From Crambe crambe (Eukaryota; Porifera; Demospongiae; Poecilosclerida; Crambeidae), in NCBI GenBank assembly GCA_963924555.1, contig OZ004582.1, positions 434,001 through 498,000 of the forward strand: a stretch of 64,000 nt of DNA. The letters are read 5' to 3'. Of this stretch, positions 1 through 64,000 are shown piece by piece (the first letter of the stretch is position 1; every line of letters begins with the position of its first letter). Position numbers and translations under genes: made by a program. Below the pieces are notes generated by a model. The model was given only the letters and a program-made list of their open reading frames with translations. It ran no database searches and had not been told where the DNA came from.

Positions 1-300
1 CCACCAGCAGCAGCAGGTCAGAAGAAGAGTGTCACCAGGTAATTTGTTGTTATGTATTGTTCAGGTAATTCGTTGTTAATAGAACCCGGCCGGACTCTGC
101 CGCCGCCACCACTGCCATCGGCAGCGAGTCAGAGAAGCTAGCCGGACTCTGCCACCGCCACCAGTAGCAGGACACAAAAAGAGAGTGTCACCATCAGGTA
201 ATTCGTTGTTATTTGGTAGTCGGACTCTGCTGCCGCCACCAGCAGCAGCAGAGAACAAGCAAAAGAAAGTGGTATCACCTGGTAATTTACTTTTTAAGTA
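1..300. repeat. GC-rich imperfect tandem repeat with donor-like ends
   Basis: Three or four degenerate units of roughly 90-110 bases alternate a CCACCAGCAGCAG-type core, a CGGACTCTGCCGCC-type block and a GTCACCAGGTAATT-type block. The unit continues off the left edge. Each unit carries a GGTAATT string that resembles a splice donor, so this may be a multiplied exon edge rather than a satellite. Open frames here are low complexity and I do not call a protein. Confidence 0.6.
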
Positions 301-1876
301 TTTTACTGTTATTACTTGTATCTTGCTGATCTTATTGTCTGTGGGAACTCGCTATTCAACACTTACACACACTCGTTAATAATGATGACTCACAGGAAGT
401 TGATGATTGCACACACTCATGAATAATCATATCTCCCTTTTTTAGCCAGAGATAGTTAGGCATTCTACGTTCAGTTCCTGGAATGTGTTTATGTGATTAG
501 ACCTACCCAATAATGCAAACAAAATTTTTCAGTTCACCTACCCTTTAAACTATTCATACCAGAACCTGGTATAACTGAGCAGCCTCGCTGTAGGTGTTTC
601 CTATATGAATCCCACTTGGTATATGATCGAAGGCATGATTTACAGTAAACATGAAACTTGGGGTCACTTTTATGGATTCTGCATGTGTGAAGTGAGATTT
701 TCGAAACTTTTCGTTCCATAGGAACACGTTACATGAAAATAGTGATTCAACCTATGCATATTATTACAGGAGTCAAAGTGGTGAGAGACCGTATTTTCAC
801 AAGCCAAAGGCGTGTGAAAATACAACCTGAGTGAAATGACTCGCCATATTCCATGATGAGTGTACTAAATGAGTTATTCTATGGAGATGAGGAAGAGGGT
901 CCGATGATCTAGAGATCGTTGTTGTGCCACCTGTCATGCTACATCATTGTCTCAAGAGCAAGATTTGGATAGTGATGACGATTTTGGGATTTCACGAGCA
1001 CGCCAAACAATTATCCACTTCATTGTCAATGAATTCACCAGAAAATTTAATTATATTGGGTCAAATAAAGGACAGTTAATTATGTACAGAAAAAAAAAAC
1101 ATCAGTTAAAGGATGACTACACCAAACCAAAATGTCCCAGACTTCTCTCTCCATATCATGCACCACTGGCAACTTGACGGTCTCAAAACACGCATGAGAT
1201 CTGGGCAACTCTGAGTAGGGTAGATACTTCACCACCAATCCAGAATGAAAGCCCATTGGTGGCACCTCCCTTAACCCTGTCCAAAACGACAGGATGTCGT
1301 ACAGACTGGGTTGTGAAGCATCTGCAGGACCTACCATGGGGAGCAAGATAATATAGCCGCACTAGTTCATTTACGATAATTGAAGCACTTCACAAATTGA
1401 AACACGTATAAATAAACGATTATAATGAGGACCAATTCAATCTTTGCATTGAGGTATAAATAGTCAGATGACTGCAACTAAATGCTCTAGCTACATTGTC
1501 ACTGTAGCAGTGAGTGGCTGCTATCAAATAAAATTGATCCTAGTTCAGAGTTAAATACATGAGTCTTTCTTATATAGTGATCTTTGGCACTGGGGAGGGA
1601 TCCAGCCCACCACAATTTATCCAAGTCTCAACTCTCAAGATTTTGGAATGAGACTCAAGGTTTTGAATGAAATCTCAAGTTCTCAAGTCAACAGTACCAA
1701 ATCTCACTCCAACTCTTTGATACAACCACGAATAGTATATTGATTATTACAACTAAAACCACTACACTAGTTAATGTAAACTACTTAGTCTAATGGACCT
1801 AAAATACAGCTGCAATTCTCCATTTTTTTCTCAGTTGGGTTTTTTAGCTTTATTCACTGCTGAGAGCCTGTAGCTG
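301..1876. other. No gene recognised
   Basis: A+T-rich sequence with only short open frames, on both strands, that have no recognisable motif. I see no repeat or RNA gene. Confidence 0.5.
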
Positions 1877-2025
1877 ATGGCTGATTGTAGTGACTCTGAT
1901 TCGAGTTCTGAGGATACTGGATGTCCTCCTTCCAAGAGGAAATCTCTAGCTGATAAAACCAAATTCAGCACTGCTTGGACAAAGGAATTTACCTTCATTT
2001 CTTCTGTTAAAGGTGACCCATACAA
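1877..2025 (+). CDS. First exon of a BED/hAT-type zinc-finger-like gene
   Basis: The exon starts with ATG and encodes 49 residues: an acidic serine-rich head (MADCSDSDSSSEDTG), a basic PPSKRKS patch, then FSTAWTKEFTFISSVKGDPY. It ends at a consensus donor, GTGAGT. The W-x2-EF block followed by a KGDxxY string matches the start of invertebrate hAT-related proteins, where the next exon carries a C-x2-C zinc finger. I could not find that exon downstream, so this is an orphan or decayed first exon. The hAT-like exon at 13,508 could belong to the same family, but nothing links them. Family assignment is by remembered pattern only. Confidence 0.45.
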
Positions 2026-5000
2026 GTGAGTTATTTTAACAATTAATAATAGGATCAACTTTGGGAGTTTCTCCAGCTTGTTGACAAGCCCATGTATATA
2101 CTAGGTCTAACACTGTATAAAACAAACAGTATAACTCTACTTATATTATTCTTGTACCACTCTATAAGATGCTTCAAACACTGGTATAGAACCAATTATA
2201 TCATTCTATAGTTCAATACTATAACAACCAAGTCATTATGATATGATAATTATACAAATATGGTTCCCCACTGGTACACGAAAATAAAACGTTGCCTTCT
2301 CTGATATCACCGTAGACAAGCTCACAGCTTGTGTAGTTCGGCGATCCAGTCCAAAGCGCTATCAATGTGATTCAAGAAAACGGGCTTTTCAAGTACACCA
2401 CTAAACACAGCAGAGTATGATTCTTTCCGACAACTTGTAGGTTCAGGTTTTCGTAGTAGCCAAGGAGCTTCATTAAGTACATGTTAGGTTTTTAGCTAAC
2501 TTTAGCACTTCATTTGAACCCTTTGTACTTGTAATTGATTTTTTCACCGGATGGAGGGTTTTCCCAGAGCCGGTCACATATTCTAGATTCTGATTTTTGC
2601 TCAGCCGTAGAAGGTATTTTGGCTTCATCGGAGGGGGCTTTACAGCTTAGTTTTTAAGTTAATTTTCCCTAGCAACCATGCGTGGGCGGAGTGTGCCTGC
2701 ACCATTAAATATCACATCTGCAAGTACATAAGTTAGTGCATTGTAGTCTAGCTTTCTTGCACTTACGGCTTGTACAGCTTCGGCTGGATTTGCAGGAGGA
2801 TCAGTCACAGGCGGTTGAAGATGAGCATGATAGATCAAACGAATAGCTCCATTGAAGTTTTTAGCCACAGCATTTTCTTTTTGGTAGCTACTACAACTAC
2901 AGGAACTTCAGCTTTTGATTGGTTCAAAGCTACAGCCGGAACTATAGGGTGGTAAGGCAGTCTGTTGCTGCTACAGTAGCTACTGGTTCTATTTCTATAC
3001 CCAAATTATTGGCAGTAGGAAACTGAGTAATGCTGATACCCGTTCCATGAAAAGATCGGGATTATCAACACCACCTACTACTACAAATGCTAATCCCAAG
3101 ATATTTAAGTTCCTCTATTACGCACAAATGAATGAACTTTCGAACCAATATATAGAAGAAGATATAGAGGAAGAGGAGGCTCACGGATAACAAAGTGTCT
3201 GTAAAAACTCTTTACTGAATCATTCTTGGAGTTGAAAAGTATTAATGATATAGTGAGAGAACACTATGTATTCATATGGCTATCTTGATTGGATCCATTA
3301 GAGATGAGAAACTTAGATTGTAAGGCACACACTCTTTCGAGGAAAGTACCCCTTTGCTTTGACTACATAGGTACTATCGGGTCCTATTAGGTCATTCTCC
3401 TTTTCTCTGGTTTTCAAGAAATCTTGTCCAGTTTTTCTTTATTATTCCTATTGGTTGCCTTAGACATTTCCTTGTAGATATTGTCTAATAATTCCTGCAG
3501 CCTTTTTATTTCACGTTGTTGTTTTTTTTGAGCAATGGAAACTGTTAAATGAATAGTATGAGTTCGGTTGTACTGAAGTGACACGAGCTCATTTTTCCCA
3601 AAAGACACATACAATGTCACTGGACATTTCACTGATCTACAGACAGAAAAAAAAATTGAGGAAGTAACAAGCCTGCCAGTTCACCCTCACCGCCGACAAA
3701 ATGGGAACAGGACTCCATAAAGTGTATTGTGCAATTATTAATGCCAACTCCACCCGTCAGACACCCAGAACAACCCTGGTCTGCTCCACTGGGGTTGCAT
3801 CTAGCAAAGCTATAATGGCACTTGTAGCTTATCAGTGCTTATGGACTAGGACACCAGACATTCTTACACAATGTGGCCTTCTAAATTTCCATGGTGTAGC
3901 TCTGCTGACCATCGAAATTGAGAGAGTTTATTACCTATCACTCTGAAAACTGAGTAGTGGATCTTATTCTGTACACAATGAAATATTTCAATTCAAGAGT
4001 ATCTAGCAATTGTGACAAGTTTTACCTGTTAGTTAAAATCACAAGAACTATGAAATTATGAATGGAGGGGATTATCACAGAGCCTTCCAGAAGGAACATG
4101 GGTGTCTGGTGGAGGGCTGGAGCATCCATGCCAGTATGTTTTGCATGGCAAGAAAAAGTACAAGCCCCAAGTGAGACAGATTCTGAAAGGGCTGAAGAAC
4201 TTAAAGAAAAAAAAAGATGACTCTTGAATTATGAAACACTATTTAGCTGAACTGTATAACGAATCTGTTCTGCATAAAAGTACCCACGTGAATGTAAGTA
4301 CCCATTTCAATTACGAATTCGATTAGAAGTACCGGTACTTATGCTCCCAAGAATACAGTATTACACTGAAGGTGACTATAGTGAGGTGAAGTATGATGAT
4401 GACTGGTGAAAGAATCCTATTTTATGGTAACCTGGGAAACTGCATTTTGTATGGACATGCTACATAGGCTTGATAAGGAAATATTAATGGACAAATAAGT
4501 TACAAGCAATGGCAGTGTGCGCAGCAGAAGATGCTGGATTTGTTGAATACAAAGACTTGGCAGGAAGTGTCAAAACAGGATGCATGAATACACCCGAGCA
4601 AAAAAGTTTGTTTTGTACCTCCCACAAGCCGAAAGTGCCATCATCTTCTAATCCACTGGGATATCATGAAGTAATAGAAATGATACGTGCAGTCATGTGG
4701 TTAGTACTACAGTAGTTAGGTATTGGCCCACACGAGACTAAGTTGGTTGATCGATTGATCGCATCACTACTGCTATCTAGGCTAGCTGAAGACTAAGAAA
4801 TCTTTTGGCACATGGCCGAAAGGATCACAAATCTACTTAGCTCAGCTCAGATAACCTACAGCCAGAGCTAAAATTAGAATCAGAGCTAAGGCTATGCTAG
4901 CTAGCTGCTGCATGTGCTGTGCATGCTGTGTGCATAGAGTGGAGGCTACACCATGTTCAGCTGCCTGCTATCCAACTCTTCTGGTTTCATTTCAACTGAA

Positions 5001-5078
5001 AATCTTGTGTACGGTCCTCTGGGGATGCTTTTATCTTTTTATATTTGCTGAGACTATTTGAAGATCAATAACTTCGGA
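2026..5078. other. No gene supported
   Basis: Only weak open frames are present. The minus-strand frame 2,659-2,868 contains a proline-rich QPPVTDPPANPAEAVQ string, and the minus-strand frame 3,414-3,632 is lysine- and glutamate-rich and could form a coiled coil. Neither has a recognisable family. A GCCGGTCACATATT string near 2,570 resembles the repeat seen at 38.9 and 39.7 kb. Confidence 0.4.
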
Positions 5079-5440
5079 TCAATCCAAATCACGTTGTAGG
5101 GGGTGAATATAAGTTCTTGCATTGCCTACACGTTCCTTAAGGTGATGGGGAGAAGAATGAGCTACACTTGACAATATTTGAATTTTTCTTCTATTGGCAA
5201 CACATCTACACAATTCAAACCCCTTCATTTTGGAAAAACTGCATCTCGAAACTCTTCAGCACTTGCATTCAGTGATGGAAATTCATTCACTCTTTCCCCA
5301 AGTCCAGCTTTCAATAATTCATCTTTGTCAGCATCAGTGGTAGGTATCTTCTCTTGATCACAATATCCCAAACACACAAAATGGTGTTTCCACGCACACT
5401 TTCTTGATTTCTTAAAGGCACTACTCACTTCATCTTTCAA
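5079..5440 (-). pseudogene. Broken invertebrate domain of unknown function
   Basis: The first part reads CAWKHHFVCLGYCDQEKIP, then TTDADKDELLKAGLGER and SAEEFRDAVFPK. After a one-base shift near 5,228 the next frame continues MKGFELCRCVANRRKI and ends NARTYIHPLQRDLD followed by a stop. The W-x-H-x-F-x-CL, PTTDAxKxELLxAGLGE and YIxPLQRDL elements are a recurring domain in predicted marine-invertebrate proteins; I know no function for it. The total length of about 120 residues fits one domain. The frameshift and the absence of neighbouring exons argue for a pseudogene or a relic carried by a repeat. Confidence 0.5.
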
Positions 5441-5621
5441 GCTTTGTCAATGCATGGAGTGCTTTATCAGCTGCTTGCACCAGAAGAATGAATAAGCTTA
5501 CTTTTACAATACACAATGCAGTGAACTGCTTTCTACCTTTAGAATGTAAACTACTTTGCTTGTGCTTCATTTGCTATATTATATTAAATCACTAATATGC
5601 ATTTTAAAAATTATAGCTATC

Positions 5622-5762
5622 ATGGGGGAGGAAGAAGATGAACTGGAGGAAGAAGATATAGAATCTAGTAAAGTAATGGCTTCCCTAGCTTTCTCCAAAT
5701 CCTCGGTAATGAAGGACTGGGCTATCCTTAACAAAAAAAGAGCAGCTGCAAGAGCTAACTGA
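5622..5762 (+). CDS. Short acidic open frame, possible last exon
   Basis: From the ATG at 5,622 the frame reads MGEEEDELEEEDIESSKVM, then LAFSKSSVMKDWAILNKKR and a stop. The acidic tract followed by a basic amphipathic end is protein-like and resembles the C terminus of some larger proteins, but no domain is recognisable. I see no convincing splice acceptor just upstream, so it could be chance. Confidence 0.2.
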   Translation: MGEEEDELEEEDIESSKVMASLAFSKSSVMKDWAILNKKRAAARAN

Positions 5763-6483
5763 ACACGTGTTCATTATTTGCGTGTGCGAAATAAGTGCGC
5801 ACCTAATTGGTTAAAAAGGGAAAATCGATAAGCGTTCAAACGAGATTCTTAAGTTGCCTCCATGGACTTTTGGCGGTCTTGGCGTTCCATATTGATACAT
5901 GCAAAGCACAAGACCCTGTTTAATAGCAGTAAGGTACAAACCATTGTGAACTGTCAAGTGTTTCAAACCCAGATGAGTATGATCAGTCATAGGAGAGAGG
6001 TTCAGCTATCTTTATACCAACTTTGAAGTTAATATAGTTCGTCAGAACATTAGTTGTGCAAATCCAGTCGAAAACCAATATTTCTCCCGTTTGCTATTAT
6101 TGTGGTGTTGAGGAAGAGTATCTAATGAAGATGATGCATTTGAGAAGTAAGTATGCTGTTGTATGACCAAAGAAAATGCCCACGACCAGAAAATTAACCT
6201 TCTCAATACAAAATAAACTTTTGTGTTCATAATATGTGACAGGCTATAGGAAAAGGGGGCACTTCACGCAAAAATTCAAAATGGAGTTATTAATACCACG
6301 CTATAGCTCATTACCTTAGAATTTCACCGATACTACGCTTGAGGCTAAATCTTAAACCACCGCGGAGCTATAAGCGCTTGAAGTGCATCACCTCAGAGAA
6401 AGATTGAATAAGCGTTTTGCAATAAACGGCGTCTAAACATTGAACTTCCCCTTGAAAATTTTGATGTACTAAGTCTAAGCCAG
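5763..6483. other. No gene recognised
   Basis: A+T-rich spacer before the reverse-transcriptase fossil. It may include 5' flanking sequence of that element, but I see no terminal structure. Confidence 0.4.
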
Positions 6484-7487
6484 ATGACCTGTTGTCGCTG
6501 TAACCGTACAGGCAAGTGCCAGAACTGTTCTTGTGTGAAAGAAGGGAAGGAGTGCGACAACTGCCTGCCAGGCAGGCTGGGGAGATGTGGGAACAGAGTC
6601 ATCAATGCTGCAGCCGACAAGACTCATACTCAGACGTCCACTCCAAATAATGCACACTCATCGCTCAGACAACCTTCCACAGAATCATCACACCAATTAT
6701 ATCACCACCAGTGTGAGCAAGAAGAAGAGCTCGATTCTAACTCAACAAAGGAGAATAACAAGGAATCTCCTTTACCTCCCTTTCAGCCTGCCAGTGAACC
6801 ATCTTTCGTGTGGGGGGAGGTGGATGGTGAATGTTTCATAAAATTGATTGATGCCTGCTACAAGGAGGTAGTTCACTGGAGAAGGAACTACTTCATGATA
6901 CCATCAGGAAAGGCCGGCAAGGATTTCGTCACAGAACTCACCAGGTTGTTAAGAGCTTTTGCTGATGGGTCCACTCTAGAGTGTGTTGCTCTTAAGGCTG
7001 CAATGGTAATGCCTCCGCTATTGATGCAGTCCTATTTGGTAGCCTTGATTGTAAAGTTCTTCCTTCATATAAAAGAGCATTGATATTTCCCTTTCTCCAC
7101 TCAATCAAACGACGCTCTAATAAAAACACGGGCAACGAACGAAATCGAAAGAGCAGCTTGCACACATGTTTTCACAGATGATGGCTAAAGGGAAGGTAAA
7201 GGATGCCTTATGCCTGCTTACAAATAAAGCAAAGGGCAAGGTGTTACCCTTGGAGAAGTACCAGGCAGCCAAGACAAAAACGTACATCACAGGAGAAACA
7301 CCCACCTGCAAAGCCTGTAAATCCCTCAGCCGTGTTGGAAGTGTCAGAACCATTGGGGCCTCATCCAGCGATATTTGACAGTATTGATGGCGATTTAATC
7401 AGACAGGTGACGATCCGGATGAATGGTGCTGCCGGCCCCTCTGGTTTAGATGCAGCAAGTTGGAAGAGACTCTGCACTTCCTTTAGA
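6484..7487 (+). mobile_element. Reverse-transcriptase element fossil, N-terminal part
   Basis: The segment begins with a cysteine-rich domain of CXC/TSO1-like spacing (CCRCNRTGKCQNC, then CDNCLPGRLGRCGN), followed by a low-complexity linker and a segment rich in W and F. It ends in GAAGPSGLDAASWKRLC, the motif that opens the reverse-transcriptase domain in a family of invertebrate retroelements. These are known to me as non-LTR-like, though I am not certain of the class. The protein is broken in several places and stops abruptly where the RecQ-like gene on the other strand begins. A C-terminal piece of the same family lies at 25,246-25,505. It is probably old. Confidence 0.6.
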
Positions 7488-7489
7488 GC

Positions 7490-9277
7490 TCATTTTCTTA
7501 ACCTTTCACAATTGTTGTCATCATTTAATAGCCATTGAGGAAGCAGCAACTGTTGGCCAGACTCAAGAGCAGATATGCCTCCATCGGTTTTGTTTATAAT
7601 CCCTTGAATACCATAATGTTGGCTTTTCTTGATTATTGACCTCAATTGCTTTTTAGCTAGTCCAAGAACATGGCACTTTCTAATAAATGTTCTCCACCAT
7701 TTTTTAACTGTGTCCCCTTGAATTTCCATATGACATGGATGATTTATCATGGAGATTAGTCCATGCTAAAGAGGTACCTCTGATCCATTGTGTGATTTTG
7801 AGTTCACCTTTAGGACCAAGGACATCAATTGCATTATAGAGAATCTCTAATTCTTTTATCATGTCAATTTCACAAACTTCAGATTCATTGCTGCATACAT
7901 CACAACATTCGTTGGAACTTGATACAGTTTCGGTTTCTTCACCAACAAGTTCTAGCAACATTTTTCTACGACATTTATTTGCAAGATCTGCCATCACATA
8001 CTTCCAAGAGTCTGAAAACTCATTTAAAATTCGGCTGCAATGGTCATGATTGACAAGATGACCTTTTATCCATGCACCAGCATGATCAACATTAGATAAA
8101 TTGTAGAATATTGTTGCTTTAGCTGGCTGGCCATCTCTTCCAGCACGCCCAAGTTCTTGGGCCCAACTACACATGTTTTCTGGAACACCATAGCGGATAA
8201 TATGCCGAATATCTGGTTTATTAATACCCATACCAAATGCACTTGTTGCGACCATTACTTTCACTTCTCCATTTTCCCACTTTTCAAAGCTCTCACTCCT
8301 TGCTTTAATGTCCATCTCACCATAATAAGCAACTGAGTAGATCCCATTTTCACTTAGCTCACTCATTATAAGGCCAACATTATCAATGAAATCAGTGTAG
8401 ATTATAGCACATTCTGGATCCTGTAATAACTCTGTAACCCGTGATGCAAAATAAGAGAAATTCTTTTTTCCCATACATGGCATTTCTTCACATGCAAGAG
8501 TGACATTTGGCCTGTCAATGCTACCTTTAGTAACAATTGTTGACTAATACTGTTTTCTACAGGAGGTGGAGCAGTAGCAGTTAGGCATAGCAATGGAATT
8601 GATGGAAACACATCTTTCAGTATTTCTAAATTCTTATAAGCTGCCCTAAATTCTTGCCAGTAGTGAAACAAATGTGCCTCATCCAATGCAATTACTGGAG
8701 TCACTAATACAATGTTTGCATCACTTTTTCCAGACAATACATGATCCTCTTTTTGGCGATCCAACTGAGCTGATCCCAAGAAGATAGCTTTAATCCCGTA
8801 CTGTTCACAATTTTTTACATGATCTTGCATTAAACTTATTGTTGGTGTTATTACTATTGCAATTTTATTCATGTATACGGCAGGGAATTGAAAGCATAAT
8901 GACTTACCACTGCCAGTTGGTTGGATCACTAAACAGTCACTTCCAGCACATAAAGCCTTAATAATCTTCTTTTGGTAATCTCTGAATTTTGTAATACTAA
9001 ACTTTTCAGCCAAGGTCATGATCATAGATGCTTCTTCAAATGCTGCACTAGTGTTTGGTGAGTCAGTGATCTCATCATCCCAAGAATTTAAACTAGTCTC
9101 TTGGGCAGTAAAATCAATATTATTTGAATTTAATGTGGGTTGGCTTAAATCTTGCACTGAGCTAAAAGATTCTTCACTATTAGCACTGGCAACTAGACAC
9201 AACTGTACATGTTGAAGATGGTACCCAAAGGAGTCAATGTTTCGCATAGTACAAGGAATAGATGCAGAACTCTCCAA
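7490..9277 (-). pseudogene. RecQ-like DNA helicase, transposon-type, decayed
   Basis: RecQ helicases are ATP-driven 3'-5' DNA-unwinding enzymes. Reading right to left, the first frame has the Q-motif region FSITKFRDYQKKIIKAL, Walker A (QPTGSGKS), the TPTISLMQDH motif, a DEAH box (ALDEAHLFHYWQEF) and LTATAPP. The second frame has CAIIYTDF, motif V (ATSAFGMGINKPDIR), motif VI (QELGRAGRDGQ) and the RecQ zinc-binding residues (CRRKMLLELV, ECCDVC). A third frame, 7,490-7,750, continues the C terminus (CHVLGLAKKQLRSIIKKSQ). Frame changes occur near 8,520 and 7,745. The stretch between VLVTP and the DEAH box is about 20 residues shorter than usual. It lies beside a tyrosine recombinase on the other strand. 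Multicopy genes of this type in sponges look mobile rather than housekeeping. Confidence 0.85.
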
Positions 9278-9723
9278 CCTATGATAATATGATGTATTAT
9301 ATAAGTTAGTTAAAAATACCTGAACAATCCTGTGTCCTTACTTGTGGTGCTGAAAAGCACTGGTAACAGAAACAAAATGAACAAGAGCATCTTCATCTTT
9401 AACTCACAGACTAACTTTCCCGCCAAAAACGTGGTAATATTATTGGTGACCTTTGTCAGGATGTGGCAAATTGGAAATTGAACCTCGCTCTAACGGCTGC
9501 ATTTTTGTATAGCTACAATGGCTTAAACACAGTAAGCTATAACTACTGCATTGTTTGTCAAAATAGCATGTACCCCAGGCCCCTCTGACGCTGGTGATAT
9601 GTTCAATGTAGCTAGCTATCACTAGACGAGTAGATGGTGAACCATACCCGCCAGATTCATTGTATTCCATCTGTTCTGGTCTTAATCGGAGTTTAAAATT
9701 TGGTGATAGATCTGATATTATAT

Positions 9724-10363
9724 TTTATCGGATGTAGACTTCTCACGATTTCGAGGTATTTTGGATTCCGAAATAAAGAGGCTCCGTAGCACTGGAAAAT
9801 ACCAGAAAAAGAAGGCCAAGGTAATTGAAAAGGATGATGAAAATATTGTGGGATAAAGGTATCCTTGGTGATCACTGTCCTCAAGTCCTTGTTAACACTA
9901 CATAGGACTCTATTTTGCAAAGACTAACCAAGGAGGTTTGCTTCACTGTAAAAAACAGCCTAAGCAAGTTATCCACCATTCTAATGTGGACAACCCTGAG
10001 CGATGTCTGGTACGACTTTTTACTCTGTATAATTCAAAGTGCCCAAGCCAGATGAGGCATTTTATTTGAGGCCACTGAGTAAGCCACATCCACTCCTATT
10101 AGTTCCATCCCAGGCCTCTTCAAGGCAAGGGTACTATACCAACCATTCCCTTAGGGCTACATCTGCAACCAGGTTATTTGATGTTGGTGTTGACGAACAG
10201 CTTGTAATGTCATGTACTGGTCATGCCAGTAGTTCTGGTGTTCGTTAATATAAACGGATAACAAAGAACCTACAAGAGAAAACGTCCAAAGTTCTTAATA
10301 GTGCATGTGGTGCTGCTAATAATGTGATTGAAAAAGCGATGGTCCGAATCCAAGACTGAACTA
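9724..10363 (+). pseudogene. Crypton-like tyrosine recombinase, decayed
   Basis: The C-terminal part reads GYYTNHSLRATSATRLFDVG, then DEQLVMSCTGHASSSGVR. This is the H-x-L-R and TGH box of tyrosine recombinases in the Crypton/DUF3504 group, related to the tails of KIAA1958 and ZMYM proteins. Upstream, in more than one frame, are DFSRFRGILDSEIKRL, a KGILGDHCPQVLVNTT-like segment and VIHHSNVDNPERCLVRLF, all in the order expected for the family. The tyrosine lies just past the ORF end, where the remains read YKRITKNLQEKT. There are several frame changes and a stop. Cryptons are DNA transposons that cut and rejoin DNA through a covalent tyrosine link. No termini were identified. Confidence 0.7.
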
Positions 10364-10399
10364 ACTACTTGTTTGGAAGATAAGCTTCCAGGACCGAAC

Positions 10400-11010
10400 T
10401 AACATTTGATGATGGCCCATGATACTGCAAGCTCAATAATGGCATATCGAGACTCTGCGTCAGAGAGGAATCGGGATCCTGCTTGTATGAGAACCCATGT
10501 ATCTCCGGATTTCTGTTTAGTATAGGCGTGTGGGCCTCTGTTGGTCAAAAAAGGAGAGTGCTGAGGCGAGAGACTGCTTTGCTGTGTTGAATGCTTGGTT
10601 GAAGTCTGGTGACCACAAGAACTCATTCCTGGTGCTGAGGATGGGTTGTAACGGGACTAATAGCCCAGCAACAGTGGCTGTACATGCTGATAGCTGGTTG
10701 GCTAGTCCAAAGAAGGCACGAAAGTCAGTGCAGTTTGCAGGTGTGGGGGAGTTCGATATCGCTGTGGTAATGGACTTGTCAATGTGATACCCCTCTGCTG
10801 AGATGGTGAATACAGCAAAATCCACTTTTGCTTGAGCAGTGTTCAATGTTATTTTTTTTCAGCACACCGTTGTAAGAACTGCTCGACGTGATTGGTGTGT
10901 TGTGCTGCATCACTGTCATAGATGATTACATCATCTACAACACGGCAGTACAGTCTGTTCTCTCTAATAGTCCACCAATAGTCATCATAATCAGAAAGCA
11001 TATCACTATC
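10400..11010 (-). mobile_element. Ty3/gypsy-like pol fossil (RT and RNase H part)
   Basis: Minus-strand frames contain a VVDDVIIYDSDA string (a YxDD-type region), then RAFFGLANQLSA and SPDFNQAFNTAKQSLASA, then an RNase H-like SRFLSDAESRYAIIELA block. This order is the RT-to-RNase H part of Ty3/gypsy-like pol genes. No gag, integrase or LTR is visible, so it is an internal fragment. It is broken in a few places and looks old. Confidence 0.7.
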
Positions 11011-11261
11011 AATAGTCTCTGTGGCAGTCTCTGAGACAGGAGTGAAGAAGTCTCCTAATACAGTTTGGCTCTTCTACTTCTGGTGACTCATTGCCATCAT
11101 CAGTAGAATACAGATAAATTTCCAAATTTGAATGATAACAAGGACTTATAAGTTAGTACATGGCATTGCCTAGATCATACCAGATCGAAATTGAATCATT
11201 AAAGCATGGCCGTACCACTACAATTATCATTGATTATTCAGTATTTGCATTCTATGTTTAC

Positions 11262-11405
11262 CTTTCGTAGAAGTGGTAGTGTGTTGCTAAAATGGATATT
11301 TCTGGCCTCAAAATCTGAGAATGCCAGTTGCTCAGGACACCTTTCAAGAAGGACAGGGAAGTCAAACGTAAATCCATTGTGGGCCACTAGAACTTGGATA
11401 TGTTA
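11262..11405 (-). pseudogene. DEDDh exonuclease exon fragment
   Basis: The minus strand reads VLVAHNGFTFDFPVLLERC, then NIHFSNTLPLLRKV, and ends at a good donor (AAAG|GTAAAC). The HNGxxFDFPxL string is the ExoII motif of DEDDh 3'-5' exonucleases of the TREX/epsilon type. The same exon with the same donor position occurs at 30,826-31,110 (VLVAHNGFPFDFPILLAEV). The upstream side is cut close to a MITE that begins at 11,428. Such exonuclease genes are multicopy in sponge-like genomes and are probably carried by transposons. Only one exon is present. Confidence 0.6.
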
Positions 11406-11427
11406 TAGCTATTTTGTGAGCTAGCTA

Positions 11428-11799
11428 CAGTGGCGTATCTAGAATTTGAACTAGGAGGGTGCTAGATAATGCGCGCGAAATTTTTTTGCGAACCACGCCC
11501 TCTTTTGATTAACCACACCCTCTTTATTATACCCAGATGATGGCTAAGTATTAGCTACCCTACTTTACCAGCGTACAGGATCAAAAAGTGCCGGGCGCAT
11601 GCACCTCGCCGATGTCACGCGATGTGATTATTGAACTCTGACCCAATGCTGCTCTTTCTGTAAGTGTAATAACTGCTTGCTAGATGATCAGCTTTAAATA
11701 ATTGGATAGATAACTATACTAGCGAGCCTACTGAAAAAGCTAGCTAGCAGCTGAGGGGAGTGCTCGAGCACCCTGAGCACCTCGCTAGATACGCCACTG
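11428..11799. mobile_element. MITE, hAT-like termini
   Basis: This 372-base element has perfect 15-base terminal inverted repeats (CAGTGGCGTATCTAG at the left, its complement at the right) and no coding capacity. CAGTGGCGxATC starts are typical of hAT-related elements. The flanking bases GCTAGCTA and AGCTAGGA are similar but not an exact 8-base duplication. It sits just upstream of the exonuclease exon on the other strand. Confidence 0.75.
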
Positions 11800-12131
11800 A
11801 GCTAGGAGCTAAAGAGTCTCTATCCTAATTCCAGAGGACTCAGCCCTAGATCAATTCGCAGATACTGCAAGACAAATGACATTCACCGCACTTCAAGATT
11901 GCCACAATCAAGCTTGGATACCCTGCTTTTATAGGAAAGGTGGGAGAGGGAAAATCATCGTGCTACTGCATAGTAGTATAACCCTTCGTTCTATAATACA
12001 GGGAGATAATATTCGTCAGTTACGATTTTCATGTGCTGCATGCACTTCTACCCTGTCCTGTATGTTCCTTGACAGCAAATTTCCTCACTTTTGCCACTGC
12101 TAGTGCTAGAGCCTTTAAACCAAGCACTCGG

Positions 12132-12252
12132 TGTTCAAAGAAATCACCAGGTCTATGTACACTGTGACTAAGTAGAACAAAAGGTTTGTATTGTTCAAAG
12201 AAATCACCAGGTCTATGTACACTGTGACTCAGTAGAACTAAAGGTTTGTATT
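12132..12252. repeat. 61-base tandem duplication
   Basis: Two adjacent, nearly identical copies start TGTTCAAAGAAATCACCAGG and end AGGTTTGTATT. They differ at two or three positions, which suggests a recent duplication. No coding signal. Confidence 0.85.
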
Positions 12253-12399
12253 AACTGTGAGTGTCAGACAGTTGAGCAACCCCCAGGTATGGAAGTCACG
12301 GACCCTCTAATACCCCCGAAGAAGGAGCACACGCCCAGGGAATAAGTATCATAGCTAAAGCACTTATTATTCTGAGGGCTAACAGTAAGGTTCATAGAA

Positions 12400-12586
12400 A
12401 TTACCTAGGATAGTAAGGGCCTAACATTAGCATTAGTTGCGGCCCAGCACCTGAGCAGGACCATCCTCCAAACTAGTATTATCAAAATTGAGATTAACCT
12501 AGGATAGCAAGGGCCTAATTTTAGCATTAGTTGCGGCTCAGCACCTGAGCAGGACCGTCGTCCAAACTAGTATTATCAAAATTGAG
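12400..12586. repeat. About 94-base tandem duplication
   Basis: Two adjacent copies share AACCTAGGATAG at the start and TATTATCAAAATTGAG at the end, with GCATTAGTTGCGG inside. They differ by only a few bases. From here to 13,225 I see no gene. Confidence 0.85.
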
Positions 12587-13225
12587 TGATTCTGAGATGT
12601 TGCGTGTATGTGTGCATAAGAAAAAAATGTTAGTGATTCTGAGAGATTGAATAAATAGCTTGCTATAAAATGGACATACTGTAAAACCATGCATGGCAGG
12701 TTTTTGGTAACTCAGTATCTCTTGTGAGTTTTACACACATTTCATACGAAAACTGTATTACACTGGGACCACCTATCATAGATGTTGAACCCCATGTGAA
12801 TTTACATAATAATATTATATCACCAGTAGGCCAACCCTAGATGCACAGGGCCACAGAACGATAACAAAAAATGACGATCATACAGCATGCATGGAAGTGG
12901 ATATCAAGGATACTAAATGTAGTTAGTTGCTATTGGTTAGTACTTCTCACTTAACACTAGCCTTTCTCTCCCACCACTGCAGCCATTATAGCTCATGTAA
13001 GCATGTAACACGCATGAGACCATAATCCCTAACTATATTATAGTGTGGCAAACTGGTTATTGAGCAGTGCAGTAACATATTTTGTGGTCAATTAATGTGT
13101 TATGTCAGCTGTCTGACTAGCTACTTTGATGTGAATCACCTAATGGTAATCTGATACAAGACACACATATTGGGCCAGCAAAATCTGATAGTAGTATTCT
13201 TGGCCGCACCCATAAGGGTGGGTGA

Positions 13226-13495
13226 TCACGCCGAGGAGGTTCGCAAATCATAAGTGATAGTACTTGAGAAAAGGTTGGAGTTATATTTCAATCTTGCTTC
13301 GAGATTACTCACTTTCTTTTTGTGCACACTTGTCTCTCTTTGAAGCCAGTCTATTCCGTTATCCAGACACACACACACGATTTGGTTAGACAGTACAGCA
13401 TTGAAGCGTGGGTAATCAGTTACCCAGAACTGGACTGCATCAGTCTCAACACTAGGGTCAATTTCTTCATCAATAATAAATTCACAATACTCCAA
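13226..13495 (-). CDS. Unrecognised open frame, possible exon
   Basis: An 89-codon frame reads EEIDPSVETDAVQFWVTDYP, later DNGIDWLQRETSVHKKKV and a lysine-rich end that could form a short coiled coil. It looks more protein-like than the frames around it but matches no family I know. It is head-to-head with the plus-strand hAT-like exon that starts at 13,508. Confidence 0.2.
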   Translation of the reverse strand: MEYCEFIIDEEIDPSVETDAVQFWVTDYPRFNAVLSNQIVCVCLDNGIDWLQRETSVHKKKVSNLEARLKYNSNLFSSTITYDLRTSSA

Positions 13496-13507
13496 TTTCA
13501 GTTACAG

Positions 13508-13816
13508 CGTCCTCTAACCAAATTGTGGTTTTGTTTCCTTTCTAACGTAATGCCAGTTTTTGACAAGTTTAATACTTCCTTTCAGACATCATCTGCTGCA
13601 ACTGTGCACAAATTGCATGAAAGATTATTAAAGAAAGTCTTATCTTTTTTTTATTCACACAAGAGTGATACAGGAGATTTAACCCGATTGAAGTATTCTG
13701 AAGAGTCAAATCATCTTTTGGAAGAGGATTTGTTTATTACTAGGGTACTAATCATTCATCAAGAAGAAAATAAGGTGAAGTTGTTTATTATTCAGATTTT
13801 GTTAAGAAACTCTTAA
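13508..13816 (+). CDS. hAT-like protein exon fragment
   Basis: After a pyrimidine-rich acceptor (TTTCAGTTACAG) the frame reads RPLTKLWFCFLSNVMPVFDK, then FQTSSAATVHKLHERLLKK, and stops after about 102 codons. The PVFDKFNxxFQ...HKLHExxxxLLKxFL pattern recurs in the central part of invertebrate hAT-related, ZBED-like proteins. It has no BED finger or C-terminal dimerisation domain, so it is a single exon or relic. Confidence 0.4.
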   Translation, partial: RPLTKLWFCFLSNVMPVFDKFNTSFQTSSAATVHKLHERLLKKVLSFFYSHKSDTGDLTRLKYSEESNHLLEEDLFITRVLIIHQEENKVKLFIIQILLRNS

Positions 13817-14346
13817 AGGTATTTGATTTTAAATCACAAGTGCTGTCTCTAGCCAAAAGATATCTACCTCTTCTTTGATAGGAATTTAGTGATTCATATA
13901 CAGTCTTAACCTTTCTACATTAGGGTGACTAACAAAAATAAGAATACAGGGAATCCCACATTTCCAATGTGCGCTGAATGGCCCTTCCCAAGGATAGCCA
14001 TCTAGTCTCACAATGTTTCAATAGCTTTAAATTCAATCAAGCAAAATTCAGCATAATCACGCAGGGAAGTAATCCTCTGATTGAAATGATAGTATATGTC
14101 CACAAGCAATTCATCGATTCTTAAAGGCATTGCCTTCACACAAAGGTGACAAATACAATACACAATACACATCTATAACTTTTGGTTGCTCTGATTTTAG
14201 CTTTGCTATTACTCCACCTCTTGCCCCTTTCATTGTATTGCATAAGTGAAACTAAGTACATTACTGAAAGGCAAATTGTACATTTCCAGGCTAATTAAAA
14301 TGGTAAGAAGTTTAACTTGATTACCTTTCTCATTAGATTCGTATTA

Positions 14347-14562
14347 TCAGGTTGTTGTGGAGGATGAAGCCCTCAAATGATTATAAAGAGCTTCTAATCC
14401 CTTCACCTTGACACATGTTGGATTGTTCATTCTGCAGAGTGGGCAGAAGTTATTTGCCTGTGTTGCCCTTACAAAGCAGGATTTGCAGCCAGGAACTTGG
14501 TTGCAACATGAAAACAAAACAGGTAGTTCAGGAACCTCCTTACATATCTGGCAATCCATCAA
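14347..14562 (-). CDS. Small RING-finger exon
   Basis: A 71-codon minus-strand frame starts MMDCQICKEVPELP and carries C-x2-C, then SCCNQVPGCKSC and FCPLC. This is RING-like spacing, and the CC...GCxxC core is seen in a group of invertebrate RING proteins. RING domains bind two zinc ions and usually recruit ubiquitin-conjugating enzymes. The frame ends in RASSSTTT without further domains. It may be a first exon, but no neighbouring exon is evident. Confidence 0.5.
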   Translation of the reverse strand: MMDCQICKEVPELPVLFSCCNQVPGCKSCFVRATQANNFCPLCRMNNPTCVKVKGLEALYNHLRASSSTTT

Positions 14563-15104
14563 GTGAAGGAGTTATTTAGCTTTTCTTTCACACAAGACTA
14601 GCCATCTGAAAAGGAAAGCCTGCTTAAATTAATGCACACCTTAGTGTTAGATCATTAGTTTCTCATCAGGAAAAATTTCAACCAAGTAGCCTTGTTATGT
14701 AAGGTTTGAGGGCTAAAACTCAAATGACAACCGTTAGCTACATTCCTGAAAAATTTCCTGCATTACCAGAAAAATGATGAAGTAGCAGGGACCCTGCACC
14801 CATTTCTGAATTTTTATTTGAGCCAAAGTGCCCTAACCAATTTTAATTCCATTTCCAATTTTGTCTCTTAGAGTGGGGTATCGCTCAATCAAATGCGGAC
14901 AACAAACCATATTCATAGGGGGAGGGATATGGTTGCCTTTGAAGAATTCTAGTATGCATGGAAGCTATGATTTCAACTCAAGCACTCTTGGTAAGCTGTC
15001 CTGTTTCTATTGCTTTCATTGTTCGGCAACTACCAAAAGTGTGTGCCCAACTTGCATTAGATGTACGCTTAGTACTTATTGTAGCCTAAAACACAATAAT
15101 GAAT
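14563..15104. other. No gene recognised
   Basis: Non-coding as far as I can see. The plus frame 14,861-15,166 has a C-x2-C-like CFHCSATTKSVC string but no clear domain. Confidence 0.4.
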
Positions 15105-15362
15105 ACAGAGGTTTTAGCAAAAATTGGTCGTCAGGCCTCGGACTACTACGCATGCGCATTGCTTGAATTTTTGAAATTGTGCTCAGATTTGTTCAGGACT
15201 TTAGAGAAGTAAGCTTTGAAGAGCTAGCTAGTGACTGTTCTAGTATAGTTCTAACCTATTAGCATGCTACTCACCATCTCCGGTGAGATTTTCGAGGCTC
15301 AAAAGTTGAGCATGCGCGAGAATGCACACTCAGCATTTTGCAAGATTCCCTAAAACCTCTGT
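15105..15362. mobile_element. Small MITE, 13-base terminal inverted repeats
   Basis: This 258-base element starts ACAGAGGTTTTAG and ends with the exact complement. AAT flanks both sides and could be a 3-base target duplication. The body is GC-richer than the surroundings, holds two GCATGCGC strings and has no open frame. The superfamily is uncertain; a 3-base duplication would suit a Harbinger relative. Confidence 0.65.
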
Positions 15363-16339
15363 AATTATTATTAAACAGCAGGCTTAACACCTATCTACTG
15401 ACTCAGACTGCCTACATCTATATCAAGCCATAGTAAGATTATTACTTACAGCTACCAGCTGTTGAAGCAATGCAGCAGTCTACTCACCTTTACCTGTTCC
15501 AGGTATGTTACCGATGATAGAACAAGCTAATTGACATACTTGGATACTAAAAATATTGTTGGTTCCCCACCATTTTATGATCTGATTCGGTTAAATTATA
15601 TTTTTGGTTTAAATTTTCAGACTACAAGGGAGTGAGGCCCTTAAATAGAAGGTGAATGGGTCATGTTAAATAAAATAATGTGAATTCCACACCCAATCAA
15701 CTACAGTGGAACTCTATAAGTGGACATGTTGAGACCTCTGGAATTGTCCTTAATACCATATCAATGGAGATCAATAATGTATAGAGGTTTCACTGTATGT
15801 ATAGAAGTGCCAACTAGTAACTACAATTCAAGGGTGGCAGTTGCCTGTATAACCAATACTGATGAAGTAAATAAGTGAAATGTCACGGAATGAATTCATT
15901 GTACATACTACAAAATGTCTAGGCTGGCTATATATAGTTACAACTAGGGAGCTTTGTCTTTTTATTATTATCAGTGGGTAAAGGTAGAATGACCACACCT
16001 ACTCTGGTTTGATAGTCTATGCATGGCACATATCAGACCAGACCATGCAGCAAATTGACTGTAGCCATCCAGTTCACCTTCACATGATAGAAAAAATGCA
16101 TGTGCCCCTCCCATTATCAAATTTCTAGCCATAATGTATTGTATAGCAGGAAAATGTGCGGGAATTTTAATTTGGCAGTTTTCCCCCTGACCACCAATAA
16201 TTTGGCTAGTGATTGAGTACAAATCCCTCTTGCCAATTAGAGAGCAAACCGCCAAACTAAACCACCGCCAATATTTATTATTGTATTAAATTTGCTATTT
16301 AGAACACTGTTTACATCTTGGATCTTGCTCTTTTTGCAG
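15363..16339. other. No gene recognised
   Basis: Only short frames without motifs. Introns of the exon that starts at 16,340 could lie here. Confidence 0.4.
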
Positions 16340-16630
16340 GGTTCAGTTGAACAAGCAGCTTCTTCAGTTGGCATGATTTCTCCTTGTATATTAATGACGA
16401 ACTTTGATGCTGGAAAGTACCAATTTTTCATAATAGCTGAAAAACAAGTTATATGTGAAAGTCATAGCTTAAGTTTGGCTTTGGTGGACATGATAGCCAC
16501 CTATTTTACTTTCAATATGTCTTACCCAGATACTTTATACCCATTATTGCTCTTTATTCAGCATCATGTTTTAGATATCAAAGATGACCAAAATATTGTT
16601 AACATTTTGTTTAGTGCAATAGAGGAATAG
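16340..16630 (+). CDS. C-terminal exon of a SAMD3-like invertebrate protein
   Basis: A strong acceptor (CTTTTTGCAG) is followed by GSVEQAASSVGMISPCILM, YQFFIIAEKQVICESHSLSL and a YPDTLYPLLLFIQHHVLDIK tail, then a stop. The VxxxxSLxxALxxxxATYFxFNxxYPxxLxxxLxFIQxxVL arrangement recurs at the C terminus of multicopy fish and invertebrate proteins often labelled SAMD3-like. I infer a terminal exon of that family. The upstream exons are not visible, so it may be a relic. Confidence 0.4.
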   Translation, partial: GSVEQAASSVGMISPCILMTNFDAGKYQFFIIAEKQVICESHSLSLALVDMIATYFTFNMSYPDTLYPLLLFIQHHVLDIKDDQNIVNILFSAIEE

Positions 16631-16844
16631 CCTCATATAGAATGTGGAATGTTTACACTCTAATAAGTGCTATAGCACACTTCAAAATATGTAATATATA
16701 GCACAATTATCAATGATTACACTCTAATAAGTGTTACAGTACACTTTAAAGCATGTAATAATTGTGTGTACTATATTACACACCCAAATGTGTAAAACTT
16801 AAACAGTAATGTACACACAAGTTTTAACAGTGTAGTCGGCTATT

Positions 16845-17400
16845 ACAGGAAGTTCATTCCGAACTTTTCTACGTTAGCAGCACCACTCTCTGACCTTACT
16901 GGAAAGAAGATCCCAGACAAGCCGAATTGACAATTATTCACCAGGAGTCATTTGAGAATCTCAAGAAGGCTTTGATTTCCGACTCTGTTTTGATGACACC
17001 AGACCCCCCACAAGGAGTTCACTCTACAGACAGATGATCTACGCGAGGAGTTGGAGCCGTTCTCAGCCAGAGAGACAGCTATGGATCATTGAGACCTGTA
17101 TCTTACTATTCACGAAAGCTATTGGACGGGGAGACACGTTTCCATCACAGAGTTGGAATGTTTGGATTCGGTACTGTCACTCTCAACAACTCTTCAGAGC
17201 AACAATGCAGCTGGAACTGACTTTGATGATCTATGTGAGAGCCATACGAAAGGGAAACTTTGAACTCTACATAGAGTCCTTGACAAAGATTGTTCTTTGC
17301 TTTAGACCATACCCATTACTCCAGATGGGTGCCGGTTCACTTGCGTGATATGGTTTCACTGAAGCTTCATGTGTAGCAAATGTTGTGATATGTCAGCTTT
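16845..17400 (+). mobile_element. Ty3/gypsy-like fossil, RNase H-side piece
   Basis: Plus-strand frames carry a QESFENLKKALISDSVLMTP string, a GVGAVLSQRD string and a PVSYYSRKLLDGETR string, the usual order at the RT/RNase H junction of Ty3/gypsy-like elements. It is broken in several places, with no LTRs seen. Confidence 0.65.
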
Positions 17401-17439
17401 CAGGTGCAAGTTCTCAGATCGAGTTTTGAGAAAACGGTG

Positions 17440-18130
17440 GCTCCATTTAGAATGTGAATGAGGTCGTCTAGTGTCGGATTGGGGTGTCTCTCTCTTCGAA
17501 TGGCTTCATTTGGTCTTCTCATGTCCACACAGAGACGGACACTTCCATTCTTTTTCATTCTTTTGGGGAGTAACTACTAGTGGGGAGACCCATGGTGTGG
17601 CACCGTTGACTTTCTCAATGATGCCTTGACGTTCAAGCTGCTCCAGTTCTTCTGACACTTGCTTCCGAAGATGCAAATGGAGAAACTGCTTAATCAGCTC
17701 ATCAGAGGTTTGCTGAGTTTGTATCTGGTTAACCTTGACATCAATAATACCCAGATCACAAGCAGTCTTGTAACTCAATAGAGAGCCATGATTGCCTCGG
17801 ATGACGTGGATCGTAGACTGGACATGCTTGGTTCCAATGCAAATATCAGCGGTGAACTGGCCTAGTACATGAAGTTGGGAGTCAGATCCATATGCAAATA
17901 TACGTTTGGTAGATCGTAGGAGTTCAATTTCTCCATTCCGTTGCTTCGAAGCCAGTTCTTCCAGCGTTGCCCTAGGCTTGTGGGATCGCTTAGAGGGTCA
18001 AATGGAGAGAGTGGTGTAAGACCGAGTCCTGGTTTCGCCGTTCCTTCTGCCATACCTCGAATCCTCGTCACCAGTTTGTGTTCCAAGAAGCAACCGTTTG
18101 TGTGCTTGGACCACGTGGCAACTAACTTAT
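17440..18130 (-). mobile_element. Ty3/gypsy-like fossil, gag-like and RT-start pieces
   Basis: The minus strand contains DPLSDPTSLGQRWKNWLRS, a gag-like start, and then, after a gap, LRKQVSEELEQLERQGIIEK with TPWVSPLVVTPQK, the start of a Ty3/gypsy RT domain. It faces the plus-strand RNase H piece just upstream, so the locus holds either two elements or a rearranged one. Broken, old, no LTR identified. Confidence 0.65.
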
Positions 18131-18510
18131 CATTCCATAATCGTGAATTACATAATTGTGACATGATATATGATTGTGATGTAATCATGACATAATGTGT
18201 GATTGTGATACATATGAGCATAATAGTAAGTATGAACATTACAGGTATAATTATAGCTATACAAAGCCATACATTGATCAGTGGTGGTGGATTCATAGAT
18301 GCAGGTTCATCAATAATATCCATGCACTTGCATCCGGAACCACGCCCACTTTTCCCTTACCACACCCTTTTTATAGAAACTGTGCCCACTTGATGCTTAG
18401 CCAATCTAGCAAATGCATGGTTGAGATTTATGGATCCACCACGATGACACAAAGCTTGTCCAGTAAGTAATGCACATTACCTCCTTCAGTGGTAACCTAC
18501 ATATCTGCAG

Positions 18511-18767
18511 GTACTTGTCTAGATGTCTTCTTATTGAATTTTCTGCTCCAAGTCTGGATATCTCCATGACCGACTATTCAGAATTGCCTAAACTTTTAAA
18601 GAGGTGAGGTCAACAAGTTCAGTAGGATCTCTCATTGCCATTGGTAAAGAATTTGTTGAAAGGGGCAGTAAAGAAATGGACTACCCAAGCTTAGAGGTCT
18701 GCTGGACTTGCCAGTTATACCACGAGTTCTCTCTTCATATGCTATACTTTTTTGGTTCACCATGGAG
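18511..18767 (+). pseudogene. Unrecognised exon, family X copy 1
   Basis: After an acceptor (ATATCTGCAG) the frame reads YLSRCLLIEFSAPSLDI and DYSELPKLLKR. A one- or two-base shift follows near 18,605, and the next frame reads SSVGSLIAIGKEFVERGSKE and MDYPSLEVCWTCQLYHEFS, ending at a donor (GAG|GTATGT). The exon is colinear with 49,191-49,380, which shares SRCLLIEF, the LPxLxK block and the IxxGxEF block. I do not recognise the family. Its recurrence within 31 kb suggests that a mobile element carries it. Confidence 0.45.
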
Positions 18768-19567
18768 GTATGTCTCTGTATAAGGTGTTTGTTGAGCAAT
18801 AGCAGAATTATACACAAAGTGTGTGCTTGATTGAAAGTAAATAACTGATTAACCCCACAAAATAGGTGACTAAGGCTGCAGGTCTAACATAGAAGAAGAG
18901 CTCTTTGAACATTTCAAAAACAAGATGAGCTCAGTTATTATAAATCTTCAGGCTGGTGAAAGTGGTGTATGTAATCTGAAGAATAGTGCTGCAGTATCTT
19001 CTATAAAATCACTAGATGAATTGGGATCAGAAATTGTGCAATGCTGTGAGAATCTTGACATTTATCATTCATGCAGTAATTATACACCAGTGCCAATTTA
19101 ATGGAAACCTATTGAAGTCACAGATGTTAAGCCTTCCGGGTACATGGAAATTAAGTTTTGAACATGAAAAGTACAAGCGTGACGTATTAACCCATAGCGA
19201 CGACCTAGCAACCACAGATTCATTTCCTGAGGTCTTGAATATATTCATGCAAACCACCACGTGTCTAGCTATGGGATAATTGCCTTAGCGAGTTCTTTGC
19301 CATCTGGATGCAACAAAAATCCGCCCACCACAGGTGCGTTTACACTAGATTGAAGTTAGGCTGTTGATTTAAGGTAGTCTACTAAATGCTGACAAACGGG
19401 GGATAATCACTATTTCAAGAGAACTAAGGTGTGCTGGTGTAGAAAGAGGAGGAATATTACAAGCAACTTTTGAAGTCCAGGTATGGTGCCTACTTTTCTA
19501 AAGCTTGGAATAAACATGTTAAAATATGGTATATTTGCATGCAGATGTAGAATGTGGAGTTTATGGT
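18768..19567. other. No gene recognised
   Basis: Spacer between the family X exon and the 3' end of the N-RAG-TP-like gene. It could hold the 3' terminus of that element, but no inverted repeat or target duplication was identified. Confidence 0.4.
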
Positions 19568-22500
19568 TCAGCTGCTGTGGGGGATCTGGTATTCCTGCTC
19601 TTTCTCCTCTTGATGTCTGGCCACATGCTCTGGTGCTATATGAAGCAGATGTTCAGTCATGAGGGTTCGAAGTCTATCCACCTCCTCAGGAACACTTGCG
19701 TAGGTACGCTTGAGCCGGTTAAAATGGGCATGTATGCTCTCTATGCCCTGCTCTCCAAGAAGCCCAAATCCCACATGAAATTTCCTCAACCAAGGAAGCA
19801 CATGCTCTTCAAGCATGTGCATCTTTGGGAGTACTGTGGCATGTGGGAACTCTTTCCGATAGAAAGCCATGAAATCTTTTATGTGACCACCTGGTTAGGA
19901 GTAATGTATGACTAGGCACCACTTTAGATACACTACTAGACCTACCCAATTCTGTGATCTGCTCATCAGTGACATAGTTACTTGTGGCACAGGGCAAAGA
20001 GCCTAAATGCCTCCTTGAATTTGATGACGAGAGTGGTTGCCTCGGCAACTAGAGTAGGGCAGTGGGCCTGTTTAGCATTGAAGCACACATTGTATCGATA
20101 TTTTTGGCCTATGAATATTGTAAGATTCAGTTGTGCATTATAATAGAGACGAGATACCTTCAAGCTGACATGCACGTGGTTGCCAACAAAAGTGCCACTA
20201 TAATAGGCCTGCCTCTGGACACGAAATGACTGAAGGGCCTTATCCAGTGCTCGAACAAATGGCCCCTCGTCTTTCTTGAAAGTTTTGGCCAGGGAACTCT
20301 GAAGCTGTTGCCTTTCTATTTTCTATTGGATGTGAATACTGTTATTATAGGTACACTAATGTTGAATTGCATACCATATCATTCAACTCTTTCCTCTTGT
20401 CAGTTATGGCACTCTGAAGCTGTCCCAACTGTGCCAATTGAGAAGGGGTAGCGAGGGTGAAGATGGTGACTAATTGGTCCAGAATGGATATTGCTGACTC
20501 AACCTGCCTACACTTGTCAGCCAGCTGCACTTCCCTCCTATAGGACTGGACGTAGGCTTCATAGGCAGCACCACCATCCACATTTCGGAGGAGCCCACGC
20601 ACATCAAGTTCATGGCAAGATCTTCTAGGAGGGTGAACAGCCTGAAGAAGATGCCCAAGGTAATATGTAGACCTGGTGGGCAAACCTACCAAATTATATT
20701 ATGTGTAAGTAATGTTACTCCTGATACTTTTTAACATGCCTTGTCTACACTGATGGTGAACAGAGGCTCCCTGATGACATTATGGAAGAATTTGGCTCGC
20801 TTAATGTTGGAACCATCTGCCTTAAATGCTGCCAAGTCACAAGCTAATGTGGCGTCAGACCTTAGCTGTACTGGTCCCCTCATTGATGGTGCCAGCTTCA
20901 GCTTATCGGAAGCAACATTGCACCACAAACAGCAGTGTTTTCCTGTGAGAATGGATGCGTAGTCTCCACAGTAGACCACTCTGATCTTCTTGCCCCTATA
21001 ATTGTGAGATTAAGCTAATCCAATTTTTTGTTTACTAGCTGCATGCTTACTTCCACTGTTTGGTCTCAAGGGTATCAACCTGTTCCTGGAACCTGTGTGC
21101 CATGACTGTTAGATTGGTCACACTGTCTGGCCCTTCAAATATGCAGAAGACACAAGTATTGTTGGGTGCATTGGGGTATAAAACATTCACGATCTGGACA
21201 GCCATCTTGAATGTGCCACCCCCTTTGTCCCCCCCCCCCCCCCCCCCAATCTTTATCCAGATTTCATCCTCTGGGAGCCTCCCCCCATGCCAACTCAAGC
21301 ATCCATGCCTGTGATAACAGTGTACCTCTCGTTCTGTTCCAGCAGTTGTTCCACCTTCTCCCACAGATCCGGGATATACCCAAATGGCCTCATCTTCACC
21401 TCTTCCCCACCATTACCATCTTTCAATGGGAAGGTAAGAGCCACTTTCTCAACCACCACCCCATCCCCAATCACTTCCCCAGCCCTCTTCCTCATCAGTT
21501 TCTCACTGGCCATGGATACATGGCACTCGTTGAACCACCTGTGTATTAATTGAGTCTACATTACACTACAATAATTTTTATGTTTCTAGAGACCTCCTGA
21601 TGGCTCTCAGCTTCGACCATGGAATGCCAAGATCTGCCTTCATGGCAAGGGCGTGGCTAGTGGGTATGACCACCTTGATCCCACTCTGGAGCTCCATGAG
21701 AATCTCCTCTCTCTCCTCTAGGGAGCAAGCCTTGACTTCCTTGGCCAGCTGGAAACCCTGTTCCCCCCCACTGAGAACCTCCCGGTGCTGATTCAGCTCT
21801 TTTGTGCGGGCAAGTACTGTTTTTGGTGTGGCTTGAGAAGACAGCACTCGACAGCTCCTGGCCTTTACCAGGGTGATATATAATCATAGTGACGGTTTTT
21901 GTTATTGTGGGTTTTTGAACTAATACCTGTCCTCCAGTTCTAAATTGAATTATGCCGTCTCCTTGCACTAGCTTCCTTTTGACAAGGGTTGTGGCTAGCT
22001 TGTCTTCTTGCCTCGATAGTGGGGTATTTAGGGGTGTAGCCATGATCTCTTCCAGGGAGTGTGGAGGTGGGGCAGCACAAATATGCTCTTCAAATCCCAC
22101 TAGTATGTAAAATATTTGTGACAAGATGTTGTGTTATGTTGTTTTTATTTGCACATACCTGCAGGAACAGCTTGCTGGCATCTCTCGCAAGGAAAAGCAA
22201 TGTCTCTCAGCATCCTCTGAACAACTGTTGGTGCAGAAACTACAGAGGTTCTATCAATGGTGTGCGTTCCACCACATGGACACCGAAGGTCAGTGTATCT
22301 ATATGTGTGCCTCACACAACATAACATACAAATTAATGCTTTGCAGATGGTCAGCTGTAAGAGACAGCCTCTCTCTGAGGGCAAACGCTAGTGGTACACT
22401 GTGCCTCCTCTTTCATGTATGCCACTAGCTCAACAATGAGGTGCGATGGCCTCCCAATGGGTGCTTTTTTGGGCTTTTGACACCACTCTCTTCCCACTTG

Positions 22501-22722
22501 AATTTCGTTAGCCGAGGTGTATAGTCCCTCCCCTCTTTAATGGCTTTCTCTGCACCCGTAGCAAAATCTCTGTGGGTGGACCTCTATTCGATCATCTGCT
22601 GTGATCACCCCTATCTGTGCCAGCTTTGCCTTGTTGGTAGTGGTGTGGCAGTCATAAGACACTTTGTACCTTGAGAGTTTCCCCCCACACACTCTACACC
22701 TATCCTGCAACCAGGCCATCAA
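19568..22722 (-). pseudogene. N-RAG-TP-like transposase with RAG1-like N terminus
   Basis: Reading right to left, exon 1 (22,722) has CRVCGGKL...HPQRFCYGC, the paired zinc ligands of the RAG1 N-terminal region, followed by a GRPSHL linker. The next exon has LRCPCGGTH and APTVVQRMLRDIAFPCERC, like the RAG1 segment after its RING, and ends at a GTATGT donor. Further exons read GFEEHICAAPP/LEEIMATPL, TPKTVLARTKELNQHRE with MKADLGIPWSKLRAIRR, and FKMAVQIVNVLYPNAPNN. VVYCGDY with GKHCCLWC, AYYSGTFVGNHVHVSLK, and MLEEHVLPWL...GLLGEQGIESIHAHFN follow. The D of CGDY and the E of GEQG are candidate DDE residues, and the first D region is altered by the C-run at 21,229. At least three frame changes mark it as dead. 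N-RAG-TP is the Aplysia transposon family with a RAG1-like N terminus; the assignment is from memory of its motifs. The segment's introns appear short. Confidence 0.65.
21229..21247. repeat. 19-base C homopolymer
   Basis: An uninterrupted C run inside the N-RAG-TP-like gene, read as polyglycine on the minus strand. It falls where an acidic residue of the catalytic triad is expected (IWIKIG...GGGTFKM). Assembly length of such runs is unreliable. Confidence 0.9.
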
Positions 22723-24444
22723 CCTAAATTATACATGTTTGTTTTTTATAATTTTTTATTAATTTTATGTCAGCCAATACTGACCTCCAAAAAAGTAGGC
22801 ACCTTATCTTTGCAAGATCACCGGAAAGAGCTGAACTTCCTCTTCAAGATACTATGATTATCATAACTACATAATTGTGGTTTAGACAGGATGTCCATTC
22901 TTACCGCACTACTTCAGCGTTACCTCAGGAATGCATACTGCTGTTTTGCCTGCGCAGTGCTATAGCACTGCAGCTGCGACTGCTCAGTCTAGTACTATGG
23001 CAACAGTATGGGAATGGGTTTATATAGAGTGTTGTGGAAAGTTCTGATTGGTTGCCATGGGCTGTGTGGTGGAGCTCTGGAATGTGACTGATTTTCATGA
23101 GTTTCCCTCCTGTACGTCGCTATGGTTTTTCCCGCGCATGCGTGAACTTGTTCAAAACTTAATTATTCAATAATAACAGCAGTGAAGTAAGCAGTTAAGA
23201 TTTTGTCTTGTGATGACCATTGGGTGCAGCTAGTATAAATAATATGAATTACTATTTGCAGATCTGGACATTCCTCCGCACTGATATATTTTATAATCGA
23301 ACACAAGTATTGGCCATTAGACCAGAATTACCTGTGACAAAAATATTGGAGTACGAATATTCTTAAATCCCAATAAAGGCCACATAAATCACCTCCGTTA
23401 TAGTTAGTCCGATGGACATGCATTAATATTGAGCTCAGCTTGCATCATTTTTTGTACAAAAATAATAGCCTTCCCCCCTCATTGAATTTTTGGATGGGAA
23501 ACAGTTATATGTGGCCTAATACTAGTTATGTATCCCATTAGGTTTCTATAGCAAATGGTGGGAAACAGAAGCGGTGCAAACTATTGTATTTGAAAAAAAA
23601 TTTTCTGATGAATTCAGTCTCAACTCATCCAAGGTGACTACATAACTATACTATAAATACTCTCCTATGCTGCCTTACATGCATGTGTAAAGCCAGTATA
23701 CTTGCAATTCTGGAATGTTTTGTGCAAAACTGTAGTGACATCAAATCAGAAAAAACCTTCAATTGAGAAGACTTCTTTGGCTGAAAATTCTTCTGGTATT
23801 GACTCTATTATACAATTCTGCCATGCATGTTTTATTCCTTCAAAACATAGTACAATCTGGCAAGGAAGACAGTGTAGAGAGTGAGAACAATACTACATAA
23901 AAGCATTAATCCCCATGTTTAACTTACAATAATCAAGTTTTATTCATTATTTTCTCTTCAGATCATCACCGAAGCTAGACCAGCCTTTTCAAGCATAAAC
24001 ATGTCAAAGGTCAAAGGTCGCAAAAATAAAAGTGCTAATCAGCTAGAGTTCTTGATCCTTAATAATGACCATACACTCCATGAATATCTGGCGTAGGAAC
24101 AGGGGGTGGCCATATCGATGGCTTTACCAAAACAATTTATTCTTCAGTCACAGCACAAACTATAGATGGCTCAGGGGATCCAGAGCTGCAGATCTTGTTG
24201 AATGTCCATAGAAAAGTCTCATACCCCCCCACGTAGGCAAGATCCCAAAAACATATCTGAAACCTGAACTTAAATATCTTTCTGGCGACCCGCCGCTAGG
24301 CACTTAGCTGACTCAACCTTCAAAGATTCAGTCTCGGGCTCCATGCATGGAAGATCCACACATAGACAATCCAGTAATTCTGACATTAAGAATATTTAGT
24401 ATGTCAGCTTACTTGCCGTGAATGTCCAGTCATAATATAGACAT
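22723..24444. other. Mostly non-coding, possible exon pair
   Basis: A plus-strand frame near 23,541-23,630 (YSKWWETEAVQTIVFEKKF, ending at a GTGACT-type donor) and another at 23,702-23,884 (FWNVLCKTVVTSNQKKPSIE) could be consecutive exons of one gene. No family is recognised, and the evidence is weak. Confidence 0.25.
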
Positions 24445-24598
24445 ACCCTGGATGTTTTAAAACATCCAGGGTCTGTTTCATGTCAGAGATACTATCAGAG
24501 ATACCATGAATATCAGAGTATCTCGGACAGCATGATGGTACATCCAGGGTTTGTCTCATATCAGAGATACTATCTGACATTATGATAAAACATCCAGG
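24445..24598. repeat. Perfect 28-base palindrome plus CATCCAGG repeats
   Basis: ACCCTGGATGTTTT is followed directly by its exact complement (24,445-24,472). The same ACATCCAGGGTxTGT string returns at about 24,540 and again at about 24,590. TCAGAGATACTATC blocks alternate with it, giving two degenerate units of about 90-100 bases. Confidence 0.8.
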
Positions 24599-25000
24599 CA
24601 GTGGCGGATCCAGGGGGGTTTGAAGGTTTCCATTGAAACCCCCTTTGGGCCGCTATTCCAGTAGTCTGGCGTAGCGGCGACCCATACCAACCCAAGGGTG
24701 GGGACAATAGCATCAACAACTTGTATCTCATGTCAAGATTTTGATGTGATCAATCAGATCGCTTGATGGATAATTATTGCATTTTTTTTGACGTACACGT
24801 GACGTATAATAATGAACGTGCAGCTTTTCAATGCTCAAAACTGATTGCAGAGACATGGATTGTATAGGTTGCGGTGAGCTCATGCAGAAGGGATCTAGAA
24901 GAATCATATCTGATTTCACAGACATTCTTTCTATGTGGGAGGAAGCATTGAAGAAAATTTGGAAGAGACAAGGGCCAAGAAGATGATAGATTTGTGACAC
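24599..25000 (+). mobile_element. Family Y zinc-motif element, copy 1
   Basis: The left end, CAGTGGCGGATCCAGGGGGG, looks like a hAT-type terminus. At 24,667-24,720 it carries a CTGGCGTAGCGGCGACCC... segment that is the reverse complement of 50,040-50,110 in copy 2. An exon follows from the ATG at 24,855: MDCIGCGELMQKGSRRII, then ILSMWEEALKKIWKRQGPRR and stops. The protein is nearly identical to copy 2. C-x2-C at the start and, in copy 2, CRKCY further on suggest a zinc-associated domain of the ZAD type. No transposase is present. Confidence 0.5.
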
Positions 25001-25245
25001 GCTATATGAAAACCAGGAATGTTACTCAATAATCAATTTATGGATATGCGCGTACAAAGCCAAAAAAATTTTTTTATCCAATTCTTTTTTCTTACCTCCA
25101 CGATATCTTCGGTCCTTTGACTGCCTCCATACCAAATTTGAGGAGGAGAGAAGGCTTTGAAGTGGGCAAGCGCTTGAGTTGAAGTCACCCACTCAAACCG
25201 ACATAATTATTTTGACCTACGTGCCCAAAGATTATGCTTTATGCA

Positions 25246-25505
25246 TAGGAAGATGACTGCTCATAATGAATCCTGCCAAGCAGTAGGTGTATCCTTCATC
25301 CCCATGGTTGTCGAATCACTGGGAGGATGGAGTGAAGAGGCATCCCTTACATCAGCAGAATTGGCCGTCACCTGGGTCAGAGGACTGGCTCATCCCCAGG
25401 AGAAACCACCCACCACCTCTTTCAACGTCTTGCCATCACCCTGTGGAGAGGCAATGCAAACCTGTGGCTCAACCTATGCCACCACCTCTCCCTGGATTGA
25501 CGGAA
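25246..25505 (+). mobile_element. Reverse-transcriptase element fossil, C-terminal part
   Basis: The frame reads GVSFIPMVVESLGGWSEEAS, and a neighbouring frame reads HHLFQRLAITLWRGNANLWL. This pair is the C-terminal signature of the CXC-domain reverse-transcriptase family whose N-terminal part lies at 6,484-7,487. It is broken and only this end is present. A T-run at about 25,569-25,588 follows, close to where a 3' end could lie. Confidence 0.5.
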
Positions 25506-26181
25506 GCACTGTATTTTTATATTTTTATTCTCTACACTATTGAACCTTTAGTTTGTTTGTTTGTGTGTATGTGTTTTTTTTTTTTTTGTTTGTTTAACTG
25601 TAACTTTACCCCATTACATGTCACACCCCAGATTAATATTGAATTACGGAGGGCATGCATACGTAGTGCGCGGAAAAAAGGGAAATTCCCCAGAAATTAT
25701 ATTGATGTGTATGTTGAATCTAGACATAGCTACTGAAATGTAAGTACAAGCTATGGCAGTAGCCATCCAACTTCTCAGGCCACATCTGGAGGTGCTGGAA
25801 GAGTATTATTGTCTCCTTCAACCCTAGGTCCAGCTCACTCCGAGCCCTGATCCCAGCAGTGTATATATCCTGTTTCCTTTATCACATGAATCAACTATGC
25901 AAGCTTTAAAACAGAGATACGATCATGAAATTCACTAGTATCTAAGGCTTTTCATACATCTATCTGCCCAAAACTTACCAGGTTATGATCCAGGATTGGC
26001 CCCATGCCTTACACACCCAAGGCGCTCAAAGATAACAACGCAGTGAAGCAAAACTTACATGGCCTTCTTCCTCTCTCAAACAGTTGGTGCAAAGATTGAA
26101 ATGATGTCATCGCGCGTATGGCATGCCGTAGGTATCAAAAATCAGATCCCTTAAAAGATTATATCAATACTCTCAACGTCA

Positions 26182-26282
26182 CGTCTCAATATCACATCCG
26201 TGTCACGTCAAGAGTCTCAGTGTCACGTCAAGAGTTCTCAGTGTCACGTACTGAATTTCTTCAGCGTCACGTCAAGAAATTC
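26182..26282. repeat. Short TCACGTCAAGAG-type tandem repeats
   Basis: Five or six degenerate units of about 20 bases (GTGTCACGTCAAGAGTCTCA and variants), with TCACGTC cores throughout. No coding signal. Confidence 0.7.
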
Positions 26283-26356
26283 TCAGCGTAGAATACTTTA
26301 AATAGTGCTCACCTAGCTAAGGACACGTGTTCGTATAGCAAGATGGAACAGTTTTA

Positions 26357-26563
26357 TTAGTGATAGGTGAGGAGATAAGGTTGACAGCAGCAAAATATTC
26401 CTCCAGCAGCATTACTCTGCTTCTTTTCGATAAAACCGAGAGTGATAGAGTGTACGTCTTACAGAAGTGGTCAGAGAAGTGGAAAGAGTACCTAGATGTT
26501 TCCGATAGCAGTGAGATCGCTACTGGGGATAAGCTAAATGTCTTCTTCAAACAAGAGAAGGGT
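26357..26563 (+). CDS. PB1-like beta-rich exon, unknown protein
   Basis: The frame reads VIGEEIRLTAAKYSSSSITL, then WSEKWKEYLDVSDSSEIATG and DKLNVFFKQEKG, and stops at a consensus donor (GTAAGT at 26,564). The W...F/Y-x-D/V-S-D...G-D-x-L-x-V pattern resembles the PB1-like N-terminal domain of SAMD3-like multicopy proteins, the family suggested for the terminal exon at 16,340. The two are 10 kb apart and nothing joins them. The following frames, 26,640-27,120, are broken. Confidence 0.35.
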
Positions 26564-28156
26564 GTAAGTTGATGTAGTAAAGACATGTGAATGGTTCTAT
26601 GGCTTAATATTAATCGTAGGGTTTGAGTATGAGTATAGAACTCTGCAAACGACTACACACAAAACCGAATTAGCATGGCTTTTTCCCTCTAGTACCAGTT
26701 CGCCGAGCCCTAGACCAGAACTTAATTTTGATCCTAGGGTTCGCTCTGTAGTCAAAGCAATGAAAAGAAAGAAAAAGGCTTCAATCACAAGGGATCGGCC
26801 CCGAAAGCTTCCCGAGTTATTGTAGAGGGTTCTAAAAAGTGCTGCTAGAAAAAAACTCAATAAAGATGGTCGCATTAAGAGTTAGAATTTCGTCGAAATA
26901 GGACCTTTTTGCAAGCCAAGAATGTTATTATAAAGGCATTCTCTAATTTTCAGCTCACTGAGTTGCTTTATCTTTCATGTGAACAAAGTAGTGTTATGAA
27001 AAAGGCAGCCACACAGATGCCTAATGGAGATGATTTGCTGGGCAGGGAAGCTTATGCCATATTCTCCAATAAGTCCTTGAAGCCACCAGCTTGGGACAGA
27101 CAAGTGAATCTCTCTGTACTCTGATAAGGAGTTCCATCCTGGTTCAACTAGTGAGAGTAGAAGTTGAGGATTGCCTTGGAAAATTAACTGAGGGGTCTGC
27201 AGGAGGGGGAGAAGGATCTAACGTGAGAGATGCGGGGGAGTGATCTGCGATGAGAGCAGGAAATTCTGAGGGAGAGCGATTGTTAAGAGAAGAAATTCTG
27301 GGAGAGAAGGAGATTCTGGGGGAGCAGGGCCTGAATCAGCCGGCACACATTCTATAACAATGTTGTAAAATTATAATCATAATGTTGTTTTTTTAAATTA
27401 TTTACCTCTCCTGGCATTGCATCTCTGCTTCCTGCTTGCTATTATTGTTGCAAGTTGCAGCTTCCTCTTCCTAGAAACCATACTAACCTCAGACAAAGAT
27501 AACTTTGATAAGCTCAAGATCGATGATTGCGCGCCAAATTGCTACTACACTATCATTTTAGCGAAGTATTATTGTACGCGAAAGCCACGTGGTTATAATT
27601 AACCGCGCGTGGTTAAAACCATACAACCGCGCGTTACTATGAGTGTTCTGTTGGCAGTGATGTAGGGATTATTATTGAAGGCAGCATAATTTTTGATTTT
27701 TGTTGACAGAAACTGTTAAAGTACAGACTAACCCTACATGGGCTTTTTATTTAGCATAATTTTTTTTTCTTTTTACTTGTTTGTTTTAAAGTAAAATAGC
27801 TGGTTGGCACGTGCGTACATGCACGTGATAGTGACAGACGCGCGTGCATGACTAATGATGTCATTTTTAAATGGCTGACTAATGAAAAGTCGTTTGATAT
27901 GAGTTATTATTTCAAAGGGAAACTGTGGATATAACGATGGTAAAAGCACAACTGCACAAGTTGATATAAATTTTATTGTCGTATGTGAAAGGATCATGGC
28001 CTGGCAAGAAGATGAATCTGATGATGATAAAGATCATAAAATTTTTGGCAGCGGCTGGTGCCGATCGTTGACGCTGTTCTGGAGGAGTTTGAGCGGTCAT
28101 ATCATCTTCTGCATTGTTTTTCAGATGCAAGAAGTTTAGTTAAGCATACCCTACAT
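26564..28156. other. No intact gene; broken frames and GGGAGA-rich patch
   Basis: Frames around 26,680-27,120 look weakly protein-like on the plus strand but are interrupted. 27,200-27,330 is a GGGAGAxATTCTG-rich degenerate repeat. The rest is A+T-rich. Confidence 0.4.
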
Positions 28157-28181
28157 AGAGAGTGCTACCGCACTCTCTGAT
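28157..28181 (+). repeat. Hairpin terminus of a Helitron-like element
   Basis: A 9-base stem (AGAGAGTGC and its complement) with a 4-base loop is followed by CTGA-equivalent bases and then T. It is preceded by ACCCTACAT. The same unit occurs at 37,207, 41,603 (reverse) and 56,376. A hairpin directly before CTRR with a T on the host side fits a Helitron 3' end. Confidence 0.55.
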
Positions 28182-28570
28182 GCGTCAGTGGCAATGTTGA
28201 CGGTAGTTGGTTGACTCTGCTCATATTCCTGTAGTAGTTTACAGTGCTGGTTATAGTATTTAGTTTACCTGCAGTATATGGTTGTAGTTATTTCTACTAT
28301 GACAATAGTTAAGAGCAAAGTCCCCTCTAGCTAGTCGGCTGTGAGTTCTGTCTGTGTGAATAAGGTGGCAAGACGAGGTAGTAAACCAGGGCACCAACCT
28401 CACTAATCATGTCTACAACTCCCGAACATGATGAATGGATGCATTGCCAAGAACAATTGACAATGCTATTGGAGTTGATTCCAATCATATGGGTAAATGA
28501 CTCACGTAACTTTTTGCTACTCAAAGTTTGTGGTCACATACCAGCTCAATCTTTTAGTTCCGTTTGGTTG

Positions 28571-28739
28571 TATAAATTTCCGTGCTGACTTGGGCATTCA
28601 GTTGTCAGTTGGCCATACATAGATGACCTTTGTATAAATTTCTGTGCTGACTTGGGCATTCAGTTGTCAGTTGGCCATACATAGATGACCTTTGTATAAA
28701 TTTCTGTGCTGACTTGGGCATTCAGTTGTCAGTTGGCCA
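28571..28739. repeat. 62-base tandem repeat, 2.7 copies
   Basis: Units start TATAAATTTCCGTGCTGACT at 28,571, 28,633 and 28,695, and contain CATTCAGTTGTCAGTTGGCC. The copies are almost identical. A further diverged copy lies at about 29,240-29,290. Confidence 0.9.
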
Positions 28740-29439
28740 ATTGGTACGTCATAGCCTTCACTTATTGGAAATCAAAATCAGGGACAAACCACACCCACCA
28801 ATTAAAGGGTGCCACGCCCACTATGAATATCATTAAAATGGTTGTGAACATCAATTGTGACTGTGCTTTTGTTTGATGTAGCTTTTTACATTGAGTTTAG
28901 CATCAAAACAAGTATTAAAGAGGGTCTTCACACTCAGCCATCAACAAAGAGCTTACTAACTTTCAAGATTGTCAAACAAAAGTAATTAACTGTAGCATGC
29001 ATGCAGCACATGTGCATGTAATAATAATGTAATTTTAACATTATGTGTCAGCTGTCCATAGTTTCTTGCAGTCTGGTTCAGCAGACTGCTGAGCTGTCTA
29101 TGAGGTTGCATGTTTATACAGCTATTCAAGCACTTCCGGGACAATCAATAGCCTTATGTAAATCCGTTGCGGGACATATTTAGCGATCACTATTCAGGGA
29201 CTGTCCCGGAGCTTCCGGGACAGGTGGAGGCTATGTATGTAGATGACCTCTGTATAAATTTCCGTGCTGACTCAGTTGTCAGTTGATTGAAAACTGGTTA
29301 AAAAAATTGTGCAGAAATTTATTTATACTATCCCAGTCAAGGTCATATGTACAGTCAGTGTGATACGCCACATGGCAAGTACATGTATGTATGTAGCATT
29401 GTAATGTCTTAATCGCTGGGTGTTATTTTTATCTTACAG

Positions 29440-29728
29440 AAACTAGAAGAACGCAAGGCTATTCTGGAAAAAGCAGACCGAGAAAGAGAAGCAGAAGTGG
29501 CAAAAAACCCTCAGGTCTGATATGATGTCTTCAGAAGAAAGTTGCTCTGATGATGACAATGTGTATGTAAAGCCTGTCCCATGGAGTCAACAAATTTTAC
29601 GCTGGGATCGATAAAAAGGGTCAAGAAATGAAAACCCCACAAGCCCACAGGCAGAGAATGGTTAGAAAAGTGTCAACCAACAGGCCAATTCCTGATGGTT
29701 TGCCAAAGTGGGCAATAAAGAACTATTA
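29440..29728 (+). pseudogene. Broken exon, unknown transposon-associated protein
   Basis: An acceptor (TTATCTTACAG) precedes the exon. Pieces in different frames read MSSEESCSDDDNVYVKPVPW, KTPQAHRQRMVRKVSTNRP and IPDGLPKWAIKNY followed by a stop. The acidic SSEES block, VKPxPW, an RQxxxR basic patch and RPxPxxxPxWAI ending recur as a C terminus in multicopy invertebrate genes. I know no function. At least one frame change. Confidence 0.4.
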
Positions 29729-30333
29729 AGGGTGCTCGCAACCCGCCCACGCACCGCGTTGCTAGGGTACTATAATTCCAGAACTATTTCTAGAAGCAAA
29801 ATGAAACAAGCACCTAACTATAGAGCACTACAACTACCACACACACAACAAAAATGAAGGGAAAAGGATGATTTCTGTAGATATTATAAGGATATTAGTA
29901 TCACAACTAAACGTCTCGAGATCTCGTTGACCTCCGGACTTACATGGCTGATTTTTGTTTCAACAGTGAGTTTTTTCCCATTTTGATTTTATTTTTCTAT
30001 TTATCAGTATCACATGGTGTGTTTCGAGCATTTCCAGACCGGGTACGGATAAAAACGAACTGTTATTTTTGAGTATGTTATCAGCTGCAAAAATGGGCTC
30101 ATTCCCATTAGCGGTTCCAGAGATACACGATGCTATACTATGCAGCTTGGTCGCATTACTTTAGTTCTAGTGCCCCACCCTTTTTGTGTGTATTATTCGT
30201 GCGCGCGGATGAATCTTTTGTCTATTTGGGGGCTCTGAAAAGAGCCAGTGTAGCTCTAAAAAGAGCTGGTTTAGGTAGATCCTGGAGGCAGCGCTGAAGA
30301 AGAAAGGAGACTAGGAGCCAGTGTCGTGGTGAT

Positions 30334-30522
30334 CTAGACCTTGGACGCTAGAAGCTTCGACAACTTCGCTCGAAGGGGTTTGCTGTTCACGCCCCTAGCC
30401 TTCAGTGTCTCAGAGAAATCCTCCTCATCCTTGGCCTCAGAGGGAAGTTTCACGAGTCCAGCATGAGTGAATCCAAGGGCATCTAGCCTCTTTGCCTGAT
30501 GAGGGAAGTTGTACTTCAACAC
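30334..30522 (-). pseudogene. DEDDh exonuclease, C-terminal part
   Basis: The minus-strand frame reads LKYNFPHQAKRLDALGFTHA, EDFSETLKARGVNSKPLRAK and KLLASKV before a stop. A KARGVxSKPLRxKL tail follows the nuclease domain in invertebrate transposon-type exonucleases. It is adjacent to the other exonuclease pieces but separated from them by a plus-strand segment. Confidence 0.45.
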
Positions 30523-30535
30523 AGGAGCTCATAAG

Positions 30536-30660
30536 GCCCCAGCAGATGTAGAGGCCATGAAGGCAGTGCTCACTCACCCTTCTCTCGTGAACTGCCTTGC
30601 CAGTCTTCAGGTCCGCTCCCCAAGCAAACAGCTCAAGTTATGGACCAGTCAGAGAAGCTT
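30536..30660 (+). pseudogene. DEDDh exonuclease, ExoIII-motif part, other strand
   Basis: The plus strand reads KAPADVEAMKAVLTHPSL, then SLQVRSPSKQLKLW. In DEDDh exonucleases the final motif is H-x4-D; here the AHKAPADVEAM block corresponds to AHRALSDVxAM. It lies on the strand opposite to the 30,334 and 30,826 pieces, so the gene has been internally inverted. Confidence 0.5.
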
Positions 30661-30825
30661 CACCAACGGAGCTAATACTTTTAGATACCTGGTAATTCAC
30701 ACTTGAACATGTGCTTGTAGAGTCCCCAGCTTTGTCCCCTTGAGCCTTTCGTCTCCATCTTTCTGCATCTATGATAAAGACTAGATAGATAATATTAGTG
30801 TGGATGATAATGCACTTTATACCTT

Positions 30826-31110
30826 CCGCAGAAGGGGCAATGAATCACTGAAGTGGATGTCGTGCACCTCAAAGGATGATGGATTGAGTTCTGGACGGCG
30901 TTCAACTTCTGCTAGGAGAATAGGGAAATCAAAAGGAAACCCGTTGTGGGCCACCAGAACTGGGTAATGTGCGATATTGGTGGCAGTGTTGATGTCTTGA
31001 AGAGTGGTGTCAATCCAGTCAACAAAGATGGGAAAGAGCTCTTAAAGGGGCCTCTCACCACGGATCATGGTAGGTGTGATGTTGGTGATCTTGATGACTA
31101 GAATAAAAGA
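30826..31110 (-). pseudogene. DEDDh exonuclease, ExoI/ExoII exon
   Basis: The minus strand reads ITNITPTMIRGERPL, FPIFVDWIDTTLQDINTA, YPVLVAHNGFPFDFPILLAE and DIHFSDSLPLLRKV, up to a GTATAA-type donor. The HNGxxFDFPIL motif defines the DEDDh exonuclease. The related exon at 11,262 shares the donor position. One stop interrupts the frame (after GERPL). The enzyme class removes nucleotides from 3' DNA ends; this copy cannot be active. Confidence 0.6.
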
Positions 31111-31997
31111 TAGAAATATTTTCAACCCCTCTCACTTACAGCTATCTCACCTGGTGTTGGGATCCGACGAGACGTTTTTACCAGACTGGAGAAGCTAATG
31201 TTGTTGTATGGCACAGGACAGTTTATGAGCACAGCTGCAATCTCAATGCTAGTTCGAAACCCCACCTACTCAATTTTTAGTAGTGCACGGGCGAGAACGG
31301 ATTTAATGTTTACGTTGCATACTCAGAACACTAATGGACGTTTTCTAGGAGCTGTTCCTCATAGGAGCTAGAGCTTTGAAATTTGCGCAGTAGATCATCT
31401 TTTTACTATGCCAAGAAAAGTTCCAAAATTGCCACCATTGGTATTCGCTTTACAAAATTGATGGTGTCTGTCTGTCTTCACGGTCCTTCTGTGTTCTAAA
31501 TCCACTAAAATTATAAGAGCAGAATGAAATTTGCGCAGAGAAAGCCAGAGGGCCAAAGATAGCAAAAAAATTCTAATTTTCAAATATCTCGCGTACATAA
31601 ACAGCGAATCTCTATACTAAGCTTCTGCACAAAATGCTGCTATCAAAGCTACCAGCATCATAATGATAATAATATTATTGCTGTGATTCTTGAGTTTGGT
31701 GATGGGTACGGGTAAGGGGTTACTTGACTCACTTATTGCTGAAGGGGGAGTGAAGAGTAGGGATTTACGTTGGGTGTATATATGGGCGTGGTTATTGAAA
31801 TTAAGAGGGGTAGGAGTGATAGGAATGCAGCTAAATTTTATGGCTATCCACTTCACTTATTTTGCGCCCACTTCTCTAATTAGATTATGGACAGCTGCAT
31901 GTTCCAGGTATCACAGCTCGATACACCTTTGATCAATTATGCTAAACTGCAGTGATAGCTATTACCCACTCTAATAGTTAGCAGAGGTAATGTAACT
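31111..31997. other. No gene; repeat shared with 37.35 kb
   Basis: 31,601-31,665 (CTCTATACTAAGCT, then TGCTATCAAAG and ACCAGCATCATAA) recurs at 37,350-37,410. Otherwise I see nothing coding. Confidence 0.5.
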
Positions 31998-33418
31998 GTG
32001 CTCTCATTAGTGCCAAAGCATCTTCCTGAACCCCTTTGGAGGAAACTTTCATTCATGATTACGTGTGGCCATGCCAACCCCAGTAATATTACAGAGCCTA
32101 GTCTTCATGAGATAAAGCAGAAGGCTAGTGCTACAGCATGGGGAGCAATTAAAGATTCGTTGAGGCAGGTGGCAGTGGAAAGCAGTGGTATGCCTTTTGG
32201 ACAAGGATGTATTTTGTGTTCGGCAGAGGCTAAATATCATCGTGTGAACTGTGCGGCTTGGGCTTACTATTGTGCTCAGTGATGCACATTCTAAAGTTGG
32301 ATTATTACATACTTGTGAAGTATGGGAGGTTAGTGAAGTCCATCACATGTGCTCCATCTGCTTAGGAAAACCAGTAATTATTCAAGACAGAAAGATTGAT
32401 GTTAGAATACTTGACTGGGCTGAGGCCGAATGTCAAGTCACTCTAAAGGATCTTTGTGAAGCCTTTCAATTTAAATGTCCTCATACAAGTGAATAAACAA
32501 TTGACTACGCCATGTGCATTGACCTTTGCTTTGAATAGCGAAAGAATATATTCCTCAATGATCAATTGTTTCGAAGAATACAGGTAAGTATTGTAATGCT
32601 GTGTTTGCAGGCCAAGTGTAGGTACCTCAAAGTGGAACTCAGACATTTAATGTTTGCTTGCAGTGGGGTGATATCTGTCCAGCATGTCCAACTGTAAGTA
32701 ACAAAGGTTAAAATGTATGAGTATGAATAAATTATAGGTTTACCTTATTCAGGAGTCAGGGGTTTGTGTACTGTCTATGGACGCACTGTTTGGTCTCCCA
32801 AGAAGAAGTCAGCAGGGCAAAGTGTTAGAGATTCCCTGCATGGTGATATATTTTCTCCAAGCAAAATAGTAAACGAATTTGTTACAACATACAAAACCCC
32901 TGCAAAGGTATGAATATTAAGAAATCTGTATTCTAATTCAGAAGAATACTAAAGGTGTGTAGTGAATTCTTGGCTGGTGTAGGCACGAATTCCCTCAGCT
33001 ATTTATTAGTCTCAAGCATGGGGGAAGGTAATAGAAGAATTATGTATGTAGGTATGTAGGGCTAACTTTTAATGTACTACTAATTAGGTTGTCTTATGGA
33101 GTGCGGTTGCTGCAGCAGCTTATGACATTGCATGTATGCTAGAAAATCTCACTTGTAGACAGGATCAAGTTTGCCGTACTATCATTTCATGCATATGGGC
33201 ATAAAGCAGCATGCCAGGTAGGTGGCAATATAATTGTGTAGTTTCTTTTCAATGCCTTGCAAGGTTGATTATAGCCCTTTACTGTGTGAGGGTATCGGCT
33301 TATCAGATGGTGAGGTCATGGAAAGGCTGTAGTCAGATTCAGTCGAAGACGAAAGAAATGAGACCCTCACATAGGATAGATGTTCTAGCACATGTTCTTC
33401 TGTTTTATGGCCAGTAGA
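31998..33418 (+). pseudogene. KDZ (Kyakuja-Dileera-Zisupton) transposase, decayed
   Basis: The frames in order read MPFGQGCILCSAEAKYHRV, NCAAWAYYCAQ and LLHTCEVWEVS, a CxxC/CxxC/H zinc module. These are followed by WGDICPACPT and an intron, ESGVCVLSMDALFGLPRR, HGDIFSPSKIVNEFVTTY, AAAYDIACMLENL, LSFHAYGHKAACQ, LLCEGIGLSDGEVMERLWS and KTKEMRPSHRIDVLAHVLLF. The CPAC, SxDANFGL, YDIAC, FHxYGHxAxCQV and GLxDGExMERLWS blocks are diagnostic for KDZ transposases, DNA transposons found in sponges and other animals. Most blocks lie in different frames, so there are at least four frame changes plus several introns. No 5' terminal repeats found. Confidence 0.75.
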
Positions 33419-34789
33419 AGCAATGATCATAAATTTACCTTTTAGTGTGCATAGATAGAGTCTTTGCTGCTTCGAAGATGGAAAAAAGCAAAAGAAATGA
33501 AGTCAGTTGCTGAGATGGATTAATAAAACATTTATTGAAGGTAATTTGAGAACAAGAGTATTATAGTGTAGGTTTCCATGGTAGAAAAGTGGATTACTGA
33601 AGAACGAAGTGTTATTGTGGCAGATGACAAGGCTGAACCCATAAGTAAGACATTACTATAGAAGAATGCATCTTTGAGTGCTAGTTACTGGTGAACTACT
33701 TTCACATGTTGCATTCCTACTATAATGCTTGTGTCTCAGCATATTTAAGTCTCATGAATAGTTCCCCAAGTGACAGAAAATCCTTACGAAAAAATTTTTT
33801 CAGGTACACTAACCATTTATGGATATACTAAAGTAGCCACGAGATTAACCATAAAACTATTCAGGTGTATATGCCCACAGAGAAAAATCACAGTAATGTG
33901 GGCCAAATTACATATATCCATTCAAAGGCCATTTATTTGGAGGTTCACACTAGATGGGCTGTAAAACCTTTGGGACTTACATGTATGAAGGTAAAGTATG
34001 ACTTGTCAGTCTGTGTAATAATGAATGATTCTGATCCTTCCTTGATATACTACTTACAACTTTTAGACGAAAATGCAGATTCCCTTGAAACCATGGCCCA
34101 AGTTTCTGAATTAGTTCTTGAGAAACTGCTGTCAGATTCTCTAGTTCCTCCACTTTGACCTAACAAAAGCTACTGTGAATGATTACCCAGCCTACTAGAG
34201 CCTACTACAATGTGCAGACCAAGTTTCAGGACCTGGGAGCTTACCGTTTCAGAAATACGGCAAGAGGTAAATCGCTGGATTCTTCTTCTTCTCTATTATT
34301 ATTATTATTATTATTCTTAGACAACCATATCTCTCGAATCACTCAAGCTACAGCTATGATTTCTGGATAAATCCACTCCAAATTCTACAAACTACGATCT
34401 TTTCTACTCGTTGATTCTCGAAAGAGTCGATGAAAAAGGAGACACTACGGAGCACAGCTCTCGACTAATTTAATTAGGAAGCCGTCTTTGCATGCGCATG
34501 TATTTGATATCCAATTATTCAAAATTATAATATTACTCAGCTGCTAGCTAGCTAGCTAACTAGATAGACTACTGTATCGACTTGGGAATTTAGATTCACC
34601 ACGGTAGACTCTATTTCAGCATCTTCGACCTACAAGTATAGCTCAACAATAACACAACACCTTGACTCGTTGATAATGATTGGGTTGGTATGCTGGAGAA
34701 CTATTGGATGTCCCTGCATACACATAGAAGAATGAAATCTATACATAGGTAAAACCATAAAAGAAAGGAAAAAAGACCAGGAACAAGTA
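33419..34789. other. No gene recognised; one unknown frame
   Basis: The plus-strand frame 33,865-34,158 ends in DENADSLETMAQVSELVLEK and could be a terminal exon. No domain is recognised. A TTA microsatellite lies at about 34,292-34,315. Confidence 0.3.
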
Positions 34790-34960
34790 AGGGAAAATGC
34801 ATTTCGTGAAATCCACTGCTCAAAAAGTAAGGAAACAAGAAGGATGGAAATGGGATCAATCTGTATATCCAATCCCTACATATACGTCGGGTAGCTTCAG
34901 ATTATAGTGTAGTAATGTACGTATAATTATGTAGGGATTGTTGGCTGTGTTGGAGCCAGC
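34790..34960. repeat. Dispersed repeat shared with 57.55-57.70 kb
   Basis: AAAAAGTAAGGAAACAA and AATGGGATCAATCT occur here and, reverse-complemented, at 57,620-57,690. GTAGCTTCAGATT and GGATTGTTGGCTG occur in the same direction as at 57,550-57,605. So half of the unit is in direct and half in inverted order relative to the other copy. GTAGGGATT/AATCCCTAC strings bound the middle. Confidence 0.65.
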
Positions 34961-35590
34961 CCCAATAAGGACAGTCGTCCAATTAAGACACTCCTATTTA
35001 TGTAATCATTTACTATAAGAACAACTAACTTAGCTCATTTTTGATCAGTCTGTACAGTGAAGTGATTTAAAACTCTTTGTGCAGGCTCTCGGTTGCGCAT
35101 TAGCCCTTTACCCAGCACACAGCTAGGAAGGCTAGTCCAACAAGTGGTGGCAGCGACTCTACTTAGACGTACAGAAAAATTAACTCCACATATCTGCATT
35201 TAGCGGTGTCCCCACCCTCCACACTCTACCAGATATTGAAATCGTTGCACCATTGATCCTCACAGAAAAATCTCAACTTTTCCATGCCTTGAAATGGCAG
35301 TAAGCTTTTTTTGGTTTTCATCTACACAGAAGACAGGACAATGTATAATAATCTAAAATTCATTCTATAACATTAACAAAAAACGATTTCAAAAATTGAC
35401 TTTTGTTCTAGTTTTCAACATAATGGAACACTAGCTAATCTTTCTTCGCCATTTTAAGGGCGGGGCCACATAGGTGCGCGCTAGCTAGAGCTGTTCAGCT
35501 TTGAAATCTATACTTCAGCTAGCTATTTCATTCCTCAGTACAGATTCTCATCCTACACATAATCAGTACTTAGCTCTGTGCAGTTTGCTG

Positions 35591-35931
35591 ATAACTGCAG
35601 CTTCATTATGGAAACCAAGTACTGCAGCATCGAAGCAGTATGGCCCAAAAATCTAGCTGGAATATGTATTATAACTGCATGCAAAGAGAGTGAACTTAGT
35701 GAAGTGACCCTTACCCATCATCAAGTACGCGATACTATTCCTACTTCACTCCCTTGGCCCTTGATCATGGGAGTGAAGTAGGAATAGTATCTTGTACTTG
35801 ATGATGGGTAAGGGTCACTTCACTAAGTTCACTCTCTTGCATGCAGTTATAATACATATTCCAGCTAGATTTTTGGGCCATACTGCTTCGATGCTGCAGT
35901 ACTTGGTTTTCATAATGAAGCTGCAGTTATA
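35591..35931. repeat. Long near-perfect palindrome, foldback copy A
   Basis: The left arm, 35,591-35,752, and right arm, 35,770-35,931, are reverse complements with only a few mismatches, around a 17-base spacer containing TTGATCATG. A transcript would fold into a hairpin of about 160 base pairs. The right side continues into CATCCCTACTTCAC, which in copy B is also present on the left arm. Confidence 0.9.
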
Positions 35932-36345
35932 ATAGCATCCCTACTTCACATTTTTTTTTCGAAGAAATTTTTTGCATTCACTTGTTTGCATTCTTTTTCT
36001 TTGTGATTATGAAAATTGATAGACACTAAAGGTATAGCTAATGCTTCCTTAATTGAACTAAATTAATTTAATGATCAAATTTTATAGTATTTCATTCCGT
36101 TCAGGGAGGAGAGTTTGAAGGATGATCATCTGCAGTGTAATGGAGTACTGAAAGGAGTGAACATTTAGAAAGTGAACGGCATTAGCTAATTGTTATGTAT
36201 GTGATCACTGAAATAATTATTGAGATGGTACGTATGTCTTGCTTGAGGGAGGAGTATGGGGAGTTTATGCAGTGGCTGTGCATATTTGGTGTAGTGATCA
36301 TAATAGTGGATGCCATCAAATGGCCACATCCTGTGCAGGTGGCTA

Positions 36346-36511
36346 TTAATTGCCCCACCCCTTTTATGAGGTAATATCCCGAAGATTATTTTCATACGAG
36401 GCCCGGTTAGATTTTAGGCTATCCTTACTTAATTGCCCCACCCCTTTTATGAGGTAATATCCCGAAGATTATTTTCATACGAGGCCCAGTTAGATTTTAG
36501 GCTATCCCTAC
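36346..36511. repeat. 83-base tandem duplication inside copy A
   Basis: Two copies start TTAATTGCCCCACCCC and include ATACGAGGCCC. They differ at about two positions. Copy B lacks this part, so it is an insertion or later growth in copy A. Confidence 0.9.
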
Positions 36512-37206
36512 TTAACCTTTAGAAATTTTTTACGCTCACTTGTTTCTATCTTAGTGCTTGAAGTTGAATGAGGGAGGCAGTACAGTACTATACAAAGCCA
36601 GCTCTACATAAACCTTCTTTTGTAGGTACATACAGTGTCTCTGGTTGAAGAATTTGTTTAACTATTTAAGTTTAGTTGATATGAAATTTTACAGCAACAG
36701 CAATGTAAATGACATGTGCATGGCATGGTGAAGTGAGCTGACTACACCACAGCCAAGTACTGGCTATAATGCTATAATAAATGAAAACCTTGGCTAGCTA
36801 AACTTACTTAAGCCTACGTGGCTCCGCCTATAAGCCCCGCCCCCTTCAAAATGGCGTAGAAAGATTAGCAGTGTTCCGAGTGCTATAGAATAGTAGGTGC
36901 CGCTCTAACGGATGGCCAAAGCAGAATTTTGATGACTATAGCCAGTAAGTCGGTACGTCGATCTGATTATTATTATCCTTATTATTCTTATTATTATTAT
37001 AAAGAAATAGAACAAAAGTCAATTTTAGAACTCGTTTTTTTTCTTATGTTTGCGAATGAATTTTTGGCTTTTGAACATTCTCCTCTCTTCTTTGTAGATA
37101 TAATAATTCACTGTAGCCTTCTGAGAACCTATAGAGTAAGGGTAGAAGAGAAAGAAGAGTTTTTAGTTTATACACTCCTATGACCTTTGACCCGCCATCC
37201 CTACTT

Positions 37207-37231
37207 AGAGAGTGCTAGCGCACTCTCTGAT
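37207..37231 (+). repeat. Hairpin terminus of copy A
   Basis: The stem AGAGAGTGC and its complement flank a TAGC loop, followed by GA then T. This is one of four such units in the window and is preceded by CATCCCTACTT. Confidence 0.6.
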
Positions 37232-38199
37232 TACATCACCTCCAGCCGCACACCCCCTCCCAGAAGCTAGGCTTCATTTAACCCTATTGCTTGCAGAACT
37301 CAAATCATTCATAATAACTTATAATCTCGCGATCATCACATACTCAAACAGCAGATCTCTATACTAAGCTGCACAAAATCCTGCTATCAAAGATACCAGC
37401 ATCATAACATGTACACACAGGAGGTAGCGCACGTGCCACAAATTACTACTATTATTTGCTCATTCCCCACACCCTCCCTCATACAAGCGTCTAGTATTCA
37501 ACTTAATGTTCATTCTGCTCTCATTTGCACTGCACATGCTCATCCATCCTCCCTCATGTAAGACAACCAAACCTCAACAATTATTGAATGATTGTGCCCC
37601 TCTACAATCTTTTCACTCCTCAGTATTGTATCCACAACAGATAGCTACTCATCCTTCATGTCAGTCATACTCTCCTCCCTCAAGACAACAAAACATTCTT
37701 CAGTCCTATGCTTGCAAACAATACCGATTGCAAATTAACCCTCAGCAGGCATGCACGAGAGGGTACTCTCAATACAAAAACTGCCCAATTAATAAATTTG
37801 GGTATTAGCTAAGTGCAGCCATTCATTTCTTCAGGTTCTTCACCTTCTCATTCTCTGCCAAGTGGAGATATTGAAGCCTCTTCATCAGTCAATCATCCCT
37901 GACGAATATAACATTCAAAATTAATCATTGAGCTTTTCTTAGCATAATTATATTTGGAAATAACTACTTCTTATGAATATGAATAATACACCAGTATTGT
38001 TATATAATCTTCTATATCCAGTGCTATGTACTTACCAAAGAAGAACATTTCAATTTATATAGCTAATTACAAAGAAAAAGAATGGAAACAAGTGACTTTC
38101 TTTAAAGTTATCAGTGATTCGTTTACAAGGAAGGGTGAAAGTGCAAACCCAGATGCAGATGCACATGAGACGATGGTATGATTCTTGCCTTTTTCTCCT
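37232..38199. other. No gene; repeat at 37,350
   Basis: 37,350-37,410 matches 31,601-31,665. The plus frame 37,506-37,808 is a proline-, serine- and glutamine-rich string with no domain. Confidence 0.4.
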
Positions 38200-38734
38200 T
38201 ACCACACATTCTTTCTTCCAACCACAGTGATAACCTTTCCTTCTTTATGGACTACTGTCACATCACACTAGTCAATATTAGGCTTTGAAAGAATGTTTAA
38301 TCGGGCATAGATAGAGGCTAAATTTGTATAATGATCCTTGATTGCCTCAGGATTTGCACTCACAGCTCTACTATATGTGTACTTCGCAGAACAAGTTCAG
38401 GATGACGGGCCAAAAATCCATCTAGCCATCCTCATCCAGCAATCCCATTCACAAATGGATGAGATTTCCCCAACTTCTCAGCTAGACGATATGCTGCTCT
38501 AGTGAGCCCAAATCCCATATCTGCCATCTTTACTACATACTCTGCCAATTGTTCTTCCTCTTCTACATTGAACACAGTAGCTGGTCCAGATCGACATTGA
38601 CCCTTCGCCTAGTGGTCTCTAATGGTACATTATGTAGCCTAGCTGCTGCTCTTAAAGCCATACCACCTTCCACAGCTTTCACAGCTGCTTCCATACTCTC
38701 GAGGCTCCACTGCTTTCGTTTATCCATAATTTAA
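38200..38734 (-). pseudogene. Pogo/jerky-type transposase, decayed
   Basis: The minus strand starts MDKRKQWSLESMEAAVKA, GGMALRAAARLHNVPLETTR, a pipsqueak-type helix-turn-helix. After a frame change it reads ATVFNVEEEEQLAEYVVKMA, DMGFGLTRAAYRLAEKLGK and GWLDGFLARHPELVLRS, the second DNA-binding domain. Later comes SANPEAIKDHYTNLASIYAR, a short gap, then VTVVHKEGKVITVVG, the beginning of the DDE domain. These are the parts of Tc1/mariner-superfamily pogo transposases in order. The catalytic region is missing after the first block; at least two frame changes and an in-frame stop are present. Confidence 0.7.
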
Positions 38735-40051
38735 ATGGTTTTCTAAATTAAGCCCACCATTTAGAGGACGAAGTGCAGAAAAAATTGGTGCCAAGAAGTA
38801 CTATCTATGATTGTTGTGTATATAAGTTTTAATATTATGTACAAGTGTCCCATAATACCCCCTATCTCATAATACCAACCTCTACCTTAATGACTTTAGG
38901 CAGTAATTAATTAAAAATAAGAAAAAAAATTTTTTTTCGCTGAGTGGCTGATTTTCACAAATCCGGTCACATATCTGCTACTCAGTTCCTCAGGAAATGG
39001 AGCAGGGTCTAGGAGGATAAAAATGAACCCACTGAAACTGACAAAAGCACCTGGTTCTAAATAATGCACGGTTGGCCTAGGTTGGTTCTAGGGGTCCAAC
39101 ACCTCTTCAGGTAAGACTTGTGGGAAAGTCCCTTCAATTTACTAATTCGAATGGGGCCTGCAATTCGTCTCACAGTCTAGAAATCATCCTGGCCTGCTGA
39201 TGCTTATGTGAGGGTAAAGGTCACGAAATCTGGCTGTAAGTAGCTCAGCTGTTGACTGCATGTCGCTTTGATCCCTCTCAGTAGTTGGATGAGCTCACTG
39301 TAGGTGAGCTAACTCATTCTAGCACCAAAATTCAGGCCAGGACAGTAAACACACACACACACACAATCAACTGCTGGCATGCCTGGCAAGGAACACCAAA
39401 GCTCTACCCTATTTACATGATGTGTTACTCATGTCAAATCCAACATGTGCGATCTTATCACTACGCTGGTTTACCTGTAGTAACTGATCCTGTCGGACAC
39501 AAATCTCAACATACAAGGTGCGATCATTTAAGTATCAATGAACTCTTTGTGCTACAGTAGAGTTTGTCCAAAATTTAAATTTTTATGTTGCAGACCCTAC
39601 GCTAATGGATGCTGTTCCTCGGGCTGGCCATAGATCATGAATTTCATTTTAATTTTTGCTGAGTGGCCGGTTTTCGCAAATCTGGTCACATATTTGACAT
39701 CCAGTCCTAGTGCTTCATTTGATGAAGGGAAGAAAAAGAGCGTTCTGCTGTGGCTATGTCAAGTAGCTATAATCTAAGCAGTCTATCTACTTCCTGAAAC
39801 ATGCCTTTGTTTTATTATGATGGTTAATGGTCAACATTAAACAGAGTTAATGGAGGGAGGTCCTATCAGCAGCAGGATAAGCACATAATGCGCATCGTTA
39901 TATGCATGTGCAGAAAAGACCATACTTAGCCAGTTAGCCAAGGCAAAGTGACCAAGCAACCAGCTAAAACTAGCTATTCTTGTCGAAGTGCCTGAGCGAC
40001 CAGCTACTTGTTCAAACGGTCCAAGTAACCAGCCATTTTATCAACTTGAAG
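38735..40051. other. No gene; short dispersed repeats
   Basis: GCTGAGTGGCTGATTTTC...CCGGTCACATAT at 38,938 recurs at 39,658 (GCTGAGTGGCCGGTTTTC). A short CA run lies at about 39,350. Nothing coding. Confidence 0.5.
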
Positions 40052-40190
40052 ATGACGGACCCGGACGCGGGAGAAATGGAAGAATTCACCCAGGCACAGC
40101 GAGCGTTCATTGAAAGACCCGCATAGTAGCACCAACCACCACGACTACCATCCCAGCCACGACCATGGCTACGACTACGGTTGCTGCAAG
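40052..40190 (+). pseudogene. Possible first exon, threonine-rich
   Basis: The frame MTDPDAGEMEEFTQAQRAF stops soon after IERPA, but the next frame reads IVAPTTTTTIPATTMATTTV up to a consensus donor (CAAG|GTAAGC). It looks like the first exon of a multicopy gene with one frame change. The family is not recognised. Confidence 0.25.
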
Positions 40191-41600
40191 GTAAGCTGGG
40201 GATTAGCTAGCTAGGCAGTTCAAGTTAAAGCTGAGCAGATAGCCGGCTGCATACAAAAAAAAAGAAGACTATAACAGATCTGGGAATAAGTTCTAGCTTG
40301 AAAGGTAGGCGCATTGTCACGTTAGAGGTACAAAATCTCACACCCCACTACTAGTATTTTGCAAATGTGGTTACTGTGCATGGAGTAACCTACATAACAA
40401 AGAGGCAAGTCACCAATTATGGCCATGCAAGCATGCTGGCCTTCACAAGGACGGAGTGAAGCTGGGCATCGGCATAACAATGAATACAGCTAGGCCACAT
40501 GCAGGCAAGCCTGCCATCACAGCTGGGGTGGATGCTACCACACAGGCATGCTTGTATTTCCAATGCATATCAATGGGGATGTACCAGGCCATGGGCTTCA
40601 GCATGCATGCTGATGCCTTATCTGCAGCATGGTATGCCTGCCTCAACCATGGGGGCATGCAACCATGACAAGCAGCAGCATGGCCAGCATTTAGAATCGG
40701 AGTAGCATAACCGGATGAGGATATATGGGTAATTGGAGTATGTTGATATGGCAGAGTTGGTGCCAGACAGCTGGCACCTGCAAGAGGCGGAACAGAGCCA
40801 CCAGCCAAGAAGGAGCACCCATATCGGACGTGCGATACTTGTCATAGGCGCAGAGCAGCTGCAACGAAAGACCTTAACTGGGGCGAAGTAGACTTCCATT
40901 TGTATAACGAGACTTTTATGGGCATGGGTTCTATTACATATGCTATACTTGTCATCCAAACCCATTGGAGTCCCAAAACAAAATTTATATATCATATGAA
41001 AGCAAATTTTATTTGCTACAAAGTGGTGTAGGTTGTGGCAAATAAAAGCAAACACAGTGAAAGATATGGCCAATTGAATAACTACAAGTTCACCGAAAAC
41101 TGGTGAAAAAACTGATTTTGTATTGGGAAGCCATTTTATATGTGGTCCTAAAAATTATTAAGAAGTAATATCTCATCATACACTATGTCTGTACCAAGTT
41201 TCATTAAAATCCATGACTGTGATATTTTTTTGTGTGTTGATTTGACTTGGAATGACCCTTGCACAAGACTTGCATTCAAGAACAAAGCAAGAAACACTGT
41301 GTAAATACTTCACTAATATATTAATGTAATCAGTTTCTTATAATTATGATATAGTTCAACAATAAGCTATTCTATAACAATATTATAAGCATGACTTATA
41401 CCACACTATTGATATAGAATAAGATTGCATTAGTACACAGTTGGAATAAGTTTGCACTTATTACATACTTATAACAGGAGTATTTGTACTTATGACACGA
41501 GTATTCCACCATACATGAGTACTCATAATCTTATCTTATTGAAAAAGATCTCATGGAGAAACTGCATGATGATGATACACAATACTTGTGGTTACAATAA
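40191..41600. other. No gene supported
   Basis: Overlapping open frames on both strands at 40,443-41,073 arise from GCATGC-rich sequence. They share no motif and have no splice signals I trust. Confidence 0.4.
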
Positions 41601-42628
41601 TCAGAGAGTGCGGTAGCACTCTCTAAGTAGGGATGGCAGGTCAAAGTCCATAGGACAGTATGAACTAAAAACTCTTCTTTCTCTTCTACCCTTACTCTAC
41701 AGGTTCTCAGAAGGCTACAGTGAATTATTATATCTACAAAGAAGAGAGGAGAATGTTCAAAAGCCAAAAATTCATTCGCCAACATAAGAAAAAAACGAGT
41801 TCTAAAATTGACTTTTCGTTCTTTTTCTTTATAATAATAATAATAATAAGGATAATAATAATAATAATAAGATCGACGTACCGACTTACTGGCTATAGTC
41901 ATCAAAATTCTGCTTTTGGCATCCACTATTATGATCACTACACCAAATGCATAAACTCCCCATACTCCTCCCTCAAGCAACCATCTCAATAATTATTTCA
42001 GTGATCACATATGTAACAATTAGCTAATGCTGTTCACTTTTTAAAATGTTCACTCCTTTCAGTACTCCATTACACTGCAGATGATCATCCTTCAAACTCT
42101 CCTCCCTGAACAGAATGAAATACTGCAATCAAGGAAGCCTTTAGTGTCTATCAATTTTCATAATCACAAAGAAAAAGAATGCAAACAAGTGAATGCAAAA
42201 AATTTCTTCGAAATAAAAATGTGAAGTAGGGATGTTATTATAACTGCAGCTTCATTATGAAAACCAAGTACTGCAGCATCGAAGCAGTATGGCCCAAAAA
42301 TCTAGCTGGAATATGTATTATAACTGCATGCAAGAGAGTGAACTTAGTGAAGTGACCCTTACCCATCATCAAGTACAAGATACTATTCCTACTTCACTCC
42401 CATGATCAAGGGCCAAGGGAGTGAAGTAGGAATAGTATCTCGTACTTGATGATGGGTAAGGGTCACTTCACTAAGTTCACTCTCTTGCATGCAGTTATAA
42501 TACATATTCCAGCTAGATTTTTGGGCCATACTGCTTCGATGCTGCAGTACTTGGTTTTCATAATGAAGCTGCAGTTATAATAACATCCCTACTTCACATT
42601 TTTATTTCGAAGAAATTTTTTGCATTCA
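41601..42628 (-). mobile_element. Foldback element copy B, inverted
   Basis: The reverse complement of copy A. From the right it starts in the palindrome, then follows the shared body, the TTATTATT run, and ends at 41,601 in a hairpin (41,603-41,624, stem AGAGAGTGC) with CTGA-T on the minus strand. It is shorter than copy A because it lacks the 83-base duplication and several hundred neighbouring bases. The minus-strand frame 41,531-41,989 is a shared low-complexity open frame. A and B together form a giant inverted repeat around 37.2-41.6 kb. Confidence 0.65.
42190..42628. repeat. Long near-perfect palindrome, foldback copy B
   Basis: The arms, 42,190-42,400 and 42,418-42,628 (211 bases each), are almost exact complements around a 17-base spacer. 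The spacer is the reverse complement of the copy A spacer, as expected from the opposite orientation. The palindrome runs outward through AAAAATGTGAAGTAGGGATG on both sides. Confidence 0.92.
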
Positions 42629-42939
42629 TGATAAATAGTCACCAGAGTCAAGTGTTATTATCAGTATGTTTTGGAAACATCAGATTCTAGGAAGGCCACA
42701 TGTTTCAAAATTATGGATGTATATAAAAGCCTCATGATAAAGAAAAACACTGGCCATCAGTTTCAAAATAATATCAACATTTAAAAAAAAAGCTTATGAT
42801 GGTTGATACTGTAGAAACATTGCTTGCTTGATAGAGAGAATTCATATATATTGGCTTATTCTCCATGTCACAGTCTTATAGTTACATCATGATGATACTG
42901 GTTTTATGCAGAATTGTATTATGTTGTCTGTAGTACTGG

Positions 42940-43450
42940 TAATCAGTAATCTAGGTAATAATGGTAATCTAGGTAATACTGGTATCAGTAAGGCAGGTAA
43001 TGCTTGTAATGTTGGTAAGACAGGTAATGTCAGTGAGGCAGGTAATGCCTATAATGTCGGTGAGGCAGGCAATGCCTGTAATGTCAGTAAGGCAGGTAAT
43101 GTCAGGTAAGGCAGGCAATGTCAGTAAAGCAGCTGTAATGTCGGTAAGGCAGGTAATGTCAGGTAATGTCGGTAAGGCAAGTATGTCTGTAATGTCAGTA
43201 AGACAAGTAATGCTGTAACGTTAGTAAGGCAGGTAGCTAATGCCTGTAATGTCAGTAAGGCAGGTAATGTACGTAAGTAATCAGTAAGGCAAGGCAGGTA
43301 ATGTCTGTAATATATCAGTAAGGCAGGTAGCTAATATCTGTAATGTCAGTAAGGCAGGTAGCTAGCTAATGTCCATGATGTCAGAATGCCTCTAATATCA
43401 GTAAGGCAGGAATGCCTGTAGTGCCATAATTATAATTAATGCCTGTAATG
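42940..43450. repeat. Minisatellite, GTAAGGCAGGTAATGTCA-type
   Basis: About 25 degenerate units of 9-18 bases built from GGTAATG, GTCAGTAAGGCAG and TGCCTGTAATG. Unit length and order vary, which suggests slippage and unequal exchange. Frames across it are repetitive and not real genes. Confidence 0.9.
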
Positions 43451-43789
43451 TATAGCTAACACCTGTAGCTAAAGCAGCTAGCTAATGTTTATATTGCCTG
43501 TATGTATTATCTTGCAGGCCAGGAGTCGGAGTTGCTATACTTGCTATGCCAGGTCATTAGCTATGCGCATACATGAACATCTTAGTGAAAAAATGTGATG
43601 TTACATTATTAGTCAATATAATAGCTATAACAGTTTAATTAATAGATCAATACAATGAGAAATCTTAGATAAATATCTCTTAATACTGTTAAGATCACGA
43701 GCAAGCAAAGGAATTTGAACTGATGTGCACTCCTGTGCAAGATCATATGACTTAGTGTAGAAATTATAAACATTATCTGGTAACACTTC

Positions 43790-45085
43790 AATGCCATGTA
43801 CATAACTATGGCCTTGATCAGTAACACCTCAAGAAGGGCATCAACAATCTCCTCACCTATACTTACCGATATCCTTTTGAAGTTCCAGGACTCTAGAAGG
43901 ACATCCAAATCAGATCTTACTTCTCGTTGTAGTTCACTTAATCAAAGCTAGGAAAGAAGATATTGCTATAGTTGAAGTTAACTGTGGATGACATTTTCTG
44001 CAATGAAATGGATGTATAAAAACTTGAAACTGCTTGGTTAAGAAGAAAGAGGGCATCTTCTGAACTGAACTCTGATACTAGAGCATTTTGCACTTCACCA
44101 ATGTTTACCAAATCAGATCTTACTTCTCGTTGTAGTTCACTTAATCCTTTAATCAAAGCTAGGAAAGAAGATATTGCTATAGTTGAAGTTAACTGTGGAT
44201 GACATTTTCTGCAATGAAATGGATATATAAAAACTTGAAACTGCTTGGTTAAGAAGAAAGAGGGCATCTTCTGAACTGAACTCTGATACTAGAGCATTTT
44301 GCACTTCACCAATGTTTACTGTACTCAAAGCATCTTGTAATTGGCAATAATTGAGTGTCTTCATTTTAACTTTTGGCGTATGTGGTGAATGATTAGGATC
44401 ATTTGCCTCACCTTTGTAAGCACTTATTGGCAATGCCCGTCGTTTATCCTTTTCAGCACTTATGCGCTCATTATGTGCAAACAGTACCCTTGTCAGCAAT
44501 GCATATGAAAACTCTATTCCATATTTGCTACTTGACATAAAAGTATTGAGATCTCTATGAAGCCTTTCATTCCTATTTGTACCACATCCAGGAGGTATAC
44601 CAGTTAAGCAACCCTTGTTAATGTGGACAAGGAGTGATTGCAATTCAGTTATTGCTGCAGGAGGAAGAATTGGCTTACCATTACAATCAATATCTTTCCA
44701 CTTTGACTTGAACATAAGTAACTGTCTTCTTAGCTGATCTTTAGGGGGGGTTGGCATAGTTCTTTTAATTCCTTGATCCAGTGGGTCTCGAAAAACCATC
44801 CTTAATGACTTCATACACTCTGAATGGAAAGGGTGTCTTTTAGATATCTTTTTAGTAATCCTCTGAACGGCATGGAAAATTAGTTGAAGCCTTGCACGTA
44901 GTGCACAGCAATTGTCCACATAAAATTCTTTTAGAGTAACACCTTGCAGCTGAAGCCTATTTCTTAATTTATCTTCTACATAGTTAATTTCCAGCTTAAA
45001 ATTTGCCCATCACTGTTTAAAACACAAAACAGCCCTTTAAATTGTTTGATCCAACTATCATCCACTTTTCTCATAAAGCTTCAAA
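43790..45085 (-). pseudogene. DDE-type transposase of an unplaced family
   Basis: Reading right to left: FCVLNSDGQILSWKLT, then QGVTLKEFYVDNCCALRARL (a DNCC catalytic-type block) and IFHAVQRITKKISKRHPFH. KSLRMVFRDPLDQGIKRTMP, LLVHINKGCLTGIPPGCGTN with RNERLHRDLN and EFSYALLTRVLFAHN follow. The D in DNCC, the FHAVQRI helix and GTNRNExLHRxLN (candidate E) are how a family of invertebrate transposases ends; I cannot place it in a named superfamily with confidence (MULE-like is possible). The C terminus is repeated by a tandem duplication and continues in another frame (EEIVDALLEVLLIKAIVM). The N terminus is missing or very decayed, with one clear frame change near 44,925-45,000. Confidence 0.6.
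43907..44318. repeat. About 203-base tandem duplication in the transposase
   Basis: Copy 1, 43,907-44,109, and copy 2, 44,110-44,318, both run from AAATCAGATCTTACTTCTCG to CACTTCACCAATGTTTA and differ by a 6-base length change and one or two substitutions. The duplication repeats the last 60 or so residues of the transposase and must be recent. Confidence 0.92.
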
Positions 45086-45703
45086 GTATGCAAATGGATA
45101 TTGCTCCAAGTCTGCACCATTCAATTTTCGATACTTTTCTTTAAGTGCATAGAAGAGTTTAAGACGATTATCAACAAGAATTGTGTAGAGATATACTCTA
45201 TTAGTGGATGATTGTCACAACAATACACAATGAAGTAGTCGTGGTTGGCTTTCCATCTGTCCACCCATAAGGAATAAGCTTTGATTTATTAATTTCACAC
45301 TTAGGGCACTCATTCTTTATGCAGCTGGAATACTGCTCTAATGGCGACCAGATGATCACTGGCAGCATTAAAAAAGTCATGATCTATATTATGTTAAAAT
45401 TATACATACCAATAGGGATAGTTAAATTGAAGAGTAGAAGTTGTGAAGCCCCCATGCGATATTTGAGCAAGCGGTGAAGGATGTGAGAAAATACCCATTT
45501 CTGCTTGTATACATAGGGCATCAATGGTTGCCTGCCATTCTTTTGGGGATGGTTATGCTTGAAGCAAGACCTACCCCTAGAGCAAGAAGTGCTACTAATC
45601 TGTAGTTAAAGCAGCTGCTCGACATCCTCATCTTCAAGTTGTAAGCCTAGCCCCGCCCTTTCCCATAGTCTGCCGTTTACGGGTACAGCTAGCTCTGGCA
45701 GGG

Positions 45704-45866
45704 ATGGAAGTCGAAGAGTTCACAGATTACTGCGATGACGGTAGTGATATACCACTCACACAGGGTGCCTCTAGTACACCTAGTGAGTGCGGCTCTAACT
45801 CACTTTCTCTATCAAGCAGCAGCAGCAGCAGCACGAGAAAGTCGGTTGGCGGAGAGCTACTTGCAG
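45704..45866 (+). CDS. Possible first exon, acidic and serine-rich
   Basis: From the ATG the frame reads MEVEEFTDYCDDGSDIPL, then a polyserine stretch and RKSVGGELLAG, ending at a donor (GCAG|GTACGT). Composition fits an N-terminal exon of a transposon protein, and it lies upstream of and opposite to the DDE transposase. No partner exon is recognised. Confidence 0.3.
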
Positions 45867-46785
45867 GTACGTATCTAGCTACTAGTGAAGTGAATAAATA
45901 CCTAGTGGCCAAAGGCTTACTTGCAAGGTACGTTTGCAGTTATCAGTTAGCAGGGATCAGAACGGCTAATTAATTTTATTTTCGCGGGACTAACGGCTAG
46001 CAACTACTACTGTCTGCTCCCTGATCTCATGGGCCAGTGTAGATGCAAGTGACCTTTGCTGCAAGTTGGTTAAGTGTCCAATAAATCTTGTAAATTTAGG
46101 CTGTTCCTGAATAGATGTGTGGCTTTTCCTCAATAGATGCAAATTTTTTTGCATTTTACATTTGGAGTCTTGGACAACCAACTTCTAGCACCAATAGTGC
46201 TGCTGTGGCTAACCTCAGACTGCCTACATGAATAGCTTTGATCTGCAACTTGTGGGTGTTGCTATTGATGCCATTCCAAACCCAATTCTAACAGGTGCTT
46301 ATAAATGCAGGGGTGTATCCACCACTCCGGTTGGTCCAGTTTTCACCGGACCACTTTTATTAATAATTATAATTTCATTCCATGCCTGCAGAGTTAGCTA
46401 AGTGATTATATGAACCTTCAAGAATCATGATCACATTAGCATCCTTCTGATAATTGGGTAACTATCTCTTAAAGCTAACACCTTCTGGAAATGACACAAT
46501 TCTATAGTCATCATCCATGCAACTTTTAGGAAGCCTTCCTATACTATTTTTGCTAAGTGAGTGAAGTGCAGTCTTTGAACTGTTTTCATTGTGTTCAACA
46601 GCTAAGTAAACTTGTTCTTTCTTGCACCAAATTGCTGTTATCTCACTTATAGGTTGTGCTATTTCACTGCAAGCAGCACAAATCGCAAGTCTGACTTTAT
46701 GAGGTGTCTTAATGCCTAGGTTGTTAACTTGTAGCTTAACAGACACACAACTAGCTGAATTTATTCAGTATAAGAAGAGGAACAC

Positions 46786-47310
46786 TCACCTCCGCAAGCT
46801 TAATGCAGTGTCCTATGTTGGCTTACAAGATGATGAGTCATGGGTACTCTCATATGATATACATATATCGTCGTCAGGCCAGTTGTTAGAGGTACATTAT
46901 ATAAAGAGTTGCTGTATGATGCTGTATATTGCAGTTGAAACGTGTGTGCTTTATAAATCTACTGTGGTATTGCATCAATGTTGCAAGACAGAGGAGGTTG
47001 GTCATGTCATAATTTGTCATTATGCCCTCCATAAATTAGGTGCAGTGGATTGCAGTAATCAAATTCAGAACACCAAACCAAAATTTTATATAGCCTCCTT
47101 TCAAAGGACTTAATTGTGGCTTTAGAGTTGCTACATATATAAATTTTTTGGTTATGTGATCTCTACAAAGGACCTGGTGTTGCGAATTCTAAAGACCAGT
47201 GTGTGATTGAACTACCTCTATCAACAAATCCTCTTTGTGAATTAGTAGAGCACTTACATGCTGTAATGGAACACAATTTCTTTCCCTGCATACTGACAAT
47301 GGCATCCGGT
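46786..47310 (+). pseudogene. Two exon-like pieces of an unrecognised protein
   Basis: The first piece reads RKLNAVSYVGLQDDESWVLS and YDIHISSSGQLLE before a GTACAT donor. The second reads YKGPGVANSKDQCVIELPL, then LVEHLHAVMEHNFFPCILTM, before a GTTAGT-type donor. The spacing suggests consecutive exons of one multicopy gene. I know no function. Confidence 0.3.
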
Positions 47311-47321
47311 TAGTACACTGC

Positions 47322-47349
47322 ATGTGTGTGTGTGTGTGTGTGTGTGTGT
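47322..47349. repeat. GT microsatellite
   Basis: About 14 uninterrupted TG units. Confidence 0.95.
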
Positions 47350-47866
47350 GGGAGGGTTACTTTCCAAGCATGGGGAGTCGAAATTGTTATGCTATCTACA
47401 GGTATTATGATCCTTCATTATCGCTTAATGCAAAGAAAATTTTCATTTTGCCCAATCCCACTGGCATTTGGGTCATTAGTCTGGTAGTTGAAGGGTTGAA
47501 CACGGAAAAAATTTGAAGAAAAATAATTTTGGTACCATTAGAAAGCAAATTATTTGTAGAATAACATATCCAAAATCCTCTCAAATCCTCCTTGGGGAAA
47601 CTTTTTTATGTGCAATAATATTCTTATGCATCAAAATGCGATGTCCGCGAAAATTAAAATTTTTGCTCCTTATAAGAAATGTATTGCGTAAATATTCACC
47701 GCGAAATTAAATAGTAAGATTTTGGAAAATGCTTGTGTTAATCTATAATATGACTCTGCAATTTTTTCGGCCATGTGGCCATGTGTAGAGCAGCTGGAAA
47801 TTTCAAGACCATGTGCCTAGCTTTGTAAGCTTCAAGATTTATTGTTCTGCAACCAATTTGTATACT

Positions 47867-48900
47867 ATGGCTGAAGGGCACCTTGCTAGTAGTGCCTTCA
47901 AGAAGGATTACTGTGTAATATGTAAGCTAGGTTTTGAAAATGCAAAGCCAGTCTATGTGACTAAGAAGGGAATATCGACACTTATCGATTATAGTGAAAA
48001 ACGTGGGAGAGATGATCTTCATACCTACCTGAATCAATGTATAAGTGCTGATCCTATTGAATCTGTACTAGTACATCCTAACTGCCGTAGAGATTTTACT
48101 GACGAAAAAAGGCTAGGGCTTCATGGTCATATTTTAGACGGTGAAGTACCCTGTGCAAAGAGATTGCGGTCCAGTTTTTTATCCTTTAACTGGAAGGAAG
48201 ACTGTATGCTCTGCATTAAATCTGCCATATTTCAATGGGCGTCTGAGGTTGAAAATCGCCTCAAGGGATGTATTGATTTAGTTGCAGCAGAGGCAGTGTA
48301 TCATGATAGCTGTTTAATGAAATTTATGCTGAAGAGAGATCACAAGAAGAAGAAAACTGCAGGTCAGTGAATGTAATCATTATATACAGGTAGACATCAA
48401 GATGAAGGAATGCTGCAATGGTTCAAACTTCTTATTCAATGGTTAGAATCAGAATCTGGTGCAGAATTGTACACTCTTACGGAGCTGCATTCTAAAATGA
48501 CTGAATTATCTGATGGATCTGGTGTTTACACGATCAAGAGGATGAAGCAAAAGCTACAAGAACACTACAAAGAGTACATATTCTTTGCAAATGTTGAGGG
48601 TCGTGAGAATGTTGTCTGCTTTAGAAACATGGCAAAATTAATGAAAAGTGGCATTCATCAAGGAACAGTATGGAGGATGAAGCTGAGTGGATAGTAACTA
48701 CTTTATAAGAGATGAAATCCGAGATAAAAAATATGACTGCAGAACAGCATTATCTCGGCCAAGATCGGTGATAGCACCAACAATGTTCGGTGTGGGCATT
48801 GAAATGGACCATGTTTTTGGCCTTAATCCAACACTGTGGGGGTGGAAGCTAGAAGGCTCAATGCTACATCCAGTCATCTTGCTGAAATTTGTTTGTTGAA
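47867..48900 (+). pseudogene. Cysteine-rich transposon-associated protein, decayed
   Basis: The ATG begins MAEGHLASSAFKKDYCVICK, followed by YLNQCISADPIESVLVHPNC, NWKEDCMLCIKSAIFQWASE and CIDLVAAEAVYHDSCLMKF, a set of C-x2-C/H-x-C pairs. After a break at about 48,363 come WFKLLIQWLESESGAELYTL and EHYKEYIFFANVEGRENVVC, and then YFIRDEIRDKKYDCRTAL with RPRSVIAPTMFGVGIEMDH. The KEDCxxCxxxA...DLVAAEAxYHxxC domain heads multicopy invertebrate proteins, and the PRSxIAPxxxGxGxxMxHxFG piece occurs later in the same proteins. It is probably a non-transposase gene of a mobile element. The gaps between pieces are too short to be normal introns, so deletions and frame changes are likely. Confidence 0.5.
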
Positions 48901-49190
48901 AGTGTAAGCGTACCCAAATTTTGATTATTTCTTAATTAAATTTTGTAGGTGAGCTGTTATGTTAGCAGCTGGCCATATGACTGTTGTTCTGACTAATCAC
49001 ACAACTTTTATGCAGCCCAAACACCAGGCCATGCACTTTATTGAGCTAATAATTAAGTCAATTTGCCCGATCGTTGATATGGAGAGGTCACCTTTTATAT
49101 GATCACTTCCAATAATGCTCGCACAATACTGATTTTACAGAGGCTAACAAATGGCCCTTGTGTGATTTAACAATAATTATTTCATTTCAG

Positions 49191-49380
49191 GTATGCTTCT
49201 AGATGCCTACTAATCGAGTTTGCTGAACCTGCTCTTCCTTCCAATGTTGGCTTATTTACAGACCTTCCAGATCTGTACAAGTCTTCAAGCTCTTGCATAG
49301 GATTTTGTATTTCACTCGGAGAAGAATTCTTTCAAAACGGTATTAGTGAGCTTGATGAGCAGTTGGGTACTGTGATACTG
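49191..49380 (+). CDS. Unrecognised exon, family X copy 2
   Basis: Between a good acceptor (ATTTCATTTCAG) and a donor (ACTG|GTATGA) the frame is open: YASRCLLIEFAEPALPSNVG, LFTDLPDLYKSSSSCIGFCI, SLGEEFFQNGISELDEQLG. It matches 18,511-18,767 in order. Because it has intact splice sites and no internal stop, it is the better-preserved copy. Function unknown. Confidence 0.45.
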
Positions 49381-49559
49381 GTATGACCTACCTGCTCCAG
49401 TTAATGCCCGTATTTTCTCATTATTTTTTTTCTATAATGGACACGCCCATGCAGGCCCACCCCATAATGCCTTGCATTCTAGTATATTGTTTATTGTCAC
49501 TATAGTTGTTAACTGAGGTTCACATGGAAGACCTCCTAGAAAAACTCCAACTACACTTC

Positions 49560-50130
49560 TCTTCTAATGTATTCGGCACTGTGACTTGTGTCTCCCGTCA
49601 AGATTTTGACGCCACCAATCAGATCGCTTGATGGATAATTATCGCATTTTTTGTGATGTACACGTGATGTATAATAATGAACGCACAGCCTTTAAACTTT
49701 TCAATGCTCAAGATCATGGAAGATAAGTATTGTATCGGCTGCAGTGAGCTCACGCAGAAGGGATCTAGAAGAATCATATCTGACTCCACAGACATTCTTT
49801 CTTTGTGGGAGGAAGCATTGAAGAAAATTTGGAAGAGACAAGGGCCAAGGAGATGATAGATTTATGTAGAAAATGCTATGTCAACGTTAAGAAAAAACTA
49901 GAGGTATCTAGTCAAAATTTTAGCTAGCAACTTCACTACAGGTCATCCACCAGAATTTGAGCAAGGCTCTTGATGTGCGTAAAATTATGATTATACCGCG
50001 CACGTGATAATCTTGTTGTAAATTAACGTTCTTGGAATTCCAACAAGTCGTTGATGCTAATGTCCCCAGACTCTTTTCTTTCCCTTGGGTTGGTAAGGGT
50101 CGCTGCTACGCCAGATCACCTCATGGCAGG
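49560..50130 (+). mobile_element. Family Y zinc-motif element, copy 2
   Basis: From the ATG at 49,716: MEDKYCIGCSELTQKGSRRI, ILSLWEEALKKIWKRQGPRR. One frame over, AKEMIDLCRKCYVNVKKKLE gives the second C-x2-C pair, so a one-base change separates the halves in both copies. The upstream 150 bases (CAAGATTTTGACG...CAATCAGATCGCTTGATGG) match 24,733-24,850 closely. At the right end, 50,040-50,110 is the reverse complement of the left end of copy 1, so the parts have been shuffled. Confidence 0.5.
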
Positions 50131-51687
50131 CGCTAGGCCATTATAGGCTAGCGGTGTATGTCATTTATCACCTGAGCCAGAGGGCAAAGGTGATAAATTA
50201 CATACTGCCTAGGTACTATAACAATAAGTCTGGCAATGTTTACATAGCTACATCATCTGCTAGAAGGTAGCTATGCAACTAGCTGTATCTAGGCAACTCA
50301 ATGACATCATAGTAAGGTAACTATGCAGGTAAGTAGCTGCACTAGTTTAATAGCTAGCTAGGTGGTATATCACTACCGACATCTTTATCGAATATAGAAG
50401 AAGAAGAAGCTGAATGAGAACCAAAGAGTTTTAATCTTGCTTTTCTGGCTGCATGAGCCTGCAAAAAAAATGAATAAAAAAATGGAACTTTCCCTGAGCA
50501 ATAGTCACTTCAGCAAACCACTTAAGACCATGGATAAATTTCCAGAGCTGGCCTAATACATTCCAATTGGACATGACTTTAGGCACTTCATATTAACTTG
50601 TCTGGCTGTTTTCAGGTTGGTTAACCAGTACATGTGAAAACATTCTTAAAAAATGAAAGGTGATGTAGGGATGACAAAAAACAGTGTACAAAAAAATAAA
50701 GAAACAAGGGAAGAATAATTGACATCTACCATAATACTGGCATCTGACTATAATATTGAAACCTCCCTAATAGTAGAATATTAGAGGCCAGAGGTGAAAA
50801 TCTATTAGCAGTTTAGGTTGTTGAGACTGTCCTTTCAGTACCCTTTATCAGAGGTTGAATTGTGAGCACCAAGTACATGCAGTGAAATTAGTAGCTACAT
50901 TCAATTGTACCAGTGAATTAAATGAATCATGAATTATGCAATTGTCCATAGTTATGCAGCCTTTTTGGTAATGAAAAAAATTTAGTGTGAAAATTGAATG
51001 AATCAATGGGAAGGTGGGATGACTGTACGTATACACTCCATGTAATCAGAGCATAGATAAGACATTATTGTACAGGAAGAGAAGGTGGAGGAAGAGTAGA
51101 AGGTAGGGGAAGAGTATAATAGTCTAAGTAACTACCATTCATAGGCTTGATGTAGGGATGATAATAAGTCAAACCTTTTTCTTTCCAAACTTATTTCTTT
51201 ATATGTTTTTTCCCTTACTTTTTTTCTCTCTTTTACTAGCTCCCCTGCTTAAGTCCTTGGTAGCTACATGTCAAAGGGTGGACTAGCTACATATATAAGA
51301 TCATGAAACTTTGAGGAGACATAGCTATTATTATGACAAATTGCTCCCATGTGGGGTATGAAATATAAATTTTGTACTTGGTAACCATGGACAATCGACC
51401 ACACAGCATGCATTATAAGCGTTAAAGAGGAAAGTGGCAATTCGACTGTTTCGCTCTATTTGGAGCTCTTCAGCATGGTGCACCAAGTAGAACACATTCA
51501 GGTTTATAAAATTGTCTCAGTACTCTTCTAATCACTGTCAGAGCAGTCAAGTTCTCTGCCCTCCGCTTTAATTCATATGTACAAGTTAAATTCAAAATGT
51601 TCGCACAATTAAATTTCATTTTTGATAGAATAACTGAATCTGACATAATAATGCCTTGCATTTTTGCATGAATAGCCAGCTGCAAAC
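50131..51687. other. No gene recognised
   Basis: A+T-rich, with GTAGGGATGA strings at 50,666 and 51,153. The minus-strand frame 51,470-51,685 (MKFNCANILNLTCTYELKRR) follows directly from the inverted repeat and could be the end of an exon, but no family is recognised. Confidence 0.35.
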
Positions 51688-51806
51688 CTTGAAGTTGGAT
51701 TTTCTCAGGAAACAGTAAGATGTAGCTGCTATGACTGCTTACCCCGTATTCTTATAGAATATAATTTTGGAACCTGAAAGATTAAACACTGAAGAACAGT
51801 AAAAAT
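51688..51806 (-). repeat. Inverted repeat, left copy, flanking the Helitron
   Basis: TGAAGTTGGATTTTCTCAGG through TAGCTGCTATGACTGCTTAC to CAGTAAAAATGCAT is the reverse complement, with about 15-20 percent difference and a 15-base gap, of 56,203-56,336. The Helitron gene lies between them. Confidence 0.85.
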
Positions 51807-52199
51807 GCATTAGCTATAGCTGTAAACCCGAGTTACTTGATGTGCATGAGCACAAACGTTAAATGCGAAATAAATTTTGCACCAATGGTTCAGTGGCACC
51901 AAGTTTTTTAGCCTGTGTTAAGTACTGTTGCCTATAGAGAGAAAGGATCAGTGCTCGTTGGGACTTTTACATATATCCATATCCATACATATACAGTTAA
52001 ACTGGAAGTGAATGACATCTGGCCTATGTGTTAATGTGCACCAGTACACTTAATGATGCCATTCTTTATGCAACACCACCTTTTTACTTCCAGCTGTGTC
52101 CCGCACCCCCATATAAATAAGCTGGGAAGTGTCATTGTGGTGTTGTCCTGGTGCTTATACACAGCAGGCTATACATGATATACTTTGTGATGTGCAATA

Positions 52200-55100
52200 A
52201 TCTTATCGCCATTACGATCCTATCATAATTGGCTACAAAGTCATGCAGGCAGACGTCCTCCAGATCAGCTGGTCTTTTGGGATAGTGAAGAGGTCATCCT
52301 CAAAGATGTCCTCACTCTCTGCAATTTCCTGCAACACATTATGGTTTTTCAACCTGCGACTTCTCTTGTGAGGCATCTTGACACAGATCCACTTCACAGT
52401 GGTCGATTTTTCACATAGGTGATCACCTATTAATAAATCGCTGGCTTCATATAAGCCACATTCTCGAGAGCGGAGGGCTCTCACACCAAAGCTCCACAAA
52501 CGACTGTAGACACTCGTGTTATCACTTACCTCATTCCATACTTCCTGCAAGGTGCTTCTTTCAGCTTTGGTAACATGACATAATAGCTGAGAGCCAAGGA
52601 GGACTCGGCCACAAACTGTATGTCAATGTTAGCCTTCCACAGCAACAAAAGAAGGGGATTATAATCATTCACCCTTGTCTCGGACTCTGTCCGTGGGAGC
52701 TGATAAATTTTTTGGCGCTTTTTGAGCTTTTCTTCCACACAATGTAGCACTGCATTTTCACAGGGCTCACGAGGAAAATTGAATTTGCAAGTGGTTGTAT
52801 AGATAGAACCACGCTTGACTCGTCGTCTGCAATAAGCACTGCACTTGTGCATTTGGTATCTCGTGACCAGTGAATTCAGTTCAGGATTACTTTCCTTTTC
52901 TGGGATGTGGCAAGTAATTCTTTCCTGAATCCAGGCCAGGATTTTGTCTGGATCATCCTTACCAATCACAGGTGCATCATGTATCCACAAAAGTACGTGG
53001 AAATGGGGAGCACCACGTGCTTGGTACTCTTTTTTCCAAAAGTAATGGTCTACACAGCCCAAAACCTCACCTTTGATCAACACTTTTTGGAAGAAAGCAT
53101 GAAATTTGTGCGAAAACTGCCTAGAGACAGAAACAGGGTCCTCTGTGCATAGCTTTCCTATATTGTAACTATCAGACACATCATTCAAAGACCTGAGATA
53201 GCTTACAATGTCTACTCGGCACAGCTGAGATCACTCTGCCGCACATACCAATACTGCTTTGTGCCACAGACTGACTGAAGCATAGTGGATAAATTGGATT
53301 CCAGGTGTTTGTCATTTGCTCCCACCTTGTCCAATAAGTTGCCAATGGTCATTGAGTGTGATTTTGAAGATTTCAGTAGGTTGTAAACACCCGCTGAAAT
53401 TTCCCTCATTTCTTTCTGCCAAAGCAAGTAAAATATGTAGCGAGGCTCCTTTCTGAATCGAGGGTCTTTATTAAAGAGGCGGGACTTTATATATTCGCTG
53501 TGGGAAATTTTCACACTGCGAGGGTGATTGTCTAAAGGTTCCTCCTCAACGTGCAAAAGCTTATACTGTTCTTATCTGAAGCTTTCTCAAGCATAGTGCT
53601 AGAAGCGTTACTTACTACTTCTACGACTTCCTTGAGTGTTGTGTCTAGAGAACTGTCATCTACGTCTTTATAAAGCCAGTTGATTTGTCTGAGCTTCCTA
53701 CAGCTCTCTTGATATCTTTGACATTCACAAAGCTGCGCCACACCATTTTGTTAGTGGTAGGCTTACCATTGACTATGATATAGAGATGTAACTGGATGGT
53801 TAACCTGATCTAAAGTCTCTAGGGTCTTTCCCAGAGGCAAAGGAAGGAAGAACATTGTACCCTTGCATGCCTGTAATGAGTTGTATGTGGGTACTTTATT
53901 TGTGTAAGTGCCTAACCTAACAACAGTTTGATAACTTTTGGCACGTTGAATGAACTGCTTACTCAAGCAATCCAAATTTTTCAGCTCTTCTGGAATGGGA
54001 ATCACCTCTAAACCATTCAGCGTGGTGGCATTTTATCATGTTTCATACTAGATTTACAGTAGTTGCACATGATCTGCAGCTTGTTTGTTGTCTCTTAGCA
54101 TGAACTGTTTCAGCGCAGGCCACACAGTGTTTCCCAATTTATTTGAGAAATTAACTTTGGTTACGTTTCTACGTTGATGTAACTGCTGACAGCTACAGCA
54201 TGGATTCTGAGGATAGTCCTCAACTGCCTTTTGATACTCAGCTATTAGCCCAGCATGAGTGACCTGAAGATGCAATTCTAGATCTCTCCTTCTCAGGACT
54301 GAGTGTGCTATTTCAGTAAGCTCATGAGTTTTTTCCACATCATTACTCAAAAAAGATTCAGAATCACCATCTAAATTGTTCATTAGAAAGGCAAAGTCAC
54401 CAGACTTGAGTGCTTCATCAAGCTTAGATACGCTGTGCAGGCTATTAATAGTAACATACACAGCACGTAATAAAGAACGCAAAATAGGATAATGAGTGGC
54501 AGCTGATCTCAGAATCCTAAGTCTGCTTTTGCATTCTGTACTCATGTAACAGAGCAAGCTGTGCCCTTTGAGTTCTCTAGATTGACTACTTAAATCCTTA
54601 CTGTAATGGTAGTTTGGACAACCACCATCAAAACCTGTGACAGTTCATGAATCCAGTTCTCGAACTGTGACTTAAAATCAAGTATACTACTCACTTCTGA
54701 CTCGGTGAGAGGTTTGCACTTTGTATTCCATGTATGTGGGATATTACTAACAGTACTCTCAGAAACATTCTCTTCTTGCCTACATATCCCACTTTGGTCT
54801 ATAGTCAAAATATCAGGCCTTTTTACAAAGAGGTATGCAGAATCATAGAAGTATGGCTCACTATGAGCCGAGTGCAAACCCTCACCAAAGTCTGCCATTT
54901 CTTTGATTTTAAGTGCATTTATATATCTGACAGCTTTGAGCAAGGCACTGACATATTTTGCATACGACTCTCTGTGCTGCCAGATTAGAAATTGCAGTCT
55001 TGCGATTGCCTTTTGGTATCTTATTGGATTCACTGGTATGCTCGTTTTCAAAAGTGTCTATTAGTTTAGACAACAATCTAGTATTGCACATCAGATTTTT

Positions 55101-55699
55101 CTTTATTTTGTGTACATAAAACATTTTAGCCAGTGGCTTTGGTTCTGCTAATTCATACTTTCGCCTTTGATTAGCACAAATGTAGGCTCTGTTCTTGGCA
55201 TAGTACTGTCTAGCTCTTTTTATAACAGCTTTTGCCTTCCTTGAATAAGCAGCTTGCTTCAGTGTTAGATCTATAGTAGGCACAACTAGCTGCTTTCATT
55301 TTGTCACAGTTTTTTCGGTAATTTTTTCTCCTGAGAGAGCAGAAACGTTCTTTATAATATGCATTCATTTTGGATTTAATAGAAAATTTGTGCTTTTTAT
55401 TATACTCTTTCATTTTTTGGGTGAGGGCATCTATGTATTTTGCAGCATCTTTTCTCTCTTCGTAATTTTGTTTAAATTTTGATTTCATGGCATCTTTACT
55501 CTTTTCATAATTTTGTTTGAACTTTGATCTCATATCTTCTTTGTTCTTTCATAATATTGTTTTCATAATATTGTTTAAATTTGGTTTTCATATCATTTTT
55601 GTGCTTATCATGGTACTGTTTCATTGTAGACCTTTCTGCATCTTTATTCATCTCATACCTCTTTTTTCGCTGTGCCCTCTTTTTCTTTGCCGAAGCCAT
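52200..55699 (-). pseudogene. Helitron Rep protein, helicase half missing
   Basis: The gene starts MASAKKKRAQRKKRYEMNK and runs through lysine-rich repeats (KFKQNYE units). It continues through CSCQQLHQRRNVTKVNFSNK, FIQRAKSYQTVVRLGTYTNK and ACKGTMFFLPLPLGKTLETL, the Helitron-like N-terminal domain (DPRFRKEPRYIFYLLW, GTKQYWYVRQSDL) and the Rep HUH motif in ARGAPHFHVLLWIHD. After HKCSAYCRRR it ends with RECGLYEASDLLIGDHLCEK and RPADLEDVCLHDF near 52,240. Rep nicks and joins single-stranded DNA during rolling-circle transposition. The PIF1-like helicase that should follow is absent, and the catalytic tyrosine region (YYVMLPK) is altered. About nine open pieces indicate many frame changes over roughly 1,150 codons. 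Confidence 0.9.
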
Positions 55700-56202
55700 A
55701 ATTATCGTAATAGATAGGTAATATAGCTATGAATTGTTGTTTTATAGTGTCTAGCTATACAGGCTGTATAGGCCTCGCTAAGTAAAATATGATATATTAA
55801 GTATAATGCAATTAGAGCTAGCAACTAGCCAGCTAGAAATGTAACTTCCTGTGTATTTCACAGGTAGCTACCTAGCTAGTTAGCTGGCTTGGGAGTTTTT
55901 TTAATATAGCTAGCTAGATAGCTAACTAACTTATCTCAAAGGTTAGCTATAGATAGCTAGTAACTTATCTCAAAAATTGTCAAGTTACGCTTTGGAAGTC
56001 AAGAAATACACCACACTCGCTCGAAAGACAGCTGAGCTACGTTATGTCATGGCAACTATTATACGCACGCATGCGCGTTCGTGCTTAATGGCTGCTCGTT
56101 AGTTGGCAGGCTATTAAGAAAGCGGCTTTTTTCTGAGTGAACTAGAAGCTAAACCGATGGGACGTGGACCTGGTCCGAGTATAAGAAATCATGAAAAAGT
56201 GC

Positions 56203-56336
56203 ATTTTTACTGCTCTTCCGTGTTAAGTCTTTCAGCCTCCAAAATTCTCCTGCATGATAAGAATGTGCATGAAATACAGGGTAAGCAGTCATAGCAGCTA
56301 CAACTTACTGTTTTCTGAGAAAATCCAACTTCATTT
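56203..56336 (+). repeat. Inverted repeat, right copy, flanking the Helitron
   Basis: The partner of 51,688-51,806. Its outer end runs on for 40 bases into the hairpin terminus at 56,376, which the left copy lacks. Confidence 0.85.
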
Positions 56337-56375
56337 TGTATTAGTCCTATGGAGGGTCATAGGTCATCCCTACAT

Positions 56376-56400
56376 AGAGAGCGCTACCGCGCTCTCTGAT
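56376..56400 (+). repeat. Hairpin terminus of a Helitron-like element
   Basis: The stem AGAGAGCGC and its complement flank a TACC loop, followed by GA then T, and are preceded by CATCCCTACAT. The C/G change in the stem is compensated on both sides relative to the other three units, which suggests the hairpin structure itself was conserved. Confidence 0.6.
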
Positions 56401-56853
56401 TAACAGAGTTAATTACTGCTTGCAGATATCAACATTTCTGAGGACAAATTTGACTTATGATTATCGAGATGCATATGGTATAATCCTTAATAAAGTGCCA
56501 AATCTTGGTGGTGATACCGAAAAAAATTATCAGAGACTTTGTGAAAGTAAAAACTAATCAAAGCAGAGGACTTGTCAGCAATCCAAGGCCATTTCTTCCA
56601 GAAAATTTGGCCAACCAGCACGAGGTTTCAATTTGTGTATGTAAAGAAGGTCTTGTAACACATATTTTTCTGCTTTCTGTGACCTCTACAAGTTTACACC
56701 AGTGCGATGTACTATTGTAGTTGCTTCCTTTTTTTCTCTGAAGATAAAACATAAGCTTGAACAGGGTAAATCATCTCATATGCACTGAAGTTAATAGTGA
56801 TCTGATAATCTGCTACTTCATCTTTAGCTACAGGGTTTCCTTCATCAAGCAGG

Positions 56854-57230
56854 GTGGTAGCAATGACCTGTCCTGATAACCATCCTGACCCACCTGGTAA
56901 ATTGTCTGAAAAGTCACCCGATCTACCCAGCGAATTGCTTGAGAAATCTACCAAGTTATCTGGGAAATCTGCCATGCCACTTATCATCAAGCCACCCAAC
57001 CCATCCGTCAAGCCACCCAGTCAGTCTGTTGAGTCATCCAACTCACCACTACCTGGGAACAGTAACTCATCTGTCAAGCCACACCCATCCATCAAGCTGT
57101 CCAACCATTCTGTTCCATCAAGTCTGTCCAACTCATCCAGTCATAGCTACTGTATACTTATTATTGGTTACACGCATAGCTACTGTATATGACTGTATGT
57201 GGCGGCACTCATGGGGAGTGAAGTAGGGAT
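56854..57230. repeat. Proline/serine-rich degenerate repeat
   Basis: AAGCCACCCAACCCATC, AAGCCACCCAGTCAGTC and CATCCAACTCA-type units give PPNPSVKPPSQSVESS-like frames. Two plus-strand frames are open across it, as expected for a simple repeat. I do not call a gene. Confidence 0.6.
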
Positions 57231-57544
57231 AGAGTACTTGGGTAATGTGGGTGTGGTTATTAAAATTAGGAGGGTTGTTCATAAACTTTGACAACCATGT
57301 TATTTAATAATTTTTTTTCCTAGATAGATTTCTGAATTTCGACAAGAATTGCATTTTGATCTTGATCAAGTCCCAGAATGTCAGATCACTGAATTTAATT
57401 TGCTTTGAAGTTTACTGTACTGTCTACCAGCTAGTTACTTGACGTCAATCATTTTTAGCTAGCATTGGATTCACAGCATAATTGTCATTGCTTATTACCC
57501 AACTCTTGACTGCCTTAGCTACATACATTGTAGGTACTAGGTAC

Positions 57545-57705
57545 GTCTGTATAGCTTCAGATTGTAGTGCAGTAAGGATGTTTATGTAAGGATTGTTGGC
57601 TGGATATGTACAGAACAAAGATTGATCCCATTTACATCCTTCCCTACTCTTTGTTTCCTTACTTTTTCAAGCAATGGACATTTTTCACGGAAATGCATGT
57701 ATGTA
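57545..57705. repeat. Dispersed repeat shared with 34.8-34.96 kb
   Basis: See the unit at 34,790. Here the order is GTAGCTTCAG...GGATTGTTGGCTGG, GATTGATCCCATTT, TTGTTTCCTTACTTTTTC. Confidence 0.65.
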
Positions 57706-57864
57706 GCTACTTATAGTTCTAGCTACTTCTGTTATTTTCACATCCTAACTTCATTAAAAATGCATCGGATTCAATATTATGATATAAATTACTGCTAGAA
57801 AAAAACAAAAAAACAAAAAAAATTGCCTTTCAATATAATTTTTTAGTGCTATAATAAAGAAGAT

Positions 57865-58270
57865 CTAGGATGAACTTGTATTATCATATTCCAAATAAAG
57901 ATGTGACAAACATAATGCTTTGAATAAAACACGGTTTTTTTCATGTTCTTTCAAGAATGTTGTAACTTTCTCTTGTGACATGATGCCTAATGGCAATGGT
58001 AAATATTCTTCATTCCTGGAAATTTCCACCATAGCATTATAAATTTTTGCTATATTATCAGAATTCGTTTCTATGTCCATTCTAATGCAATGACTTAAAA
58101 CTTGCTCCAGTGCAAAAAACTCCAACAAGGACCTTGATCCAAAATTAAGAGTTTCTCGAGCAAGTAGCTAATTGCCACTCATGTCTTCTTCGTTTCTTCT
58201 TCAGTAGAGATTCAATTAGACCACGTTTTCCATGAGGATTTTCACAAGACTTGCATTTTTCAGCAAAAGG
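57865..58270 (-). pseudogene. Unrecognised exon-like frame
   Basis: The minus strand reads AEKCKSCENPHGKRGLIESL and LLKKKRRHEWQLAT, then, one frame over, EFFALEQVLSHCIRMDIETN, EEYLPLPLGIMSQEKVTTFL and a stop. It looks like a terminal exon with one frame change. No family recognised. Confidence 0.3.
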
Positions 58271-58339
58271 GGGTGTGAATTCTCAAATGATCGTGGTCAG
58301 ACCACCAAGGGAGTCTCTACCACCTGGAACTTTGTAAAA

Positions 58340-60970
58340 GGTCTCTAGAATGTGTGAATGCAGCCATGAAGGAGAACAAAGAGAGGTTGTGGCACCGACG
58401 CTTTGGACACCTCAACGAACAGAGTCTCCAGAAGCTAGAGAGTTGGTGAATCGACTATACGACACCTCGGGGAGAGTGGGATTATGCGAATCCTGCATTG
58501 GAGGAAAGCAGAGCACAACGCCCTTCAAGACAAGCAACACCACAACGTCAGAGCCATTGGAGTTGGTGCACTCTGATCTGTGCGGCAAAATGGGGGCGAA
58601 ATCTATTGGAGGGGCCGAATATTTCCTTATGTTCCTTGACCATCACACTCACTATTGCTGGGTATACCCTCTCAAAAGAAAGGATCAGACATTCAGCGTT
58701 TTCAGAGACTGGAAAGCTGAAGTGGAAAATCGAACTGGCCAACGACTGAAAACACTCAGAACTGACAACGGCGGAGAATACATGTCAGACGAGTTTCAGA
58801 ATCACCTCAAGAGGTGTGGAATTAGACATGAACTCACAATTCCTAGAACTCCGGAGCAAAATGGGGCAGCTCAAAGACTTAACCGTACTCTGGTGGAAAC
58901 TACAAGAGCCATGCTATTGGACGCAGGATTACCACAGAGTTTCTGGGCAGGGGCAGTATCGACAGCAGCTTACCTGAGGAACAGAAGTCCCACTTCAAAG
59001 CTGAAGGACATGACTCCTCACCAAGCCTGGTATGGTCAAAAGCCAGGTGTGGAGCATCTCAGGGTATTTGGTAGTACCGCCTATGCACTCAATGACAGCA
59101 GAAAGAAACTGGACTCAAAGACCAGAAAGTGCATTCTGATTGGCTATGGGAGTGTGAGAAAAGGCTATAGGCTCTATGACAGAGCTGCACATCAAGTCCT
59201 GCACAGCCGAAATGTCAGATTTGTACCGACGCCTGAAAATGAAACAGGAGAAGAGCCAGCACCAGCACAGAGAGTGTTGGATGAGTGAAGAGGCTAATCA
59301 AGAGGATGAAGAGGAGAGAATTCCAAGTCAACCTCAAGTCAGGCGATTAAACAGAGAGAAGGCCAGTTGACTACTATGGGAGAGAGAGAGTAAATTTGAC
59401 TATCCATCACGAGCCAACTTCCTTCGAAGAGGCTACATGCTCGCCGGAGAGAGAGAATCAAGCAATGGACAGTGAAATGGAATCACTAAAAGCACACAAG
59501 GTCTGGGAACTGACCATCCTGCCACCAGGAAAGAGAGCTGTTGGTTCAAAGTGGGTCTACAAAGTGAAAACAGGCGAAGATGGAACTGTTGAGAGATATA
59601 AAGCCAGATTGGTAGCCCAAGGATTCAACCAACAACAAGGAGCCGACTATGACGAGACATTTAGTCCAGTTGTCAGAACATTAGTGGCGCTGTCAACTCA
59701 ACACAACCTACAGCTACATCATGTGGACGTGACGACAGCCTACCTCAATGGTGTGTTGGAAGAGGAGGTGTACATGAAACAACCTGAGGGCTATACCAAA
59801 CCTGAGGAAGACCAACTTGTATGCAAACTTTCAAAGAGTATCTATGGACTGAAACAGTCAGCACGCTGTTGGAACTCAGCTTTGCATGCTCACCTGGTGA
59901 AGATGAACTTTGAACAATTGCACTCGGATCCATGCATCTACAAAACAGAAGGTGACAACTTCTATCTAGGAGTGTATGTTGACGATATTGTACCAGCTGG
60001 AGAGAGTGATGCCAGAATCAACAAAGTGAAGCAAATGCTTGCAAGTCAATTCAGTATCAAGGACCTGGGAAGGTTAACCTATTTTCTTGGCATATCCGTG
60101 GTACAGAAACAAGAAGAGTTTACAACTTGGATGGGACAACCTGCTTATATTGAGAAACTACTTGAGAAGCAGAAGATGAGTGACTCAAAGCCTGTCGTTA
60201 CACCTGTGGACCCAGGAAATCATAAGCTGCTGAGGATGAAGAAGCTGTGAAACAGCAACAATACCAGTCGCTTATAGGGAGCCTGATGTACCTCTCAGTC
60301 TGTACAAGACCAGATATTGCCTATCTTCAGCAAGTCAAACAAGAGCCATTGGACTGCAGCAAAACGTGTTCTGAGATATCTGAAGGGGACTGCAGACTAT
60401 GGAATTTCCTTCACGAAGTCAGAGTCAGCAGAATGCATTGGTTATTCGGATGCAGACTGGGCGGGGGACCGTGAAGACAGGAGATCCACATCTGGCTACC
60501 TATGATGTTTGGAGTCTTGCATTCTAACACTCCTCCTCGCACATGACTCCAAAAGTTCTATTAGTTCAAACGTTTCACTCCAGCTCCGTCCATTAGTTTC
60601 TTGAGCTGATGTTGGTAAAGTCCCTTTGTTAGCATGTCTGCAACCATGTCACCAGTAGGACAGTAGAGAAGTTGAATATCTCCATCATTGACTTTCTCCC
60701 TAATGAAGTGGTGACGAATGTCAATATGCTTTGCACGGCCGTGAAACTTCGAATTCTTGGCCATGGCTATGGCAGATTGGTTATCCTCCATGATGGTTAT
60801 CGGACTCTTGGATCCATTTCCAAGTTCAGCAAAGAGACGCCTTAACCATACTGCCTCCTGAGCAGCACTGGATAGTGCTATGTACTCTGCCTCTGCTGTG
60901 GACAAAGCGACACTCTCTTGTTTTCGACTCTTCCAAATACGGGCCCTCCAGCAATTTGGAACAATCACAC
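58340..60970 (+). mobile_element. Ty1/copia-like fossil
   Basis: The parts are: GAG-pre-integrase and integrase, 58,350-59,288, with CESCIGGKQ, LRTDNGGEYMSDEF and TPEQNGAAQRLNRT; reverse transcriptase, 59,396-60,505, with GSKWVYKVK, VDVTTAYLNG and YVDDI; and RNase H, 60,561-60,968, on the opposite strand, with LSTAEAEYIALSSAAQEAVW and the DMLTKGL tail. Order and motifs are those of Ty1/copia pol. A TGTTAGAATGC string next to a purine tract at about 60,520 looks like the edge of an LTR, but no LTR pair is visible. It is broken at about four places and rearranged. Long open frames make it one of the younger fossils here. Gag is missing. Confidence 0.9.
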
Positions 60971-61639
60971 TTCAATTTTACTTTTGCCTCATGGTACTTT
61001 GTTCTTGCTATATTAAATCCAGATTGATCTTCTTAGACAATTTCCAATAATTGGTTCAGAGGATGAGTACAAGTGGGGAGATGTTCTCCACACCACCATG
61101 CAATAACTGCTCTGGTGCTGGTGGTGGTATAATTGCCATTACAGAAATTTCATGACAGTCACTGAATAAAAATTATTATTATCAACTAGCTAATTTAGCC
61201 TCGGGCACTCTTTTGTTAAAAGAAGGCCTGGTATCAATTGGTATGTGTTAGCCTCGGAATTCCAAGGCTTCCGTATATTCCTCGATTTTATTATAATTAG
61301 CAAGATAGTGACAAAATTAATAAGAATTTATGTTATGATGATGAACTCTAGATCGCTCTTTCCCACAATAAGTGGCCGGGAAACTTTGTCTAGTGGAAGA
61401 ACTAGCTTTGTTACTAGATTTCGGTCTCTGACACTAATTAGTCCAGGTTCAATTTCAGTGCTATTATTAAATTTCTTCACTACTGTAAAAAAGGTAGATA
61501 TGCTCCATCAAAAGCTATAGTCTGACAAGATGTCTTCTCTTGTAACTTTTGTGCAAGCTTTGACTTCCACTGGAGGCTGAAATGGCATCTTCAGGGCTTA
61601 AGCAATAGGTCTCATGAGTGATTCATTCAAGTACATGAA

Positions 61640-63340
61640 TAAAATAACATTCCAGTTGTCCAGTCCTTTATGTTGTATACCTTTCCCTGCTTGTTGTTCG
61701 TGATCATTGGATGAACAGTTTTCGGCCATGATCATAAACTCACACCACTCAAACACCTATATCATGTACATCCAAGTGCTGTACATAGGCCCAAACTGCT
61801 CCAGTCCATCAACAATATGATGCAAAAAGTGTGTAGTAATATCCTGCAATGGGTTTAATACATGTCATAAACGATTGTGCAATACAATGGTATTGTCCAG
61901 ACCAACACTGCATTTAAGATATCTACATTATTATATTATGCAGTACATGAATTGCGATGGGGAAATCTCTCTCCAATGACTTTAACTTTGAGGTCATGGA
62001 GTGAAGACAACTGATGTGATTCTGCCAGAATGGACTTAAGGGTGTCCAGAAAGAAGAATAGGGTCTCTCGTTGTTGCTGGCCAAGCATATCCCTCAGACA
62101 GAACTTCAAAACACCTTGACATGCAATCTAGTTCTAGGTAAGGGTGCTAATTATTTTGAAGTATTTTAGTGCAGTTATCTAGATAACCTGCTTCCAGTCA
62201 TGTGACTTCAAGCGAGAAGGGTGAGTGAACAGGAAACAGGGTTTGAAATCATAGTGAGTTGGAATGTGAAGGCCTTTGAGCCGTTCGTTTTCCACCTTAA
62301 GATCATTAGTAGAGAGTTGCCAAGGTGCTTTGAAGTTAGTTCGATTTGATGCCAAATCTCTGTAGTGCAACTTCAGCCAAGGTAATTTTCCCCTTTGAAT
62401 TCTGATCAGATTTACCTACAAACACAGTATATAATATTGATTAGCAACTAATACTATTACCAATTATAAGGTATAATATTTTCTCAATGCTGTCTGCATG
62501 CCATCAGGTACTGTTTGGGCGATGCGATCGTGATGTGGCAATCTCATCAACGAGTACGTGTTAGACTCTTCGATACTAAATTTGCACTAGCCCTATATAA
62601 AAAAGATTTTCACACACTCCAAGCATTTAATATCTGCAACTAGCTTAGTGCATGGGCCTAATTAAATTCAATTTCGAGTTCTCTGGAAGAAACTTCCTGT
62701 TATGCAAGTAGACAGTTTTCTGCAGGTCAGGGTTGTATGTACCCTTTAAGTCGCAAAACATGCATCCATTTATCCCTCCTGAACCGACGACTGAAATCAC
62801 TTTGCAGATTCCTGGGTAGTCCAGGATATGTAGTAGTATTTCTACTTTAGCTTTGAATGGTGCTTTTTGAAATGCATCGAATAGAGTTGAGCTACTCATT
62901 TGCTGGAACTATACCAACTAGTAGTATGCTGGAAAATAAATTTCTAATCTTCCTTGGAAGATTTAGCAAAGTGAGCATAATGGGCCACATAGAATATGTG
63001 ACCTTATTATGTGCAAATGGATTGACTCCATCTGTGCAAAGAAATTCCTCGAGGGTCTCCACGAAATACTCCAGTGGCAGTGTATGCAGCTTCCCATGCT
63101 TTGGATGTCATAAACAACTCCCTCTCGGGGTAGATGTGCATGGGACTGTAATACACCAGCTATATTAGCTGTCCCGAAAATTCGTTCCAAACGAGGTTTC
63201 AGTGGTAAGTATGTAAATCGTCTCATAGGTATGTTTGACCCAGAAATATACCTTTCTGAGTGACATTTAGGACACTCCAAAAGGTCAGCATACTGGTTAC
63301 AATAGGGAATGGACAAAGGGATATACCATCGGGTGGGGAC
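61640..63340 (-). pseudogene. CACTA (En/Spm) TNP2-like transposase, decayed
   Basis: Reading right to left: LLECPKCHSERYI, FTYLPLKPRLERIFGTANIA, EFLCTDGVNPFAHNKVTYSM, TLLNLPRKIRNLF and PFKAKVEILLHILDYPGICK. GCMFCDLKG and LHNRKFLPEN follow, then KSHDWKQ at a splice donor, CQGVLKFCLRDMLGQQQRET and HHIVDGLEQFGPMYSTWMYM. The CPxC, YxPLxPRLxRLF, DGxNPF, LxDYPxxxK, CxxCDxKG, SHDWxQ and GPMYSTWMY blocks are those of the Transposase_21 family of CACTA elements. Intact-looking donors (AAGCAG|GTTATC) suggest introns, but frame changes also occur. No CACTA terminal repeat is seen. Confidence 0.75.
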
Positions 63341-63480
63341 TGATGGACGTCCCATGGGATTCCCTTGTACCATGGGACTATGGGAAGGGGGACTGGTGGA
63401 CATCCCATGGGAAGGAGGGATACTCCATCAGGTGGGGACTGATGGATATCCCATGGGATTCCCCTTGTACATACTCCCTC
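63318..63480. repeat. GC-rich tandem repeat with TCCCATGGGA palindromes
   Basis: Two units of about 105 bases contain GGTGGGGACTGATGGA and TCCCATGGGATTCCC, with an extra GGACATCCCATGGGA between them. It overlaps the 5' part of the CACTA-like gene and supplies a spurious N-terminal frame. Confidence 0.8.
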
Positions 63481-63639
63481 TGAGTACCATCAATATAGCA
63501 GGAAGAGTACCATCCATATGTTAATCATTTTATTATATTGCAAATACACATGGTGGTGCTGGTAATAAGATACCAGCAGATCTGTTCCTAGAACATCTGA
63601 ATAGGACCCTAAAGGATTTTGTCAAGTGTATTGGGGCAA

Positions 63640-64000
63640 ATGTTAAAAGCAGCAACGTAGTGCAAGCAAGCAAGTCACTGAAAAGCTTAGTGCAAGCAAG
63701 CAAGTGTCACAAGCATAGTGGTGTTCAGATGTGACCCTCTTCTGATGTGTCATGGCATAGTTATGTTCAGAAGCAATTCTACTTCCATGTGGGTTACATT
63801 GACTTGTGGTAGAAGGGGCTGGTAGTGTTGCAAGATCACTAAAACGTGAACCATTTCTCATGAGATTTTTTACCCTTTATTGAAGGAAGTGCATTTGTTG
63901 AAGGTTTATCCTTTAAGGTACTCATGGAGAAAAAATGCATGGCTGCTGCCATAATGTGGCATTCAACAACCAGCTGAAGGGACTCATTAAATTTTCCAGA
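63640..64000. other. No gene; short repeat
   Basis: TAGTGCAAGCAAGCAAGT occurs twice at 63,658 and 63,690. Nothing coding. Confidence 0.5.

What the first reader, a model, noticed from the sequence alone, without database searches (positions are those of the whole stretch)
19568..22722. Multi-exon N-RAG-TP-like gene with the RAG1 N-terminal zinc region
The order of parts is CRVCG...HPQRFCYGC, then LRCPCG...VVQRMLRDIAFPCERC, then a core with GDY, HCCLWC and GEQGIES. The first two match the RAG1 N-terminal domain and the segment after its RING; the core looks like a separate DDE nuclease. N-RAG-TP from Aplysia is the known precedent for a mobile origin of the RAG1 N terminus. A copy in a sponge-like genome would extend the range and could show whether the core D, D, E residues are YCGDY and GEQG. 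Family assignment is from memory.
Basis: partly seen in the sequence, partly recalled or inferred. Interest (0 to 1): 0.78.

Follow-up and report, generated by a model that had tools for sequence, protein, structure and literature searches.

The report
Chapaev transposon with RAG1-like N terminus
This is a decayed copy of a known kind of cut-and-paste transposon ("Chapaev"), in a non-bilaterian and probably sponge genome, whose enzyme begins with the same string of zinc-binding parts as RAG1, the recombinase that assembles vertebrate antibody genes.

Summary
On the minus strand, 19119-23184 is a 4066-bp DNA transposon copy with CAC...GTG ends and a 4-bp target duplication (AAGT). Three other end-to-end copies have their own 4-bp duplications, and a related unoccupied site on C10 carries AAGT once. 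The gene has about eleven predicted exons. Its N terminus is a RAG1-type Chapa zinc region, a RING and a further zinc finger; its core is a Chapaev transposase (Pfam DUF1280, over cut-off), not an unrelated nuclease. The window copy is broken: 12 deletions remove half the RING and damage the exon after GDY. Its own link to RAG1 is sub-threshold and runs through better-preserved relatives in the same genome. One relative passes Pfam RAG1_imp_bd (2.6e-10), and a four-sequence profile hits full-length RAG1 residues 102-364 (5e-14). Chapaev transposons with Chapa and RING are published, from lancelet and sea anemone among others, so this is a new member of a known kind. Four complete copies carry a 16-bp repeat 30 bp from one end and 20 bp from the other. 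N-RAG-TP itself could not be compared.

The parts
19119..23184 (-). whole transposon copy, family A (4066 bp), decayed
   Evidence: both ends shared with L031, L032, L034; one end with L033; unoccupied related site on C10
19115..19118 (.). target site duplication AAGT, left
   Evidence: single AAGT in the C10 site
23185..23188 (.). target site duplication AAGT, right
19119..19131 (+). terminus CACAGATGTTAAG (3' end of the gene)
23172..23184 (-). terminus CACTGCTGTTATT (5' end of the gene)
19149..19164 (+). subterminal 16-mer AATTAAGTTTTGAACA, 30 bp in from this end
23149..23164 (-). same 16-mer inverted, 20 bp in from the other end
22159..22719 (-). exon 1 (by alignment to L033): Chapa region, remains of RING, start of the next zinc finger; frameshifted and with deletions in this copy
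   Evidence: Pfam RAG1_imp_bd 0.0077, below cut-off, on 22537-22728
21927..22099 (-). exon 2: end of the zinc finger after the RING (FEEHIC 22077-22094), then linker
21593..21879 (-). exon 3 (ends approximate): conserved linker ending ADLGIPWSKLRAIRR (21593-21637)
21321..21538 (-). exon 4 (ends approximate)
21051..21308 (-). exon 5: first catalytic D in GGDKGGG (21215-21235)
   Evidence: PF06918 DUF1280 8.5e-12 on 21047-21412
20958..20996 (-). exon 6: second catalytic D, CGDY; truncated in this copy by a 79-bp deletion
20734..20942 (-). exon 7: CxxC of HCCLWC
20375..20685 (-). exon 8
20158..20322 (-). exon 9 (contains GNHVH 20170-20184)
19946..20108 (-). exon 10
19568..19890 (-). exon 11: H-x4-H (19802-19822) and catalytic E region GEQGIES (19736-19756)

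Best explanation
The feature is an inactive copy of a cut-and-paste DNA transposon of the Chapaev superfamily. Its single multi-exon gene coded a transposase of roughly 970-990 aa built like RAG1: Chapa zinc region, RING, further zinc finger, linker, then an RNase H-type DDE core carrying CxxC and HxxxxH motifs. The transposase is expected to bind the CAC-ended termini, excise the element and join it to staggered target DNA, leaving 4-bp duplications. Shown: ends, duplications, an unoccupied related site, domain order, and D/D/E and zinc-type residues shared between families A and B. Inferred: catalysis, splice junctions at single-base level, and a regulatory (ubiquitin-ligase or import) role of the N terminus, by analogy with RAG1.
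For: Four of four end-to-end family-A copies have CAC...GTG ends and 4-bp duplications AAGT, GGAT, GATT, ACCT. The related site on C10 without the element has one AAGT. DUF1280 is over cut-off in family A (8.5e-12), B (1.3e-14) and C (7.4e-14). Family B has a perfect 13-bp inverted end CACGGGTGTTTTG and duplications GGGT and CCTC in two of two copies read at both ends. The family-B N terminus gives RAG1_imp_bd 2.6e-10 and the family-C Chapa piece 7.4e-9, both over cut-off. The N-terminal profile A3 gives full-length RAG1 as best of 177,635 PDB sequences, 5e-14, residues 102-364. Family A is joined to family B by blastp 9e-15 (N terminus) and 45% identity over the core. In family B the D-to-CxxC spacing of 19 equals RAG1 D708-C727 (RAG1 numbering recalled).
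Against: The window exon and the best family-A exon do not reach significance to RAG1 alone (0.0077; 0.0048; 0.6, where four chains named M1249L ranked first). Family A lacks two Chapa cysteines and the RING histidine. In the family-C copy L045 the Chapa and RING parts lie in different frames. The core profile A4 (2 sequences) found no RAG1 or Transib chain up to E = 10. No RAG1-core family match was found in the genome (where no control rang either). Spacings other than D-to-CxxC and H-to-E differ from RAG1 (D1-D2 75 against 108, D2-E 354 against 254). Family-A termini are only partly inverted repeats. No expression or activity data.
Confidence: 0.93

Rival explanations
1. It is an N-RAG-TP element in the narrow sense: a transposon carrying only a RAG1 N-terminal protein, lying next to an unrelated DDE transposase gene.
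For: RAG1 N-terminal similarity. A 2021 review describes N-RAG-TP as composed entirely of the N-terminal-like sequence (PMC8355894 passage).
Against: In families A and B the N terminus and core lie between one pair of ends, and in C within one shared 4.3-kb repeat, on one strand. Modelled introns are about 40-60 bp with mostly canonical splice sites. The spliced L042 model reads as one 968-aa protein.
Confidence: 0.04
2. It is a host gene (RAG1-like, domesticated), not a mobile element.
For: Multi-exon structure; long open N-terminal exons in relatives such as L051.
Against: Shared sharp ends, target duplications, an unoccupied related site, copies on three contigs differing by 0.54-2.23% substitutions, and frameshifts in the window copy. 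Other, unfetched places in the genome were not examined for domestication.
Confidence: 0.01
3. It is a Transib or RAG-like (RAGL) element.
For: RAG1-type N terminus; CAC ends; CxxC and HxxxxH motifs in RAG1-like order.
Against: 4-bp rather than 5-bp duplications (Transib 5 bp in PMC4411706). No PF12940 match (without a ringing control). Core matches DUF1280.
Confidence: 0.02

Closest known systems
Chapaev transposons with Chapa and RING domains (Kapitonov and Koonin 2015, PMC4411706)
   Same: Chapa zinc region, followed in two subgroups by a RING; distant relatives of the Transib/RAG1 core; CAC...GTG ends and 3-4 bp duplications (PMC4079192)
   Different: Already known from lancelet and sea anemone, so non-bilaterian hosts are not new; a sponge host would be an extension but is not proven here. 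A zinc finger after the RING is clear in family B and its relatives. Family A has lost zinc ligands.
N-RAG-TP of Aplysia (Panchin and Moroz 2008; paper not seen, known from reviews PMC8355894 and PMC13337447)
   Same: RAG1 N-terminal-like protein carried by a mobile element
   Different: Here it is fused to a Chapaev core. Sequence comparison was not possible.
Vertebrate RAG1
   Same: Collinear N terminus (residues 102-364 matched) and the same order of D, D, CxxC, HxxxxH, E in the core
   Different: Core too diverged for a sequence hit; 4-bp rather than 5-bp duplications; RAG2 not searched
RAGL transposons of molluscs, nemerteans and cnidarians (PMC7204232, passages)
   Same: RAG1-like N-terminal zinc motifs, TIRs and duplications
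   Different: Those carry a RAG1-type core and a RAG2-like gene. No RAG1-core match here (without a ringing control); RAG2 not searched.

Membership tests
Chapaev superfamily | DUF1280-type transposase core | tested here: met
   PF06918 over cut-off in the window copy and families B and C; 23 of 23 listed matches over cut-off in the genome
Chapaev superfamily | 5'-CAC ... GTG-3' termini | tested here: met
   family A, family B. Family C shows CAC at one end only; the other end is unresolved
Chapaev superfamily | 3- to 4-bp target duplication | tested here: met
   4 of 4 end-to-end family-A copies and 2 of 2 family-B copies read at both ends; unoccupied related site; not shown for family C
Chapaev superfamily | DDE catalytic residues | tested here: met
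   GGDKGG, GDY and the E's of GEQG(A/I)ES are invariant between families A and B (2 sequences); activity not assayed
Chapaev with Chapa + RING | Chapa (RAG1 N-terminal) zinc region | tested here: met
   families B and C over the RAG1_imp_bd cut-off; window family sub-threshold but homologous to B
Chapaev with Chapa + RING | RING finger after Chapa | tested here: met
   profile A3 matches the RAG1 RING collinearly. No Pfam RING model passed its cut-off. The window copy has lost half of the RING, and family A lacks its histidine
N-RAG-TP | sequence similarity to the Aplysia element | not testable with these tools
N-RAG-TP | element composed only of RAG1 N-terminal-like sequence (as a review puts it) | tested here: not met
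   N terminus and core lie in one element
Transib / RAG1 | RAG1 core family PF12940 | tested here: inconclusive
   0 matches in the genome, but no control genome rang; no RAG1 hit from the core profile
Transib / RAG1 | 5-bp target duplication | tested here: not met
   4 bp in the 4 family-A and 2 family-B copies read
RAGL transposon | RAG2-like partner gene | not tested
   no RAG2 search was run

The most novel reading that the evidence does not exclude
Family A shows a RAG-like recognition logic in a non-bilaterian Chapaev: CAC-started ends followed by the same 16-mer at 30 bp on one side and 20 bp on the other, a 10-bp (about one helical turn) difference like the 12/23 rule. Together with the fused Chapa-RING-zinc finger N terminus, it would mean that both the RAG1 architecture and asymmetric end recognition are older than bilaterians, and that RAG1 did not gain its N terminus from a separate N-RAG-TP transposon.
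Probability: 0.12. Interest if true: 0.75.

Novelty: new member of a known kind. Interest (0 to 1): 0.42.

Why it matters
A 2026 review still says that RAG1 arose from at least two transposons, with its N terminus from N-RAG-TP (PMC13337447, passage), while Kapitonov and Koonin argued for one ancestor that already had Chapa, RING and core together (PMC4411706). A non-bilaterian genome with three Chapaev families in which Chapa and RING precede a DDE core in one element supports the fused-early view. Chapaev was already known from sea anemone, so the gain is largest if the host is confirmed as a sponge. A young family (B, 99.3% alike between L042 and L043) offers material for testing what the N terminus does. 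It does not settle the question, because horizontal transfer of Chapaev elements is documented (PMC4079192).

Tried and rejected
A pattern search with a guessed codon string found 0 matches. The family-A exon against solved structures gave RAG1 only at 0.6 and above, and four chains named M1249L ranked first at 0.011-0.027, so a direct claim for the window family was dropped and homology is argued through family B. The core profile against solved structures found no RAG1 chain (its one row, 9uc5, E = 3, was taken as chance). NCBIfam gave nothing useful for four proteins (only rad18, 0.063, far below its cut-off). The idea that the enrichment on C3 is special to this element was weakened, because Harbinger transposases (PF13359) are also enriched there. 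I first misread the stretch after GDY in the other family-A copies as holding a stop; the script showed an open exon end followed by an intron. The host was not identified to species.

Full report
What was found. They lie inside a repeat that begins and ends sharply. Blastn of window 17001-26000 against 20 fetched 9.9-kb stretches gave long matches in four, L031-L034; three of these (L031, L032, L034) share both ends with the window, and L033 shares one end and is truncated at the other. The ends are CACAGATGTTAAG and, inverted, CACTGCTGTTATT. Four of four end-to-end copies are flanked by different 4-bp duplications: AAGT (window), GGAT, GATT, ACCT. Joining the two window flanks and searching the genome found a related site on C10 (85% identity, 371 of 407 query bases in one match). 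It reads through the junction with a single AAGT. A 132-base probe from one end finds five matches, the copies already listed. Substitution differences between the five copies are 0.54-2.23% over 3485-4190 aligned sites.

Gene. In the better-preserved family-A copies exon 1 is one open frame holding Chapa, RING and, in L033, the start of a further zinc finger. Spliced models give about ten or eleven exons with introns of about 40-60 bp. Single junctions are predictions and several in L033 are uncertain: the two runs of the script disagree around exons 5 to 7, and neither found the intron after GDY, which was placed by eye. The window copy is broken. It has 12 deletions of its own, or shared with a minority, totalling 249 bp, against 10 singleton substitutions in 4052 compared sites. 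The 62-bp and 79-bp deletions remove part of the RING and the end of the D2 exon with most of the following intron.

Relationship to RAG1. Directly, the window exon gives Pfam RAG1_imp_bd 0.0077, below cut-off, and the better family-A exon 0.0048, also below cut-off. The case rests on relatives in the same genome. The N terminus of family B (seven fetched places, L037-L043) and the Chapa piece of family C (L045, L046) are over the cut-off (40.8 and 36.0 bits against 23.3; one protein of each tested). One family-B protein alone finds the solved RAG1 N-terminal chain 21wb at 2.4e-5. A profile of four sequences, one of them family A and two 97% alike, finds full-length RAG1 first at 5e-14 across residues 102-364. 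The best non-RAG1 chain is an LNX RING at 1.7e-4. Families A and B match each other at 9e-15. A genome search with the family-B N terminus gave 63 rows, which merge into 37 places; RAG1_imp_bd gave 18 rows, all over its cut-off. Family A has kept CRVCG and HP..FC..C but lacks the CxxC after the tryptophan and the RING histidine.

Core. DUF1280 is over cut-off in the window copy and in families B and C and gave 23 rows in the genome. A published RNase H classification says that DUF1280 corresponds to Chapaev transposases and puts it in one clade with RAG1 (PMC3985635, passages). Families A and B are 45% identical over the core (the family-A row is a hand-joined mosaic). The spliced family-B model (968 aa) has D487, D562, C581/C584, H890/H895, E916. 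D2-to-C is 19 residues, as for D708 to C727 in RAG1, and the last H to E is 21 against 20; D1-D2 (75 against 108) and D2-E (354 against 254) differ (RAG1 numbers recalled). Hence D1 is GGDKGG, D2 is CGDY and E is most likely the second E of GEQGIES. Against this, the core profile finds no RAG1 chain up to E = 10, and PF12940 finds nothing in the genome, though its control also rang nowhere.

Family. Chapaev hallmarks are CAC...GTG ends and 3-4 bp duplications (PMC4079192, passages). Family B has a perfect 13-bp inverted end and duplications GGGT and CCTC. Chapa plus RING is already described for two Chapaev subgroups, and Chapaev was identified in lancelet and starlet sea anemone (PMC4411706, parts 1-3 of 4 read). 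So the element is a Chapaev member, and a non-bilaterian host is not new in itself. N-RAG-TP could not be compared; a review describes it as only the N-terminal part (PMC8355894, passage), which this element is not.

Host. The genome is 143 Mb in 119 contigs. Its COX1, on a 19.5-kb contig, reads with TGA as tryptophan, and 4 of 5 arginine codons in the 230 codons read are AGG. This is mitochondrial code 4 and does not fit the usual invertebrate bilaterian code, in which AGG is serine. A sponge fits; a cnidarian or placozoan was not excluded, nor was it tested that this contig and C3 come from one organism.

Ends. In four of four complete family-A copies the 16-mer AATTAAGTTTTGAACA lies 30 bp inside one end and 20 bp inside the other; in the window copy a second shared 11-mer lies at 73 and 59. 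Random 250-bp pairs of the window never shared more than 13 bases (254 pairs). These copies are nearly identical, so this is one observation, not four. Family B shows no such long asymmetric repeat close to both ends in the two copies read: its longest non-terminal match is 13 bases at offsets 71 and 237, in one of the two.

Prior art. Listings only, unless said: Chapaev with sponge, 7 papers (passages of one, PMC4298943, did not concern Chapaev in sponges); Chapaev with Porifera, 2; RAG1-like with Amphimedon and transposon, 0; RAG1 with transposon, sponge, N-terminal and Transib, 5 (passages of one, PMC13337447). None of the titles or passages seen reports these elements in sponges, but most of these papers were not opened, the library lacks most subscription journals, and Repbase was not available.

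PMC4411706 names sea anemone, so the claim was narrowed and interest lowered from 0.45 to 0.42.

Noticed in passing
19119-23184 and L031-L034: The window copy has 12 deletions against 10 singleton substitutions; L031 6:13, L032 5:65, L034 5:18, L033 1:4. Pairwise counts in families B (3-5 indels per 12-25 substitutions) and C (3 per 28), a somewhat different measure, are far lower. Little microhomology at the breaks as aligned.
   Followed up: partly
18887-19118 and 23189-23360 versus L056: The window flanks, compared with the related C10 site, lack five short stretches while the C10 site lacks none before the fetched piece ends, so the deletion-rich decay may belong to this part of C3 rather than to the transposon.
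   Followed up: partly
contig C3, 0.4-4.0 Mb (window at its edge): 23 of 47 merged Chapaev places and 8 of 35 merged Harbinger (PF13359) places fall in this 2.5% of the genome (the interval was chosen after seeing the matches, and match lists are lower bounds): a transposon-rich, decaying segment of unknown nature.
   Followed up: partly
L042, L043, L039: A young Chapaev family (B): 12-25 substitutions in about 4.2 kb between these three copies; L042 has an open N-terminal exon of 317 codons.
   Followed up: partly
17506-17997, minus strand: An open frame that looks, from memory, like part of a Ty3/gypsy-type polyprotein lies near the element.
   Followed up: no
21229-21247: A run of 19 C (plus strand) lengthens the glycine stretch before the first catalytic D (GGGGGGDKGGG) compared with GGDKGGG in L031.
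   Followed up: no
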